64,000 nt of DNA from Jannaschia pagri (GTDB taxonomy: Bacteria > Pseudomonadota > Alphaproteobacteria > Rhodobacterales > Rhodobacteraceae), in the NCBI RefSeq assembly GCF_019655435.1, contig NZ_BPFH01000003.1:310001-374000 (forward strand), read 5' to 3'. Under the pieces are notes generated by a model. It had not been told where the DNA came from and did not search any database. It saw only the letters and a list, made by a program, of their open reading frames with translations. A program made the position numbers and the translations under genes. Below are positions 1-64,000 of this stretch, piece after piece. How positions within the stretch are numbered: position 1 is the stretch's first letter; each line of letters opens with the position of its first letter.

Positions 1-915
1 CAACGCACGGGGCAGGCGGCGTTCTGGTTGGCCTATGAGCAGATCGGAGACTTGAACGTCCTCAACGGCTTGGCGGCCTTTCTGGGATCCCAGGATCGGT
101 TGAAGGCTGTCCCCGGCAAACTGAAAAAGCAAAACCCCGGCGATCCGGAGGAAAAGGTCGACAACCCGGAAGAGATGCGCGCCCACCTGGCCGGTCTCGA
201 TCCGTTCCTTCTGTCCCGGTCCACCAATCTGGAGCCACCCCGTGGCCCAGAGGTGCCCAGCATGATGGCGGCGGCCCAGAGCCCCCTCCTGTATCTGCCG
301 ATTCCCGGTGGGCCGACAGCCGCTGTGCGGGCCTGGCTGACGGCGCTGGACGGAGCGGCGCCGACCGATGGGATGCGCCAACGCGATCTGCGGCCGTGGA
401 TGCGCAAGGCGAAGGATTTTGTCAGTTTCGCGGTGGTGCGTCATCCGTTGGTCCGGGCCCACGGCGCATGGCAGAGGGTTCTGTCCGACAAAGGGCCAGA
501 GGCGAATGCGCTGCGCCGGATACTCTCGAACCAACATGGCGTGACAATCCCCGAGGTGCCCGACCCGGATCTGCATGCGCAGGGCTTTTTGGGGTTCCTG
601 ACCTTTCTCAAGGCGAACCTGAGTGGGGGATCAGCCCTGCCCGTCACGCCGGAGCGTGCCAGTCAATCCGCGATCCTGAGCGGTATGGCTCAGGCCGTCC
701 TGCCCCAACGGCTAATCCGCGAGTTCGATGCGCCGGGTGACTTGGCGCGTCTGGCCGATTTCTGTGGACGGGCGGCGCCGGAGTTGGATTTGACCTGCGC
801 GGAGGCGACGCCTTCCCTTGCCGAGATTTACACCGACGCCCACGACGACGCGGCCATTGCCGCCTATCGTCGGGATTTCCTGCAGTTCGGCTTTCGCAGA
901 TGGAAGAACAGCTAG
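1..915 (+). CDS. Sulfotransferase-like protein, 5' end cut by window
   Basis: The frame is open to base 1, with RTGQAAFWLAYEQIGDL read before any start, so the N-terminus lies outside the window. The TTG at 28 is not the true start. About 305 residues remain. The stretch FAVVRHPLVRAHGAW (near 435-480) resembles the 3'-phosphate-binding R-x-P-x2-R segment of PAPS-dependent sulfotransferases of the family 2 / NodH type, preceded by Pro-rich linker sequence. Such enzymes move sulfate from PAPS to a sugar, lipid or protein acceptor. The acceptor cannot be told from sequence. It converges on ptsN. The family assignment rests on one motif and general look, so it is moderate. Confidence 0.5.
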   Translation, partial: QRTGQAAFWLAYEQIGDLNVLNGLAAFLGSQDRLKAVPGKLKKQNPGDPEEKVDNPEEMRAHLAGLDPFLLSRSTNLEPPRGPEVPSMMAAAQSPLLYLPIPGGPTAAVRAWLTALDGAAPTDGMRQRDLRPWMRKAKDFVSFAVVRHPLVRAHGAWQRVLSDKGPEANALRRILSNQHGVTIPEVPDPDLHAQGFLGFLTFLKANLSGGSALPVTPERASQSAILSGMAQAVLPQRLIREFDAPGDLARLADFCGRAAPELDLTCAEATPSLAEIYTDAHDDAAIAAYRRDFLQFGFRRWKNS

Positions 916-972
916 GGCGCGCAGATTCCGAATACGACCTGTTGCCCAGAGCCATCAGATCGGATCCGGTCC

Positions 973-993
973 AAAAGGGCACCTTCGGCCCTT
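973..993 (-). terminator. Weak candidate hairpin after ptsN
   Basis: AAGGGC (975-980) pairs with GCCCTT (988-993). On the minus strand the stem runs into TTTT, as expected downstream of ptsN. The stem is only 6 bp. Confidence 0.3.
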
Positions 994-1003
994 GGTCCCA
1001 CCC

Positions 1004-1468
1004 TTAAGCGGCTTGGTTCGCTTCCATTTCTGTCAGCACCGTATGCAGGATCGCCGGATCGCTGTTGGCCCGCAGCTTGGCGCAAATGCCACTGTCTCGC
1101 AGGGTGCGAGACACCAGGGCCAGCGCCTTCAGATGCGCCACGCCCGCGCCTTCCGGGGCGAAAAGCGCAAAGATCAGATCGACGGGTTTGCGATCCATGG
1201 CGTCGAAGTCCAGGGGCGTTTCCAACCGCAGGAAGACGCCATGGACGGCCTCTAGCCCATCGAGCCGCGCGTGGGGCAGGGCGACACCGTCGCCCACGCC
1301 CGTCGGTCCAAGGGATTCGCGGTCTTGCAAAGCAGTGAAGGCGTCAGCCTGGTCCAAACCGTAGACGTCGTGCGCAATATCACCCAGATCACAAAACAGC
1401 CGTTTCTTGCTGCTGATCTTCGGCAATACCCTCACGGCCCCGGGGGCCAGGATGTCGTTCAACTGCAT
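1004..1468 (-). CDS. ptsN: PTS IIA-like nitrogen regulatory protein PtsN (EIIA-Ntr)
   Basis: 154-aa cytoplasmic phosphoacceptor of the nitrogen-related phosphotransferase system. It receives phosphate from NPr and acts by binding partner proteins rather than moving sugar. The phosphorylated histidine is visible as His66 in GVALPHARL, the family's signature position, and the length matches the family. It lies 36 bp downstream of hpf on the same strand, at the end of the lpt-hpf-ptsN run, the usual proteobacterial place. rpoN, often between lptB and hpf elsewhere, is missing here. Confidence 0.93.
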   Translation of the reverse strand: MQLNDILAPGAVRVLPKISSKKRLFCDLGDIAHDVYGLDQADAFTALQDRESLGPTGVGDGVALPHARLDGLEAVHGVFLRLETPLDFDAMDRKPVDLIFALFAPEGAGVAHLKALALVSRTLRDSGICAKLRANSDPAILHTVLTEMEANQAA

Positions 1469-1504
1469 TCGCTCGATCCTCGCTCCGCCTTTGTGGCGGA
1501 TGTC

Positions 1505-2074
1505 TTACGTTCCGGTTGCCGGGTCTATCCAGCCGACGTTGCCATCCTCGCGCCGGTAGACCACGTTCACGCCCCCATCCTTTTCGTGTTTGAACACGAG
1601 AACCGGGGCGCCGGCCAGTTCCATTTGCATAACGGCCTCTCCAACGGACAGCGCGGGGATCTTCGTCTCCATTTCGGCAACGATGATCGGCTGTAGCGTC
1701 TCGGGCTCAGAATCCTCCGTCTCAGCGGCGAGGATATATGAAGCACCGCCAGAAACTGCAACAGGCTGCTGCCGCTCCTGGTGGTGGTTCTTGAGCCTGC
1801 GCTTGTAACGGCGCAACTGCTTGTCCAGTTTCTCGGCGGCCCCATCGAAGGCGGCATAGATCTCGGTCGCCTTGGCCTTGGCCGTGGCCGTCAGACCGGT
1901 CGAGAGATGCACCGAGGCTTCGCAAACGTGTTCATGCGCCGACTTGGAAAACGTCACCTGCGCATCGGTTGGTCGGCCGGAATACTTTTCTAAGACGCCA
2001 CTGAGCTCGGTCTTTACGTGGGTCTGTAGGGCTTCGCCGATGTCGATTTGCTTACCGGTGATCTGATAGCGCAT
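1505..2074 (-). CDS. hpf: Ribosome hibernation-promoting factor, long form (HPF/RaiA)
   Basis: 189-aa protein that binds the 30S decoding region and drives ribosome dimerisation in stationary phase. The N-terminal YfiA/HPF domain covers about residues 1-105 (MRYQITGKQIDIGEAL start). A linker and the C-terminal dimerisation domain (about 130-185, ending EDGNVGWIDPATGT) make it the long form. A longer reading frame continues upstream, but the ATG at 2074 is preceded by a perfect AGGAGG (2079-2084) at good spacing and begins exactly at the conserved domain. Lies between lptB and ptsN, same strand. Confidence 0.93.
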   Translation of the reverse strand: MRYQITGKQIDIGEALQTHVKTELSGVLEKYSGRPTDAQVTFSKSAHEHVCEASVHLSTGLTATAKAKATEIYAAFDGAAEKLDKQLRRYKRRLKNHHQERQQPVAVSGGASYILAAETEDSEPETLQPIIVAEMETKIPALSVGEAVMQMELAGAPVLVFKHEKDGGVNVVYRREDGNVGWIDPATGT

Positions 2075-2267
2075 GGGTCCTCCTCGGGTGGTCTGGAAAG
2101 CGTTGGCTCGGATAGGTCGGCTGACGCTCAGGGCACCGGGCCGCCGGGTCGGCGGCGGTCGTGTCGGGGGGCGCGATCGGCCAACCCCAGAACATGAGAG
2201 CGGTGCTCCATCCTCTGATTGGGCGCCGGAAGAGGGCGCTCTGTCAACGGAAATCGGAGCGGGGACC

Positions 2268-3017
2268 TTAACGGGCGAAGCTTTCGCCCAGATAGACGCT
2301 GCGGACCTTGTCGTTGGCCACCACGTCATCGGGGCTGCCGGACATCAAAACACCGCCGTCATGCAGAATATAGGCGCGATCAACGATTTGCAGCGTTTCC
2401 CGAACGTTGTGATCGGTGATCAGAACGCCGATGCCACGGGACTTCAGATCGACCACAAGACTGCGAATATCGCCCACGGCGATGGGGTCCACACCGGCAA
2501 AAGGTTCATCAAGCAGCAAGTACCGGGGCGACGCCGCAAGACAGCGCGCGATTTCCACCCGGCGCCGCTCACCCCCGGACAGGGCCATGGCAGAGGCGCG
2601 GCGCAGGCGTTCGATGTGAAACTCGCTAAGCAGTTCTTCGAGACGTTCGCGGCGACGGTGGCGCTTGGGTTCGGCCACCTCCAGGATCGCCATGATGTTC
2701 TGTTCCACCGTCAGGCCCCGGAAGATCGACATCTCCTGCGGGAGGTATCCGATCCCGGCTTTGGCCCGGCGGTACATGGGCAGCCAGGTGACCTCGCGCC
2801 CGTCGAGGGTCACTTGACCGGCGTCAGGTGTGACGAGACCGGCGATACAGTAGAACGTCGTGGTTTTGCCTGATCCGTTCGGTCCGAGCAGCGCGACCAC
2901 TTCGCCCCGCGCCAGATCCATGGAGACGTCGTGGATGACGGGCCGCTTCTTGTAGGACTTCTTGAGACCTCGGATGTGCAGGCCGCCCGCGCCCTCGATG
3001 ACGGTGGGGGCTGTCAC
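2268..3017 (-). CDS. lptB: LPS export ABC transporter ATPase LptB
   Basis: 249-aa cytoplasmic ATPase that powers the LptB2FGC machine, extracting lipopolysaccharide from the inner membrane. Walker [10 protein letters not shown] starts at residue 45, the Q-loop is in [15 protein letters not shown], the signature is LSGGERRR, Walker B is [13 protein letters not shown], and the switch is ITDHNVRE. These are typical LptB sequences and length. It overlaps lptA by 4 bases (ATGA), so translation is probably coupled. lptF and lptG are not in the window. Confidence 0.96.
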
Positions 3018-3490
3018 GGCTGCAACGTGGTGCGGACGCGGCCCGTGACCGTTCCGGCACCAGACTGGAGGTTCACAGCCAGACGGTCGCCCGCCAAGGT
3101 GCTGCCCGCTTGACTGACGACGACGTCCCCAGTGAGCAGGATCTCGGATGTCCCTAGGACATAGACCGCCGATTGCCCCTCGGCCGCGTCTTCGCCCGCG
3201 ACGATCAGCACATCGCCCGTTGCGTTCACACGGTCGATCCGGCGATCCCCGTTGACGACCGCATAATCGACCACAACACGCGCAGCGCTGAGCCGCAGGT
3301 CATCCTGGGCAATGACGACATTCCCCGTCAGCGTGGCGCGGCCTGTGGATTGGTCGACCTCCAGGTTGTCGGCGGCGACCTCGACCGGCGCGGACCGGTC
3401 GTGATTCCCGCCGCCAAAGCCAACCTGAGCCTGTTGCGACAGGGCAGGGGTCGCGATGACGGCGATCAAGGCAAGGGTGCGGATCAACAT
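3014..3490 (-). CDS. lptA: LPS transport periplasmic protein LptA
   Basis: 158-aa periplasmic bridge protein of the OstA/LptA fold that carries LPS from LptC to LptD. An N-terminal signal peptide ([20 protein letters not shown], cleavage near residue 19) is followed by the OstA domain with the typical opening [23 protein letters not shown] split across beta strands. Sits between lptC (9-bp gap) and lptB (4-bp overlap), which supports the call strongly. Confidence 0.92.
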
Positions 3491-3499
3491 GGGGCCATC

Positions 3500-4111
3500 C
3501 TACTCAACTGGGGGGACGTATAGCAGGTCTACACCTCCCGTGAAGAGCAGGCGCTGACGCCCCTCGCTGTCTTCGCTCAGATGCATTTCTCTGGCGTTCA
3601 GCCGCCCAAGGGGGCCTGTCCCGGTCACCCCCTCCCTGGCGGTAACGGACAGCGTGCTGAGCGAGCCCTGCAGGTGCGGTGTGGTCAGGGAGAACCCCGT
3701 GGAGGTCTCCACCTCCACCTCGCCGGTCAGCGTAACGGTCCGGGTCGCAGTGTCGATCAGACCGGTGTTCGCCGCCACGCGGGCATCGGACACCTCACGC
3801 CCAACGAGGGTCAGTTGGATCTCTTGCGCCGTCATCTTGCGGGCATCCTTGGGATCGGGCTTTGCCACCTGAGCCGTCAGCGCGAATTCGGTCCCATTCC
3901 GCGAGACGCCTGAAAACCGTGGGGACGTTAGTTGTTGGTCCTTGGCCCGCAAGGACACGTCCACGTCCGCAAACGGAATGGCATCGTCGGGGTTTACCGT
4001 TCGCGCCAAGAGAAACAGCGTCGAGAGAAGGATCAAGGCACCCACCGGCAGCAGGATGCGCGCGCCTTTGATCAGGCGGGTGTGGTGACGATCTGCAACC
4101 ATTCCCGCCAT
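3500..4111 (-). CDS. lptC: LPS export protein LptC
   Basis: 203-aa bitopic inner-membrane protein: a short cytoplasmic N-terminus, one transmembrane segment (about residues 20-38, ILLPVGALILLSTLFLLA) and a periplasmic LptC beta-jellyroll. It links the LptBFG ATPase to LptA. Sequence is divergent, as usual for LptC, so the call leans on topology and position. It starts 4 bases after the rnd stop, so rnd-lptC-lptA-lptB are probably one transcript. Confidence 0.88.
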   Translation of the reverse strand: MAGMVADRHHTRLIKGARILLPVGALILLSTLFLLARTVNPDDAIPFADVDVSLRAKDQQLTSPRFSGVSRNGTEFALTAQVAKPDPKDARKMTAQEIQLTLVGREVSDARVAANTGLIDTATRTVTLTGEVEVETSTGFSLTTPHLQGSLSTLSVTAREGVTGTGPLGRLNAREMHLSEDSEGRQRLLFTGGVDLLYVPPVE

Positions 4112-4115
4112 ATAA

Positions 4116-4730
4116 TCACGAATGGGCGAAAATGTCGGTCTCGGGATAGCCGATCAGATCCAGCTTTGCGCGGGTCGGCAGGAAATCATAGCAGGCTTGC
4201 GCGATCTCCAGGCGATCTTCGCGGCGCAGACGGGCGTCGAGTGCCTCTTTTAACCGGTGGAGATACAGGACATCTGAGGCGGCATAGGCCATCTGCGCCT
4301 CGGTTAGCTCTTCGGCGCCCCAATCGCTGGTCTGCTGCATCTTGGAGATGTCTTCCTGCAGCAACTCATGGAGCAACGTCTTCAGCCCGTGGCGGTCGGT
4401 GTAGGTCCGCACGAGGCGCGAGGCGATCTTGGAGCACCAGACTGGCGCGGCCAAGGCACCAAAGGCATGGTACATCGCGGCGATGTCAAAGCGACCGTAG
4501 TGGAACAGCTTGAGGCAAGTGCCGTCGCGGAGCAGCGCCTCCAGGTTCGGGGCCGACGTCTGGCCCTTGGCGATCTGGACCAAGTGGGCGGTGCCGTCTC
4601 CGCCTGACAATTGCACCAGGCACAAACGGTCGCGGTGCGGGTTCAGGCCCATCGTTTCGCAATCGATGGCGACGCCATTTGGGAAGGTCAGCCCGTCGGG
4701 CAGGTCGCCCTTGTGCAAGTTGATGGTCAT
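4116..4730 (-). CDS. rnd: Ribonuclease D, short form
   Basis: 204-aa 3'-5' exoribonuclease of the DEDD superfamily, acting on tRNA 3' ends. Exo motifs are visible: AIDCETMGL (D and E of motif I), KLFHYGRFDIAAM (motif II) and YAASDVLYLHRL (motif III, Y-x3-D). The C-terminal HRDC domain of the E. coli enzyme is absent, which is usual for the alphaproteobacterial form. GGAGG lies just upstream of the ATG at 4730. It heads the lpt operon and follows the tRNA-Leu on the same strand. Confidence 0.93.
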   Translation of the reverse strand: MTINLHKGDLPDGLTFPNGVAIDCETMGLNPHRDRLCLVQLSGGDGTAHLVQIAKGQTSAPNLEALLRDGTCLKLFHYGRFDIAAMYHAFGALAAPVWCSKIASRLVRTYTDRHGLKTLLHELLQEDISKMQQTSDWGAEELTEAQMAYAASDVLYLHRLKEALDARLRREDRLEIAQACYDFLPTRAKLDLIGYPETDIFAHS

Positions 4731-4752
4731 CGGCGCCTCCGAAAACGCGAAT

Positions 4753-4771
4753 GCCCAGCACGGGGCTGGGC
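4753..4771 (-). terminator. Candidate terminator of tRNA-Leu
   Basis: GCCCAGC (4753-4759) and GCTGGGC (4765-4771) form a perfect 7-bp stem with a 5-base loop. On the minus strand it lies 18 bases beyond the tRNA CCA end. The following ATTCGCGTTTTC has a short T run. It sits just before the rnd ribosome-binding site, so it could end the tRNA transcript or only attenuate it. Confidence 0.5.
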
Positions 4772-4789
4772 ATTTCGTGTGGTAGACCG

Positions 4790-4876
<87 letters not shown>

Positions 4877-5002
4877 ATCCACGGTGGGCGGTGGGTATCC
4901 CCGCCCGCTGGTCGCGTCAATACCCCCAATTGCGAAAACCTGTCCTCTTGTCCGGCGGTGTCGCAACCGGTATCGCAAGCCCGACCGGACAGGAGAGATG
5001 TC

Positions 5003-5986
5003 ATGCACAAGCTCGTCACTATTTTCGGCGGCTCCGGCTTTGTGGGTCGCTACATTGCGCGCCGTCTTGCCGAACAGGGCTGGCGGGTGCGCGTGGCCGT
5101 GCGGCGCCCGAACGAGGCGCATTTCGTGCGGGTCTATGGTGCCGTCGGCCAAGTGGAGCCTGTGTTTGCCAATGTCCGGGACGATGCCAGCGTCGCCGCG
5201 GCCCTGATGGGCGCCGATGCGGTCGTCAATTGCGTGGGTATCCTGGCCGAGGCTGGCAAGAACAGGTTTGACGCCGTCCAGGCGGAGGCGCCGGGGCGTA
5301 TCGCGCGCTTGGCCGCCGCCGAAGGCATCACCGGCATGGTTCAAATCAGTGCAATCGGTGCCGATGCTGAGAGCGACAGCGACTATGCCCGCACCAAGGC
5401 CGCGGGCGAGGCGGCTGTTCTGGCGCATCAGCCCGACGCCGTGATCCTGCGGCCCTCCATCGTGTTTGGTGCCGAGGATCAGTTCTTTAACCGCTTCGCA
5501 GGCATGGCGCGCCTGATGCCGATCCTGCCCGTTGTAGGGCCGAACACGCGCTTTCAGCCGGTGTTTGTCGATGATGTCGCTGCCGCTGCGGCCCTAGCCG
5601 TCGAAGGGAAAGCCAAGCCCGGCATCTACGAGTTGGGCGGGCCCGAGATCCGCACCTTCCGCGAGTTGATGCAGGACATGCTGGGCGTCATCCGCCGCCG
5701 TGCGCTGATTTTGACCGTTCCATTCTTCGCCGCGCGGATCATGGCCTGGGGGTTGGATCTGGCGCAGACGGTGACCGCTGGCCTTCTCCACAACGGAACC
5801 TTGACCAAGGATCAGGTGCGGAACTTGGCCCGCGATAACGTGGCCTCTGACGATGTGCCGGGCTTCGAGGCGCTGGGGATCGTCCCCACGACGATGGAAA
5901 CGGTTCTGCCCGAATACCTGTGGCGCTTCCGCCGGTCCGGTCAATATTCCGATATTAAGAAGAGCGCGTCGAACCTCAAGACCTGA
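5003..5986 (+). CDS. NDUFA9-like NAD(P)-binding protein (complex I-associated SDR)
   Basis: 327-aa atypical extended short-chain dehydrogenase. The Rossmann motif IFGGSGFVGRY is at residues 7-17, followed by VRRPNE. ILRPSIVFG and FQPVFVDDVA are hallmarks of the NDUFA9/Ycf39-like branch, whose mitochondrial relative is a complex I accessory subunit. Classical YxxxK catalysis is weak (SDYARTKAAGE), consistent with a structural or cofactor-binding role. An upstream in-frame start exists at 4958, but ATG 5003 has AGGAGA at 4991-4996 and starts at the domain. It is divergent from the tRNA/rnd unit. Assignment to complex I is inferred from the family. Confidence 0.82.
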   Translation: MHKLVTIFGGSGFVGRYIARRLAEQGWRVRVAVRRPNEAHFVRVYGAVGQVEPVFANVRDDASVAAALMGADAVVNCVGILAEAGKNRFDAVQAEAPGRIARLAAAEGITGMVQISAIGADAESDSDYARTKAAGEAAVLAHQPDAVILRPSIVFGAEDQFFNRFAGMARLMPILPVVGPNTRFQPVFVDDVAAAAALAVEGKAKPGIYELGGPEIRTFRELMQDMLGVIRRRALILTVPFFAARIMAWGLDLAQTVTAGLLHNGTLTKDQVRNLARDNVASDDVPGFEALGIVPTTMETVLPEYLWRFRRSGQYSDIKKSASNLKT

Positions 5987-6039
5987 GGAACCGCCGCGCT
6001 ATGTACTGGGTTCACTCGGAGACTTGGGGGACCTAGGAA

Positions 6040-7422
6040 ATGGCGAAAGGCGGACGCGATCTGACGGAGGGGCCCGTGTGGCGTGCCCTTGCAGCCATGT
6101 CGCTGCCGATGATGTTGGGCATTGCCGCCGTTATTTCGACGGGTCTGGTGGATTCCTACTTCCTGGCCAAGGTCTCACCCGAGGCGTTGTCGGCTGTGGG
6201 CTTTATCTTCCCGGTGACGACGGCCATCTCGTCCTTGTCGATCGGACTTTCTGCTGGCGCCGGTGCAATCATCAGCCAGGCGTTGGGCCGCAAAGAAGAC
6301 GATCACGATGTCACGCGACGGGGGCTTCACGCGCTTGGTCTTGGTCTGATCCTAGCAGGCGTCGCGGCCGTGGTTTTTTGGCTGGTCGATGAGTACCTGC
6401 TGGGCGCCTTGGGGGCCGAGGACGCCGTGCTGGAGGCCGCGCTCCGCTATACCCCGGTCTGGAGCCTGTCGTTCCCGTTCCTCGTGTCCATGATGCTGAT
6501 CAACGCGGTGTTCCGAGCCCATGGGAACGGCGGCACCTCTGCCATGGTGATGGTCGCGTCGGCCATTGTGAACGTGGGAACAACGCCGGTATTCATCCTG
6601 GGGTTAGGTCCTGTGCCGGAGCTTGGCATCATGGGGGCGGCCCTCGGAACCTTGGTCGCCATGGTGGCCGGGTCAGCCGTGGCGTTCTGGCTTGCCTGGC
6701 GCGACGGGATTTTGAACCCCTGCTCGGAGCCGCTGAAAGATTTGTGGCGCAACGTGAAAACCATTGCTGGGATTGGTGGGCCTGCGGCCACGTCCAATGC
6801 CATCAATCCCGCCGGAATGGCACTGGTGACAGCGGCGGTCGCCACCGTGGGGTCCAGCGCGGTGGGTGGCTTCGGCGCGGCGACCCGCGTCGAAAGCGTG
6901 CTCGCCGTTCCGCTGTTGGCCTTATCGTCTGGGATCGGGCCAGTGGTCGGCCAGAACTGGGGGGCAGAAAAGGTGGACCGGGCACGGCAAGCCTTGAAGC
7001 TCTGTTTCGGGGTCTCGGTGATCTACGGGTTGACCGTGGCCATTGCCCTGACCTTGTTCGCGCAACCCATAGCGGCGGCTTTCGGCGCGGGTGAAGACAG
7101 CACCGAAGCCGCCGCAAGCTATCTCCGCGTGGTCGGCTGGTCCCTGTTTGGCTACGGGATGCTGATCACGGGTAACGCCGCGCTGAACGCACGGTCCAAG
7201 TCTGGACATGCCATGACCCTATCTTTGGCGCGGGTGTTGGCGGTCTATGTTCCACTCGCCTGGCTCGGCGTGATGACGTTTGGGTATGTGGGGATCTTGG
7301 CTGCGGCGGTGGTGGCCAATGTGTTTGGCGCCTGGGCCACGCTTGTTGCGGCACGGGCCACGCGCCTCCTCGCGACCGAAGCGGCGCCGGTCGCCTGGCC
7401 CGCCCGTCACATTCCGGCGTAG
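6040..7422 (+). CDS. MATE-family multidrug/toxic compound exporter
   Basis: 460-aa inner-membrane protein with about 12 predicted hydrophobic segments and the two-fold repeat of the MatE family: an N-half opening PVWRALAAMSLPMMLGIAAVIS and a C-half with GGFGAATRVESVLAVPLLALS, each written here only in outline. It would export cationic compounds using Na+ or H+. The substrate is unknown. AGGAA lies before the ATG. Its 3' end overlaps the convergent uppP end by 16 bp (7407-7422). Confidence 0.92.
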   Translation: MAKGGRDLTEGPVWRALAAMSLPMMLGIAAVISTGLVDSYFLAKVSPEALSAVGFIFPVTTAISSLSIGLSAGAGAIISQALGRKEDDHDVTRRGLHALGLGLILAGVAAVVFWLVDEYLLGALGAEDAVLEAALRYTPVWSLSFPFLVSMMLINAVFRAHGNGGTSAMVMVASAIVNVGTTPVFILGLGPVPELGIMGAALGTLVAMVAGSAVAFWLAWRDGILNPCSEPLKDLWRNVKTIAGIGGPAATSNAINPAGMALVTAAVATVGSSAVGGFGAATRVESVLAVPLLALSSGIGPVVGQNWGAEKVDRARQALKLCFGVSVIYGLTVAIALTLFAQPIAAAFGAGEDSTEAAASYLRVVGWSLFGYGMLITGNAALNARSKSGHAMTLSLARVLAVYVPLAWLGVMTFGYVGILAAAVVANVFGAWATLVAARATRLLATEAAPVAWPARHIPA

Positions 7423-8213
7423 GCCCAGATCAGAAGGCCACTTCCGAGGATCACGCGATAGATCACATAGGGCGTGAAACTCACGGAGCGCAGCAAACGC
7501 ATCATCAGGTGGAGCGCGCCCAGCGCGGCGCCGAATGACAGCACCGCCGCGATGGCGCCATCGCGCGCTAGGTCCGCATTTGCGTCGCGTGCGACCTCCA
7601 ACCCAAGCAAGGTGCCCGAGGCCAGGATGGTGGGGATCGACATCAGCATGGCGATCCGCGCCGCTTCTTCCCGACCGTATCCCATGGCCCGAGCCCCCGT
7701 GATCGTGATCCCAGATCGGGAGGTTCCGGGGATAAGTGCAATTGCTTGCCACAGACCCATCTTGAGCGCCTGGGATAACCTCCAGTCGCGCAGGTCTTTC
7801 TCTTCCCGCCCCCGTTGATCCGCCCACAGGAGCAGCAGCCCAAACCCCAGGGTTGTCCAGCCGATGACTGTGACGGATCGCAGGACGTCCGTCCCAATGG
7901 TCAGCTTTATCAAAAGGCCTGCGATGATCACCGGGACCGTGGCGATGGCTAAACCCGCTGCCAGACGTTCCTGCGGACCCCATCTGCGCTGGAACAGGCC
8001 CAGAGTGCCGCGCAGCGCCTGGGCCACATCGTCGCGGAAGTACAGGACGACCGCCCCAAGGGTGCCAACGTGAACGGCCACATCCAGAAAGGCGCCCTGA
8101 TCGGCCATTCCTGTGAGGGACGGCAAAAGGATCAAATGCCCCGATGATGAGATGGGGAGGAACTCGGTCACGCCTTGGAGGACCGCAAGAATGAAAAGAT
8201 GCCAGAGGGCCAT
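7407..8213 (-). CDS. uppP: Undecaprenyl-diphosphate phosphatase UppP (BacA)
   Basis: 268-aa polytopic membrane enzyme that recycles undecaprenyl diphosphate for peptidoglycan synthesis; also called a bacitracin-resistance protein. Both catalytic signatures are present: LQGVTEFLPISSSGHL near residues 12-27 and IPGTSRSG near residue 160. The frame extends upstream to 8336, but ATG 8213 begins at the family's usual MALWHLFILAVLQG. It converges with the MATE gene and is divergent from gltD. Confidence 0.95.
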   Translation of the reverse strand: MALWHLFILAVLQGVTEFLPISSSGHLILLPSLTGMADQGAFLDVAVHVGTLGAVVLYFRDDVAQALRGTLGLFQRRWGPQERLAAGLAIATVPVIIAGLLIKLTIGTDVLRSVTVIGWTTLGFGLLLLWADQRGREEKDLRDWRLSQALKMGLWQAIALIPGTSRSGITITGARAMGYGREEAARIAMLMSIPTILASGTLLGLEVARDANADLARDGAIAAVLSFGAALGALHLMMRLLRSVSFTPYVIYRVILGSGLLIWAYAGM

Positions 8214-8423
8214 GGTGCTCGATTCGTGGTAACGTCCGCACTGTGAATCGCCCCCGCTCGAAGGGAAAGGGGGGAGATAAGACCGGATCGGACCGAAATT
8301 TCTGCAGAATCCGACGCGCAACGTCGGCGTCATCACGAGAAATCATAATTTAGGTCATAATTACTGACTTTATATCTGTGATCGCCTTGCGTATAGGGTG
8401 GGCTCGGCTAGTAGGAGGGACCG
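8214..8423. promoter_or_regulatory. Divergent control region uppP / gltD
   Basis: 210 bases without a gene. It contains an AT-rich patch (8341-8380) unlike its surroundings, with a direct repeat CATAATT at 8344-8350 and 8356-8362 (12-base period), upstream of gltD. GTAGGAGGG just before 8424 is the gltD ribosome-binding site. The promoters themselves are not certain. Confidence 0.4.
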
Positions 8424-9887
8424 ATGGCTGCGAACAAGATGCTCCGTTTTGTGACCGTTGACCGGCAGACGCCCGAGAAGCGGACTGCCGAGGATCGGAA
8501 GGAAGACTTCGGTGAGATCTATCGCGAGTTTGCGGCGGAGCGCGCAGCCGAGCAAGCGGCGCGCTGCTCCCAATGTGGTGTGCCCTACTGTCAGTCCCAC
8601 TGCCCTCTGCACAACAACATCCCCGACTGGCTGCGCCTGACCGCTGAAGGGCGCCTGCAGGAGGCCTATGAGGTCAGCCAAGCGACGAACACCTTCCCGG
8701 AAATCTGTGGCCGCATCTGCCCGCAAGACCGCCTGTGCGAAGGCAACTGCGTGATCGAGCAATCGGGGCACGGCACGGTCACGATCGGGGCCGTCGAGAA
8801 GTATATCACCGACACAGCGTTTGAGAACGGCTGGGTTCCCTCCATCAAACCGCACAGCGAACGGGCCGAGAGCGTCGGCATCATCGGCGCTGGCCCAGGT
8901 GGTTTGGCGGCGGCGGATGTACTGCGCCGCGCTGGTGTGCAGGTCACGGTCTATGACCGCTACGACCGCGCCGGTGGTCTGCTGACCTACGGCATTCCTG
9001 GCTTTAAGCTGGAAAAAGACGTCGTGATGCGTCGCAACGATCAACTGGCCGAGGGGGGCGTGACCTTCGCGCTGAACACGGAGATCGGGCGCGACATTAC
9101 TTTTGAAGAGATCCGCGAAAAGCATGACGCCGTCGTCATCGCGACGGGTGTCTACAAGTCCCGCGATTTGGAATTGGCCAACAGCGGCGCCACCGGCGTC
9201 GTCAAGGCGCTGGATTATCTGACCGCCAGCAACCGCAAGAGCTTTGGCGACGCGGTGGAGGTCTTCGACAACGGTGACCTCAACGCCGAAGGCAAACGCG
9301 TCGTGGTCATCGGCGGTGGCGACACGGCTATGGACTGCGTGCGCACGGCGATCCGTCAGGGCGCGACCAGCGTCAAATGCCTGTATCGCCGCGACAAGGC
9401 GAATATGCCCGGGTCGCAGCGGGAAGTGCAGAACGCCGAAGAAGAGGGCGTGGGCTTCGAATGGCTAACGGCGCCCGCCGGGTTCGAGGCCGCGCTGGCC
9501 GAAGCCGACGGCGGTCCCGCCAAGGTGACCGGCGTCAAGGTGCAGCGCATGAAGCTGGGCGAGGCCGATGCCACGGGCCGTCAGCGTCCCGAGATCATCG
9601 AAGGCGCCGATTACGTCGAAGAGGCGGATCTGGTCATCAAGGCCCTGGGCTTTGAGCCCGAGGACCTGCCGACGCTCTGGGATCAACCGGAATTGGCCGT
9701 GACCCGCTGGGGCACCGTGAAGGCCGATTTCCGCACCCATCAGACGCCGCTGGATGGCGTCTATGCGGTGGGGGACATCGTGCGCGGCGCCTCCCTGGTG
9801 GTCTGGGCGATCCGCGATGGTCGCGAGGCCGCCGAGGCGATCCTGGACCGGTTCGCATCCGAGAGCGCGACAATCGCCGCAGAATAA
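8424..9887 (+). CDS. gltD: Glutamate synthase (NADPH) small subunit
   Basis: 487-aa FAD/NADPH-binding beta subunit that feeds electrons to GltB for glutamate formation from glutamine and 2-oxoglutarate. N-terminal cysteine clusters for 4Fe-4S centres are visible: CSQCGVPYCQSHCPL (residues 48-60) and CGRICPQDRLCEGNC (about 94-108). GIIGAGPGGLAAAD is the FAD Rossmann motif and VVIGGGDTAMD the NADPH one, ending with the usual GDIVRGASLVVWAI. RBS AGGAGGG. gltB follows after a hydrolase gene rather than directly. Confidence 0.96.
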   Translation: MAANKMLRFVTVDRQTPEKRTAEDRKEDFGEIYREFAAERAAEQAARCSQCGVPYCQSHCPLHNNIPDWLRLTAEGRLQEAYEVSQATNTFPEICGRICPQDRLCEGNCVIEQSGHGTVTIGAVEKYITDTAFENGWVPSIKPHSERAESVGIIGAGPGGLAAADVLRRAGVQVTVYDRYDRAGGLLTYGIPGFKLEKDVVMRRNDQLAEGGVTFALNTEIGRDITFEEIREKHDAVVIATGVYKSRDLELANSGATGVVKALDYLTASNRKSFGDAVEVFDNGDLNAEGKRVVVIGGGDTAMDCVRTAIRQGATSVKCLYRRDKANMPGSQREVQNAEEEGVGFEWLTAPAGFEAALAEADGGPAKVTGVKVQRMKLGEADATGRQRPEIIEGADYVEEADLVIKALGFEPEDLPTLWDQPELAVTRWGTVKADFRTHQTPLDGVYAVGDIVRGASLVVWAIRDGREAAEAILDRFASESATIAAE

Positions 9888-9926
9888 CGCCGGCCCAAAT
9901 CCACCCGCGGAGTGATGTATGATCCG

Positions 9927-9957
9927 GGTATGACCAAGGGGTGATCTTGGTCATACC
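9927..9957. repeat. Perfect 12-bp inverted repeat after gltD
   Basis: GGTATGACCAAG (9927-9938), 7-base loop, CTTGGTCATACC (9946-9957). It is followed by TTCCC, not a T run. It may be a terminator of unusual type, an mRNA-stabilising stem or a protein-binding site for the next gene, whose ATG is 58 bases further on. Confidence 0.7.
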
Positions 9958-10014
9958 TTCCCACCCACGAAACGTCAGCCTTGCTGACCTGTACGAAGGA
10001 CGCTTGCATTCGCC

Positions 10015-10722
10015 ATGGCTCTGCCCATCGACACCCTGCTGCGCGACGATGAGTTGACGCTGCGCTGGCTCCCCGGCTCCACGCCGCGGATGGTCGTGGT
10101 GTTCACGGGCCTCAAGGCGCGCGTGGGTGGCCAGCCCTTGGATGAATTTGCGCGCTCGGCGTCGATGAGCGGCCAGAACAACGTGCTGTTCGTCACGGAC
10201 GAGCGGGCAAGCTGGTATTCGGCACGGGGTCTCTGGGCGCGGATCGTGCGGTCGGTGCGAACCATCCGCAATGCCGAGGGGATCCGGGAGGTCGTCAGCC
10301 TGGGCACCTCCATGGGCGGGTTCGGGGCGCTGCTGCTGCCTCGCGACCTGCGGGTGACGCGGGCCATCGCCTTTGCGCCACAGGTGACGATGGATCGCGC
10401 GGTGTTAGACGACATCCGGTGGCCTGACGTGGCCAAGCGCTGGGGCAGCTTGGTGGAGCGGGACCTGCCCGCCACCATGGGGACCACGCGCACGCAGTAC
10501 TACGTGTCCGCCGGGGGCAATTGCCCGGAGGACCTGGGGCACTTGAACCTGCTGCCTGAGCATAAGCGGGTCCACCGGTTCGTCCTGCCACGCGGGCGGC
10601 ACAACCTGGCCCGTAGCCTCAAGGACGCGGGCGTTTTGTCTGATGTGATCGCGGCCATTCTGCGGGGCAACAAAGCCCGTGTGGAACGGTTGTATGAGAA
10701 ATACGCGGAGGTGATGGCATGA
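10015..10722 (+). CDS. Alpha/beta-hydrolase-fold protein of unknown substrate
   Basis: 235-aa soluble protein. The nucleophile elbow G-T-S-M-G-G (Ser99) follows a predicted beta strand (EVVSLG), and a C-terminal GRHNLARSL could supply the catalytic His. There is no signal peptide. The fold call is from this motif and strand pattern only, and no specific family is recognised. It lies between gltD and gltB on the same strand, with 61 bases to gltB, so it may be co-transcribed with glutamate synthase. Confidence 0.7.
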   Translation: MALPIDTLLRDDELTLRWLPGSTPRMVVVFTGLKARVGGQPLDEFARSASMSGQNNVLFVTDERASWYSARGLWARIVRSVRTIRNAEGIREVVSLGTSMGGFGALLLPRDLRVTRAIAFAPQVTMDRAVLDDIRWPDVAKRWGSLVERDLPATMGTTRTQYYVSAGGNCPEDLGHLNLLPEHKRVHRFVLPRGRHNLARSLKDAGVLSDVIAAILRGNKARVERLYEKYAEVMA

Positions 10723-10783
10723 CCCGTCGCCCATCCGCATCCCTACACTCGGCCCTGGGCCGCTCTGTCGAAGGAGACGCATA

Positions 10784-13700
10784 ATGACCCACTATTTCAC
10801 GGAATGGGAACGCCAGCAGGTGGAGATGCGCACCAAGATGGACGGCACCAGCCTCTATCATCAGGAGAGCGAACATGCCTCCTGCGGGGTGGGTCTGGTC
10901 GTCGACATCCAGGGGCGCAAGTCCCGCAAGGTGGTCGAAGCTGGGATCAACGCCCTGAAGGCCATCTGGCACCGGGGCGCGGTCGATGCTGACGGCAAGA
11001 CGGGCGACGGCGCGGGCATCCACGTGCAAATCCCCGTGGAGTTCTTCTACGATCAGGTGCGTCGCACCGGGCACGAGCCCCACATGGATCAGCTTCTGGC
11101 TGTGGGTCAGGTGTTCCTGCCGCGCAATGACTTCGGTGGGCAGGAGGTCTGCCGGACGATTGTCGAGACCGAAGTGCTGGCCATGGGCTACAGCATCTAT
11201 GGTTGGCGTCACGTGCCGGTGAACATCGATTGCCTGGGCGAAAAGGCGAACCAAACGCGGCCCGAGATTGAGCAGATCCTGATCTCCAACGCCAAAGGCG
11301 TGAGCGAGGAAGAATTCGAACGCGACCTCTACGTGATCCGCCGCCGCATCGAAAAGTCGGCCATCGCGGCGCAGCAGCCGGGCCTGTACCTGGCCTCGCT
11401 GAGCTGCCGGTCGATCATCTACAAGGGCATGATGCTGGCCGAACAGGTTGCGGAGTTCTTCCCCGACCTGATGGATGAGCGGTTTGAGAGCGCTTTTGCC
11501 ATTTATCACCAGCGGTATTCCACGAACACCTTCCCGCAGTGGTGGCTGGCGCAGCCGTTCCGCATGCTGGCCCACAACGGTGAGATCAACACGCTCAAGG
11601 GCAACGTCAACTGGATGAAGTCCCACGAGATCCGCATGGCGTCCTCGGCCTTTGGGGACAATGCGTCGGACATCAAGCCGATCGTGCCCCAGGGGGCCAG
11701 CGACTCTGCTGCCCTGGATTCGGTGTTCGAAGTTCTCGTGCGGGCAGGGCGGAACGCGCCCATGGCCAAGACGATGCTGGTGCCCGAGTCCTGGTCCCAG
11801 GCGGCGGTCGAACTGCCCGATGCTTGGCGTGACATGTATGCCTATTGCAACGCCGTGATGGAGCCATGGGACGGCCCCGCGGCCCTGGCCATGACCGATG
11901 GGCGCTGGGTCTGCGCGGGTTTGGACCGGAATGGCCTGCGCCCGATGCGTTATACGGTGTCGGGTGATGGGTTGCTAATCGCCGGCTCGGAGGCGGGCAT
12001 GGTGCCCGTGGATGAGGCGACCGTGGTCGAAAAGGGGGCTTTGGGCCCTGGCCAGATGATCGCTGTGGACATGGCCGAGGGCCGCCTGCTGCATGATGCG
12101 GAGCTGAAGGACGAGCTGTCGAAGGAGCATTCCTTTGGCGATTGGGTCAAGCGGATCACCAACCTCGAAGAGGTGACGGCTGGCGTTACGGAAACCGCTG
12201 TCCATGCGGGCGCAGAGCTGCGCAGCCGCCAGATTGCTGCCGGGTACTCCATCGAGGAAGTCGAGCAGATCCTGGCGCCCATGGCCGAGGACGGGAAAGA
12301 AGTGCTGGCGTCCATGGGCGACGACACGCCGTCGGCCGTGCTGTCTGAAAAGTACCGCCCGCTGAGCCATTTCTTCCGCCAGGCGTTCAGCCAGGTGACG
12401 AACCCGCCGATTGACAGCTTGCGCGAGTTCCGGGTCATGAGCCTGAAGACGCGGTTCGGGAACCTCAAGAACGTGCTGGACGAAGATGGGTCGCAGACCG
12501 AAATCTTCGTTCTCGACAGCCCGTTTGTGGGCAATGCCCAATTCCAGGCGATCATGGATCAGATGGGCGAGAGCGTCGTCACCATCGATTGTACCTTCCC
12601 GGCCGATGGCGGGCAGGGGGCTTTGCGCACGGCCTTGCAGGAGATCCGTGCCAAGGCCGAGGAGGCCGTGCGTTCGGGCGCTGGGCATCTGGTTCTGACG
12701 GACCGGTTCCAGGCCGAAGATCGCGTGCCCATGCCGATGATCCTGGCCACCTCTGCCGTGCATAGCTGGCTGACGCGCAAGGGCCTGCGGACGTTCTGCT
12801 CGCTCAACGTGCGGTCGGCGGAATGTATCGATCCCCATTACTTTGCCGTTCTGATCGGCTGCGGGGCGACGACGGTAAACGCCTATCTGGCCCAGGACAC
12901 CCTGGCCGACCGGATCGAGAAGGGCCTGCTGGATTGCACCCTGACCGAGGCCGTGGCCCGGTACCGCAAGGCAGTGGATGCTGGTCTGTTGAAGATCATG
13001 GCCAAGATGGGGATCTCGGTGATTTCCTCCTATCGCGGTGGTCTGAACTTCGAGGCCGTGGGTCTGTCCCGCGCCATGGTGGCAGAATACTTCCCTGGCA
13101 TGTTGTCGCGGATTTCCGGCATCGGGATCAGCGGTCTGCAAAAGAAGGTAGAACAGGTCCACGCCGCCGGTTGGCGCGGTGGCACCAACGTGCTGCCCAT
13201 CGGTGGGTTCTACAAGGCCCGCCGCTCGGGCGAAAAGCACGCCTGGGAAGCGCAGACGATGCACATGTTGCAGGCGGCTTGTGACCGTGGCTCCTACGAG
13301 CTGTGGAAGCAGTTCAGCCACGCGATGAAGGCGAACCCGCCGATCCACCTGCGTGACCTGTTGGCGATCAAGCCCATGGGCAAGTCCATCCCGCTGGAGG
13401 AGGTCGAGTCGATCACCGCCATTCGGAAGCGGTTCGTGACGCCGGGCATGTCGTTGGGCGCCCTGTCGCCCGAGGCGCATAAGCTGCTGAACGTTGCGAT
13501 GAACCGGATCGGTGCGAAGTCCGACTCGGGTGAGGGCGGCGAAGACCCAGCGCATTTTGTGCCGGAGCCCAATGGCGACAACCCGTCGGCCAAGATCAAG
13601 CAGGTGGCCTCGGGGCGTTTCGGTGTGACCGCCGAATACCTGAACCACTGCGAAGAGTTGGAGATCAAGGTCGCCCAGGGTGCCAAGCCCGGCGAGGGCG

Positions 13701-15322
13701 GGCAGTTGCCCGGCATGAAGGTCACGGACTTGATCGCGCGGCTGCGCCATTCGACCAAGGGCGTAACGCTGATCTCGCCCCCGCCGCACCACGATATCTA
13801 TTCCATCGAGGATCTGGCGCAGCTGATCTACGACCTCAAGCAGATCAACCCGCGCTGTAAGGTGACGGTGAAGCTGGTGGCAAGCTCGGGCGTGGGCACG
13901 ATTGCCGCCGGTGTGGCCAAGGCCAAGGCCGATGTCATCCTGATCTCGGGCCACAATGGTGGTACGGGCGCCTCGCCTGCGACGTCCATCAAGTACGCGG
14001 GGCTGCCGTGGGAGATGGGCCTGACCGAGGCGCATCAGGTTCTGGCCATGAACAACCTGCGGGAGCGGGTGACCCTGCGCACCGACGGCGGTCTGCGCAC
14101 GGGCCGTGACATCGTCATGGCCGCCATGATGGGCGCCGAGGAATACGGGATCGGCACCGCCGCCCTGATCGCCATGGGCTGTATCATGGTGCGTCAGTGC
14201 CAGTCGAACACCTGCCCGGTGGGCGTCTGCACCCAGAACGAAGAGTTGCGGGCCAAGTTCACCGGCACGGCGGATAAGGTGGTGAACCTGATCACCTTCT
14301 ACGCCCAAGAAGTGCGGGAGATCCTGGCGGAAATCGGGGCTCGGTCCTTGGACGAGGTGATCGGACGCGCCGACCTGCTGACGCAGGTATCGCGTGGGTC
14401 GGCCCATCTGGATGACCTGGATTTGAACCCGCTGCTGATCACCGTCGATGGTGCGGATAAGATCGCGTACAACCGCGACAAGCCCCGCAACGCGGTGCCC
14501 GAGACGCTGGACGCTCAGATCGTCAAGGATGCCGCGCGGTTCCTGAACGACGGTGAGAAGATGCAGCTGCAATATGCGGTGCAGAACACGCACCGTACCG
14601 TCGGCACGCGGATTTCCAGCCATGTGGTGTCCCAATTCGGGATGCGGAACGGGTTGCAGCCCGATCACCTGACGGTGAAGCTGCAAGGCTCGGCTGGCCA
14701 ATCGCTGGGTGCGTTCCTGTCACCGGGCCTCAAGATCGAAGTCTCGGGCGACGCCAACGACTACGTCGGTAAGGGGTTGTCCGGGGGCACGGTCGTCGTG
14801 CGGCCGCCCATGGCCTCGGCGCTGAAGGCCGATGAGAACGTGATCATCGGGAATACGGTGCTTTATGGCGCCACCGATGGGTATCTGTTCGCCGCTGGTC
14901 GGGCCGGTGAGCGGTTCGCCGTGCGCAACTCCGGCGCCTCTGTGGTGATCGAGGGCTGCGGCTCCAACGGGTGTGAGTACATGACCGGCGGTGTCGCCGT
15001 GATCTTGGGGGAGATCGGGGGTAACTTCGGCGCCGGGATGACGGGGGGCATGGCCTATGTCTATGACCCTGAGGGCACGGCGCTCAGCCTCATGAACTTG
15101 GAAACGCTGGAGACCGGGCCGGTGACGGTCGCCCATTGGGAGACCCAGTTGCGCGGGTTGATCGAGCGGCACGTGGAAGAGACCGGGTCCCGGAAGGGAC
15201 GCCTGATCCTCGCCGATTGGGAAGAGGAAAAGGCGAACTTCGTCCAGGTCTGCCCGACCGAGATGCTGATCCACCTGCCTGCGCCTTTGTCCGAGGACAT
15301 GGCAGCGGTTCCAGCGGAGTAA
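10784..15322 (+). CDS. gltB: Glutamate synthase (NADPH) large subunit
   Basis: 1512-aa alpha subunit. The N-terminal class II glutamine amidotransferase begins at Cys34 (CGVGLVVD) after a propeptide that would be removed to free the cysteine. The central domain and FMN-binding synthase domain follow (GSEGGEDP-like DSGEGGEDPAHF near residue 910; ISGHNGGTGASP near 1065). CIMVRQCQSNTCPVGVC carries the 3Fe-4S cysteines, and the C-terminal beta-helix GXGXG domain has repeated GG motifs. AAGGAGA precedes the ATG. A long antisense frame inside it is a codon-bias shadow. Confidence 0.97.
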   Translation: MTHYFTEWERQQVEMRTKMDGTSLYHQESEHASCGVGLVVDIQGRKSRKVVEAGINALKAIWHRGAVDADGKTGDGAGIHVQIPVEFFYDQVRRTGHEPHMDQLLAVGQVFLPRNDFGGQEVCRTIVETEVLAMGYSIYGWRHVPVNIDCLGEKANQTRPEIEQILISNAKGVSEEEFERDLYVIRRRIEKSAIAAQQPGLYLASLSCRSIIYKGMMLAEQVAEFFPDLMDERFESAFAIYHQRYSTNTFPQWWLAQPFRMLAHNGEINTLKGNVNWMKSHEIRMASSAFGDNASDIKPIVPQGASDSAALDSVFEVLVRAGRNAPMAKTMLVPESWSQAAVELPDAWRDMYAYCNAVMEPWDGPAALAMTDGRWVCAGLDRNGLRPMRYTVSGDGLLIAGSEAGMVPVDEATVVEKGALGPGQMIAVDMAEGRLLHDAELKDELSKEHSFGDWVKRITNLEEVTAGVTETAVHAGAELRSRQIAAGYSIEEVEQILAPMAEDGKEVLASMGDDTPSAVLSEKYRPLSHFFRQAFSQVTNPPIDSLREFRVMSLKTRFGNLKNVLDEDGSQTEIFVLDSPFVGNAQFQAIMDQMGESVVTIDCTFPADGGQGALRTALQEIRAKAEEAVRSGAGHLVLTDRFQAEDRVPMPMILATSAVHSWLTRKGLRTFCSLNVRSAECIDPHYFAVLIGCGATTVNAYLAQDTLADRIEKGLLDCTLTEAVARYRKAVDAGLLKIMAKMGISVISSYRGGLNFEAVGLSRAMVAEYFPGMLSRISGIGISGLQKKVEQVHAAGWRGGTNVLPIGGFYKARRSGEKHAWEAQTMHMLQAACDRGSYELWKQFSHAMKANPPIHLRDLLAIKPMGKSIPLEEVESITAIRKRFVTPGMSLGALSPEAHKLLNVAMNRIGAKSDSGEGGEDPAHFVPEPNGDNPSAKIKQVASGRFGVTAEYLNHCEELEIKVAQGAKPGEGGQLPGMKVTDLIARLRHSTKGVTLISPPPHHDIYSIEDLAQLIYDLKQINPRCKVTVKLVASSGVGTIAAGVAKAKADVILISGHNGGTGASPATSIKYAGLPWEMGLTEAHQVLAMNNLRERVTLRTDGGLRTGRDIVMAAMMGAEEYGIGTAALIAMGCIMVRQCQSNTCPVGVCTQNEELRAKFTGTADKVVNLITFYAQEVREILAEIGARSLDEVIGRADLLTQVSRGSAHLDDLDLNPLLITVDGADKIAYNRDKPRNAVPETLDAQIVKDAARFLNDGEKMQLQYAVQNTHRTVGTRISSHVVSQFGMRNGLQPDHLTVKLQGSAGQSLGAFLSPGLKIEVSGDANDYVGKGLSGGTVVVRPPMASALKADENVIIGNTVLYGATDGYLFAAGRAGERFAVRNSGASVVIEGCGSNGCEYMTGGVAVILGEIGGNFGAGMTGGMAYVYDPEGTALSLMNLETLETGPVTVAHWETQLRGLIERHVEETGSRKGRLILADWEEEKANFVQVCPTEMLIHLPAPLSEDMAAVPAE

Positions 15323-15422
15323 CTGGAGCGCCGAGCTCGGGCGGGCCAAGGCCCGGCCTCGCTCGGCGCGCGCCTTCGCGCTATGTCGTTGCTCGGGCGG
15401 TATAGCCAGTGGTGATGGGGGA

Positions 15423-15479
15423 GGGGGCGCTGCCCCCGCGCCTTTGGCGCCCCCCGGAGGTATTTAGGCCGAGAAGAAA
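15423..15479 (+). repeat. GC-rich hairpin plus GTATTT..GCCGAGAAGAA element
   Basis: Between gltB and mtgA (231 bases, no gene). GGGGGCGC (15423-15430) can pair with GCGCCCCC (15447-15454). It is followed by GGAGGTATTTAGGCC and GCCGAGAAGAA (15468-15478). The 11-base tail recurs inverted at 49151-49161. It resembles dispersed intergenic repeats of Rhodobacteraceae. The upstream part (15340-15400) is GC-rich with a repeated GCTCGGGCGG. Confidence 0.55.
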
Positions 15480-15553
15480 CGGCCTGGGAGCGCCAGTCCG
15501 CATTTCGGGCGCCCACCCTTGACCTGAGGGGGAATCATCGGTTTCTGACGCTT

Positions 15554-16300
15554 GTGGTCCGGAAAACAGCCAAACCTTCCAAGCGCGCGCGAAAGAAAGC
15601 GAAGTCGACCCTGCGGATGCGGTTGACGACGGCCATCCAGCAGGCTGTGCGATGGGTGCGCCGTGGGGTGATGGTGGGTCTTATGCTCGTGGTCCTGTGG
15701 GTTTTGGCCTATCGCTGGATCGATCCGCCGACGACTCCGTACATTATTGGCGAGGATGCGCGATTGGCCGGTGTGGCGCGGACCTGGGTGGACCTGGACG
15801 ATATGGCACCCGTCATGGCGCGCTCGGCTGTGGCGGCGGAGGATGCCAACTTCTGTCGGCACTGGGGGTTTGATGTCTCGGCCATTCGCAGCGCGATCGA
15901 GGATGGGGGGACGCGGGGGGCCTCGACCATTAGTCAGCAAGTGGTGAAAAATGTCTTTCTGTGGCAGGGGCGGTCTTGGGTTCGCAAGGCGTTGGAAGCG
16001 GGCCTGACACCCTTGATGGAACTGCTCTGGCCCAAGCGGCGGATCATCGAGGTCTATCTTAACGTAGCGGAATTCGACGAAGGTGTCTTTGGAGTTGAAG
16101 CGGGGGCACAGGCTTACTTCGGGCGCGGTGCTGGGGAGATCTCCGCCCGGCAGGCGGCCCTAATGGCTGCGGTGTTGCCCAATCCGAAGGGGCGCGATGC
16201 GGCGGCCCCGACGGCCTTTCTATCCCGTCGGGCCGCCGCGATTGTCGACGGGGCAGCGACCATTCGCGCCGATGGGCGCGCGGCCTGTTTCGAGGATTGA
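15554..16300 (+). CDS. mtgA: Monofunctional peptidoglycan glycosyltransferase
   Basis: 248 aa if the GTG at 15554 is used; an ATG 21 codons later is an alternative. A basic N-terminal tail is followed by one membrane anchor (about residues 38-53) and a GT51 domain. GT51 motifs are AVAAEDANFCRHWGFD with the catalytic Glu, RGASTISQQVVKNVFLW, and KRRIIEVYLNVAEF. It polymerises lipid II into glycan strands in the periplasm and has no transpeptidase domain. The following GST gene starts 31 bases after its stop. Confidence 0.93.
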   Translation: MVRKTAKPSKRARKKAKSTLRMRLTTAIQQAVRWVRRGVMVGLMLVVLWVLAYRWIDPPTTPYIIGEDARLAGVARTWVDLDDMAPVMARSAVAAEDANFCRHWGFDVSAIRSAIEDGGTRGASTISQQVVKNVFLWQGRSWVRKALEAGLTPLMELLWPKRRIIEVYLNVAEFDEGVFGVEAGAQAYFGRGAGEISARQAALMAAVLPNPKGRDAAAPTAFLSRRAAAIVDGAATIRADGRAACFED

Positions 16301-16331
16301 AAACGAACCGCAGGCGAGGCATTTCGGAGCC

Positions 16332-16997
16332 ATGATCCAGCTCTACCATTTTCCCCTGTCGCCGTTTTGTCGAAAGGTCCGCCTGACCTTGGCCGAGAAG
16401 AAGCTGGATGTGGAGCTGATCGACGAGAAGTATTGGGAGCAATCGTCTGAGTTTCTGCGTCGCAACGCCGCCGGTAAGGTGCCCGTGTTGCGGATGGACG
16501 GGCTGACCCTGTCTGACAGTTCGGCCATCTGTGAGTACATCGAAGAGACCGTGCCGGAGCCTGCGTTGATGCCGCGCACGCCAGAAAAGCGGGCCGAGGT
16601 CCGGCGTCTTGTGGCTTGGTTCGACGACAAGTTCCACGGGGAGGTGACGTCGAAACTGGTCTATGAGCGGATCAACAAGAAGCTGACCCGTCAGGGCTAT
16701 CCCGATGGGACGAACGTCAAGAACGGGGTGAAGGCGATCAAGTTCCACCTGGATTACATGGGGTGGCTGCTGGATCAGCGCCGTTGGTTGGCGGGGCCGG
16801 ATTTGACGTTGGCCGATTTCGCAGCGGCTGCGCACTTGTCGTGCTTGGACTATAGCTCAGACGTGGATTGGAACCGGAACGAGGGCGTGCGGGATTGGTA
16901 CGCCAAGATCAAGTCGCGACCGGCTTTTCGGTCGATCCTGGCCGATGTCGTGCCTGGGTTTCGACCGGCCGCCCATTATGCGGATCTGGATTTCTGA
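16332..16997 (+). CDS. Glutathione S-transferase family protein
   Basis: 221-aa cytoplasmic protein. The N-terminal thioredoxin-like domain has YHFPLSPFCRKVRLTLAEK, with Ser/Cys near residues 9-12 as possible GSH-activating residues, and the VPVL cis-Pro loop and SDSSAICEYIEE for glutathione binding. The C-terminal helical domain contains LTLADFAAAAHL. ATG 16332 is chosen because the upstream frame overlaps mtgA and lies outside the fold. The substrate is unknown. Confidence 0.88.
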   Translation: MIQLYHFPLSPFCRKVRLTLAEKKLDVELIDEKYWEQSSEFLRRNAAGKVPVLRMDGLTLSDSSAICEYIEETVPEPALMPRTPEKRAEVRRLVAWFDDKFHGEVTSKLVYERINKKLTRQGYPDGTNVKNGVKAIKFHLDYMGWLLDQRRWLAGPDLTLADFAAAAHLSCLDYSSDVDWNRNEGVRDWYAKIKSRPAFRSILADVVPGFRPAAHYADLDF

Positions 16998-17041
16998 GCG
17001 CTCCCCCGATTTCCGGCTGGCCCAGCCTTGGGGGCCCAACA

Positions 17042-17053
17042 TGAGTATTTTTG
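17042..17053 (+). repeat. Fragment of dispersed element (TGAGTATTTTTG)
   Basis: The 12 bases TGAGTATTTTTG also occur, inverted, at about 49161-49172, next to the GCCGAGAAGAA tail. The fragment lies in the GST-queG gap, inside a spurious N-terminal extension of queG, which argues against the early start. Confidence 0.45.
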
Positions 17054-17120
17054 GACCCGTGATGGGGAGGGGGCGCGCGCTGATCCGGTCGAGGTTGTTA
17101 ACCTTAATGGAGGGGCTGCC

Positions 17121-18137
17121 TTGACGGTGAAAGCGCGCCTGGATGCGGCGGCCCGGGCCGCGGGGTTCATCCGCATGGGTGTCTGCGATCCCTCGGCTGT
17201 GCCCGATCTGGCGGAGCGTTTGGCCGACTTCGTGACCGAGGGACGGCACGGGCAGATGGCCTGGATGGCGGACCGCATGGCCTGGCGTGGCGACCCCAGC
17301 GCGCTTTGGCCGGAGGCGCGGTCTGTCATCATGCTGGCCCATTCCTATGCCCCCGCCCATGATCCGTTAGAGGACCTGCGCGATGGAACGCGGGGGGCGA
17401 TCAGCGCCTATGCCCAGGGGCGCGATTACCACGACATCGTCAAGAAGGCGTTGAAGCGCGTGGCACGGTGGCTGGTGGCGGAGGCCGCCTGCGAGGTGAA
17501 GGTCTTTGTCGATACGGCCCCGGTCATGGAAAAGCCGCTGGCCCAAGCGGCTGGTCTGGGATGGCAGGGGAAGCATACCAACCTGCTGTCGCGGGATTTT
17601 GGAAATTGGGTGTTTTTGGGGGCGATTCTTACCACGGCCGTGTTGGAGCCTGATCCGTCAGAGGTCGATCACTGCGGATCCTGTCGGCGGTGCCTCGATA
17701 TCTGTCCCACCGATGCGTTTCCCGCGCCCTATCAATTGGATGCGCGGCGGTGCATTTCCTATTTGACCATAGAGCATCGCGGGCCGGTTGATCCTGCGCT
17801 GAGAGAAGGGCTGGGCAACCGGATCTATGGCTGCGACGATTGCCTGGCGGTGTGTCCTTGGAACAAGTTCGCAGTGAATGCCTCGGACCTACGGTATCAT
17901 GGGCCCCATCGGGCGCCGGATCTGTCCGAGTTGGCTTGTTTGGACGACGCCGCATTTCGTGCGCGGTTTTCCGGGTCGCCGATTAAGCGGATTGGGCGGG
18001 ATCGGATGGTGCGAAATGTGTGTTATGCCATCGGAAATTCTGGGGATGCGCAGTTCAAGCCCCTTGTACAGACACTTTGTGATGACCCGGATGCGGCGGT
18101 GGCGGATGCCGCTCGGTGGGCGGTGGAGCGGTTATGA
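17121..18137 (+). CDS. queG: Epoxyqueuosine reductase QueG
   Basis: 338-aa cobalamin and 4Fe-4S enzyme that makes queuosine from epoxyqueuosine in tRNA. Two ferredoxin-like clusters are visible: [16 protein letters not shown] and [15 protein letters not shown]-terminal HEAT-like segment ([13 protein letters not shown]) follows. The frame is open from 17028, but that part contains repeat sequence. TTG at 17121 has GGAGG at 17109-17113 and starts with the family-like [15 protein letters not shown], so it is preferred. Its last codon overlaps the next gene (ATGA). Confidence 0.93.
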
Positions 18138-18997
18138 CAGTCTTGCTGAGTTTTGGGCACGGGTATTCGGCGCGGGCGTTGACGCCGACGCTATTGGCCG
18201 ACGGATGGGAGGTCATCGGGACGACGCGGACAGCTGACAAGGCGGAGGTCTTGCGCGCCCAAGGCGTGACCCCGGTGCTGTTTGGTGCGCCGCTGGAGGA
18301 CGCGCTGGGCCGGGCGACCCACCTCTTGGTCTCAGCCGGTCCAGGGGTGGAGGGGGACCCGGTGCTGGTGGCCTATTCGGCTGCGTTAGAGACGCATCTG
18401 CGACCCGGTCAGTGGGTGGGATACCTGTCAACAACGGGCGTCTACGGTGATCACGGCGGCGGATGGGTGGACGAGGCGACGCCCTTGTCACCGTCGACGG
18501 CGCGGGGGCAGCTGCGGGTCGATGCGGAGGGCGCCTGGCGGGATCTTTGCGCGCGGACGGGCGCCGGGTTGCACATCTTTCGCTTGGCCGGGATCTATGG
18601 GCCGGGCCGGGGACCCTTTGCCAAGGTACGGGCCGGAACGGCGCGGCGGATCGTCAAACCGGGCCAGGTGTTCAGCCGGATCCATGTGGAGGATATCGCC
18701 CAGGTTCTGGCGGCCAGCATCGCGCGGCCCAATCCGGGGGCGGTCTATAACCTGTGTGATGATGATCCCGCTCCGCCCGAGGATGTTATCGGTCATGCAG
18801 CGGAGCTTTTGGGCGTGCCGGTGCCCCCGTCAGAGGACTTCGCCACCGCAGAAATGACGCCCATGGCCCGCAGCTTTTATGCCGAGTCCAAGAAGGTGCG
18901 AAACGACCGGATCAAGGAAGAGTTGGGTGTGCAGTTGCGGTTCCCCGACTATCGCGTGGGGCTTGCGGATTTGCTGCGACAGGAGGACGCCGACTGA
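18134..18997 (+). CDS. NAD-dependent epimerase/SDR-like protein
   Basis: 287 aa. The N-terminal Rossmann region is modified: [19 protein letters not shown] in place of the classical GxxGxx[14 protein letters not shown] and [14 protein letters not shown] are typical of extended SDR/YeeZ-like proteins. HVEDIAQVL and YNLCDDDP follow. ATG 18134 overlaps the queG stop by 4 bases, so the two are probably translated together. The reaction is unknown; a sugar-nucleotide role is only a guess from fold. Confidence 0.8.
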
Positions 18998-19073
18998 CGA
19001 CGGGCATTTTCCCGTGCTGGCTTTTGGGGTATGACACTCGAAAAGAGCAGTCAGGGTTTGGGACCGGTTTTTC

Positions 19074-19571
19074 ATGTCGCAGGTCACGCGTCGCGCCGCC
19101 ATCTTTGGCGGCTTATCCACATTAGCAGCCTGTGGTGGTAAGTTCATCACCTACGACGGGCCGCAGGTCACACGGGTTGAGGTGCAGAAGTCCGCGCGGC
19201 GCATGTACTTGTTGCACCATGACCGTGTGTTGAAGGCCTATCGGGTTCAGTTGGGGTTCACCGCCGCTGGCCCAAAGCAGTTCGAAGGCGACGGCAAAAC
19301 GCCGGAGGGCCGGTACCACATCGACCGGCGCAACCCGAACTCAGCGTTTTATCTGTCCATCGGGATCGACTACCCCAACGCGGCGGACCGTGCCTTTGCG
19401 GCGGCGCAGGGCAAAAAGCCCGGGGGGGATATCTTCATCCACGGATGGGGCGATAAACGCCGGGGGCGGTCCAATGATTGGACGGCCGGCTGTATCGCCG
19501 TGAAAAACCGTGAAATGAAGACCGTCTATGCCATGGTCCAGAACGGCACGCCCATCGACATTTACGCCTAA
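19074..19571 (+). CDS. L,D-transpeptidase (YkuD) lipoprotein
   Basis: 165 aa. The N-terminus has TRRAAIFGGLSTLAACGG: an RR-containing export signal ending in a lipobox (L-A-A-C), so it is probably a lipoprotein. The YkuD catalytic signature is IHGWGDKRRGRSNDWTAGC (His and Cys nucleophile) with KTPEGRYHID earlier. It would cross-link peptidoglycan stems or attach lipoprotein. It converges with the CAP-domain gene, with only 22 bases between. Confidence 0.88.
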   Translation: MSQVTRRAAIFGGLSTLAACGGKFITYDGPQVTRVEVQKSARRMYLLHHDRVLKAYRVQLGFTAAGPKQFEGDGKTPEGRYHIDRRNPNSAFYLSIGIDYPNAADRAFAAAQGKKPGGDIFIHGWGDKRRGRSNDWTAGCIAVKNREMKTVYAMVQNGTPIDIYA

Positions 19572-19593
19572 GCTGCCGCACCGATGAGGGGTG

Positions 19594-20103
19594 TCAGGTG
19601 CCGATGTTCATCGTCCACCAGATCTTTCCGTTGGGCTCCTGGAAGAAGGCGAAGCCCATGCGGCGGCCCGCGGGGTTCAGGACGATGGAGCTTTTGTCAC
19701 CGTCCTGCATCCAGGCGGCGATGGTTTCGAGTTCGCTTTCGAAGGATTCCGAGATCATTTCGCCCAGCAGCTGACCGGTGAACCCTACGCGGGACGCCCG
19801 ATCCAATGGTGACGATCCATCGGACCCGAACAGCCAAGGACGGTTTTGCAGGGACATATCGCGGGAGTGCGTCTCGGCGGCGGCGGTGAGTTCCGGGCTG
19901 AGTTCTAGGGGGCTGACGCCGGCGCCTTGGCGCAGGGCGTTCACGGCGTCCAGGGCACGGAAGGGGATGCGGCGGGCGTCGGTGCTCGAAATCCGGTAGA
20001 GTTTGGGCAGCGGTTTTCCATCGGGCCCCAGCGTGGGCGGCGGCGGGGCGCAGGCCGCCAGCGCGGTGCTTGCCAGCAAAATCAGAGCAGTGCGACGGTT
20101 CAT
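19594..20103 (-). CDS. CAP/SCP-domain lipoprotein
   Basis: 169 aa. The signal peptide LILLASTALAACAPPPP carries a lipobox at about residues 15-18. A CAP (SCP/PR-1) domain follows: LDAVNALRQGAGVSPLELSP, with HSRDM and GEMISESFE where secreted bacterial CAP proteins keep their conserved His/Glu. The function of bacterial CAP proteins is poorly known. ATG 20103 is chosen over the upstream frame because it begins the signal peptide. Confidence 0.82.
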   Translation of the reverse strand: MNRRTALILLASTALAACAPPPPTLGPDGKPLPKLYRISSTDARRIPFRALDAVNALRQGAGVSPLELSPELTAAAETHSRDMSLQNRPWLFGSDGSSPLDRASRVGFTGQLLGEMISESFESELETIAAWMQDGDKSSIVLNPAGRRMGFAFFQEPNGKIWWTMNIGT

Positions 20104-20313
20104 TCGACGGTCCCCCGGAGGTCTGTTCCGGCTTGGACTAGCGCGGAGCAGGGGGTGACGCAAATCCCTGGCTTGACAGAATTGTAACCCTTTGTGGCAG
20201 GTTTGCCGCCATGCCCATGGGGGAGGTTGGATTGTGTGCTGCCTTGGGCGTAACGTCGAAGGACGGAGAGCGGCGCGGGCCGCTCGGTCAACGCCGTCTT
20301 GCAGGAGGTGTGC

Positions 20314-20913
20314 ATGTCAAATCCGGTCCAACGTCCGACTCGTCGTCAATTATTGCGGTCGGGGGTGGCACTGGCGGCGACCTTGGCCAGTCCGGCGGTT
20401 GCTCAGACCCTTCCGGACACCGTCCAGACCCGCGATCCCCTCTCGGCGACGACGCGCCGCAATACCTCTAGCTTTCGGGCGCTGACCTGGCAGCCGTATT
20501 TCCCGACTCTGCGCAATGGCGCGATTCTGGTCGATATCCAAAGCCGCGTCCTGCACCTTTGGGAGGAATCAGGGGGATATCGCCTCTACCCGTCTTCGGT
20601 CCCCCAATCCGAGGATTTGACCCGGCGGGGTCGGACACGGGTGGTGCAAAAGGTGGTCGGCCCGACCTGGCGTCCAACGCCAAACATGCGTCGCCGCAAT
20701 CCAGAATGGCCGGCGGTGGTTGGGCCAGGCCCGGACAATCCCCTGGGAACCCATGCGCTCTACCTTGGCTGGACCTATTATCGGATCCACGGAACCCATG
20801 ACACGCGCAAGATTGGACGCCGCTCATCCTCGGGGTGCATCGGGCTTTATAATGAGCATATTGCCGAGGTTTTCGACCTCACGAAGGTGGGCACGCAAGT
20901 GTTGCTAATTTGA
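20314..20913 (+). CDS. L,D-transpeptidase, Tat-type signal
   Basis: 199-aa exported enzyme. The N-terminus PTRRQLLRSGVALAATLASPAVAQ looks like a twin-arginine signal, cut here across two halves of the motif (RRQLL then the hydrophobic run). The YkuD core has ILVDIQSRVLHLWEE, then GTHALYLGWTYYRIHGTH, and SSSGCIGLYNEH with the Cys nucleophile. ATG 20314 has AGGAGG at 20303-20308, so it is preferred to the in-frame start five codons earlier. Second such enzyme within 2 kb. Confidence 0.9.
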   Translation: MSNPVQRPTRRQLLRSGVALAATLASPAVAQTLPDTVQTRDPLSATTRRNTSSFRALTWQPYFPTLRNGAILVDIQSRVLHLWEESGGYRLYPSSVPQSEDLTRRGRTRVVQKVVGPTWRPTPNMRRRNPEWPAVVGPGPDNPLGTHALYLGWTYYRIHGTHDTRKIGRRSSSGCIGLYNEHIAEVFDLTKVGTQVLLI

Positions 20914-21063
20914 CGAGAGGGCGGCAAAGCTGCCGATCGGCGTCTGGGTCGGCGTTGCAAACCCCTGCTTTAGCTGCTTAACGAGTCGCACGAGGTACAG
21001 TCTTGGGTGCCATATGGTGTGGCAACTGTCGCCTCACCGATGGCGTATCTTGGAGGATATCCT

Positions 21064-21246
21064 ATGAAGAAACTTGCTCTTGCTGCCGCTATGTCGGTCG
21101 CTGCCACCGCCGCTTTCGCTGGCAACCCTGCTCCGGCCCCGGTCGAGCCCGTTGTCATCGTTGAGGACACCTCGTCCTCCGCTGGTGGTATCATCGTGCC
21201 GATCCTGGCCGTGATCCTGCTTGCCGCTGCCGCTGCTTCGGACTGA
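21064..21246 (+). CDS. Small secreted or membrane-tethered protein, 60 aa
   Basis: A signal peptide (KKLALAAAMSVAATAAFAG) is followed by a Pro/Val-rich stretch, Ser-rich SSSAGG and a C-terminal hydrophobic segment (GGIIVPILAVILLAAAAAS). GGAGG at 21052-21056 fits ATG 21064. The gene has its own terminator, so it is probably a single-gene transcript. Similar small proteins of unknown function are common in Rhodobacteraceae as I recall them. No function is known to me. Confidence 0.8.
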   Translation: MKKLALAAAMSVAATAAFAGNPAPAPVEPVVIVEDTSSSAGGIIVPILAVILLAAAAASD

Positions 21247-21287
21247 TCCGACCAGCGTCGCGACCTGTTAGGTTGAGACTTAGGAAA

Positions 21288-21313
21288 GGGCGTCCCTCCG
21301 GGGGCGCTCTTTT
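21288..21313 (+). terminator. Rho-independent terminator after the 60-aa gene
   Basis: GGGCGTCCC (21288-21296) pairs with GGGGGCGCTC (21300-21309) through 9 pairs including two G-T pairs. TTTT follows at 21310-21313. Confidence 0.8.
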
Positions 21314-21353
21314 CGTTTGGGGCGGCCAGATGGTGAGCCTCCCCAAACGTTTG

Positions 21354-21794
21354 TCAGGCCGTGACTGTGCTGGCCCGCGCGGCATCCACGGACAGGAGGG
21401 TATCCTGATCGCGCATCAGGAACAGCGCTAGAGACGCCGCAAAGACCGGCAGAGACGCGACGAACAACAGATTTCCACCGCCCACGTAGGTCGGCAAAAT
21501 CGTCGTCAGCGAAACCAGCAACGTACCGGCGTTCATCGCCAGGACGCCGCCGGTCGTGATCATGCGCGCGACGCCTGCGACAAAGGCCAGAAGAAAGGCG
21601 ATCTGAGCCACCCCGATGGCCAAGACCAGACCGGTTCCAAGGCCGGTGCCATAGTACGTGGCAAAGATCCCCTCGCCAGCATAGGCCGCCGGGTTGGTCA
21701 CTTTGACCAAGGCCCAGGCCAGCATGAACAGGAATAACGACACACGGATGGAAAACAGCCCGTAGGCAGTAGAACGGGAAGAAAGGGTCTGCAT
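21354..21794 (-). CDS. Small membrane protein with four hydrophobic segments (DoxX-like)
   Basis: 146 aa. Four hydrophobic stretches lie near residues 15-32, 50-75, 80-98 and 105-125. The layout resembles DoxX/DUF-type four-helix membrane proteins, but no catalytic motif is visible and I cannot name a family with confidence. It is a single gene downstream of ccrM on the same strand, separated by the ccrM terminator. Confidence 0.75.
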   Translation of the reverse strand: MQTLSSRSTAYGLFSIRVSLFLFMLAWALVKVTNPAAYAGEGIFATYYGTGLGTGLVLAIGVAQIAFLLAFVAGVARMITTGGVLAMNAGTLLVSLTTILPTYVGGGNLLFVASLPVFAASLALFLMRDQDTLLSVDAARASTVTA

Positions 21795-21922
21795 GTGTTT
21801 TGGTCCGTCAGTGTTGCGCCCGCTCGGGATGAGGGGGCTACGACGGAGGTGGGCCGCCGCGCGGGCCCGGTCATCGTGTCACACGGCGACGTGATCTGAG
21901 ACCGCCCTGCGCGAAAACGAAC

Positions 21923-21960
21923 AAAAAAGGACCCCCGGCGCCACAGGGGCACAGGGGGTC
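21923..21960 (-). terminator. Rho-independent terminator of ccrM
   Basis: On the minus strand GACCCCC (from 21960) pairs with GGGGGTC-type sequence (21930-21936 on the plus strand reads GACCCCC). TTTTTT follows at 21928-21923. It lies 57 bases after the ccrM stop. Confidence 0.82.
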
Positions 21961-22016
21961 AAGGTGCACCCGCCGGACATTGGACAGCGGGCGCAGGCGG
22001 TAACTTGGTGTTGGTT

Positions 22017-23243
<1,227 letters not shown>

Positions 23244-23247
23244 TCAC

Positions 23248-23868
23248 CTACAACATGTTGCGTATCGGTGCGAAGCTTCTCCGATGATGTTGTGTGACGC
23301 CATACTCAGCGAGACCCAACCGATGGGCGGCGGTGCCATAACCCATATTCGTCTCCCAACCGTAGCCGGGAAATTGTTGCGCCAGGGTAACCATGCCCTG
23401 ATCTCGCCTTGTTTTTGCCAGAACCGATGCTGCTGCGATGGACAATGATCGCCCGTCGCCGCCTTTGATCGTGTCCCGTGGACAATCGACCCAGGCCGGG
23501 CAATCGATGCCATCTATCAGCAAGTGATCGGGGGCCTGGGGCAATGCCGCCACGGCGCGCCGCATGGCCAGATGGGTGGCCTGCCGGATGTTGAGCGCGT
23601 CGATTTCCGCGACAGAGGCCTCGCCGATGCCGATGAGGCAACAGGCCTCCAAATGTGGCACAAGGGCCTCGCGCCGCTTGGCGCTGAGTTTTTTGCTATC
23701 GGTCAGGCCGTCTGGGGTCGGCCCCGTCAAGATGACGGCGCAGGCGGTGACGGGTCCGGCCCAGGGTCCGCGCCCCACTTCGTCCACACCCGCAATGACA
23801 CGCGCGCCCTGGGCTTGGGCGGCGTGCTCGTAACTCAGATCGGGCGGGGGGGCGGCGAGACGGGGCAT
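23248..23868 (-). CDS. rnhB: Ribonuclease HII
   Basis: 206-aa enzyme that cuts RNA in RNA-DNA hybrids and removes single ribonucleotides. Motifs are AGVDEVGRGPWAGPV (Asp, Glu), DSKKLS, and DHLLIDGID with the third acidic residue, then LAKTRRDQ. Length is normal. Same strand as ccrM, 118 bases upstream of its start. Confidence 0.95.
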   Translation of the reverse strand: MPRLAAPPPDLSYEHAAQAQGARVIAGVDEVGRGPWAGPVTACAVILTGPTPDGLTDSKKLSAKRREALVPHLEACCLIGIGEASVAEIDALNIRQATHLAMRRAVAALPQAPDHLLIDGIDCPAWVDCPRDTIKGGDGRSLSIAAASVLAKTRRDQGMVTLAQQFPGYGWETNMGYGTAAHRLGLAEYGVTQHHRRSFAPIRNML

Positions 23869-23898
23869 ACCCCGCTTGTACGTCGCCTCGGGGTGCGG

Positions 23899-24423
23899 TC
23901 AACGGCGTGCCATGGCCCAGCCTTCACGCCGCAAGCATCCCCGCCCATAAACCGTGCGCAAGCCGCGGTCGGTGTTCACGCGACGGATGCATTGGGGCGG
24001 CAAGCTGCCCGGACGGGCCACATGTCGTTGCATGCACCGGGCGCCGTAGGCCAGGACCTGTCCTCTGTTGGTGTTAAGATAGCGAGCACACCGATCCGGG
24101 ACGCGATTGACGCGGTTGTTGTGACGCGGTGGCGTGTGGCGCGCGTGATCGTGGCTGTGCCGGGCGTTGCCGCCGGAATGACGGTGCCAGGTGCCGTCGC
24201 GGTGACGGTGGTGGTGGTGTACGCCCGGGCGGTGCGTCTGATTGCGCGTGGCGCTGTGATCGCGCCGGTCGTTTCGCCGGTCGATGGCTTCTTTCAGAAC
24301 ATAGAGCGCGGCCAGGCCGCCCAGGACTTTTGCCACATCCTCGGCGTCAGCGCGGGCTGGGGCGGTGGTCATCGGCAGGGCGAGCGCGATGGACAGGATC
24401 GCGGCAGAGAGTTGTCGGAACAT
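23899..24423 (-). CDS. His-rich secreted protein with duplicated Cys motif
   Basis: 174 aa from ATG 24423 (GAGGTG upstream). A signal peptide (FRQLSAAILSIALALPM..ARA) precedes a helix with KEAIDRRNDRRDH. A His-rich tract (about residues 65-110, VHHHHRHRDGTWHRH and HSHDHARH) could bind metal. The C-terminus has two copies of a 19-residue unit: CARYLNTNRGQVLAYGARC and CIRRVNTDRGLRTVYGRGC, each with paired cysteines. No family is recognised. The function is unknown; periplasmic metal binding is only suggested by composition. Confidence 0.75.
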   Translation of the reverse strand: MFRQLSAAILSIALALPMTTAPARADAEDVAKVLGGLAALYVLKEAIDRRNDRRDHSATRNQTHRPGVHHHHRHRDGTWHRHSGGNARHSHDHARHTPPRHNNRVNRVPDRCARYLNTNRGQVLAYGARCMQRHVARPGSLPPQCIRRVNTDRGLRTVYGRGCLRREGWAMARR

Positions 24424-24562
24424 GGGGGCACCTCGTGCTTGGGTGGGATGGATGCCACCTGGGTGCCGAACCGTCCCGCTGCGCCTCAATATCAACGCCA
24501 TGTCATCGCCTATCGCCGGGGTTGTTATTGCCTGCGCGGCCCCGGTCGCCCAAGGTTGACCC

Positions 24563-24844
24563 ATGAGATATCTGGTCCCCCTCCTAGGTGCGCTGCTGCT
24601 GAGCGCGACCGCAGCGCAGGCTGAGTGCTACGCCGACTATAAGGCCAAGCAGGACAATCCCCTGCGCCTGCATTATGGTGTCATGCAGATTCCTGACAGT
24701 GCCTGCTCCGCAGGGGCCGCTGCGGGCGTTGTCGCCGGTCGGTTGCAAGACGGTTGGCAGTTGCTGAACGTCGTCTCTGTCTTCGGCCCAGAGGGTCTAT
24801 CCGAGAGGAGAGCCAGTGCAGGCGCCTTCTTCCTCCGTTACTGA
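24563..24844 (+). CDS. Conserved small secreted protein
   Basis: 93 aa. The signal peptide is RYLVPLLGALLLSATAAQA, then CYADYKAKQDNPLRLHYGV and a C-terminal block FGPEGLSERRASAGAFFLRY that reads like a conserved end. Two Cys (near residues 22 and 48) could form a disulphide. Its last 29 bases overlap the next gene, whose ribosome-binding site (GAGAGGAG) is inside it, so the two are probably co-translated. Function unknown. Confidence 0.8.
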   Translation: MRYLVPLLGALLLSATAAQAECYADYKAKQDNPLRLHYGVMQIPDSACSAGAAAGVVAGRLQDGWQLLNVVSVFGPEGLSERRASAGAFFLRY

Positions 24845-25517
24845 AACGCGGGCTGCCTCGGCCCGGATCGTCGGATTTGGGATTGCCGCTATCGTCGTCA
24901 TCCTGCTGGCGGCGGCGGTGTTTCTGTTTGCGACCTTGCCCGATGGGAACGCGTTCAACGCGCGGGTGGAGCGTCTGTTCGTGGAACAGGACCTCACCAC
25001 CCAGGCCGAGATCGGATTGTTGGAGGTGCTGGCCCAATCGGGCACGGCCTTCTCCGAGGTTCTCGTCAGCTACCGGATGGTGATCTTTGTGCTGCTGGTC
25101 TTTGCGACGGCGCTGCTGATCGCCTGCGTGGTCCTGTTGGTGGCGGTGGTCACCTTGAACCGCCGCATGGGAGAGATCGAGCGGTCGGGGATACAGGTCA
25201 CGTCACTCGTGCTGGCGCGGGCCGAGAATGCGGTGATGCTGAACGACATTGAGCTGAAGCTGACCGATGCCGCCATGGAGACGCTCAGCGTGTTGGCAGA
25301 GGCCCGCATTGACGGGGATATGCTGACCGGTGCCCAGATTGAGGCCATGATTTCCGGCAAGGCCGAGGCGGATTGCGACGAGGCTGCGGGCGCCACGCGG
25401 ATCAAACGGCTGCGCGATGCGCTGGGTAACCAAATCGTGACTCATCTGCTGATCCGCAACATCACCCGCCAAGGCTACGTTTTGGCGTTGGATCCGAAGG
25501 TTATCCGCATGGTCTGA
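24816..25517 (+). CDS. Membrane protein with C-terminal winged-helix-like domain
   Basis: 233 aa from GTG 24816 (GAGAGGAG at 24803-24810). Two membrane segments (about 18-41 and 86-113) enclose a 45-residue loop. The cytoplasmic part from about 140 on reads like an OmpR/PhoB-type winged helix: IELKLTDAAMETLSVLAEA, GDMLTGAQIEAMISG, then RIKRLRDALG, LIRNITRQGYVLAL. The spacing and end GY-x-L match that domain; the assignment is my reading. If right, it is a membrane-bound one-component regulator with its DNA-binding domain after the membrane part. No sensor domain is obvious. Confidence 0.7.
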   Translation: MQAPSSSVTETRAASARIVGFGIAAIVVILLAAAVFLFATLPDGNAFNARVERLFVEQDLTTQAEIGLLEVLAQSGTAFSEVLVSYRMVIFVLLVFATALLIACVVLLVAVVTLNRRMGEIERSGIQVTSLVLARAENAVMLNDIELKLTDAAMETLSVLAEARIDGDMLTGAQIEAMISGKAEADCDEAAGATRIKRLRDALGNQIVTHLLIRNITRQGYVLALDPKVIRMV

Positions 25518-25614
25518 TCGCAACGGTTGCAGGCCGATTGCGCTCAGGGCCTTTTCAGGACGTCCCATATGGACAAGGGTTCCGGCCATTGTATCGGGAC
25601 AATTGGGGTGGGAC

Positions 25615-26613
25615 ATGCGACGGGTGGCTTTGGCGGCGTTGGGCCTTTGGCTGGTCATTTGTACGGCAGGGGCCGCGCAAGAGGCGCGATCCTTCCGTAT
25701 CGCGACGGCTGGCACCTTCGGGACGTACTTCCCCATCGGAGGTTTGATCGCCAACGCCATTTCCGCGCCCCCTGGATCACGGCCCTGCGAAGATGGCGGC
25801 GCCTGTGGTGTGCCGGGTCTGACGGCCACAGCGATCACAACAAACGGATCCGTTGCCAATGTCGAACTGGTTGCCGAAGGCCAGTTGGAGAGCGCCTTTG
25901 TCCAGTCCGATGTGGCCACCTGGGCCCATTCGGGCACGGGGATTTGGGCGCCGCGTCCGCCGGTTGAGGGGCTGCGCGCCATTGCGAACCTGTACCCGGA
26001 ATCCATGCATGTGGTCGCCTCCGCCGACAGTGGGATCACCTCGCTCGGGGATCTGGTGGGCAAACGTGTGTCATTGGATGAGCCGGGGTCCGGCACGCTG
26101 GTCGAGGCGGAGATCATTTTGCGCGCGGTTGGCATCACCCAAGCGGATGTCTCGGCCCAGTTTCTCAAGATAGAAGACGCTGCCGCCGCCATGCGGGCGG
26201 GCACATTGGACGCGTTTTTCTTTTCCGGAGGCTACCCCGCCAAGGCAATCACGGAGCTTGCCGAGGATATGGAGATCACTCTGGTCCCCTTCGACGAAGA
26301 CGCGACCGAGGTCATTCTGGTTGAACATGAGTTCCTGGCCTATGACGTGATCCCCGCCGGGGCCTATCCCGGTCTAACCGATGATATCTGGACCATAGGC
26401 GTCAATGCGCAGTGGGTCACCCTGGCCAATCAGTCAGAGGATCTGATCTACGAAATCACCCGCGCCCTGTGGAACAGCACGACCCGTAGACTGCTGGACG
26501 GCGGTCATGAGAAGGGCGCGCTGATCACGACGGAGACTGCTTTGGACGGCGTAGGGATCCCGCTGCACCCTGGGGCGGAGCGGTTTTACGGCGAAATCGG
26601 CATCCTGAATTAG
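25615..26613 (+). CDS. TAXI-type TRAP solute-binding protein
   Basis: 332 aa. The signal peptide is RRVALAALGLWLVICTAGAAQ, then the TAXI opening FRIATAGTFGTYFPIGGLIANAI, which I write in part only. AITTNGSVANVELVAEGQLE and GSGTLVEAEIIL follow; these are typical of TAXI proteins that bind glutamate-like or other dicarboxylic ligands. ATG 25615 is preferred to the TTG at 25603, with GGGGTGGG upstream. No TRAP membrane subunit is nearby. It ends 31 bases from the convergent glpR. Confidence 0.88.
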   Translation: MRRVALAALGLWLVICTAGAAQEARSFRIATAGTFGTYFPIGGLIANAISAPPGSRPCEDGGACGVPGLTATAITTNGSVANVELVAEGQLESAFVQSDVATWAHSGTGIWAPRPPVEGLRAIANLYPESMHVVASADSGITSLGDLVGKRVSLDEPGSGTLVEAEIILRAVGITQADVSAQFLKIEDAAAAMRAGTLDAFFFSGGYPAKAITELAEDMEITLVPFDEDATEVILVEHEFLAYDVIPAGAYPGLTDDIWTIGVNAQWVTLANQSEDLIYEITRALWNSTTRRLLDGGHEKGALITTETALDGVGIPLHPGAERFYGEIGILN

Positions 26614-26644
26614 CGCTGGGGCGCTGCGCTCCTTACTACTTCCG

Positions 26645-27412
26645 TTAGGCGCCTGGAACGGTGACAACCCGCGTCTCTGCCCGCTGGGCCAAGGTCACGA
26701 GGTGGTCGGGCAGGTCCGCGTCGGTGAACAGGGCGTCCAACTCGTCCAACCCGCAGGTGGTGATTGGCGCCTTACGCTCCAGCTTGGATTTGTCGGCCAC
26801 GGCAAACACCTGTCGCGCGCGGCGGATCGCGGTTTGGCTGACGGTGATTTCTTGCTCGTCGAAATCTAGCAGGTCCCCGTCCTGGTCCAAAGCCGAACAG
26901 CCGATCAGGGCATAGTCGAACTTGAACTGCCGCACCGTCTCAACGGCGAACCCCCCCATCAGGCCGCCGTCCGTCCGACGTAGCGTGCCACCCGTCACGA
27001 CGATCTCGCACTGCCGATGGGAGGTGAGAATATTCGCGATGTTGAGGTTATTGGTGACAACCAGCAGATCTTCATGGTCGCGGAGCGCCGTAGCCACCGC
27101 TTCGGTCGTGGTGCCGATGTTCATGAAGATCGAGGATCCATTCGGGATTTCTGCGGCGCAGGCCTGGGCGATGGCGCGTTTGCCCGCGTCATTCAACTGC
27201 CGCCGTTCCTCATAGACGATGTTCACCACGCCCGAGGGCACGATGGCCCCACCGTGGACGCGCTCCAACTTGCCCACATCGGACAACTCCGACAGGTCTC
27301 GTCGGATGGTCTGGACTGTGACGTCAAAGCGTCGGGCTAGGTCGTCAACGAGGACTTTGCCGTCCCGACGGGCCTGCTCAAGGATCTCTGCTTTGCGAAA
27401 ATTAGTGACCAC
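26645..27412 (-). CDS. glpR: DeoR-family repressor, GlpR-type
   Basis: 255 aa from GTG 27412, preceded by GGGGGA. The N-terminal DeoR helix-turn-helix is VLVDDLARRFDVTVQTIRRD. The C-terminal sugar-phosphate sensor domain has GSSIFMNIGTTTEAVATAL and later ALIGCSALDQDGDLLDFD. It should repress the divergent glycerol operon and be released by glycerol-3-phosphate; this is known for GlpR and inferred here from position. The frame extends upstream past a likely control region, so the long version is not used. Confidence 0.9.
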   Translation of the reverse strand: MVTNFRKAEILEQARRDGKVLVDDLARRFDVTVQTIRRDLSELSDVGKLERVHGGAIVPSGVVNIVYEERRQLNDAGKRAIAQACAAEIPNGSSIFMNIGTTTEAVATALRDHEDLLVVTNNLNIANILTSHRQCEIVVTGGTLRRTDGGLMGGFAVETVRQFKFDYALIGCSALDQDGDLLDFDEQEITVSQTAIRRARQVFAVADKSKLERKAPITTCGLDELDALFTDADLPDHLVTLAQRAETRVVTVPGA

Positions 27413-27732
27413 CGGTCCCCCCGAACATATCGGTTGCACGTTATATGGGGCGCGCGACGTCCGTCCAGTGTAGGGGCTGGAAACCTCGTTCCGGTGAGCC
27501 ATATCTCTCTGATACAAAACTGAAATATCCATCGGGCGTCGTAAGGCGGCAGCGCCTGTGCCTAGTGCGTTCGACCAGAAAGGAAAGAAAACGAACATTC
27601 GTTATTGACGATTGGTTCCATATGCTGTTCGTTTGCCCGTGCAAAGGATGCGGGGAGGCACCATTGTTGAGCAACGCAGACCAAACCAGCGCTCACGCCG
27701 ATCCCGGCCCAGATGGATCGGAGGCGCGCTAG
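27413..27732. promoter_or_regulatory. glpR-glpS divergent control region with GlpR-like half-sites
   Basis: 320 bases without a credible gene. AACGAACATTCGTT (27590-27603) contains CGAACAT, the half-site known from E. coli GlpR operators, and forms AACGA/TCGTT. TGTTCG follows at 27626-27631, and GTTCG occurs near 27569. TTGACG (27605-27610) could be a -35 box inside this cluster. GGAGG at 27720-27724 is the glpS ribosome-binding site. A 95-codon frame here looks random. Confidence 0.5.
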
Positions 27733-28821
27733 ATGTCCCTGGAACTGCGGCAAGTGGCCAAGTCTGTTGACGGGCAAACCCATATTCATCCCACCGACCT
27801 CACGTTGACGGCAGGCACCATGAACGTGCTGCTGGGGCCTACGTCATCTGGCAAGACATCGCTGATGCGCCTGATGGCCGGGCTGGATGTGCCCAACTCG
27901 GGTCAGGTGTTTTGGAACGGCGAAGATGTGACTGGCCTGCGGGTCCAAGATCGCGGCGTAGCCATGGTTTATCAGCAGTTCATCAACTACCCGTCGATGA
28001 CGGTCTACGACAATATCGCCTCGCCCATGCGCCTGCTGGGAAAGACCGCGTCAGAGATCGACGCGGCGGTGCGCAAGGCAGCCGACCTGATGCAATTGTC
28101 CCCCATGCTGGACCGTAAGCCCCTGGAATTGTCTGGCGGGCAGCAACAGCGTTGCGCCTTGGCACGGGCATTGGTGAAGGACGCGGGCCTTGTCCTGCTG
28201 GATGAGCCGCTGGCCAACCTGGACTACAAACTGCGCGAAGAATTGCGGGCCGAGATCCCGAACATCTTCCAAGAGGCGGGCTCGATCTTCGTCTATGCGA
28301 CGACTGAGCCGGAGGAGGCGCTGCTGCTCGGTGGCAACGTCGCCACGCTGTGGGAGGGCCGGGTGACCCAGTTCGGGCCAACGCCCTCGGTCTATCGCAA
28401 GCCGGTGGATGCCACGACGGCGCGGGTGTTCAGTGATCCGCCTATGAACTTCCTCGACATCCGCAAATCCGGCGACCGGCTGCTGTTCGGCGATGGCCAA
28501 GCCGCGCCTGCCACGGGCGCCCTGTCGGCCCTGGCCGATGGCACCTATCGCGCAGGCTTCCGCCCCAACCACCTGGAGCTGGCGAAACACGTGGCCGACG
28601 CCATGGAGTTCACCGCCACCCTCGCCGTGACCGAAATCACCGGGTCGGAGACCTTCGTCCACCTGGATCACCACGGCCAACGCTGGGTCGGGCTGATCCA
28701 TGGGGTGCGGGACCTGACCCTGGGCGCGGATCTGCCGGTCTATCTCGACCCCGCCCATGTCTATGTTTTCGCGGAGAGTGGGGCCCTCGTTGCCCCGGCC
28801 GCCTATGCCGAGGCTGCCTGA
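27733..28821 (+). CDS. glpS: Glycerol ABC transporter ATPase GlpS
   Basis: 362-aa importer ATPase of the MalK/UgpC type, with a C-terminal OB-like regulatory part (about 245-355). The name follows the Rhizobium leguminosarum glycerol system. Walker A GPTSSGKT is 35-42, the Q-loop Gln is near 81, the signature LSGGQ is 133-137 and Walker B VLLDEP is 154-159. The switch region reads VYATTEPEEA, so the usual switch His is Thr191. It pairs with GlpT, which lacks the signature instead. First gene of the operon, 3 bases before glpT. Confidence 0.92.
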   Translation: MSLELRQVAKSVDGQTHIHPTDLTLTAGTMNVLLGPTSSGKTSLMRLMAGLDVPNSGQVFWNGEDVTGLRVQDRGVAMVYQQFINYPSMTVYDNIASPMRLLGKTASEIDAAVRKAADLMQLSPMLDRKPLELSGGQQQRCALARALVKDAGLVLLDEPLANLDYKLREELRAEIPNIFQEAGSIFVYATTEPEEALLLGGNVATLWEGRVTQFGPTPSVYRKPVDATTARVFSDPPMNFLDIRKSGDRLLFGDGQAAPATGALSALADGTYRAGFRPNHLELAKHVADAMEFTATLAVTEITGSETFVHLDHHGQRWVGLIHGVRDLTLGADLPVYLDPAHVYVFAESGALVAPAAYAEAA

Positions 28822-28824
28822 CCC

Positions 28825-29903
<1,079 letters not shown>

Positions 29904-29907
<4 letters not shown>

Positions 29908-30775
29908 ACAAGACCGTCAATCAAAAGGCCTGGTTCCTGGTCCTGCCCGTCCTGGTGCTGGTGGCCTTCTCGGCGGTGATCCCGCTGATGACCGTGGTCA
30001 ACTACTCGGTCCAGGACACCTTCGGGAACAACGTATTCTTCTGGGCGGGTCTCGAATGGTTCGAAGAGATGCTGTCGAGCGACCGCATGTGGGACGCCCT
30101 GGGCCGACAGATCGCCTTTTCCGCCATCATCCTGGCCATCGAAATCCCACTGGGCATCTTCGTGGCGTTGAACATGCCGAAGTCCGGGTTCTGGGCGTCC
30201 TTCTGCCTGGTGCTGATGTCCCTGCCGCTGCTGATCCCATGGAACGTGGTTGGTACTATCTGGCAGATCTTTGGCCGCGTGGACATTGGCCTCTTGGGCT
30301 ACACGCTCGACGCGATTGGCATCAATTACAACTACACGCAGGACTTCTACGCCGCCTGGGCCACGGTCATCGTGATGGATGTCTGGCACTGGACCTCGCT
30401 GGTGGCGCTTCTGGCCTATGCCGGTTTGCAATCGATCCCCGATGCCTACTACCAGGCCGCCAAGATCGACCAGGCGAGCCGCTGGAAGGTGTTCCGCTAC
30501 ATCGAGCTGCCCAAGATGATGGGCGTGCTGATGATCGCGATCCTGCTGCGGTTCATGGACAGCTTCATGATTTACACGGAGCCTTTCGTAGTCACCGGGG
30601 GCGGGCCGGGCAACTCGACGACCTTCCTGTCGATTGACCTGGTTAAGATGGCCCTGGGGCAGTTTGACCTCGGTCCCGCCGCCGCCTTCTCGATCATGTA
30701 CTACCTCGTGATCCTTCTGATTTCCTGGGTGTTTTACACCGTGATGACCAACCTCGACAAAAGGGACGGCGTGTG

Positions 30776-30776
<1 letters not shown>
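29904..30776 (+). CDS. glpP: Glycerol ABC transporter permease GlpP
   Basis: 290-aa inner-membrane subunit with six predicted helices. The EAA loop that docks on the ATPase is YYQAAKIDQASRWKVFRYIE, followed by LP. ATG 29904 overlaps the glpT stop by 4 bases. A longer in-frame start is inside glpT and is rejected. MalF-type family; the substrate is inferred from the operon. Confidence 0.92.
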
Positions 30777-31660
<884 letters not shown>

Positions 31661-31661
31661 G

Positions 31662-31898
31662 ATGGGCACGCTTGTTCTTGGTGCGTCCGATGGACTCGCC
31701 GGTGGGTCCCAGTTTGCGGTCAGGTCGGAAGATGTCTTCTGTGTGCAGCGTCGGGTCGACCGTTCCGGCAGCCAGTCGACAACGCCGCCCGCCGTCATTG
31801 TTCAAATCCGAAGCGCCGGTCCGGTTGTCTTGGAGTTTGACGATTGGGCCTCTGCCGGGGCTGCCTTCGATACGATCTTAGGAGCGATCAATGCTTGA
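31662..31898 (+). CDS. Unrecognised 78-aa protein in the glycerol operon
   Basis: It starts 1 base after the glpQ stop and overlaps glpU by 8 bases, filling the only gap in the operon. No signal or membrane segment is seen. The sequence alternates polar and hydrophobic residues (VIVQIRSAGPVVLEFDDWA), suggesting a small beta-rich soluble fold with a C-terminal helix. Third-position GC is lower than in its neighbours. The ribosome-binding site is weak (GGGGCGGG). I do not recognise a family. Its snug fit supports a real gene. Confidence 0.6.
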   Translation: MGTLVLGASDGLAGGSQFAVRSEDVFCVQRRVDRSGSQSTTPPAVIVQIRSAGPVVLEFDDWASAGAAFDTILGAINA

Positions 31899-32166
31899 CT
31901 GGATGGCCTGGACTTGGCCCACCGCCGCTTTCTTCGCGATCATCGCGACAATCCTGATCACCTTCACCGTGCTTGCCATCAAATTCCCGGAGACGCCCCG
32001 CGTGGGTGTCCTGCGGATCGAAACGACGCGTGGGGACCGCTTGTTCATCACGCTTCTGGGCTCGGCCTTCATCAACCTGGCCTGGCTCGGGCTCAGTGGG
32101 TTGCCGCAATGGCAGGCCCTGATCCTTTGCGCTGTCTACGCCGCTGCGGTGTTCCGCTGGGTGTGA
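31891..32166 (+). CDS. glpU: Small membrane protein GlpU (DUF2160)
   Basis: 91 aa with two or three hydrophobic helices (about 8-32, 50-68 and 72-88) and a short loop ETPRVGVLRIETTRGDR. DUF2160 proteins are a constant part of rhizobial-type glycerol ABC operons, and their job is unknown. AGGAG before ATG 31891 lies inside the end of the preceding ORF. Confidence 0.85.
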   Translation: MLDWMAWTWPTAAFFAIIATILITFTVLAIKFPETPRVGVLRIETTRGDRLFITLLGSAFINLAWLGLSGLPQWQALILCAVYAAAVFRWV

Positions 32167-32206
32167 CAGCGCCAATCAAAGACGTTCATTCAAGGGAGGA
32201 ACTGAA

Positions 32207-33925
32207 ATGAACAAAATCTTAACCTCAACCACGGCGATCGCGATCGGTCTGACGACCCTTCCCGCCTTCGCCGACATGGAGGCCGCGCGCGCCTTCCTGG
32301 ACAATGAGATCGCCGGTCTCTCCGTCCTGTCGCGCGAGGAGCAGGAAGCGGAGATGCAGTTCTTCGTGGACGCCGCCGCTCCCTATCAGGGCATGTCGAT
32401 CAACGTCGTCTCGGAAACGATCACGACACACGAATACGAATCCCAAGTTCTGGCCCCGGCCTTCACCGCGATCACCGGCATTCAGGTCACCCATGACCTG
32501 ATCGGCGAAGGCGACGTTGTCGAGAAGCTGCAAACCCAGATGCAGTCGGGCGAGAACATCTATGATGCCTACGTCAACGACTCCGATCTGATCGGCACTC
32601 ACTGGCGCTATCAGCAGGTACGCAACCTGACCGACTGGATGGCGGGCGAGGGCGCGGATGTGACCCTGCCGACGCTGGACTTGGAGGACTTCATCGGGCT
32701 GAGCTTCACCACCGGTCCCGATGGTAAGCTGTACCAGATGCCGACCCAGCAGTTCGCGAACCTCTATTGGTTCCGCTACGACTGGTTTAACGACGAAAAG
32801 AACAAGGCCGATTTCGAAGCCAAGTATGGCTATGAACTGGGCGTTCCCGTCAACTGGACGGCTTACGAGGACATCGCCGAGTTCTTCACCGGCCGTGACC
32901 TGAGCCACCTGGGTGTGGAAGGCGAAGTCTTTGGCAACATGGACTACGGCAAAAAGGACCCGTCGCTCGGCTGGCGCTACACCGACGCGTGGATGTCCAT
33001 GGCCGGTATGGGCGACGTGGGGGAGCCGAACGGCCTGCCCGTCGACGAATGGGGTATCCGGGTCAACGAGAACAGCCAGCCGACCGGCTCCTGCGTGGCC
33101 CGTGGTGGCGCGACCAACTCGCCCGCCGCCGTCTATGCCGTGACCAAGGCGATTGAATGGCTCCAGAAGTACTCGCCCCCCGCAGCCGCTGGTATGACCT
33201 TCGGCGAAGCTGGCCCGATCCCGGCGCAGGGCAACGTGGCCCAGCAGATGTTCTGGTACACGGCCTTTACCGCTGCGACTGTCGAGCCCGGCCTGCCCGT
33301 GATGAACGAGGACGGCACGCCCAAGTGGCGCATGGCCCCCTCGCCCCACGGTGTCTACTGGAAGGAAGGTCAGAAGATTGGCTACCAGGACGCTGGCTCC
33401 TGGACGCTGATGGAATCGACCCCCGTGGACCGTGCCCAGGCCGCTTGGCTCTATGCGCAGTTCGTGACGTCGAAGACGGTGGACCTGAAGAAGTCTGACG
33501 TCGGTCTGACCTTCATCCGCGAGTCGACCATCAACTCCGACCACTTCACGGAGCGGGCCGACAAGCTGGGCGGTCTGATCGAATTCTACCGCTCGCCCGC
33601 GCGCGTTGCTTGGTCGCCCACGGGCACCAACGTGCCGGACTACCCCAAGCTCGCGCAGCTGTGGTGGCAGAACATCGGTGACGCTATGTCCGGCGCCAAA
33701 ACGCCCCAGGAAGCGCTCGACAGCCTCTGCGCCGATCAGGAGCGTGTGCTGGAACGCCTGGAGCGGGCCGGTGTGCAGGGTGACCTAGGCCCCGTCATGA
33801 ACGAGGAGCAGGACGCCGAGTACTGGTTCGCGCAGCCGGGCGCGCCCTTCGCCAAGTTGGAGAACGAGGACGAAGAGCCGATCACCGTCGCCTATGACGA
33901 GCTGATCAAGTCCTGGGAACAATAA
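32207..33925 (+). CDS. glpV: Glycerol ABC transporter substrate-binding protein GlpV
   Basis: 572-aa periplasmic binding protein, larger than most sugar-binding proteins but usual for this family. The signal peptide NKILTSTTAIAIGLTTLPAFA is followed by a cluster-B-type binding domain (about residues 60-400: MSINVVSETITTHEYESQVL and TGIQVTHDLIGEGDVVEKL in part). GGGAGGA precedes the ATG. It is the last gene before a strong hairpin. The ligand glycerol is inferred from the whole operon and glpR. Confidence 0.92.
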   Translation: MNKILTSTTAIAIGLTTLPAFADMEAARAFLDNEIAGLSVLSREEQEAEMQFFVDAAAPYQGMSINVVSETITTHEYESQVLAPAFTAITGIQVTHDLIGEGDVVEKLQTQMQSGENIYDAYVNDSDLIGTHWRYQQVRNLTDWMAGEGADVTLPTLDLEDFIGLSFTTGPDGKLYQMPTQQFANLYWFRYDWFNDEKNKADFEAKYGYELGVPVNWTAYEDIAEFFTGRDLSHLGVEGEVFGNMDYGKKDPSLGWRYTDAWMSMAGMGDVGEPNGLPVDEWGIRVNENSQPTGSCVARGGATNSPAAVYAVTKAIEWLQKYSPPAAAGMTFGEAGPIPAQGNVAQQMFWYTAFTAATVEPGLPVMNEDGTPKWRMAPSPHGVYWKEGQKIGYQDAGSWTLMESTPVDRAQAAWLYAQFVTSKTVDLKKSDVGLTFIRESTINSDHFTERADKLGGLIEFYRSPARVAWSPTGTNVPDYPKLAQLWWQNIGDAMSGAKTPQEALDSLCADQERVLERLERAGVQGDLGPVMNEEQDAEYWFAQPGAPFAKLENEDEEPITVAYDELIKSWEQ

Positions 33926-33973
33926 GCCTTTGAGATACGGCGCCCGGTTCTAGCCGGTCGCCGTCCTCCCCGG

Positions 33974-34006
33974 AGGGCCGATCCGATGCCGGGTCGGCCC
34001 TTTGTC
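33974..34006 (+). terminator. Terminator of the glp operon
   Basis: AGGGCCGA (33974-33981) pairs with TCGGCCCT (33994-34001), with additional inner TCC/GGG pairing, followed by TTGTC. It lies 49 bases after glpV and before the convergent livF. Confidence 0.75.
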
Positions 34007-34090
34007 GTCTCTGGGCGGGTCGGAAACGGGGCTGCCGGTGGCCTTCGAGCGTGACCCGATGATAACGACGTCCTGGGGTGCCGAGTGCCG

Positions 34091-34777
34091 TTACAGCCCA
34101 ATGAACCGCGCGCTTACCTCTGGCGTCAGTGCGTCCATTGCCCCGGTCCAGACGGTTTCGCCCCGCGCCAGGATCACAGCCCGGTCCGCGACGCGGGCCA
34201 ATTCGGCAGGCGATTTGTCGATCACTAAGATGGCGGTTCCCGTCTCGGTCTTGATCCGGGCAATCGCTTGCCAAATCTCGTCGCGGATCAGCGGGGCCAA
34301 GCCTTCGGTTGCTTCATCCAGGATCAGAAGCCGTGGATTTGTCATCAGGGCGCGGCCAATGGCCACCATCTGCTGTTCGCCGCCTGACAACGTCCCTGCC
34401 GTCTGGGTCCGTCGTTCCGCGAGACGCGGGAACAGCGCCGTCACCGTGTCCATGTCCCAAGGGCCGGGTCGCGCGGCAGCGATCAGGTTTTCGGTCACCG
34501 TCAGATTGGCGAAGCACCGCCGACCTTCTGGCACCAGCCCGATGCCCAGACGCGCGGCGCGATGGCTCGGCAGCCGGGTCAAATCCTGGCCATCAAAGGT
34601 CAGCGCACCCCGTGCCGGTAGCATTCGGCAGATCGCCTTGACCGTTGTCGTCTTACCCATCCCGTTGCGCCCCATCAGGGCGACGACCTCGCCCTGGGCA
34701 ACGTCCAAGGAGACGTCGAACAGCGCTTGGGCCGGTCCATAAAAGGCCGTCACGTTTCGAAGCGAAAGCAGGCTCAT
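34091..34777 (-). CDS. livF: Branched-chain-type ABC transporter ATPase (LivF family)
   Basis: 228 aa. Walker A GRNGMGKTT, signature LSGGEQQMVAIGRAL, Walker B LLILDEATEGLAP. LivF-type ATPase of the HAAT importer class that takes up branched-chain amino acids, amides or aromatic acids. The real substrate is not known. It overlaps livG by 4 bases. Last gene of a six-gene minus-strand run that starts at 39261. Confidence 0.9.
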   Translation of the reverse strand: MSLLSLRNVTAFYGPAQALFDVSLDVAQGEVVALMGRNGMGKTTTVKAICRMLPARGALTFDGQDLTRLPSHRAARLGIGLVPEGRRCFANLTVTENLIAAARPGPWDMDTVTALFPRLAERRTQTAGTLSGGEQQMVAIGRALMTNPRLLILDEATEGLAPLIRDEIWQAIARIKTETGTAILVIDKSPAELARVADRAVILARGETVWTGAMDALTPEVSARFIGL

Positions 34778-35523
34778 GCGTCCTCGCCCAGGTATGCGGT
34801 GCGGACGTCGCGGTTGGACCGGATCTCAGCCGTCGTGCCCGTGGCGATCACACGGCCCGATACGAGCACGCTGATCCGGTCCGCCAAAGCAAACACGGCG
34901 TCCATATCGTGCTCCACCAAGAGGATGGGGGCCTCGGTCCGCAAACCGTCCAGAAAGCTGGTCATTTGTTTCGATCCATCTGCCCCGAGGCCTGCCATGG
35001 GCTCATCCATCAGAAACACCTTGGGCGCGAGGGTGAGCGCAATGGCGACCTCCAACTGTCGGCGTTGTCCGTGGGATAGCTCGGCTGCGTGCGTGGCGGC
35101 GTGGTCGATCAGCCCCACGCGGTGTAGCGCCGCTTCGGCCGTGTCACGGAGGTTCCGGTCCCGGGTCGCGGCGCGCAGAAACGACCAGGGTCGTCCCCGG
35201 GCGCCCAATGCGCCCAGCACGGCGTTCTGCAAAACCGTGTCTTCCATGGCCAGGGCCGAGACCTGGAAGGTCCGCGCCAATCCCTTGCGGGCCCGGTCGC
35301 GGGCGGGCAGGGCGGTCACGTCCTCTCCGTCCAGGGTGACGGTCCCCCGGTCGGGGGCCAGCGTGCCGCAAATCTGCGCGATCAGCGTGGATTTGCCCGC
35401 GCCGTTCGGCCCGATCACCGCGTGGATTTCCCCGGCGCGCACATCCAGGGTGACGTCATCGGTTGCGACCAAGGCCCCAAAGGATTTGTGCAACCCGCGC
35501 GTCCTCAGCACCGGGTCAGTCAT
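34774..35523 (-). CDS. livG: Branched-chain-type ABC transporter ATPase (LivG family)
   Basis: 249 aa from ATG 35523. Walker A GPNGAGKST, signature LSHGQRRQLEVAIAL (the SHGQ variant is common in LivG), Walker B VFLMDEPMAGL, switch LLVEHDMD. The frame continues upstream inside livM, but ATG 35523 starts the domain and overlaps the livM stop by 8 bases. Confidence 0.9.
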   Translation of the reverse strand: MTDPVLRTRGLHKSFGALVATDDVTLDVRAGEIHAVIGPNGAGKSTLIAQICGTLAPDRGTVTLDGEDVTALPARDRARKGLARTFQVSALAMEDTVLQNAVLGALGARGRPWSFLRAATRDRNLRDTAEAALHRVGLIDHAATHAAELSHGQRRQLEVAIALTLAPKVFLMDEPMAGLGADGSKQMTSFLDGLRTEAPILLVEHDMDAVFALADRISVLVSGRVIATGTTAEIRSNRDVRTAYLGEDA

Positions 35524-36499
35524 GGACAGCCCTACGGCCCGACAACAACCCGACGATCCCGCCCCGGGCAAACAGCACGACGATCAGCAGCAGAGCGCCC
35601 AGGTACACCAACCAGAATTCGGACAGGCCGCCGAGCAGATGTTCCAACAGAACAAAGACGCAGGCCCCGATCACCGGCCCGAACAGACGCGCGGTGCCGC
35701 CGAGGATGATGAAGATGATCAACTCGCCCGACATCTGCCAACTGAACATCGTCGGCGCCACAAAACGGTTGAGGTCCGCAAACAGCGCCCCCGCCAGCCC
35801 CGTGATGACGCCCGAGATCACGAAGGCCACCAGTTTGACGCGCTGCCCGTTCAGGCCAACCGTCTCGACCCGTCCAGGCGCCTGTCGCGCGGCGTTCAGG
35901 GCCAATCCAAATGGGGAGCGTGCCAGCAGGAACATGCCCCCCAGAACCAGTAGCAACACGCCCAGGCACAAACCGTAGAACTGGATTGGGACCAAGGTGT
36001 TCAGGCCCGGAAACCCGTTGCGCACATAGATCGACAGCCCATCCTCGCCCCCATAGGCGGGCCAGGAGATGGCGAAGAAGTAGAACATCTGCCCAAAGGC
36101 GAGGGTGATCATGATGAAGTAGACGCCCGCCGTCCGCAGACTGAGCATCCCGATCAGCAGCGCGGCAAGACCGGATGTCACCATCGCCGTCAGCCAGATG
36201 ACGGGCATGGACTTGGTGCCCGCAAGGGTCAGGGGCCCGATTTCGAGCGGCACGTAGGTCTGCGCATGGTGAGCGAGGATCCCCATGGCGTAGCCGCCGA
36301 TCCCGAAGAAGGCCGCATGACCCAGGCTCACCAGGCCGCCCAGACCTAGGGCGATGTTCAACCCTACGGCAGCGATGGCAAAGATGACGGCCCGTGTGGC
36401 CAGGGTGATGGTAAAGGGCTCGTCCACCACCAAGGCCCAGGCGGGCACAGCCACCAGCAGGGTCAGAGTCGCGGCGTTCAGCCAGGTCTCTCGGATCAT
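35516..36499 (-). CDS. livM: Branched-chain-type ABC transporter permease (LivM family)
   Basis: 327-aa inner-membrane protein with 8-10 hydrophobic helices and the LivM features GLNIALGLGGLVSLGHAAFFGIG (part of it) near residue 45 and NAARQAPGRVETVGLN near 215. It is followed directly by livG. The start overlaps the livH stop (ATGA). Confidence 0.9.
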   Translation of the reverse strand: MIRETWLNAATLTLLVAVPAWALVVDEPFTITLATRAVIFAIAAVGLNIALGLGGLVSLGHAAFFGIGGYAMGILAHHAQTYVPLEIGPLTLAGTKSMPVIWLTAMVTSGLAALLIGMLSLRTAGVYFIMITLAFGQMFYFFAISWPAYGGEDGLSIYVRNGFPGLNTLVPIQFYGLCLGVLLLVLGGMFLLARSPFGLALNAARQAPGRVETVGLNGQRVKLVAFVISGVITGLAGALFADLNRFVAPTMFSWQMSGELIIFIILGGTARLFGPVIGACVFVLLEHLLGGLSEFWLVYLGALLLIVVLFARGGIVGLLSGRRAVHD

Positions 36500-37416
36500 G
36501 GGCGTGCTCCGAACAGGCCCGTTGGACGCCAGATCAAAACCGCGCCCATCAGGATGTAGATCGCCATGGAGGCGAGGGCCGATCCGGTTGCCGTCGCGCC
36601 AGCGGGTGCCATGAACAGCTTGAACACCTCCGGCAGGAAGATCCCGCCCAGCGTGTCCGTCAACCCCACAAGGATCGCGCCGATCAGAGCGCCCTTGATC
36701 GACCCGATGCCACCGATCACGATCACGACGAAGGCGAGGATCAGAACAGGCTCCCCCATGCCGACCTGCACCGACTGGATCGCGCCGACCAGGGCGCCCG
36801 CCAGGCCGGCCAGGGCCGCCCCCAGGGCAAAGACCAGCGTATAGAGACGCGATATGTCCACGCCCAAGGCGGCAATCATCTCGCGGTCATTCTCACCCGC
36901 GCGGATCTGGATGCCGATGCGCGTCCGCGTGATCAGCAGCCCCAGACCCGCCGCCACGGCTAGGCCGACGCCGATGAGCATCAGGCGATACTTGGGGTAT
37001 TCGATCCCACCGGGCAGGGTGACCGGGCCGGAGGCCCAGCTTGGCGTATCCAGAAACAGCGGAAACGATCCAAAGGCCCAGCGGGTGCCCTCGGAAAAGA
37101 TGAGGATCAGCGCGAAGGTCGCCAGCACCTGATCCAAGTGATCCGCTCGGTAGAGGCGGCGAATAACCAATGTCTCGACCAGAACGCCCGCGATGGCCGC
37201 CGCTCCCATCGCGGCCGCAAGCGCCAGCACGAAGGATCCGGTGACCCCGGCCACGGCGGCGGCGGCAAAGGCGCCCACCATGTAGAGCGATCCATGGGCC
37301 AAGTTGATCAGCCCCATCACACCGAAAATCAGAGTTAGCCCCGCCGCCATGAGAAACAGCATGACACCGAATTGCAGGCCGTTGAGGACCTGCTCGATAA
37401 TCAGGATCGCACTCAT
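36496..37416 (-). CDS. livH: Branched-chain-type ABC transporter permease (LivH family)
   Basis: 306 aa from ATG 37416. LivH hallmarks: GVMGLINLAHGSLYMVGAF near residue 32 and RAGENDREMIAALGVD near 185. About eight helices. A much longer frame reads back into the exporter gene and is not credible; ATG 37416 overlaps the exporter stop by 4 bases, so it lies in one transcript with it. Confidence 0.9.
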   Translation of the reverse strand: MSAILIIEQVLNGLQFGVMLFLMAAGLTLIFGVMGLINLAHGSLYMVGAFAAAAVAGVTGSFVLALAAAMGAAAIAGVLVETLVIRRLYRADHLDQVLATFALILIFSEGTRWAFGSFPLFLDTPSWASGPVTLPGGIEYPKYRLMLIGVGLAVAAGLGLLITRTRIGIQIRAGENDREMIAALGVDISRLYTLVFALGAALAGLAGALVGAIQSVQVGMGEPVLILAFVVIVIGGIGSIKGALIGAILVGLTDTLGGIFLPEVFKLFMAPAGATATGSALASMAIYILMGAVLIWRPTGLFGARP

Positions 37417-38030
37417 CCCAGGCGGGTGGTCAACAGGCGCAGGCCCAGCCCCGCAAACAGCAGCCCCGCAACCATGTCGATCCATCGTGTCGCCCGCCCA
37501 TAGAACGCCATGGGTCCTGGCCGCGACAGCAAGAGAGCATAGCCCAGGAAGACAAGCGCGCTTTGCAAGCCAACGGCGACCACCACTAGGGCCAGGGCCG
37601 CTGGCGGCGTTCCGGGCGTCAGCACCACTGCATAGAGGGCCCCGAAGAAAAAGATCGCCTTGGGATTGGTGAGATGCAGTAAGAACCCGCGCACAAAGGG
37701 ACGTCCCGGCACAGGCGTGCCAGCGACGCTGCGGCCCCTGTGGCTCGCCCGCAGGGATTTGAAGGCCAGCCAAAACAGGTAAAGCGCCCCCGCGTAGCGG
37801 AGGGCTTCGACCACCCAAACGTGGCTGACCATAACGGTTGCCAACCCCGCCGCAGCGGCGGACGACCATATCAGGGACCCCGCCAAAACCCCTGAGGCCA
37901 GTCGCAGGCCGGGACCGGCGCCATGGGCCATGGACGTCGCGGCAATGGCCAAGGTCGCTGGCCCCGGAGAGGCCGAGGCGACCAGAGCCACCGCCAGGAT
38001 TGCGGGCAGAAGTGAAAGGGTCTCGATCAA
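37413..38030 (-). CDS. LysE/RhtB-family exporter
   Basis: 205 aa with about six hydrophobic segments. SPGPATLAIAATSMAHGAGPG near residue 22 is the LysE/RhtB signature and LTNPKAIFFFGAL near 120 the second. These proteins export amino acids such as homoserine, threonine or lysine. The start is TTG 38030; no good ribosome-binding site is seen. It lies inside an uptake operon between the binding protein and livH, which is unusual. Confidence 0.85.
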   Translation of the reverse strand: MIETLSLLPAILAVALVASASPGPATLAIAATSMAHGAGPGLRLASGVLAGSLIWSSAAAAGLATVMVSHVWVVEALRYAGALYLFWLAFKSLRASHRGRSVAGTPVPGRPFVRGFLLHLTNPKAIFFFGALYAVVLTPGTPPAALALVVVAVGLQSALVFLGYALLLSRPGPMAFYGRATRWIDMVAGLLFAGLGLRLLTTRLG

Positions 38031-38121
38031 GGGCAGTGGTCCGATAGGGGTCGTCGGGCGGGCATCACCCCGCCGTCGTGGTCAAGCCAGGCGGAGTGAC
38101 CCCGCCCGACAAGGGGGCGCG

Positions 38122-39261
38122 CTACAGGCGGCACTCCGCGGCGTAGACATCACCATGGTCTTCCAAGGCCAGCCCGATCACTTTGTTGGTGAACACGCCG
38201 TCCTCCACGATGACCTCGCGGGCGTAGATGTCTTGGATGGGATGCTGGTTCGACCCAAAGGCAAAGTCGCCCCGCGTGCTGTCGAAATCGGCGGCCTTGA
38301 GGGCTGCGCGGAAGGCTTCAAGATCATCGGGTCCTGCCGTCTCCAGGGCCGAGATCAGCAGGTTCGCCGTGTCAAACCCTTGGGAGGCATAGAGCGACGG
38401 CAGGCGGCCATACTCCGCTTGGAAGCTTTCGACGAAGGCGGCGTTGGTGGGGTTGTCCAGATCCTTGGACCACTGCGAGGTGTTGACCACGCCCACGGCG
38501 GCCTCTCCCACGGCTTGCAGGATGCCTTGGTCAAAGCTGAAGGCGGGTCCGACCACCGGGATATCAACGCCGGAGTCGGCGTATTGCTTCAGGAACGAAA
38601 TCCCCATGCCGCCGGGCAAAAAGAAGAACACCGAATCCGCCCCCGAGGCGCGGATCTGCGCGATTTCGGCGGCATAGTCGGTTTGACCCAGGTCGGTAAA
38701 CACTTCCCCAGCCAAGTCCCCCTCAAACATTCGTTTGTAGCCGGTCAGCGCGTCCTGGCCCGCCGGGTAGTTCGGCGCCAGGATAAAGCTGTTGGCATAG
38801 CCAGCGGTATTGGCATAGGCGCCCGCGGCCTCATGCAGGTTGTCGTTCTGCCAGGCCACGTTGAAATAGTTCTCGTGACAGCCTCGCCCGGCCAGGGCCG
38901 AGGGACCCGCGTTGGGCGACAGATAGATCTTGCCCTGGGCCGTGGCGCTGGGCACCACCGCCATGGCGAGGTTGGAAAAGATGATCCCCGTCATCACGTC
39001 GACCTTTTCGGCCCGGATCATCTTGTCGGCCAGTTGGACCGCCACGTCAGGCTTCCGCTGATCGTCTTCGACCACGACCTCGATGTCGTCACGCCCCGAT
39101 TGAGCCACCGCCAGCAGAAAGCCGTCGCGTACGTCGATGCCCAGACCGGCACCGCCACCCGACAGGGTCGTTATCATGCCAACCTTAACGCCCCCATGCC
39201 CATCGGCCAGGGCTCCGGTCGCCAGCGCCGCCAGGGCGGCTGCCATCAGTGTTCTCTTCAT
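38122..39261 (-). CDS. Branched-chain-type ABC substrate-binding protein (LivK-like)
   Basis: 379-aa periplasmic protein. The signal peptide KRTLMAAALAALATGALA is followed by the Peripla_BP_6 fold: VKVGMITTLSGGGAGLGIDV and later SDVMTGIIFSNLAMA-like segments. GGGAGAGGG precedes the ATG. It heads the operon, with 91 bases to the exporter gene. Ligand unknown; the family covers branched-chain amino acids, amides and aromatic acids. Confidence 0.9.
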   Translation of the reverse strand: MKRTLMAAALAALATGALADGHGGVKVGMITTLSGGGAGLGIDVRDGFLLAVAQSGRDDIEVVVEDDQRKPDVAVQLADKMIRAEKVDVMTGIIFSNLAMAVVPSATAQGKIYLSPNAGPSALAGRGCHENYFNVAWQNDNLHEAAGAYANTAGYANSFILAPNYPAGQDALTGYKRMFEGDLAGEVFTDLGQTDYAAEIAQIRASGADSVFFFLPGGMGISFLKQYADSGVDIPVVGPAFSFDQGILQAVGEAAVGVVNTSQWSKDLDNPTNAAFVESFQAEYGRLPSLYASQGFDTANLLISALETAGPDDLEAFRAALKAADFDSTRGDFAFGSNQHPIQDIYAREVIVEDGVFTNKVIGLALEDHGDVYAAECRL

Positions 39262-39357
39262 CTTTTCCCTCTCCCGTGGTCCGGGTTTGCCCGGTGCTTT
39301 GTTGTCGTCTCGTGTGCTCTCGGTCAGGGCGGCATGGTCCGCCCCATTGCCCCGGCC

Positions 39358-39594
39358 TCAGAAGGCCCGGAACGTCAGCGTTGTCAGTGTCCGCTCAATC
39401 CCATCGATGTCGAGCAGGTTGTCGTTGATGAACTTCCCCACATCCTCGCCGTCGGGGATATACATCTTCACCAGCAGATCATATTCGCCGCTGGTCGAGT
39501 AAAGCTCCGAATGGATTTCCCGCAAAGCGATGGCGTCGGCCACCTTGTAGGCGGTGGCGGGGCGGCACCGGATCTGGATGAAGACGCAGTTCAT
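39358..39594 (-). CDS. Stand-alone Lrp/AsnC effector (RAM) domain protein
   Basis: 78 aa, all RAM domain: CVFIQIRCRPATAYKVADAI then SELYSTSGEYDLLVKMYIPD and TLTTLTFRAF. There is no helix-turn-helix. Such proteins bind amino acids and form rings, and may modulate full-length Lrp proteins. It lies 96 bases upstream of the LivK-like gene on the same strand, fitting an amino-acid-sensing role for that operon (inference). Confidence 0.87.
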   Translation of the reverse strand: MNCVFIQIRCRPATAYKVADAIALREIHSELYSTSGEYDLLVKMYIPDGEDVGKFINDNLLDIDGIERTLTTLTFRAF

Positions 39595-39709
39595 GGCGGG
39601 CTCCGTTCATGGCTTGGGGCGACTTGACCAGAAAGCGCAGGGCCAATCTAGGGGCTTCGTCACCCGAGACCCGTAGACAGGGCAACGGCGGCTGGGTTCT
39701 ATGCGCCCC

Positions 39710-41647
39710 ATGACCGTTTCACTCCATCACGACGGGGCCTGTGCCATCGTCACCATCGACGCCCCGCCCGTGAATGCGATCAGCCAAACGGTGCGGCAGG
39801 GCCTGCTGGACGCCGTTGCCGCCTGTGATGCAAATCCGGAGGTCCAATCCGTTGTCCTGACCTGCGCAGGGCGGACATTCGTGGCGGGCGCCGATATTCG
39901 CGAGTTCGGGGCCCCGCCGCAGCCGCCTCACCTGCCCGATGTGGTCACCGCCATTGAAGGTGCGACCAAGCCCTGGGTGGCTGCGATCCATGGGATGGCT
40001 CTCGGCGGCGGGCTGGAGCTCGCCCTAGGCTGCCACGGGCGCGTCGCGACGGCGGAGGCCAAGCTGGGCCTGCCGGAGGTGACGCTGGGTTTGATCCCCG
40101 GTGCGGGCGGAACGGTTCGCCTGCCGCGCCTTGTCCCCGCTGAGATGGCGCTGGATATGGTGGCGACGGGCAAGCCCGTAACGGCGCAGGCGGCCTTGGC
40201 TGCGGGGTTGATCGACCGCACTGCCGATGCCGATCTGTTGGACGCGGCCAAGTCCCTCGCCACAACCCTCGGGCAACCCACCCCGACGTTGTCGCGGGCG
40301 CCTGCACCGATCACCGAAGCCTTCGAGGCCAAAGCCAAATCCCTCCTGTCGAAGGCGCGCGGGCAATTGTCCATCCCGGAGGCGGTGGAGGCGGTGCGCC
40401 GAGGCCTCGGATCCGCGCCGGAGGCTTTGGTAGAAGAGCGCGCAGCATTCTTGCGCCTCAAGTCCAGCGACCAGTCGGGCGCGTTGCGCCACATCTTCTT
40501 TGCAGAGCGATCAACCCTAAAGGACGCGCGCGCCAAGGTGCCGCCGCGCCCTCTCCAGTCGGTTGGCGTGGTCGGTGGCGGCACCATGGGCGCGGGGATT
40601 GCTGCGGCCTGTCTGCTGAGCGGTTTGTCGGTCACGATGGTCGAACGGGATGCGGAGGCCGCAGCCCTTGGGCATACGCGAGTCGAGGGGATCCTGTCGC
40701 AAAGCCGGGCGCGCGGTTTGCTATCCGACGGCCAGTATGATGACAGGCTTTCGGCCTTTCGCGCAGTGGCGGACTACGCGGCCTTGGGTGAGGCTGACCT
40801 CGCCATCGAAGCGGTGTTCGAGGATCTGGACGTCAAACACGGCGTCTTCGCTCAGCTCGACCGACATATGCGGGCGGGTGCGGTTCTCGCGACCAACACA
40901 AGCTATCTGGACGTGGACCAGATCGCTGCGGCCACGCGGGACCCGAGCCGCGTGATCGGCCTGCACTTCTTTTCACCGGCCCATATCATGAAGCTTCTGG
41001 AAATCGTCACCCCCGCCGCTGTGGCGGACGACGTCGTTGCAACCGCCGTGGCCCTGTCCAAGCGGTTGGGTAAGACGGCGGTCTTGGCGGGAGTGTGCGA
41101 CGGCTTCGTCGCCAACCGGATCATGACGGCCTATCGGCGGGAAGCGGATTATCTGTTGGAAGAGGGCGCTTTGCCATGGCAGGTGGACGGGGCCATGCGG
41201 GACTACGGCTTCCCGATGGGCGTCTTCCAGATGCAGGACCTTGCCGGGTTGGACATCGCTTGGGCCATGCGCAAGCGGCGAGCAGCAACCCGCCCCGACA
41301 CCGAGCGGTATGTCACGATTGCCGATAGCCTCTGCAAAGCTGGCCGCTTTGGACGCAAGGCGGGGGCCGGTTGGTACGCTTATGATGGCGGCGCGCCGCG
41401 TCCCGACCCGGAGGTTGTCCGCATCATCGGAACCGCGCGCGCCGCGTCCGGTAGGACGCCTAGGACGTTCGGGGACCCAGAAATCATGGATCGGATCTTG
41501 GGCGCAATGACACGGGAAGCCCAGGCTGTCCTCGCCGAGGGCATCGCTCGGACACCTGAGGACATCGACGTGGTCATGGTGAATGGTTTCAGCTTTCCCC
41601 GATGGCGTGGTGGGCCGATGTATGCGGCGGGGATCACCTCGGCGTGA
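39710..41647 (+). CDS. Fused enoyl-CoA hydratase / 3-hydroxyacyl-CoA dehydrogenase
   Basis: 645 aa from ATG 39710; an ATG three codons earlier is possible. The N-terminal crotonase domain (about 1-185) has GADIREFGAPP and GGGLELALGC for the oxyanion hole, with PEVTLGLIPGAGG. A NAD-binding domain from about 285 (GVVGGGTMGAGIA), then NTSYLDVDQIA and HFFSPAHIMKLLEIV, and two C-terminal HAD domains. It resembles FadB/FadJ but is shorter. It performs two beta-oxidation steps. Divergent from the RAM/Liv genes; the acyl-CoA is unknown. Confidence 0.9.
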   Translation: MTVSLHHDGACAIVTIDAPPVNAISQTVRQGLLDAVAACDANPEVQSVVLTCAGRTFVAGADIREFGAPPQPPHLPDVVTAIEGATKPWVAAIHGMALGGGLELALGCHGRVATAEAKLGLPEVTLGLIPGAGGTVRLPRLVPAEMALDMVATGKPVTAQAALAAGLIDRTADADLLDAAKSLATTLGQPTPTLSRAPAPITEAFEAKAKSLLSKARGQLSIPEAVEAVRRGLGSAPEALVEERAAFLRLKSSDQSGALRHIFFAERSTLKDARAKVPPRPLQSVGVVGGGTMGAGIAAACLLSGLSVTMVERDAEAAALGHTRVEGILSQSRARGLLSDGQYDDRLSAFRAVADYAALGEADLAIEAVFEDLDVKHGVFAQLDRHMRAGAVLATNTSYLDVDQIAAATRDPSRVIGLHFFSPAHIMKLLEIVTPAAVADDVVATAVALSKRLGKTAVLAGVCDGFVANRIMTAYRREADYLLEEGALPWQVDGAMRDYGFPMGVFQMQDLAGLDIAWAMRKRRAATRPDTERYVTIADSLCKAGRFGRKAGAGWYAYDGGAPRPDPEVVRIIGTARAASGRTPRTFGDPEIMDRILGAMTREAQAVLAEGIARTPEDIDVVMVNGFSFPRWRGGPMYAAGITSA

Positions 41648-41657
41648 CGGGGGAACA

Positions 41658-41685
41658 GGGACGAATTTTCTAGAAAATTCATCCC
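41658..41685. repeat. 28-base palindrome with AT-rich core
   Basis: GAATTTTCTAGAAAATTC (41663-41680) is a perfect 18-base palindrome. GGGA (41658-41661) and TCCC (41682-41685) extend it, with one C/A mismatch. It sits 11 bases after the fused beta-oxidation gene and just before the katG terminator. Confidence 0.75.
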
Positions 41686-41687
41686 CC

Positions 41688-41721
41688 AAGACAAAGGCGC
41701 CCCCCGATTTCGGAGGGCGCC
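41688..41721 (-). terminator. Terminator of katG (possibly both convergent genes)
   Basis: GGCGCCCCCCG (41696-41706) and CGGAGGGCGCC (41711-41721) form an 11-bp stem with one G-U pair on the minus strand. On the minus strand TTTGTCTT follows. It is 21 bases after the katG stop. Confidence 0.7.
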
Positions 41722-41742
41722 CTGTTGATCTTTAGGTTGCGA

Positions 41743-44083
<2,341 letters not shown>

Positions 44084-45031
44084 ATGATTGGGCTGACCAT
44101 TAGACAGATGCGCTACTTCGATGCCTTGGCTCGGCATGGCCATTTCGGCCGTGCCGCCGATGCCTCGGCCATTTCCCAACCGGCGCTGTCCGTTCAAATA
44201 AAGGAGATGGAGGCCCTTCTTGGCCGTCAGTTGGTGGAACGGGCCGCCCGCCAGGTTCGCCTGACGACATTCGGGGAGGAGGTTCTTCTCCGCGTGCGCG
44301 ATATTCTGCGCGCCGTGGATGAGTTGGGCGATCTCGCGCGCGCGGCGCCGTCCGGGTTGTCGGGGCGTTTGCGTCTGGGCGTCATTCCAACGGTCGCCCC
44401 CTATCTGTTGCCCCGGTTGGTGGCGGCGGTGACCCGCTCCTATCCTGCGCTTGACCTCGACGTGCGAGAGACCATCACGCCGCGTCTGCTCGACGAACTG
44501 GCCGAAGGGCGATTGGATACCGCGATCGTTGCCCTGCCGGTGTCGGAGCCAACGCTCTCTGAGGTGCCGCTGTTTGACGAGGCCTTCGTCCTTGTGCGCC
44601 CCGAGGCGGAGGCCGGCGACCCCATGCCCGCCCCTGATCAACTGAGCCGCATGCGTCTACTGCTTCTGGAGGAGGGGCATTGCTTTCGCGACCAGGCATT
44701 GTCGTTTTGCACGATGCCGACCGCGCGCCCGCGTCATGGGCTGGACGGCTCCGCCCTCTCTACTTTGGTGCAGATGGTGGGGGCAGGCCTGGGCGTGACC
44801 CTCATACCCGAGATGGCGGTGCCCGTAGAAACCCGGTCCGCCCCCGTGGCGGTGTCCCATTTCCCAGAGCCACAGCCCCGGCGGACGGTCGGTATGATCT
44901 GGCGTCGCTCCACGCCCCTAGCGGCGCAGCTTGATGGCTTGGCGGGGGTGATCCGCCAAGCCGTCGCACCCGGCGAGGCGCCGTGCCCGCCCACCCCGAG
45001 GACGACGGGCACGTCGGACGAGGGTCCCTAG
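44084..45031 (+). CDS. oxyR: Hydrogen-peroxide sensor OxyR (LysR family)
   Basis: 315 aa. The LysR helix-turn-helix spans about residues 18-37 ([20 protein letters not shown]). The effector domain carries [14 protein letters not shown]: Cys200 and Cys209, matching the redox pair of E. coli OxyR (C199, C208). Peroxide would link them and switch on katG, which is divergent. The Cys pair makes this more than a general LysR call. The stop codon shares the bases CTAG with the stop of the convergent ABC gene. Confidence 0.94.
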
Positions 45032-45804
45032 ACCGTTCCGCCGAGCGATCCCTCTAGCGTCGCCAGTTCCTGGCCACCGGCCATCATGTCCTGCAACTCT
45101 TCGGGCGTGATGTCACCTTTCAGCGCGGTGCCGAGGGTCTGTCCCCGGTTCAGCACTGTGAACCGGTCCCCCACCGCCATGGCGTGGCGCACGTTGTGGG
45201 TGATGAATACGACGGCGATGCCCTTTTTGCGGACCTTGTCGATCGTCGCCAGCACGTTGGACGTCTGTCGCACGCCCAAGGCGCTGGTCGGTTCATCCAG
45301 GATCAGGACTTTCGCCCCGAAGTGTACCGCCCGCGCGATGGCCACGGTCTGACGCTCTCCGCCCGACAGCGTGCCAACGGCCTGGTCGGGCCCCCGCAGG
45401 TTGATGCCCATGGCGCGCATTTCGTCCATGGTCACCCGATTGGCGTAGTCGTGGTCAAAGAACCGCATCCCCGCGATGGTCTTGACCGGCTCATTGCCCA
45501 TGAAGAAGTTCCGGCTGACCGACATCAGCGGGATCATGGCCAGGTCTTGATAGACCGTCGCGATCCCGGCCGCGATGGCGTCCCGTGGGTTGGCGAAGGA
45601 CATGGGTGTCCCCTCGAACAGGATCTCTCCACTGGTGGGTTTGTGGACGCCGGACATCGTCTTGATGAAGGTCGACTTTCCCGCGCCGTTGTCGCCCAGC
45701 AGGCAGTGGCATTCGCCGGGGAAGACATCGACCGACACTCCGTTCAGGGCAATCACCGAGCCGAAGTGCTTGGCGATGTTTGTCATACGAACAATCGGGT
45801 CCAT
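45028..45804 (-). CDS. Inositol/sugar ABC transporter ATPase (single-domain, FrcA/IatA-like)
   Basis: 258-aa ATPase with one nucleotide-binding domain. Walker [11 protein letters not shown]-loop [13 protein letters not shown], signature [14 protein letters not shown], Walker [13 protein letters not shown], switch ITHNVRHA. It belongs to the carbohydrate uptake class 2 type. Start and permease stop share a base (TGATG). The inositol substrate is inferred from the iol genes next door and the shared operator. Confidence 0.9.
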
Positions 45805-46922
45805 CAGCGTTCTCCGGTGATGATGCGGCGGATATAGGTGTTCAGGATCACGGCCAGCAGCAGGATCACCCCCAGGAACACCCGGAACAGAGAGGATTCG
45901 ACGTTGGCAAAGAACAGCCCCTGCTGCACCACGCCAAAGATCAACGCGCCGAGCGCCGCCCCGATGACAGAGCCATAGCCCCCGGTCAGCAGCGCGCCGC
46001 CGATGACCACGGCGATGATGGCCTCGAATTCCTTCAATAGACCCCGGTCCGCGCCCGCCGATCCGAACTCCATCACCTGGCAGACGGCAAAGACCGTCGC
46101 GCAGAAGGCGGTGAACATGAACATTAGGATCTTCACCTGATTGACGGGCACTCCGACGTAGCGTGCCGCCTGGGCGTCACCGCCCGCGGCAAAGATCCAA
46201 TTGCCGAACTTGGTCCGCGTCAGCAGCAGGTGACCGAAGACGATCAGAACAATGGCCCAGACGATCAGCATCGGCACCCCGTCCACGACGGGTTGTCCCG
46301 CACGGTTCCCTCGCTCGAACACGGCGATCAGGCCGATGTCGCCGAACCACTGGAACAAACCGCCCAGGATCTTGGCGCCAAACAGCGGCGCAAGCCAATC
46401 GCCCTCCGCCGCCTCGCGGATGCCGCCAATGATGGTCTTCCGTTCGACCGTCTGGGGGATAAAAATCGTGAAGCCCCGCAGGATGAACAGCGTGGCCAGC
46501 GTCACGATGAAGGACGGCAGCCCGGTCTTCACCACGATGTAGCCATTCAGCCAACCGCAGGCGAGGCAGATGGCGAAGGTGATGAGGATGGCCATCCACA
46601 TGGGAAAGCCCAGCGTCACGCCGAAGATCGCGACCATCATGCCTGCGAACCCGATCATGGAGCCGACGGACAGGTCGAACTCACCCGCGATCATCAGCAA
46701 GCAGGCACCGACGGCGATAATCATGAACTGCGCCGACACGGTCGTCCAATTCATGATGCCCTGGGCGTTGAACATGCCGCTGGATCCAGCCAGCAGGGCA
46801 AAGAAGGTGAAAACGGCGACAGTGCCGATGATCCCGCCCAGCTCTGGCCGGATCAGGGCCTTGCGGATCGGTGATATGTCCTTGACGCGCTCGTCCAGCG
46901 CGGCTTGCGGCGTGTCAGCCAT
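45804..46922 (-). CDS. Inositol/sugar ABC transporter permease
   Basis: 372 aa from ATG 46922, with GGGAGGGACC upstream. About ten hydrophobic helices. RbsC/FrcC-type features: [19 protein letters not shown] near residue 88 and a conserved [20 protein letters not shown] near 310. The upstream frame extension is inside the binding-protein region and is rejected. One permease forms the channel as a homodimer in this class. Confidence 0.9.
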
Positions 46923-46987
46923 TGGTCCCTCCCGGTGGATAGAAAAAGGGCGGGCAATCCGTGTGGACAGCCCGCCCCTATGGTGTC

Positions 46988-47932
46988 TTAGCGGTACTCG
47001 CCCGCGAACTCTTCGACCTTGCCAAGCGCGTCCTTGGTCACGAAGCCCGGGCCGGAGTTGATGTTGTTGCCCGGCAGCACGCCGTAGCGGTCGTAGTTCG
47101 CCAGAACGACCACCGGCAGGTAGGCCTGCAAGAAGGGCTGTTGGTCGATGCCCCACTGGATCGTGCCGTCTTTGATCGCCTCGACGATGTTTGTACCCAG
47201 GTCAAAGGTGCCGAAGTAGATGTCCCCGTCCAGGCCCATCTCCTTCACCGCCAGAATGGTCGGATCGGCGGAGGTCGGGCCGAGCGTCAGGATGGCATCC
47301 GTCTCGGGGTTAGCGGTCAGATAGGCGGTGACGCGGTTCTTGATCTCAGCGGGGTCCTGACCCGAGTCGATCATGCTGTCGCCCAAGTCGACGCCCAGAC
47401 CGTCCGCAAAGCCACGGCAGCGCTCGGCAACCACCGTGTTCGAGATGACGTGGTTCACACAGACGAAGCTTTCCACGCCATCGCCTTTGGCCCGCATCCC
47501 AGCGGCAAGGCCTGCGTCATACTCGGGCTGTCCAACGAACATCAGGCCGCCCACCTCGCGCACCTGCTCCGGCGTGCCAGAGTTCATAATGATGACGTCA
47601 ATGCCCTGGTCAACGGCGGCCTTGATGGGCCCGGATAGCACGTCGAAATCGGCCAGCGTCGTGATGATGCCGTCGGGCTGTGCGGCGGCGGCCTGCTCGA
47701 TGATGCGAGCCATATCGGCCAGGTCACCGGTGGGCGGGTTGCGATACTCGACGTTGACGCCCAGCTGATCGCCGGCCAGCGCGATGCCGTTCTTGATGGT
47801 GTTCCACCAGCTGTCAGAATCGGGTGCATGGCTGACCAACACATAGTTCAGATCGGCGTGGCCATCGGCAGCGGCAGCAAAGGGCGCGGCGGCAACGGCA
47901 ACGGCGGCGACCATTGTCTTTACGAACTTCAT
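46988..47932 (-). CDS. Inositol/sugar ABC substrate-binding protein
   Basis: 314-aa periplasmic protein. The signal peptide KFVKTMVAAVAVAAAPFAAA is followed by a Peripla_BP_4 fold: LNYVLVSHAPDSDSWWNTIK, ARIIEQAAAAQPDGIITT and DVIIMNSGTP. AGGAAG lies before ATG 47932. It is the first gene of the transporter operon and lies 85 bases from the palindromic operator. Ligand: myo-inositol is likely by context, but a ribose- or fructose-type ligand cannot be excluded. Confidence 0.88.
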   Translation of the reverse strand: MKFVKTMVAAVAVAAAPFAAAADGHADLNYVLVSHAPDSDSWWNTIKNGIALAGDQLGVNVEYRNPPTGDLADMARIIEQAAAAQPDGIITTLADFDVLSGPIKAAVDQGIDVIIMNSGTPEQVREVGGLMFVGQPEYDAGLAAGMRAKGDGVESFVCVNHVISNTVVAERCRGFADGLGVDLGDSMIDSGQDPAEIKNRVTAYLTANPETDAILTLGPTSADPTILAVKEMGLDGDIYFGTFDLGTNIVEAIKDGTIQWGIDQQPFLQAYLPVVVLANYDRYGVLPGNNINSGPGFVTKDALGKVEEFAGEYR

Positions 47933-48016
47933 TCTCTTCCTCCCGGGTTTTTGTTGGGGCGGCCCGCACAGCGGTCTCCTCCACCCTCGGCGCAAGAAAA
48001 GCACAACTCGATGGTT

Positions 48017-48034
48017 ATTGCAACCGGTTGCAAT
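48017..48034. promoter_or_regulatory. LacI-type operator, copy 1
   Basis: ATTGCAACCGGTTGCAAT is a perfect 18-base palindrome with central CG, the usual LacI-family form. It lies between the transporter operon (start 47932) and the regulator gene (start 48100). The 16-base core is identical to copy 2 at 52430-52445. Confidence 0.85.
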
Positions 48035-48099
48035 TTCTTTGCGCCCCGAACTTTGTGCTGGGGTGAAAACCGGCTAAGAACAGCTGAAAGGAGGCTTGG

Positions 48100-49113
48100 A
48101 TGCCGGTCACCCTAAAAGACGTCGCCCTGCGCGCGGGCGTTTCCCGCTCTGCCGTGTCCCGGACGTTTACCGAGGGCGCTTCGGTCAGTCCGAAGACCCG
48201 CGCCAAGGTCGAGAAGGCCGCCGCAGACCTGGGCTATGCCCCGTCGGCACTGGCCTCCGCGCTCTCCACGGGGCGTACCAAGCTGATCGGGCTTGTTGTG
48301 TCGAACTTCCACAATCCGATCTTTCTCGAAATCTTCGACCGTTTCACCATCGGCCTCCAGGAACGCGGCCTCCGTCCTTTGCTTGTAAACCTTACGGGTG
48401 AGACGGACCCCCAGGCGTCCGTACGTATGCTCCGGCAGTACTCCGTCGACGGCGTTATCATCGCCTCATCCACCCTGCCGCCCAGCTTTGCGGGGGCCTT
48501 CCGCGAGGCGGGCTTGCCGGTCGTCCACAGCTTTGGCCGCTGGACCAGCGCGCCCGAAACTCACGTCGTCGGCATCGACAACCGCGAATGCGGACGGATG
48601 GCGGCGCGCACCCTCGTAGCCCGTGGCTATGAACGAGTCGCTTTCCTCGGCGGCCCCGAGGCGGCGACCTCCACCCAAGACCGCCTCGCTGGGTTTCTGG
48701 AAGGGCTAGAGGCCGCGCCCCTCCGGGGTGTCACAACCAGCTTCGCCGAGGCCTATACCTTCGAGGCAGGCCGCGCGGAAATGCAGCGCCTACTCGCTGC
48801 CGGACCCTTGCCGGATGCTTTCTTCGGGGGCGACGATGTGCTGTCCATCGGCGCCCTCTCCGCGCTCCGCGAGGCTGGGATGGATGTGCCCGGCGACCTT
48901 GGGATCATCGGCCTGAACGATATGCAGATCGCGGGCTGGCAAAACATCGACCTGACCACAATCCGCCAACCGGTCACGGCCATCATCGACGCCTCCATCG
49001 AACTGGCCCTGGCGACCATCGACGACCCCGACCGCCTGCCCGAAGCGCGCCTTTTCCCATGCCGGATTGTCGAGCGCGGCACCCTCCGCCCTTTGGCAAC
49101 TGGGCCAGACTAA
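48100..49113 (+). CDS. LacI-family regulator of the inositol genes
   Basis: 337 aa. The N-terminal helix-turn-helix is VTLKDVALRAGVSRSAVSRT with the hinge helix (APSALASALSTGRTKLIG). The Peripla_BP_3-type sensor has GVDGVIIASSTLPP-like and VVGIDNRECGRMAARTL segments. GGAGG lies upstream. It is divergent from the transporter and surrounded by iol genes. It most likely binds the two 18-base palindromes and represses both units, including itself; the inducer is unknown. Confidence 0.88.
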   Translation: MPVTLKDVALRAGVSRSAVSRTFTEGASVSPKTRAKVEKAAADLGYAPSALASALSTGRTKLIGLVVSNFHNPIFLEIFDRFTIGLQERGLRPLLVNLTGETDPQASVRMLRQYSVDGVIIASSTLPPSFAGAFREAGLPVVHSFGRWTSAPETHVVGIDNRECGRMAARTLVARGYERVAFLGGPEAATSTQDRLAGFLEGLEAAPLRGVTTSFAEAYTFEAGRAEMQRLLAAGPLPDAFFGGDDVLSIGALSALREAGMDVPGDLGIIGLNDMQIAGWQNIDLTTIRQPVTAIIDASIELALATIDDPDRLPEARLFPCRIVERGTLRPLATGPD

Positions 49114-49149
49114 CCAGCGCAACGGGGCAGACCTGGGCCCGCCCCCCTG

Positions 49150-49172
49150 CTTCTTCTCGGCAAAAATACTCA
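49150..49172 (-). repeat. Second copy of the dispersed element, inverted
   Basis: The minus strand reads TGAGTATTTTTGCCGAGAAG then AAG, and it shares GCCGAGAAGAA with 15468-15478 and TGAGTATTTTTG with 17042-17053. It lies between the convergent LacI gene and the Gfo/Idh gene. Confidence 0.55.
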
Positions 49173-49188
49173 GACGCAACGCGACCAA

Positions 49189-50346
49189 TCAGCGAAACAT
49201 CGGAGGCCGGGCATCTACCCAGGCGCCCTCGGCTTTGCCCGACTCCGCCACCGCGAACACAGCCGCCATGGAGCGGAGCCCGTCCTCGGCCCGTGGATAA
49301 AGGTTCGCCGCCGGGTCCATCAAGCGGCTGTCCTTGCGAGCGCGAATGGCTTCTGCGAGATCGGCGTAGATATTGGCAAAGGCCAGGGGCATCCCCTCAG
49401 CATGTCCCACGGTCACGCGGCTGGTGCGGTCGGCCTCCGGCGACAGATTGCCCTCGCCCCGTTCGATCACCTGCAACCGTTCGCCGAGCGGCATGTAGTA
49501 GAGTTGGTTCGGTTGCTCCTGGCTCCACCGCAAACCGCCGGTCTCGCCGAACACCTGAAGGGTCAGACCATGCTGCCGCCCGATGGCAACGGAGGAGGTC
49601 CAGAGCCGCCCCACCGTCCCGCCCGACATGCGGAAGTTCACCATGGCGTCGTCTTCCAAGGTCCGCACGGGGATCGCGCTGACGATGTCGGCGGACAAAC
49701 GCTCGACTTCCTGGCCTGTGACGAAGCTCGCCATATGCATGGCGTGGATCCCGCAATCGGCAAACTGCGCGCTGACCCCCGCCTGTGCCGGGTCATACCG
49801 CCAGCGGACGCGCGGGTTGTCGGCATCGGTGGCATCCGCGTGGTGGCCATGGGCAAACTCCGCTACGACGACGCGCACATCCCCGATGTCGCCCCGCGCC
49901 ACCATCGCCCGCATGTGCCGGACTAGGGAGTAGCCGGTGTAGCCGTAATTCACGGCACAGATCTTGCCGGTCTTATTGGCGATCTCGACGATCTCCTGAC
50001 CCTCTTCGACAGTCATCGTCATGGGCTTTTCGCAAAGGACGTGAAACCCGCCGTCTAGAAAAGCCTTGGTGATCTCATAGTGGGTAGCATTGGGCGTCGC
50101 CACGGTGACCAGGTCCACGCGATCCTCGCGCCCCCGCTCCCCTTCCAGCATCTCCTGCCAGGAGCCATAGGCTCGATCCGCGTCCAGGCCCAGCCGCATG
50201 CCATAGTCGCGCCCTTCCTCGGGGCGGTGGTCCAAAGCACCAGCCACAAAGGCAAACTCGCCATCCAGACCGGCGCCCAGCCGGTGCGCGGGTCCGATCT
50301 GGCTGCCTTCGCCGCCCCCGATCATACCCCAGTTCAGTTTCGCCAT
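49189..50346 (-). CDS. Gfo/Idh/MocA oxidoreductase, second in the iol cluster
   Basis: 385 aa from ATG 50346, with GGGAGGG upstream. Rossmann motif GMIGGGEGSQIGPAHR near residue 7, then CEKPMTMTVEEGQE with the active-site Lys near residue 107, and DCGIHAMHMASF with the catalytic His region. It is NAD(P)-dependent and probably acts on a cyclitol or sugar; a scyllo-inositol or inosose role is likely from context only. Last gene of the minus-strand iolG-iolE unit, 52 bases after iolE. Confidence 0.87.
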   Translation of the reverse strand: MAKLNWGMIGGGEGSQIGPAHRLGAGLDGEFAFVAGALDHRPEEGRDYGMRLGLDADRAYGSWQEMLEGERGREDRVDLVTVATPNATHYEITKAFLDGGFHVLCEKPMTMTVEEGQEIVEIANKTGKICAVNYGYTGYSLVRHMRAMVARGDIGDVRVVVAEFAHGHHADATDADNPRVRWRYDPAQAGVSAQFADCGIHAMHMASFVTGQEVERLSADIVSAIPVRTLEDDAMVNFRMSGGTVGRLWTSSVAIGRQHGLTLQVFGETGGLRWSQEQPNQLYYMPLGERLQVIERGEGNLSPEADRTSRVTVGHAEGMPLAFANIYADLAEAIRARKDSRLMDPAANLYPRAEDGLRSMAAVFAVAESGKAEGAWVDARPPMFR

Positions 50347-50399
50347 ATCAGGCCCTCCCGTAGGGTGGGCGCCAGCCCACCGCCTGTCCAAGTCTCGTG

Positions 50400-51287
50400 T
50401 CAGAACCCGATGGATTGCAGGTATTCGCGGTTCGCCTTCGCGTCCCCCAATGTGTCGTTTTCCTTGGTCGGATCGATGTCCTGCTCGACCGTGCACCAGC
50501 CCTGGAACGCAGCGTCCAGCAAGACCTGCCGGACCGCCGGGAAATCCACATCCCCGTTGCCCAACGTGCAGAAAATGCCGTTCCCGCAGGCCTCGTAGAA
50601 TCCGGTCCGGTTCTCGACCGCGCGGGCCTTCACGGCCGGGTCGATGTCCTTGAAGTGCATGTAGCTGATGCGCCCGACATGCCGTTTCATGAAGGCCACG
50701 GGATCATAGCCCGCATAGGAATGGTGGCCCGTGTCGAAGCAGATCTTGAGGATCTCTTCGGGCACCTCGTCCAGTAGGCGCTCCAACTCCGGCTCGAAGT
50801 CGATGAAGCCGGCCGCATGGGCATGCATCCCCACGGTCAGGCCCGCGTCGGTGCCCATGCGGGCGACCTCGACGATGCGATCCCGGAAGGCGGTCCATTC
50901 GGCGGTATCCATCTGTTCGGCCTCGGCGGCGCGGCCAGCGGTGGGCGCCCGGCGGGGGGAGATGCTGTCGATCAGCACCAGGTGTTTGGCCCCATGGGCG
51001 GTCAGCGCCGCGATGGTCCGGCGCGCGCCGTCCAGCACATCTTCCCATTGGGCCGGGTCGTGGAACGGGCGGAAGACGACTCCCCCGATCAACTCCAGAT
51101 CATGCTCGGCCAGGCCATCGGCTAGGATCGCTGGATCCTCGGGCATATAGCCGACCGGCCCCAACTCGATCCCTTTGTACCCCGCGGCGGCGCATTGGCA
51201 CAGTACCTCTTGCCAGGTGGGGTAGCCTTCGCCCGAGGCGAACTCGATCCCCCAGGAACAGGGGGCGTTTCCGATGCGGATGCTCAT
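50400..51287 (-). CDS. iolE: Inosose dehydratase IolE-type
   Basis: 295-aa TIM-barrel protein of the xylose-isomerase-like family. GNAPCSWGIEFA at the N-terminus is the IolE hallmark. ICFDTGHHSYAGYDP and YMHFKDIDP give metal ligands, and WCTVEQDIDP is the typical end. It removes water from 2-keto-myo-inositol. It lies 12 bases after iolG. A related sugar isomerase is the only real alternative. Confidence 0.9.
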   Translation of the reverse strand: MSIRIGNAPCSWGIEFASGEGYPTWQEVLCQCAAAGYKGIELGPVGYMPEDPAILADGLAEHDLELIGGVVFRPFHDPAQWEDVLDGARRTIAALTAHGAKHLVLIDSISPRRAPTAGRAAEAEQMDTAEWTAFRDRIVEVARMGTDAGLTVGMHAHAAGFIDFEPELERLLDEVPEEILKICFDTGHHSYAGYDPVAFMKRHVGRISYMHFKDIDPAVKARAVENRTGFYEACGNGIFCTLGNGDVDFPAVRQVLLDAAFQGWCTVEQDIDPTKENDTLGDAKANREYLQSIGF

Positions 51288-51299
51288 GGTGTGTGTCCC

Positions 51300-52406
51300 T
51301 TACAGGTCGACCCAGGCGCGGGTCTCGGAAGATGTCCAGGCGGCGTCGACCACGCGGTTGACCTCCATCCCGTCGCGGAAAGTGGGGAAGGCCGATTGGC
51401 CCGCCTCGATGGCGGCCAGGAAGTCCCGCGCCTCGATGATGATCTGGTCCTGATAGCCGGTGCCATGGCCCGGCCCCTGGCAGAAGGCGGCGTAGTTCGG
51501 GTGGGCGGGGCCGGTCAGGACGCGGGTGAACCCGCGCCCGGCCTCTGGCCCTTCGGCTCGGTAGACATGGAGGGAATTCTGATCCTCGCCGTCAAAGCGG
51601 ATCGACCCCCGGGTCCCGTGGATTTCATAGGCGTAGCCCATCTTTTTGCCGGTCGCCGTGCGGCTGGCATAGATGTGGCCCATCACGCCTGAGGCAAAGC
51701 GCACCATCATTTGGGCATGGTCGTCATTGGTCACCTGCACCGGGCCATCGGGGCCGGGCCGTGTCTTATGTACGGTTTCGACGACCGCGTTCAGCGACGT
51801 AATCGGTCCCATCAGGGCCAGCGCACAGTTGATGGGATGGGGTGACAGATCACCCATCGTGCCCGTTTCGCGTCCTTGGCACCGCCAGGTGGCAGGCGCG
51901 TCGGGGTCGGCCAGGAAATCCTCGGTGTGTTCGCCGCGATACCAAGTGATGTCGCCAATCGCGCCCTCGCGGACAAGGCGGATCGCCTCCTGCGTGGCTG
52001 GGGTGCGGACGTAGTTGAAGCCGGTCATGTTGACCGCGCCGGACGCTTCGGCGGCGGCCACCATCGCCTGGCTGTCGGCGACATCCCGACCCAGCGGTTT
52101 CTCACAAAACACGGGCTTGCCCAGGGCAAAGGCCGCCTCGGCGATGGCGCGATGGGTGGACTGGGGCGAAGCGATGATGACCGCATCCACCTTCGGGTCG
52201 GCGACCAGAGCCTGCCAATCGCTCGTGGCCCGCGCAAAGCCAAAGGCGGCGCGGTAGCGGTCCGCGCTTGCCTCGCTGGTGGCGCAGACCATCTCTAGAC
52301 GAGGACGCAGGGTCGTCTCAAAGACGGCGCCCACGGCGGCATAGGCAACCGCGTGGGCCTTGCCCATGTACCCCCCGCCCACGATGCCGATCCCGATGTC
52401 GGTCAT
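51300..52406 (-). CDS. iolG: Gfo/Idh/MocA dehydrogenase, probable inositol 2-dehydrogenase
   Basis: 368 aa from ATG 52406, with GGGAGGAGG upstream. Rossmann motif GIVGGGYMGKAHA at residues 7-19. FCEKPLGRDVADSQAM holds the active-site Lys, and GDLSPHPINCAL the catalytic Asp/His region. It starts 23 bases from operator copy 2. It is assigned as IolG because it leads the unit with iolE and faces iolD; the family is broad, so which of the two Gfo/Idh proteins is the true inositol dehydrogenase is not proven. Confidence 0.8.
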   Translation of the reverse strand: MTDIGIGIVGGGYMGKAHAVAYAAVGAVFETTLRPRLEMVCATSEASADRYRAAFGFARATSDWQALVADPKVDAVIIASPQSTHRAIAEAAFALGKPVFCEKPLGRDVADSQAMVAAAEASGAVNMTGFNYVRTPATQEAIRLVREGAIGDITWYRGEHTEDFLADPDAPATWRCQGRETGTMGDLSPHPINCALALMGPITSLNAVVETVHKTRPGPDGPVQVTNDDHAQMMVRFASGVMGHIYASRTATGKKMGYAYEIHGTRGSIRFDGEDQNSLHVYRAEGPEAGRGFTRVLTGPAHPNYAAFCQGPGHGTGYQDQIIIEARDFLAAIEAGQSAFPTFRDGMEVNRVVDAAWTSSETRAWVDL

Positions 52407-52428
52407 GGCCGCCTCCTCCCAAATAGCG

Positions 52429-52446
52429 TTTGCAACCGGTTGCAAA
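52429..52446. promoter_or_regulatory. LacI-type operator, copy 2
   Basis: TTTGCAACCGGTTGCAAA is a perfect 18-base palindrome. It sits between divergent iolG (start 52406) and iolD (start 52537) and has the same core as copy 1. It overlaps where the iolG transcript would begin, so it should act as a repressor site. Confidence 0.85.
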
Positions 52447-52536
52447 ATTTGTATGCTCGGATTCGGAGATGCGCAATATGCAATCGCTTTGTGGACGGCT
52501 ATTTCCGAAGACGACGTGGGAGGGGGCGGCATCGCC

Positions 52537-54399
52537 ATGACTGAGACGGTTCGACTGACCGTGGCCCAGGCCATCGTGCGCTGGCTGGCGGCGCAATACA
52601 TCGAGATCGACGGGGTCGAGACGCGCATTTGCGGCGGCGGCTTCGGCATCTTCGGCCACGGCAATGTGCCCTGTTTGGGCGAGGCGATCTATCCCATGCG
52701 CGATGTGCTGCCGCTCTACCGTGGTCAGAACGAGCAGGGCATGGGCTTCGCAGCCGCGGGCTATGCCAAGTACCACCTGCGCCGCCGGTTCATGTTCTGC
52801 ACCGCCTCGGCTGGGCCGGGAACGGCGAATTTGTTGACGGCGGCGGCCCTGGCCCATGCCAACCGCCTGCCGATGCTGATGCTCTGCGGCGATACCTTCA
52901 TCACGCGCCTGCCGGATCCTGTGCTGCAACAGTTGGAGCACTTTGGGAACCCGACCCTGGGCGTGAACGACGCCTTCAAGGCTGTGTCGCGGTTCTGGGA
53001 TCGGATCACCCATCCCGCGCAGATCCTGCAGTCGCTGCCCGCCGCCCTGGCCACAATGCTCGACCCCGCCGATTGCGGACCCGCCTTCCTGGGATTGCCC
53101 CAGGACGTCCAGGGTTGGGCCCATGATTATCCGTTCAGCTTCTTCGACAAGCGCGTGCACCGTATCCGCCGCCAAGCGCCGGATATCGCCGAAGTGGCGG
53201 AGGCCGCCGCTCTTCTGACCGCCGCTGCGCGTCCGGTCATCATCGCAGGCGGCGGCGTGCAATACTCCGGCGCTGTGGCCGAGCTGACCGCCTTTGCCGA
53301 GACTCATGACATCCCGGTCGTTGAGACCATCGCGGGCCGCGCCAACCTGACGAACGACCACCCGCTGAACGTCGGTCCCGTCGGCGTGACAGGGTCCGAT
53401 AGCGCCAATGCCATCGCCGAACGCGCCGACCTTGTTTTCGCCGTGGGCACGCGGCTGCAGGATTTCACCACTGGTTCCTGGACGGCCTTCGCCCATGACG
53501 CCAAGTTACTGCACCTGAACGTTTGCCGCCACGACGCGGCCAAGCACCTCGCGACGACTGTCGTGGGGGATGCCAAGCTGGGTCTGACCGCGATTACCGA
53601 AGGGCTAGGCGACCATCGGGCGCCCGCCGCCTGGGCTGAGGACGCTCGGGCAGAGCGGACGAAGTGGGACGCTTATGTCGCCGACAACGTAAAGCCCGGC
53701 AATCGCCCCAACAGCTACGCCCAGGCCATCGGCACGGTAAACGCGCTGTGTGATACCGCCGACCGCGTGGTCGCCGCCGCAGGTGGCCTGCCCGCTGAGG
53801 TCACGGCCAATTGGCGCACGCTCAAACCCGGAACGGTCGACGTGGAATTCGGCTTCTCCTGCATGGGGTATGAGATCGCGGGCGCCTGGGGCGCGCGCAT
53901 CGCGCAGATGGAGCAGGAGGCCGACCAAGACACCATCGTGTTCTGCGGCGACGGCTCCTACCTGCTGATGAACTCGGACGTCTACTCCAGCGTGCTGACC
54001 GAGAAGAAGTTGATCATCCTGGTGCTTGACAACGGTGGCTTCGCGGTCATCAACAAGCTGCAGAACAACACAGGCCAGGCCAGTTTCAACAACCTGATCG
54101 CCGATACGCCCACGGCCACCCATCAGGTCGGCGTCGATTTCGAGGCCCATGCGGTGGCTATGGGTGCCATCGCCGAAACCGTCTCTAACCCGGGGGAACT
54201 GGGCGAGGCCTTCACCCGCGCCAAGGCCGCCGACCGCACCACGGTCCTCGTGATGAAGGTCGACCCCTACGAGGGCTGGACCCAGCAAGGCCACACCTGG
54301 TGGGAGGTGGGGACGGCCCAGGTCTCCGACGACGAAGGCGTCCGCAAGGGCCACGCGGATTGGGAATCCACCCGCCACAAACAGCGGCAGGGCGTGTGA
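52537..54399 (+). CDS. iolD: Trihydroxycyclohexane-1,2-dione hydrolase IolD
   Basis: 620-aa thiamine-diphosphate enzyme that opens the inositol ring. The N-terminal ThDP domain has GFGIFGHGNVPCLG, and the central Rossmann domain follows. The ThDP/Mg motif begins GDGSYLLMNSD at residue 471 and ends with Asn near 499 (LDNGGF). The family length is usual. ATG 52537 has GGAGGGGG upstream; the frame open to 52360 crosses the operator and is rejected. It shares a base with iolC (TGATG). Confidence 0.94.
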   Translation: MTETVRLTVAQAIVRWLAAQYIEIDGVETRICGGGFGIFGHGNVPCLGEAIYPMRDVLPLYRGQNEQGMGFAAAGYAKYHLRRRFMFCTASAGPGTANLLTAAALAHANRLPMLMLCGDTFITRLPDPVLQQLEHFGNPTLGVNDAFKAVSRFWDRITHPAQILQSLPAALATMLDPADCGPAFLGLPQDVQGWAHDYPFSFFDKRVHRIRRQAPDIAEVAEAAALLTAAARPVIIAGGGVQYSGAVAELTAFAETHDIPVVETIAGRANLTNDHPLNVGPVGVTGSDSANAIAERADLVFAVGTRLQDFTTGSWTAFAHDAKLLHLNVCRHDAAKHLATTVVGDAKLGLTAITEGLGDHRAPAAWAEDARAERTKWDAYVADNVKPGNRPNSYAQAIGTVNALCDTADRVVAAAGGLPAEVTANWRTLKPGTVDVEFGFSCMGYEIAGAWGARIAQMEQEADQDTIVFCGDGSYLLMNSDVYSSVLTEKKLIILVLDNGGFAVINKLQNNTGQASFNNLIADTPTATHQVGVDFEAHAVAMGAIAETVSNPGELGEAFTRAKAADRTTVLVMKVDPYEGWTQQGHTWWEVGTAQVSDDEGVRKGHADWESTRHKQRQGV

Positions 54400-55364
54400 T
54401 GGACCTGAACGGCACCAACTTCCTGATCGTGGGCCGCGCGGGGATGGATTTCTACCCCGACCCGCCCGGCACCCGGACCGAGGAGGCAGAGCGCTTCGTT
54501 TCCTGCCTCGGCGGTAGCAGCGCGAACATCGGCGTGGCGCTGGTCAAACAGGGGTGCCAGGCCGCGCTGGTCACGCGGGTCAGCGACGATGCCATCGGGC
54601 GCTTCTGCGTCAATCAGCTCGACCACTACGGCATTGACCGCACCCATGTGACACCCGTGGGGGGCGAGGCGCGCAACTCGCTCGCCGTCGTCGAAAGCCG
54701 GATCGAGGACCACCAATCGGTCATCTACCGCAACGGCGCCGCTGATTTCGAGATGACCACGGCGGATGTGGAGGCCGTGGATTACGCGCCCTATTCCGCC
54801 CTCATCACCACAGGCACTGTCTTTGCCGCCGACCCCAGCCGCACCGCCGCCTTCCGCGCGTTCGAGTTGGCGCAAGCCACCGGGATGCCGCTCATCTTCG
54901 ACATCGACTACCGCCCCTATTCCTGGACTTCGGCGGAGTTCGCCGCCGATGTGCTCAGCCGGGCGGGCGAGATGTGCGACTGTATCATCGGCAACGACGT
55001 GGAGTTCGGCTTCATGGCGGGCGACTACGACCGTGGCCTCGACAAGGCCCGCAGCCTCGCCGCCGAGGGCAAGCTGATCGTCTATAAGATGGGCGAGAAG
55101 GGTGCGATTACCTTCGCAGGGGGCGAGGAAATCCATACCGGCATCTACCGGACGGAGGCGCTCAAACCCACCGGCGCGGGCGACAGCTTCATGGGGGGGT
55201 TCATCGCCGCGCTCGCGGGGGGGCACCCGGTCAAGGACGCCGTCCTGCGCGGGTCCGCTAATGCGGCGATGGTCGTGGCCCGTGTCGGCTGCGCCCCTGC
55301 CATGCCAACCACAGACGAACTGGAGGCCTTCCTGGCCGACCACCCCGGACCGGAGGAGACCTGA
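54399..55364 (+). CDS. iolC: 5-dehydro-2-deoxygluconokinase IolC
   Basis: 321-aa PfkB-family kinase. FVSCLGGSSANIGVALVKQG near residue 40 is the sugar-binding N-terminal signature, and PTGAGDSFMGG near 255 holds the catalytic Asp. It phosphorylates 5-dehydro-2-deoxy-D-gluconate in the inositol pathway. Start overlaps the iolD stop; iolB follows after 1 base. Confidence 0.92.
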   Translation: MDLNGTNFLIVGRAGMDFYPDPPGTRTEEAERFVSCLGGSSANIGVALVKQGCQAALVTRVSDDAIGRFCVNQLDHYGIDRTHVTPVGGEARNSLAVVESRIEDHQSVIYRNGAADFEMTTADVEAVDYAPYSALITTGTVFAADPSRTAAFRAFELAQATGMPLIFDIDYRPYSWTSAEFAADVLSRAGEMCDCIIGNDVEFGFMAGDYDRGLDKARSLAAEGKLIVYKMGEKGAITFAGGEEIHTGIYRTEALKPTGAGDSFMGGFIAALAGGHPVKDAVLRGSANAAMVVARVGCAPAMPTTDELEAFLADHPGPEET

Positions 55365-55365
55365 G

Positions 55366-56220
55366 ATGCACATCCCGCCCCATGACAACCACAACAAGCC
55401 CATCGTGGACGTGGATAACCCCACGGTTCCGTTGAACTACTTCAACATCGTCAAGCTGACCGAAGGTCAGTCGTTTGACTATCTGGTGCCTGGATATGAG
55501 ACCTGCATCGTGCCAGCCACGGGAACCGTGACCGTGCATGTGGAGGGCGAGGTCTATCGCGACATCGGCGTGCGCGAAATCGACGTGTTCGATGGTGATC
55601 CCGAAGGCGTCTATGTGCCCACCGGCACCAAGGCCCATTTCACCTGTCGCTCCGCCGAGGCGGAGGTGTTCATTGCGGGTGCGAAATACGACCAGGTCCT
55701 GAAGCCCTTCGAAGTGCGCACCAAGGACTTGGACAAGGTCCAATACGGATCAGATGAGACCAAGACCCACCGCCGCATCGCCCATATCCTGGGTGCGGGC
55801 TGCCACGACCGGGTCGGGCGGTTACTGGTATCGGAGTTGTTCACCGTCGGTGCAGGCGGCTGGTCCGGCTTTCCCAGCCACAAGCACGACACGGACCGGA
55901 AGGTCGGGGACGAGATGATCGAGACCCGCCACGATGAGACTTACAATTTCCGGTTCAAGCCCAATTATGGCTCGGGCGTGCAGATGTTGCAGCGCGAAGA
56001 TAACAAGCCGGGCGATGCCTATCACATCATGGATGGCTCCACGATCTGCCTCGACAAGGGTTATCACCCCTGTGCCGCGCTTCCGGGGTATGAGATGTAC
56101 TACTTCACCATCCTGGGCGGGCTGAGCCAACGCAGCCTGAAGCAGTACTTCCAGCCGACCCACGAAGAGCAGCTGCATACGATCCCGGGCATCATGGACA
56201 TGGTCGCCAAGTTCAAGTGA
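55366..56220 (+). CDS. iolB: 5-deoxy-glucuronate isomerase IolB
   Basis: 284-aa two-cupin enzyme. Metal-ligand region GGWSGFPSHKHDTDR (HxH type) and GYHPCAALPGYEMYYFTILGG late in the protein, given here in part, are family marks. It converts 5-deoxy-glucuronate to 5-dehydro-2-deoxygluconate, the IolC substrate. ATG 55366 lies just after the iolC stop, with GGAGGAG in the end of iolC. The longer frame is inside iolC and is rejected. Confidence 0.93.
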   Translation: MHIPPHDNHNKPIVDVDNPTVPLNYFNIVKLTEGQSFDYLVPGYETCIVPATGTVTVHVEGEVYRDIGVREIDVFDGDPEGVYVPTGTKAHFTCRSAEAEVFIAGAKYDQVLKPFEVRTKDLDKVQYGSDETKTHRRIAHILGAGCHDRVGRLLVSELFTVGAGGWSGFPSHKHDTDRKVGDEMIETRHDETYNFRFKPNYGSGVQMLQREDNKPGDAYHIMDGSTICLDKGYHPCAALPGYEMYYFTILGGLSQRSLKQYFQPTHEEQLHTIPGIMDMVAKFK

Positions 56221-56326
56221 TCGGCACGGCGGGGTGACCCCCGCCCTTCGCCCATGCCGCGCAATGCGGCGCCCTCGTCCTCGGGTGCGACCCGGGGACC
56301 TCTCCCCGATAGCACGGACGTGTCCC

Positions 56327-57154
56327 ATGACCCTCGCTACCCTTCGCGATGTTTTGCAACCGGCCCTGTCCGAGGGGCGCGCCATTGCGGGTTTCGTTTG
56401 CCTGGGGTGGGAGGATGCCCGCGCCTATGCTCGGGCGGCGCAGACGGTCGGCGTGCCGGTCATCCTTCAGGCTGGGCCGGGGTGCCGGGAACACACGCCG
56501 CTGCCGGTGCTGGGCGCCATGTTTCGGATCCTGGCGGCGGATGTGGATGTGCCGGTCGTGGCCCATCTCGACCACGGCTATCAGGCTGCGGAGTGTCGCG
56601 AGGCCATCGATGCGGGCTTTACCAGCGTGATGTTCGACGGCTCCAAACTGCCTCTGGAGGAGAACATCGCCCAGACCCGCGCCATTGCCGAGATGGCCCA
56701 TGCCGCGGGTGTTTCCTGTGAGGGCGAAATCGGGTTCGTCGGCTATGCCGCTGGCGCCGAAAGTCGTGGGACGGACCCGGAGGAGGCCGCGCGCTTCGCC
56801 AGCGAGACGGGTGTGGACGCCATGGCGATCAGCGTTGGGAACGTGCACCTGCAAACCGATGCCGGGGACGGTTTGGATGAGGCCAAGATTGCCGCGATCC
56901 AGGCCAAGACCTCGGTCCCGCTGGTGATCCATGGCGGGTCCGGTGTGCCCCATGCCCAGAGGGGGCGCTTGGCCCGCGAGACCTCCATCTGCAAGTTCAA
57001 TATCGGGACCGAGGTGCGCCAGGTCTTCGGCGCCTCCCTCCGTCAGGTTCTGGCCGATGACCCGGACCAATTTGATCGCGTTCAGATCTTGCGCCGGGTC
57101 GAGGCACCCATCCAAGCGGCGGCGGAGGCGGTGCTTCGGTCTTTGGTGTCCTGA
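56327..57154 (+). CDS. Class II fructose-bisphosphate aldolase family protein (IolJ-like)
   Basis: 275 aa from ATG 56327. Class II aldolase marks: VAHLDHGYQ (zinc ligands), SVMFDGSKLPLEENI, and VIHGGSGVPH with FNIGTEVRQ for phosphate binding. It probably splits 2-deoxy-5-keto-gluconate-6-phosphate into DHAP and malonate semialdehyde, the job of IolJ; a general FBP or tagatose aldolase remains possible. It lies 106 bases after iolB, same strand. No obvious ribosome-binding site. Confidence 0.82.
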   Translation: MTLATLRDVLQPALSEGRAIAGFVCLGWEDARAYARAAQTVGVPVILQAGPGCREHTPLPVLGAMFRILAADVDVPVVAHLDHGYQAAECREAIDAGFTSVMFDGSKLPLEENIAQTRAIAEMAHAAGVSCEGEIGFVGYAAGAESRGTDPEEAARFASETGVDAMAISVGNVHLQTDAGDGLDEAKIAAIQAKTSVPLVIHGGSGVPHAQRGRLARETSICKFNIGTEVRQVFGASLRQVLADDPDQFDRVQILRRVEAPIQAAAEAVLRSLVS

Positions 57155-57157
57155 CGT

Positions 57158-57192
57158 GTTACTGAAATTACCCATCCTCAATTTTCGGTAAC
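57158..57192. promoter_or_regulatory. Candidate operator upstream of paaJ
   Basis: GTTACTGAAA (57158-57167) and TTTCGGTAAC (57183-57192) form an inverted repeat with one mismatch and a 15-base spacer. It is in a short AT-rich patch, 63 bases before the paaJ start. It could be the site of the TetR protein at 63393-63980. Confidence 0.5.
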
Positions 57193-57254
57193 GAAACATT
57201 TGATCGCTCACCGCCTTCATGGTACGCGGTCTTATGGGCAGCGGAGGATGCCAC

Positions 57255-58460
57255 GTGGCGGAGGCGTTTATTTGCGACGGCGTACGAACGCCGATCGGTC
57301 GCTACGGCGGGGCCTTGGCTGCGATCCGGGCGGACGACCTGGCCGCCCATCCCATCCGCGCCTTGCTCGCGCGGAACCCTGATCTAGACCCAGGCTCAGT
57401 GGACGAGGTTCTGTTGGGGGCCGCGAACCAAGCCGGTGAAGACAATCGCAACGTGGCCCGTATGGCCGCACTGCTGGCAGGCCTGCCCGAAACGGTGCCC
57501 GGCGTGACGCTCAATAGGCTTTGCGCCAGCGGTTTGGATGCCGTCGGGTTCGCGGCACGCGGGATCAAGGCCGGGGACTATGACCTCTGCATTGCGGGCG
57601 GGTCCGAGAGCATGACTCGGGCGCCGATCGTGACCGCTAAGGCCGATGCGGCGTTTTCGCGACATGTCGAAAGCTACGACACGACCATCGGTTGGCGGTT
57701 CCCGAATGCGGCCCTGCACAGTGCCTATGGGACCCATTCCATGCCTGAAACGGCAGACAATGTCGCCGCCGACCATGGGATCGCGCGCGCCGACCAAGAC
57801 GCTTTTGCCGCCCGGTCCCAGGCCCGTTGGGCCGCCGCGCATGAGGCTGGCTTTTTTGACGGGGAAATCGCGCCGGTCGAGATCCCGCAGCGGAAAGGCG
57901 ATCCGGTTGTCGTGGCGACCGATGAACATCCGCGCCCGGGCACGGATGCGGCTAAGCTGTCCAAGTTGCGCGGGGTTAATGGGCCGGACCTATCGGTGAC
58001 AGCGGGCAATGCCTCGGGCGTCAATGACGGAGCGGCGGCGTTGCTCATCGCCTCGTCCGAGGCTCTCCGCGCGCACTCCCTGACGCCTATGGCGCGGGTG
58101 GTGACTATGGCCTCGGCCGGAGTGGCGCCACGGGTCATGGGGGTTGGACCTGTCCCGGCGGTAAGAAAGGCTCTGACACGGGCGAATTTGACGATCTCCG
58201 ACATGGATGTGATCGAGTTGAACGAGGCCTTTGCGGCTCAAGCCCTGGCCGTGTTGCGACAGCTCGGCCTGCCCGGCGATGCGCCCCATGTGAACCCTAA
58301 CGGCGGTGCCATCGCGCTGGGCCATCCCCTGGGCATGTCCGGCGCGCGCCTTGCCCTGACGGCGGCGCGGCAGTTGCGCGCCACCGGGGGGCGTTACGCG
58401 CTTGTGACCCTTTGTGTGGGCGTCGGGCAAGGCGCCGCCATGATCTTGGAAAGGACCTGA
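57255..58460 (+). CDS. paaJ: 3-oxoadipyl-CoA / acetyl-CoA acyltransferase PaaJ-type thiolase
   Basis: 401-aa thiolase. Nucleophile Cys90 ([10 protein letters not shown]), His357 (GHPLG) and Cys387 (LCVGVGQG) make the full catalytic set. [18 protein letters not shown] is the PaaJ/PcaF-like start. GTG 57255 has GGAGG at 57243-57247, so the earlier ATG is not used. It is first in the paa operon, 2 bases before paaA. In phenylacetate breakdown it would release acetyl-CoA from 3-oxoadipyl-CoA; PcaF function is the alternative. Confidence 0.88.
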
Positions 58461-58462
58461 CG

Positions 58463-59440
58463 ATGTATGCGCAGATGATTAAGTCCGAAGCGAGCCAGGA
58501 CGATCCGGAGAAGCTCGCCGCCTTTCAGGCGCGCATCGACCGGGGGGAAAAGATCGAGCCGAAGGATTGGATGCCCGAGGGCTATCGCAAGACCCTGATC
58601 CGCCAAATTGGCCAGCATGCCCATTCGGAGATCGTGGGCCAGTTGCCCGAAGGCAATTGGGTGACCCGCGCGCCGACGCTGGAACGGAAGGCCATCCTGC
58701 TGGCCAAGGTTCAGGACGAGGCAGGGCATGGCCTGTATCTCTATTGTGCCGCCGAGACGCTGGGCATCAGCCGGGACGAGATGACGGAGATGCTGCTGGA
58801 TGGGCGCATGAAGTACTCGTCGATCTTCAATTATCCGACGCTGACTTGGGCGGACATGGGGGCCGTTGGTTGGTTGGTGGATGGGGCGGCGATTATGAAC
58901 CAGGTGCCGCTCCAACGGACGTCCTACGGGCCCTATGCCCGCGCAATGGTGCGGATCTGCAAGGAGGAGAGCTTCCACCAGCGGCAGGGCTTCGACGTGA
59001 TGATGAAGATGTGCCAAGGGTCCGAGGCGCAGAAGCGCATGGCCCAGGATGCGCTCAACCGTTTTTGGTTCCCATCGCTTATGATGTTTGGTCCGTCGGA
59101 CAAAGACAGCAAACACTCCGCCCAATCGATGAAGTGGCGGATCAAGATGAACACCAACGACGAGTTGCGGCAGAAGTTCGTGGATCAAACCGTTCCGCAG
59201 GCGGAATACCTGGGCCTCACGGTGCCTGATCCGGATCTGACCTGGAACGAAGAGACGGGGCACTACGACTTCACGGAACCCGATTGGGCGGAGTTCATGG
59301 AGGTTCTGGCGGGCAACGGCCCCTGCAACCGGGACCGGATGGAGGCGCGGAACCGTGCCTGGGACGAGGGGGCCTGGGTCCGCGAGGGGCTGATGGCCCA
59401 TGCCACCAAACAGCGGGCCGTTTCGGTGGCGGCGGAATGA
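58463..59440 (+). CDS. paaA: Phenylacetyl-CoA 1,2-epoxidase subunit PaaA
   Basis: 325-aa catalytic di-iron subunit. Metal ligands are seen in [11 protein letters not shown] (E-x2-H) and [10 protein letters not shown] (E-x3-H); ferritin-like helices. It adds oxygen to the ring of phenylacetyl-CoA. ATG 58463 follows the paaJ stop by 2 bases. It overlaps the following DUF3291 gene by ATGA. Length and motifs are typical. Confidence 0.95.
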
Positions 59441-59928
59441 TTGCCCCTCCGGCACCGGATTGGCAGTTGGCCGAGGTCAACATCGCGCGCCTGAAAGCCC
59501 CCATCGACTCGCCCATCGTGGCGGAGTTCGCGGGTGCCTTGGATCGCATTAACGGCTTGGCTGAGCGGATGGACGGCTTCGTCTGGCGGCATATCGACGA
59601 GGGCGGCAACGCGACCCAGACACAGCCGACCGAGGATCCGCGCGTCATCTACAATGCCTCGGTCTGGCGCGATGGCCCTGCGTTAGAGACGTTTGTCTGG
59701 GGCACGCTGCACGCCCGCTTCTATGAGCGGCGCGCGGAGTGGTTCGACGCCCTGGGGTCCATGCATTTCGCCATGTGGTGGGTGCCCCCCGGCCACCGTC
59801 CCGACCCGGCAGAGGCGATGGAGCGGCTCGCCGCCCTGGAACGGGACGGACCTGGGGCGCAGGCGTTCGGATGGGCGGACCTGCCAGGGGCCACCCGCTG
59901 GCGCACCGCTCGGTGCGTGCCCGCATGA
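59437..59928 (+). CDS. DUF3291 family protein inside the paa operon
   Basis: 163 aa. [18 protein letters not shown] at the N-terminus and [19 protein letters not shown] in the C-terminal half are DUF3291 features, a ferredoxin-like fold distantly resembling monooxygenase or heme-binding ABM domains. There is no signal peptide. Both ends overlap or touch its neighbours: ATGA with paaA, and an ATGA at its stop that could start an early form of paaB. It separates paaA and paaB, which are adjacent in E. coli. Function unknown. Confidence 0.85.
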
Positions 59929-59945
59929 CCCAGGACGGGAACGAC

Positions 59946-60239
59946 ATGACAGCGGCAAAACGCGAATGGCCCCTATGGGAGGTGTTCATCCGCGGGCAGC
60001 ATGGAATGAGCCATCGGCATGTGGGGTCCCTGCATGCGGCAGATGCGGCGATGGCCATGAAGAACGCCCGTGACGTCTACACGCGGCGCTATGAGGGCGT
60101 CAGCATCTGGGTCGTGCCCTCGGTCCAGATCACCGCGTCAAACCCATCGGACAAAGGGCCGATGTTCGATCCAGCGGATGACAAGACCTATCGCCATCCG
60201 ACCTTCTTCGACATTCCGGACGATGTGGGGGCCATGTGA
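59946..60239 (+). CDS. paaB: Phenylacetyl-CoA epoxidase subunit PaaB
   Basis: 97 aa. EWPLWEVFIRGQHGMSHRH, then VGSLHAADAAMAMKNARDVY and SIWVVPS match PaaB of the E. coli type. It bridges PaaAC dimers. ATG 59946 gives the best fit to the E. coli N-terminus and has GGACGGGA upstream; ATG 59925 overlaps the DUF3291 stop and would add seven residues. Confidence 0.94.
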   Translation: MTAAKREWPLWEVFIRGQHGMSHRHVGSLHAADAAMAMKNARDVYTRRYEGVSIWVVPSVQITASNPSDKGPMFDPADDKTYRHPTFFDIPDDVGAM

Positions 60240-60988
60240 GCGATCTGGTGACCTATCTGACCCGTCTGGGTGACAACACCCTGGTGTTGGGCCACCGCCT
60301 GTCGGAGTGGTGCGGGAGGGGGCCAGCGTTGGAGGAGGATATCGCCCTCGCCAACACGGCCTTGGACCTGATCGGGCAGACGCAGATGTGGCTGGGCTAC
60401 GCCGCCGAGGCCGAGGCCAAGGGGCGCACCGCCGACGATCTGGCCATGGGGCGCGACGTCTGGGACTTTCGCAACCTTTTGTTGTTGGAGCAGCCCAACG
60501 GCGATTTTGGTCGCACGATCATGCGGTCGTTTCTGTTCGACCATTGGCATCTTTTGATGCTGCGCGGTCTGACGCAGGTCTCGGACGCCCGTATGGCCGG
60601 GATCGCTGCCAAGGCCGTGAAAGAGGTCGCCTACCACGCCGACCGATCCGCCGAATTGGTCGTTGGTCTTGGGGATGGGACCGAGGAAAGCCACCGGCGG
60701 ATGCAAGACGCGCTGGACCGGTTGTGGCCCTATGTTGGCGAGATGTTCATCGGGGACGAGGTGGATGCCGCTACGGCTGCAGAATTCGGCGCCCCCGTCC
60801 CGGATATGTTGCGCGCGCCGTGGGACGACGCGGTTCTGCCCATCCTGGCCCAGGCGACGCTGACGGTCCCCGACGGAGCCTTCGCGCACCAGGGCGGCAA
60901 GACGGGCGCGCGCCATACGGAGCATCTCGGCCATATGCTGACGACCATGCAATGGTTGCATCGGGCCTATCCGGGGGCGAATTGGTGA
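60236..60988 (+). CDS. paaC: Phenylacetyl-CoA epoxidase subunit PaaC
   Basis: 250-aa structural partner of PaaA with a ferritin-like fold but no working iron site. DNTLVLGHRLSEWCGRGPAL near residue 13 and IALANTALDLIGQ are family features. The start is GTG, overlapping the paaB stop (GTGA). Length is normal. Confidence 0.94.
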   Translation: MSDLVTYLTRLGDNTLVLGHRLSEWCGRGPALEEDIALANTALDLIGQTQMWLGYAAEAEAKGRTADDLAMGRDVWDFRNLLLLEQPNGDFGRTIMRSFLFDHWHLLMLRGLTQVSDARMAGIAAKAVKEVAYHADRSAELVVGLGDGTEESHRRMQDALDRLWPYVGEMFIGDEVDAATAAEFGAPVPDMLRAPWDDAVLPILAQATLTVPDGAFAHQGGKTGARHTEHLGHMLTTMQWLHRAYPGANW

Positions 60989-61509
60989 CCCCGCGCCCGC
61001 AGCCTGCGCCCGTTCCCGGGAGCGCCGCCGACAGACCCCGGCGCCACACCGGGCCGACACCTAGGACGGAGGCCGAGGTTTGGGCCGTTTTGCGGCAGAT
61101 CCCCGACCCGGAGATCCCCGTGATTTCGATCACAGACCTTGGGATCGTCCGCTCCGTGACCCTGACGGGTCGTGTCGCTCGGGTGACGATAACGCCGACC
61201 TATTCGGGCTGCCCCGCGACGGGCGCCATTTCCCTGGCGATTGAACTGGCCCTGGCGGATGCCGGGCTACGGCCTGTGTTAGAGACACAAATCGACCCGC
61301 CCTGGACCACGGACTGGCTGTCGGCGGAGGGGCGCGCCAAGCTGCGCCGCTACGGCATCGCGCCGCCCCATGCCGCCGGCCCAGACGCCTGCCCCCGGTG
61401 CAGCAGCCCGAACATCCGTCGGGTCAGCCAATTCGGCTCGACGCCCTGTAAATCGGCCTGGCAATGCGACGCCTGCCTGGAACCCTTCGATTACTTCAAG
61501 TGCCACTGA
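60985..61509 (+). CDS. paaD: PaaD, metal-sulfur maturation factor of the epoxidase
   Basis: 174 aa from GTG 60985, overlapping paaC (GTGA). A Pro/Arg-rich N-terminal tail (about 25 residues) precedes the DUF59/MIP18-like domain: IPDPEIPVISITDLGIVRSV and PTYSGCPATGAI with the conserved Cys. The C-terminal zinc-ribbon-like part has CPRCSS and CDACLEPFDYFKCH. Thought to help mature the iron centres of PaaE or PaaA. Confidence 0.93.
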   Translation: MTPRPQPAPVPGSAADRPRRHTGPTPRTEAEVWAVLRQIPDPEIPVISITDLGIVRSVTLTGRVARVTITPTYSGCPATGAISLAIELALADAGLRPVLETQIDPPWTTDWLSAEGRAKLRRYGIAPPHAAGPDACPRCSSPNIRRVSQFGSTPCKSAWQCDACLEPFDYFKCH

Positions 61510-61518
61510 GGAGGCCCC

Positions 61519-61866
61519 ATGTCCGACGCCATTCGCTCCGTCCTCGACCGCTATACCGAAGGGACGCGCACCCGTGATATTGACACTCTCAAGGGCGTCT
61601 TCCACCCGCAGGCGATCATGTCCGGGTGGCTCGGCCCCGACTATCTGATGGGGGGGCCGCAACCGTTTTTCGATGCGCTGGCCGCCAATGAGGTTGGACC
61701 GGACTATGCCTCCCAGGTTGAATCGGTGACTGAGGATGGGCCCATCGCCACAGCGGTGGTGGCGGAGCAGAACCTGCTCGGCCTGTCGTTTACCAATCAT
61801 TTTCACCTGACGCGGCAGCCCGATGACACCTGGCTCATCACGGCCAAGCTGTTCCGCCACGGATGA
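61519..61866 (+). CDS. NTF2/SnoaL-like small protein in the paa operon
   Basis: 115 aa. The N-terminal helix IRSVLDRYTEGTRTRDIDTL, then FHPQAIMSGW, and a beta sheet ending FHLTRQPDDTWLITAKLF, form the NTF2-like cone fold (lumazine-binding or SnoaL type). GAGGAGG precedes the ATG. It overlaps paaE by ATGA, so it is clearly part of the operon. These folds hold ligands or act as isomerases; the role here is unknown. Confidence 0.83.
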   Translation: MSDAIRSVLDRYTEGTRTRDIDTLKGVFHPQAIMSGWLGPDYLMGGPQPFFDALAANEVGPDYASQVESVTEDGPIATAVVAEQNLLGLSFTNHFHLTRQPDDTWLITAKLFRHG

Positions 61867-62909
61867 GGTTTCAGCCGCTCACTGTCGCCGAGGTGCGTAA
61901 GACGACGCGCGATGCCGTCGTGGTGACCTTTGACCCGGCGCCGGGATTTGAGTTTCGAGCGGGCCAATACCTGACCTTTCGACGCCTGTTTGAAGGCGTT
62001 GAGGTGCGGCGCAGCTACTCCATCTGCGCGGCCCCTGGCGAGGCCTTGCAGGTGGGGATTAAGCGGGTGGACGGCGGCGCCTTTAGCACCTGGGCCAATG
62101 AGGCCTTGGCCCCCGGAGACCGGATCGACGCCATGCTCCCCATGGGGCGCTTCACGCCGGAAATAGAGCCTAATACAGGGAAACACACGCTTCTGATCGC
62201 GGTAGGGTCTGGGATCACGCCGGTTTTGTCCATTGCCCAGGCGCTCCTCCAGGCGGGTGGTCGTGTGACGCTGCTCTATGGCAACCGGGCCGTGAACACG
62301 ATCATGTTCCAGACGGAGCTAGATGATCTGAAGTCCCGGTTTCTCACGCGCTTGGCTGTCGTGCATGTGTTGAAACAGGACGCGCAGGATATCCCGTTGT
62401 TCACCGGGCGATTGGATGGGGCGAAGCTGGACGCCTTATTTGCCGCTTGGGTGCAGATCGATACGGTGGATGAGGCCTTCCTGTGCGGACCGGAGAGTAT
62501 GATGGACGTGGCGGTGGAGCGGTTGGTCGCCCACGGTCTGCCGCCCGAGCGCATCCAGACGGAGCGCTTTGTGGGGACCCAAACCGGACGGCTGCCCCAA
62601 ATCACTCGGGCCACTGTGGCGGCCAAACCGACCGAGGTGACCCTACGCCTGGACGGCGCAGCCCATGTCGTGACCATGGAGAGGGACCAAAGCCTGCTGG
62701 AGGCTGCCTTGGAGAACGCGATCGACGCGCCTTACGCCTGCAAAGCTGGGGTTTGTTCGACCTGCATGTGCCGCGTGGTCGAGGGTGAGGTCGAAATGGT
62801 GCAAAACCACGCCCTCGAAGACGATGAAGTCGCCCATGGATACGTGCTGTCCTGCCAAGCCTATCCGTTGTCCGACCGTGTCGTGGTCGACTACGACGTC
62901 GGCCATTGA
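61863..62909 (+). CDS. paaE: Phenylacetyl-CoA epoxidase reductase PaaE
   Basis: 348-aa electron-transfer subunit. The FAD site RRSYSICAAPG is near residue 43, the NAD(P)H site GSGITPVLSIAQ near 118, and the C-terminal 2Fe-2S ferredoxin domain has CKAGVCSTCMC and a later LSCQ, giving four Cys ligands. It passes electrons from NADPH to PaaA. Last gene of the operon in this window. Confidence 0.95.
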   Translation: MRFQPLTVAEVRKTTRDAVVVTFDPAPGFEFRAGQYLTFRRLFEGVEVRRSYSICAAPGEALQVGIKRVDGGAFSTWANEALAPGDRIDAMLPMGRFTPEIEPNTGKHTLLIAVGSGITPVLSIAQALLQAGGRVTLLYGNRAVNTIMFQTELDDLKSRFLTRLAVVHVLKQDAQDIPLFTGRLDGAKLDALFAAWVQIDTVDEAFLCGPESMMDVAVERLVAHGLPPERIQTERFVGTQTGRLPQITRATVAAKPTEVTLRLDGAAHVVTMERDQSLLEAALENAIDAPYACKAGVCSTCMCRVVEGEVEMVQNHALEDDEVAHGYVLSCQAYPLSDRVVVDYDVGH

Positions 62910-63018
62910 CCCGTTCGCCCGGGGACCGTTGTCAGACCCTATGAAGGGCGGGACCAGCCCGTCATGGGAGGTTGCCAGCGCACGGTTCTAAAACCCGACC
63001 TGCCATGGTGCGGGGCAA

Positions 63019-63330
63019 TCAGGTCTCGGACTTCAAGCCGGGCGCAGTCATGCTTGGGTTGAACTCCGTCACGCGGTATTCCGCTACACCGGCGCGCTTG
63101 AACGGGTCTTGATCGAGAACGCCTTCCAGCTCCGCCTTGCTGGCCGCCGTGGCGATGATGACACCCCCGGTTCGCGGGACCTTTGCCCCCGAGGCCAGGA
63201 AGAGGCCGCGTGCGTAGCAGGCCTCCAACCAGTCAACATGCGCGTCGATATGGGTTTCGACCGTGTCGAGGGGCACGACATAGTGCAGGTCCACGACGAA
63301 AAGGGTCTGTCCTTGGGGAATGGGGGGCAT
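63019..63330 (-). CDS. YciI-like domain protein
   Basis: 103 aa from ATG 63330. LFVVDLHYVVPLDTVETHI, HVDWLEACYARGLFLASGAK and DPFKRAGVAEYRVTEF are YciI family features, with the His/Asp dyad of the fold. Upstream in-frame starts are inside the TetR gene and are rejected. It lies 62 bases after the TetR gene on the same strand. Function unknown; perhaps a small lyase or binding protein linked to the paa genes. Confidence 0.85.
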   Translation of the reverse strand: MPPIPQGQTLFVVDLHYVVPLDTVETHIDAHVDWLEACYARGLFLASGAKVPRTGGVIIATAASKAELEGVLDQDPFKRAGVAEYRVTEFNPSMTAPGLKSET

Positions 63331-63392
63331 GGGCGGCTCCGCTGGATGGTGCTTAGGAGGATCGGCAGAGGCGGTCATCTCGTCAGCCGATC

Positions 63393-63980
63393 CTACGGTA
63401 GGCGGCTGATCCCGCCAAGGGTCAGGGCGGCAACAGTTTTGGCGTAGGCGCGGCGGGCCTCCGCATCCGCATTGGGCGACCACATGTAGAACCAGTTGAG
63501 CATCCCGAATACGCTCATGGTGGCCTGTCGCAGGGTGTCGCCCTCCAGACTTGGGGTGGTCTGTTGGAGGACATCGGACAGGCGACGCACCATGTCGCGC
63601 TGATACCCGCGCAGGATCTGCACCTGGGCGGGCGGTAGAACGGCCATCCCCTCGGTCTGGATTCGGTGTTCGTGATCCATCCCCTCGTAGGCCAGAAGGG
63701 TCTCGGTCAGCAGGCTTGTGAGGGCAGCGCCCGGGTCCTGGGGCAGCGGCGTGTCACAGAGACGCGCGCGCAGGGTCGACAGATAACTGTCCAGGATATC
63801 GAACAGCAGGGCGTCTTTGCTGGTGTGGTAGTGATACAGGTTCGCCTTGGACACCCCGCATTCCGCCGCCACCTGGGCCATGGACGCCCGGGCATAGCCC
63901 TGCTCCGCAAAGACGCGGGCGGCGCCGCGCAGAATAGCAGCTCGTTTGGCATCGTGGTCTCGGGCGATGGTGCGCGCCAT
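63393..63980 (-). CDS. TetR-family regulator, probable PaaR
   Basis: 195 aa from ATG 63980 (ATG 63983 is also possible; AGGAGA is upstream). TetR helix-turn-helix: FAEQGYARASMAQVAAECG and VSKANLYHYHTSKDALLFD. The C-terminal ligand domain has WFYMWSPNADAEA at the end. TetR regulators next to paa genes commonly respond to phenylacetyl-CoA, so it is likely the repressor of this operon (inference). The window ends 20 bases beyond. Confidence 0.85.
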   Translation of the reverse strand: MARTIARDHDAKRAAILRGAARVFAEQGYARASMAQVAAECGVSKANLYHYHTSKDALLFDILDSYLSTLRARLCDTPLPQDPGAALTSLLTETLLAYEGMDHEHRIQTEGMAVLPPAQVQILRGYQRDMVRRLSDVLQQTTPSLEGDTLRQATMSVFGMLNWFYMWSPNADAEARRAYAKTVAALTLGGISRLP

Positions 63981-64000
63981 CATCTGTCTCCTGTGGTGGG

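Follow-up and report, generated by a model that had tools for sequence, protein, structure and literature searches.

One predicted operator word, which we assign to a LacI-family regulator, links inositol uptake with inositol breakdown, a conclusion that is strongly supported by sequence comparison. The 16-mer TTGCAACCGGTTGCAA occurs exactly at 48018-48033 (site 1) and 52430-52445 (site 2) in the 64-kb window, the whole stretch of DNA analysed here. The two copies extend to the perfect 18-bp palindromes ATTGCAACCGGTTGCAAT and TTTGCAACCGGTTGCAAA, with the outer pairs A/T at site 1 and T/A at site 2, and both are even palindromes with a central CG. Site 1 lies between the transporter operon (minus strand) and the LacI gene (plus strand), 66 bp upstream of the LacI start codon and 85 bp upstream of the substrate-binding-protein gene. 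Site 2 lies between a dehydrogenase-iolE operon (minus strand) and the iolD operon (plus strand), 91 bp upstream of iolD and 23 bp upstream of the dehydrogenase gene at 51300-52406. The regulator gene next to site 1 (48100-49113, plus strand) encodes a protein with PF00356 (53 bits, cut-off 27) and PF13377 (105 bits, cut-off 26.5). The initial annotation had described the repeated 16-mer in both divergent control regions, its extension to 18 bp with different outer bases and the neighboring LacI gene, and all three observations were confirmed. Based on the placement of the palindrome, its conservation, its co-occurrence with the regulator and the presence of just three copies in the genome, it is very likely the operator of the adjacent protein, which would be an IolR-type repressor.

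Chance was rejected as the origin of the palindromes by window shuffles and by the genome-wide expected count. At up to three mismatches, the window contains two matches to the 16-mer versus 0.18 expected, and none of 100 shuffles reached two. Genome-wide, three exact copies were found in 3.9 Mb, all upstream of inositol genes, compared with approximately 0.0005 expected in a genome of such size at the window's G+C content. Copies with one or two mismatches were absent from the whole 3.9-Mb genome. A terminator was also rejected, because the palindrome has no loop and is located between divergent genes; the only terminator-like match near site 1 falls inside the LacI gene, and none was found near site 2. 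The third exact copy is located on another contig, 11 bp upstream of a gene whose product scores above the cut-off of the iolG equivalog model. Therefore, of the two-site, four-transcript regulon proposed initially, the link between uptake and breakdown has strong comparative support, whereas the number of sites has to be revised. A search for the motif before iolA had also been suggested. Around the best of nine MMSDH-type matches, no similar site was found in the surrounding 4.4 kb, where the nearest word has five mismatches, and membership of iolA in the regulon is thus unsupported.

The transporter operon on the minus strand comprises genes for a rhizopine-type-like ABC transporter substrate-binding protein (46988-47932; NF052284, 279 bits, below the cut-off of 420), a permease (45804-46922; all family models below cut-off) and an ATP-binding protein (45028-45804; family models shown below cut-off). 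Around site 2, the plus strand carries iolD (52537-54399; TIGR04377, 787 bits, above the cut-off of 715), iolC (54399-55364; TIGR04382, 308 bits, above 300), iolB (55366-56220; TIGR04378, 138 bits, below 205) and a class II aldolase gene, probably iolJ (about 56327-57154; PF01116), which follows iolB in most relatives. On the minus strand, the Gfo/Idh/MocA dehydrogenase gene at 51300-52406 is followed by iolE, encoding inosose dehydratase (50400-51287; TIGR04379, 176 bits, below 290), and a second Gfo/Idh/MocA oxidoreductase gene in the same row (49189-50346), found at the same place in most relatives. The divergent operons probably also include this second oxidoreductase gene and the IolJ-like aldolase gene. 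The first dehydrogenase gene had been read as iolG, but its product is nearer to scyllo-inositol/L-glucose dehydrogenase. Against the iolG equivalog model it reached 130 bits (cut-off 355); among NCBIfam models, levoglucosan dehydrogenase was the best (302 bits, below the cut-off of 650), and the closest solved relative is a scyllo-inositol dehydrogenase that also shows L-glucose dehydrogenase activity. It was the operator word that pointed to the unlinked iolG, to whose product the name IolG should be transferred.

The inositol uptake and catabolic cluster is kept in relatives, and so are the sites. A total of 51 orthologous LacI loci (916,804 bases) were gathered via the protein, independently of the motif; a Cohnella locus (L090, 25% identical) was excluded from the counts, and a truncated LacI gene without upstream DNA (L086) was still counted. 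The site-2 region could be tested in 43 of the 51 loci, including five without an iolD match (L055, L067, L083, L084 and L085), in which it was read from the dehydrogenase side. Site 2 was exact in 40 of these 43 loci and had one mismatch in the other three. Upstream of LacI, a match with at most two mismatches was present in 43 of the 51 loci; no such site was found directly upstream in the remaining eight, L086 among them. In L042, L072 and L076 a site lies further upstream of LacI, and L081 has neither a site nor iol genes within its 21 kb. All 75 exact copies in these loci are upstream of inositol genes: site 2 accounts for 40 of them and site 1 for 33, and the other two precede the canonical iolG of L042 and iolB-aldolase in L078. 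The motif does precede iol genes of relatives, where the initial annotation had suggested looking for it.

Additionally, the motif and the regulator co-occur. Among 60 genomes, a set that shares at least two genomes with the 51 loci (L039 / G005:C11 and L040 / G019:C33), all 13 with the exact 16-mer carry the LacI orthologue, compared with one of the 47 without it (G026), which has one-mismatch copies at both places. In 11 further carrier genomes, all 17 exact copies are at the two iol places. Copies with one or two mismatches were surveyed in 21 of 22 genomes, G004 being searched separately; 12 more such copies were found away from iol in six of the 11 other carriers, and a reversed control pattern gave seven matches in the 21 genomes. 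An observation against the regulon comes from G018, where the regulator is present but the nearest iolG match (48%) is elsewhere, with no site at up to four mismatches in 16 kb.

This co-occurrence bears on the question of which LacI-family protein binds the sites. Two paralogues among the 14 LacI-type proteins (L157 and L159) have the same SAVSR helix as the adjacent protein and could cross-bind, and GapR, a global LacI-family regulator of Rhodobacteraceae, also recognizes a palindromic site, as described in PMC4052901. The adjacent LacI gene might then be merely a target of a paralogue or of such a global regulator. However, the exact 16-mer is confined to those of the 60 genomes that carry the orthologue of the adjacent protein, and the regions upstream of the 13 remaining LacI-type genes in the same genome, the paralogue genes included, lack it. 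Moreover, GapR is described as controlling central carbohydrate metabolism through a 20-bp site before 5-13 operons (PMC4052901), whereas the regulon predicted here is local, with three sites that all stand at inositol genes. Because the 16-mer tracks the adjacent protein's orthologue and the GapR site differs, we consider it quite unlikely that a paralogue or GapR controls the sites.

Although a consensus sigma-70 promoter was found at neither site 1 nor site 2, the left operator arm TTGCAA at site 2 probably doubles as the -35 element of iolD. This assignment is based on a conserved -10-like block that follows the left arm by 16 bp, with the predicted hexamer TATGCT at 52452-52457 (plus strand); its positions +22 to +25 and +27 are conserved in 91-98% of 44 sequences. 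For site 1, the case for such a use of the operator arm is weaker. Downstream of site 2, a GCAA at 52473-52476 (plus strand) is conserved at 82-100% per base in the 44 sequences; it starts 31 bp, or approximately three helical turns, beyond the GCAA in the second arm of the operator. With the left arm as the -35 element, the repressor and RNA polymerase would compete at site 2. It is unlikely that the adjacent protein acts instead as an activator or dual regulator: the third site adjoins the ribosome-binding region, with no recognizable promoter beneath it, as such a role might allow, but the overlap with the predicted -35 at site 2 fits competition with polymerase, and most LacI-family proteins bind DNA without ligand according to PMC4052901.

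We propose a switch in which the LacI-family protein would sit on the operator when no inducer is present. From site 1, the protein would repress its own gene as well as the transporter operon. Repression from site 2 would cover two operons, dehydrogenase-iolE-dehydrogenase and iolD-C-B-aldolase, with these predicted limits, and repression from the third, unlinked site would cover the canonical iolG. The inducer, presumably inositol or an early breakdown product, would free all target genes together.

One congener, G004, shows a different distribution. Many copies at unrelated places had been named initially as evidence against the regulon; these are absent from the window's genome but present in G004, where only four of 18 copies (at most two mismatches) are at iol, one of them inside the second dehydrogenase gene, and the other 14 are elsewhere. 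Many non-iol copies lie within unrelated genes, for example, mutS, a Mur ligase gene and an inositol-monophosphatase-family gene, as judged by Pfam on frames, although an intergenic site too sits in a long open frame. Shared flanks around the 14 copies were not visible, and 8 of 20 TTGC-N8-GCAA words in G004 have exactly the operator's centre, whereas the window's genome has this centre in 3 of 68 such words. Among 14 genomes, the MutS stretch of G004 is not conserved in the other 13, and the cause of the iteration was not found. These features would suit a non-regulatory palindrome belonging to a dispersed iterated family. For the sites as a whole, such a reading is extremely improbable, considering that exact copies lie at inositol genes both in the window's genome and in 11 other carriers, and that site 2 is in register with the conserved block. 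Tentatively, within this genus the same word may be both the near-invariant IolR operator of most carriers and a specifically iterated palindrome in at least one species, a case comparable in kind to HIP1, the iterated palindrome of cyanobacteria. On this reading, the iterated copies would act as decoys should IolR bind them; otherwise, the operator word would be recognized by a second activity that binds or modifies DNA.

A LacI-type IolR regulon is of a known kind, and the present one is a well-supported new case. Comparative genomics has predicted LacI-family IolR regulons for inositol in seven orthologous groups (PMC4052901, Table 1), and the present system resembles them in regulator family, a site by the regulator's gene, inositol targets and the even palindrome with central CG, which is given there as the form of most LacI-family sites. 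As in Caulobacter and rhizobia, an inositol ABC transporter appears to be controlled together with iol genes, unlinked loci included; IolR there belongs to the RpiR family and recognizes GGAA-N6-TTCC (PMC2597717), unlike the LacI-family protein beside this cluster. Considering this family assignment and the motif, whose single match in the window (27479, versus 1.11 expected) leaves none in the iol region, an RpiR-type IolR at the cluster was rejected. Phaeobacter inhibens is a related bacterium. Its PGA1_c07220 was identified from mutant fitness data as an IolJ-like aldolase for myo-inositol use (PMC9007349), which makes it comparable with the probable IolJ of the window as an enzyme, not in its regulation. 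Literature text searches for the 16-mer and its 14-mer and 12-mer cores returned only a trypanosome paper, unrelated by its title. Among the papers listed in searches for a LacI inositol regulator in the host's bacterial group, the one direct lead was the general LacI survey, although the regulon may nonetheless have been published.

An operator that varies this little could be built directly into inositol-responsive expression systems. Furthermore, the predicted arrangement of one regulator and three operators would form a compact regulon for the inositol pathway across a bacterial group, and the well-studied alphaproteobacterial inositol regulator belongs to another protein family.

The 16-bp palindrome TTGCAACCGGTTGCAA, most probably the operator of the adjacent LacI-family protein (48100-49113, + strand), has two exact copies in the window. 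Site 1 (48018-48033) lies between the substrate-binding-protein gene of the transporter operon (- strand) and the LacI-family gene (+ strand), and site 2 (52430-52445) lies between a dehydrogenase gene (- strand) and iolD (+ strand). As the initial annotation had described, each is a perfect 18-bp palindrome, with the outer pair A/T at site 1 and T/A at site 2. No other copy was found in the window, even at three mismatches (0.18 expected; at least two in 0 of 100 shuffles). A scan of the whole genome (3,914,951 bases) returned three exact copies (approximately 0.0005 expected) and none at one or two mismatches. The third is located on contig C4 (L019:8179-8194), 11 bp 5' of the ATG of the unlinked canonical iolG; the two predicted sites are real, and the predicted total of two was wrong. 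Elsewhere in the window, inspection by eye placed a catalase-peroxidase gene (presumably katG) and a divergent gene for a LysR-family regulator, perhaps OxyR, at 41743-45031.

The protein encoded behind the third site scored 414 bits against the inositol 2-dehydrogenase model TIGR04380, above the cut-off of 355, and its gene was its own sole match in the genome at E <= 1e-60. The window dehydrogenase gene at 51300-52406, initially called iolG, reached only 130 bits on this model and 302 bits on the levoglucosan dehydrogenase model (cut-off 650); that name does not hold, and the protein is nearer to its closest PDB match, a scyllo-inositol dehydrogenase with L-glucose dehydrogenase activity. 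It was thus the operator that led to the unlinked canonical iolG. The region 5' of this gene (L019:3841-8150) contains a second sugar ABC transporter with an xylF-like binding protein and a kelch-repeat gene.

LacI orthologues were collected by protein rather than by motif, giving 52 loci, of which L090 (25% identical) was left out; the closest named loci, at 82% identity, belong to Jannaschia pohangensis and J. marina. Upstream of the LacI gene, the best match in the 51 loci was exact in 33, differed by one mismatch in seven and by two in three, and was worse in eight, including L086, which has no DNA upstream of LacI. The site-2 region, read from the dehydrogenase side alone in five cases, was exact in 40 of the 43 assessable loci and had one mismatch in the other three. 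In total, 75 exact copies were found in the 916,804 bases of the loci: 73 at sites 1 or 2, one (L042:7886) preceding canonical iolG and one (L078:11063) preceding iolB and the gene for an IolJ-like class II aldolase. All 75 stand before inositol genes. The 51 loci are kin and not independent trials, yet their flanking intergenic DNA is mostly unconserved.

The window's genome contains 14 LacI-type matches, and the 16-mer lies upstream of just one of these genes, the iol-adjacent one, whose product shares its SAVSR helix with two other LacI-type proteins. Among 60 genomes, including the window's own, the exact 16-mer was present in 13 and a LacI orthologue (E <= 1e-70) in 14. All 13 genomes with the exact word carry the orthologue, and the 14th carrier, G026, has one-mismatch copies at both iol places. 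Both iol sites were found within two mismatches in the eleven carriers besides G000, G004 and G026, and all 17 exact copies in these eleven are at iol sites; G004 likewise has both. Six of the eleven carried 12 more copies elsewhere, at one or two mismatches (a reversed control pattern gave 7 matches in the 21 genomes searched). Nine genus members without the orthologue (G007-G011, G013-G015 and G017) had no copy or one each, at two mismatches.

In the genome of the congener G004, the 16-mer is specifically iterated, with eight exact copies and 18 within two mismatches (for example, L020:7802, L021:6899, L023:7329, L024:7251, L025:6733, L026:6647 and L027:6612). The iol locus accounts for four of the 18, including one within the gene for a second dehydrogenase (Gfo/Idh/MocA family), and 14 are elsewhere. 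In G004, eight of the 20 occurrences of the pattern TTGC-N8-GCAA (reversed control, 38) have this exact centre, compared with three of the 68 in the window's genome (control, 52). The inspected set comprised 13 places with the 12-base core outside iol, namely 12 of the 14 and one weaker copy. Open frames alone are weak proof of coding, as the intergenic iol site also sits in a long open frame. By Pfam, seven of the 13 lay within domains of unrelated genes (aminotransferase, inositol monophosphatase family, MutS domain II, Mur ligase, HMGL-like, OppC-type permease and pseudouridine synthase), with all three codon phases represented; four shared an open frame with a domain yet fell outside the stretch that matched it best, and two had no Pfam match among the frames tested. 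The flanks of seven exact copies appeared unrelated by eye, and 13 further congeneric species showed no conservation of the MutS stretch that contains the word. These copies are counter-evidence and limit the word's specificity in that species.

The place of iolG varies among the carriers. Canonical iolG was directly 3' of the aldolase gene in 26 of the 37 orthologous loci containing the latter, an order also seen in G002, G003, G005, G006, G012 and G020; in the remaining 11, it was elsewhere in the locus in two (L040 and L042) and was not seen in the available DNA of nine. In Thalassovita autumnalis (L042), the exact operator word lies approximately 140 bp before iolG, and downstream of iolG come an iolB-like stretch and the LacI gene. 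In G001, G004 and G019, iolG closes a gene row beyond LacI that also includes another transporter, in G001 and G019 approximately 2.2 kb after the site. In G016, a transporter-iolG row is near the far end of the 89-kb contig C5 (L030 and L136), which opens with LacI and site 1; this contig may be a circular replicon with the iol cluster, in which case the spacing would again be approximately 2.2 kb. In the window's genome, iolG stands away from the cluster with an exact 16-mer of its own. G018 counts against the operator-iolG pattern: besides the regulator, this genome has both iol sites, yet around its nearest iolG match (48% identity), on another contig, 16 kb of DNA contain no copy at up to four mismatches. 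In the window, the spot where other genomes have iolG, 3' of the aldolase gene (approximately 56327-57154, + strand), is occupied at 57219-59440 by genes that by eye we take to encode a thiolase and the phenylacetyl-CoA epoxidase subunit PaaA. The approximately 106 bp between iolB and the aldolase gene (56221-56326) contain what appears by eye to be a G+C-rich inverted repeat; in several relatives, G001, G003 and G020 among them, the two genes abut.

A TATCCT block follows the left arm TTGCAA by 16 bp in 44 aligned site-2 regions, with 91-98% of the sequences sharing T, A, T, C and the last T; the window version is TATGCT (52452-52457), and a similar TA...T block was seen in most of 12 other site-2 regions from further genomes. 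The left arm would act as the -35 element of the iolD promoter. On the transporter side of site 1, two positions, each 82% conserved, would fit a -10 element 17 bp from the nearer arm. A consensus scan found no sigma-70 promoter at site 1 or site 2, so the -35/-10 assignment rests on conservation. A further GCAA (52473-52476) begins 31 bp beyond the one in the second operator arm; it is conserved at 82-100% per base in the 44 sequences and is possibly a phased half-site. The third site adjoins the ribosome-binding region of iolG, and its promoter would therefore be further upstream.

In Caulobacter and rhizobia, IolR is an RpiR-family protein with the motif GGAA-N6-TTCC (PMC2597717), whereas the window's regulator belongs to the LacI family; a motif search found no GGAA-N6-TTCC at the iol genes of the window. 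In Phaeobacter inhibens, an IolJ-like aldolase for myo-inositol was found via fitness data (PMC9007349). A LacI-family survey sorts the inositol regulators called IolR into seven orthologous groups, and describes sites that are mostly even palindromes with a central CG and autoregulation of 72% of the surveyed regulators (PMC4052901). The proposed LacI-type inositol regulon of J. pagri is, on good support, one more case of an already known kind.
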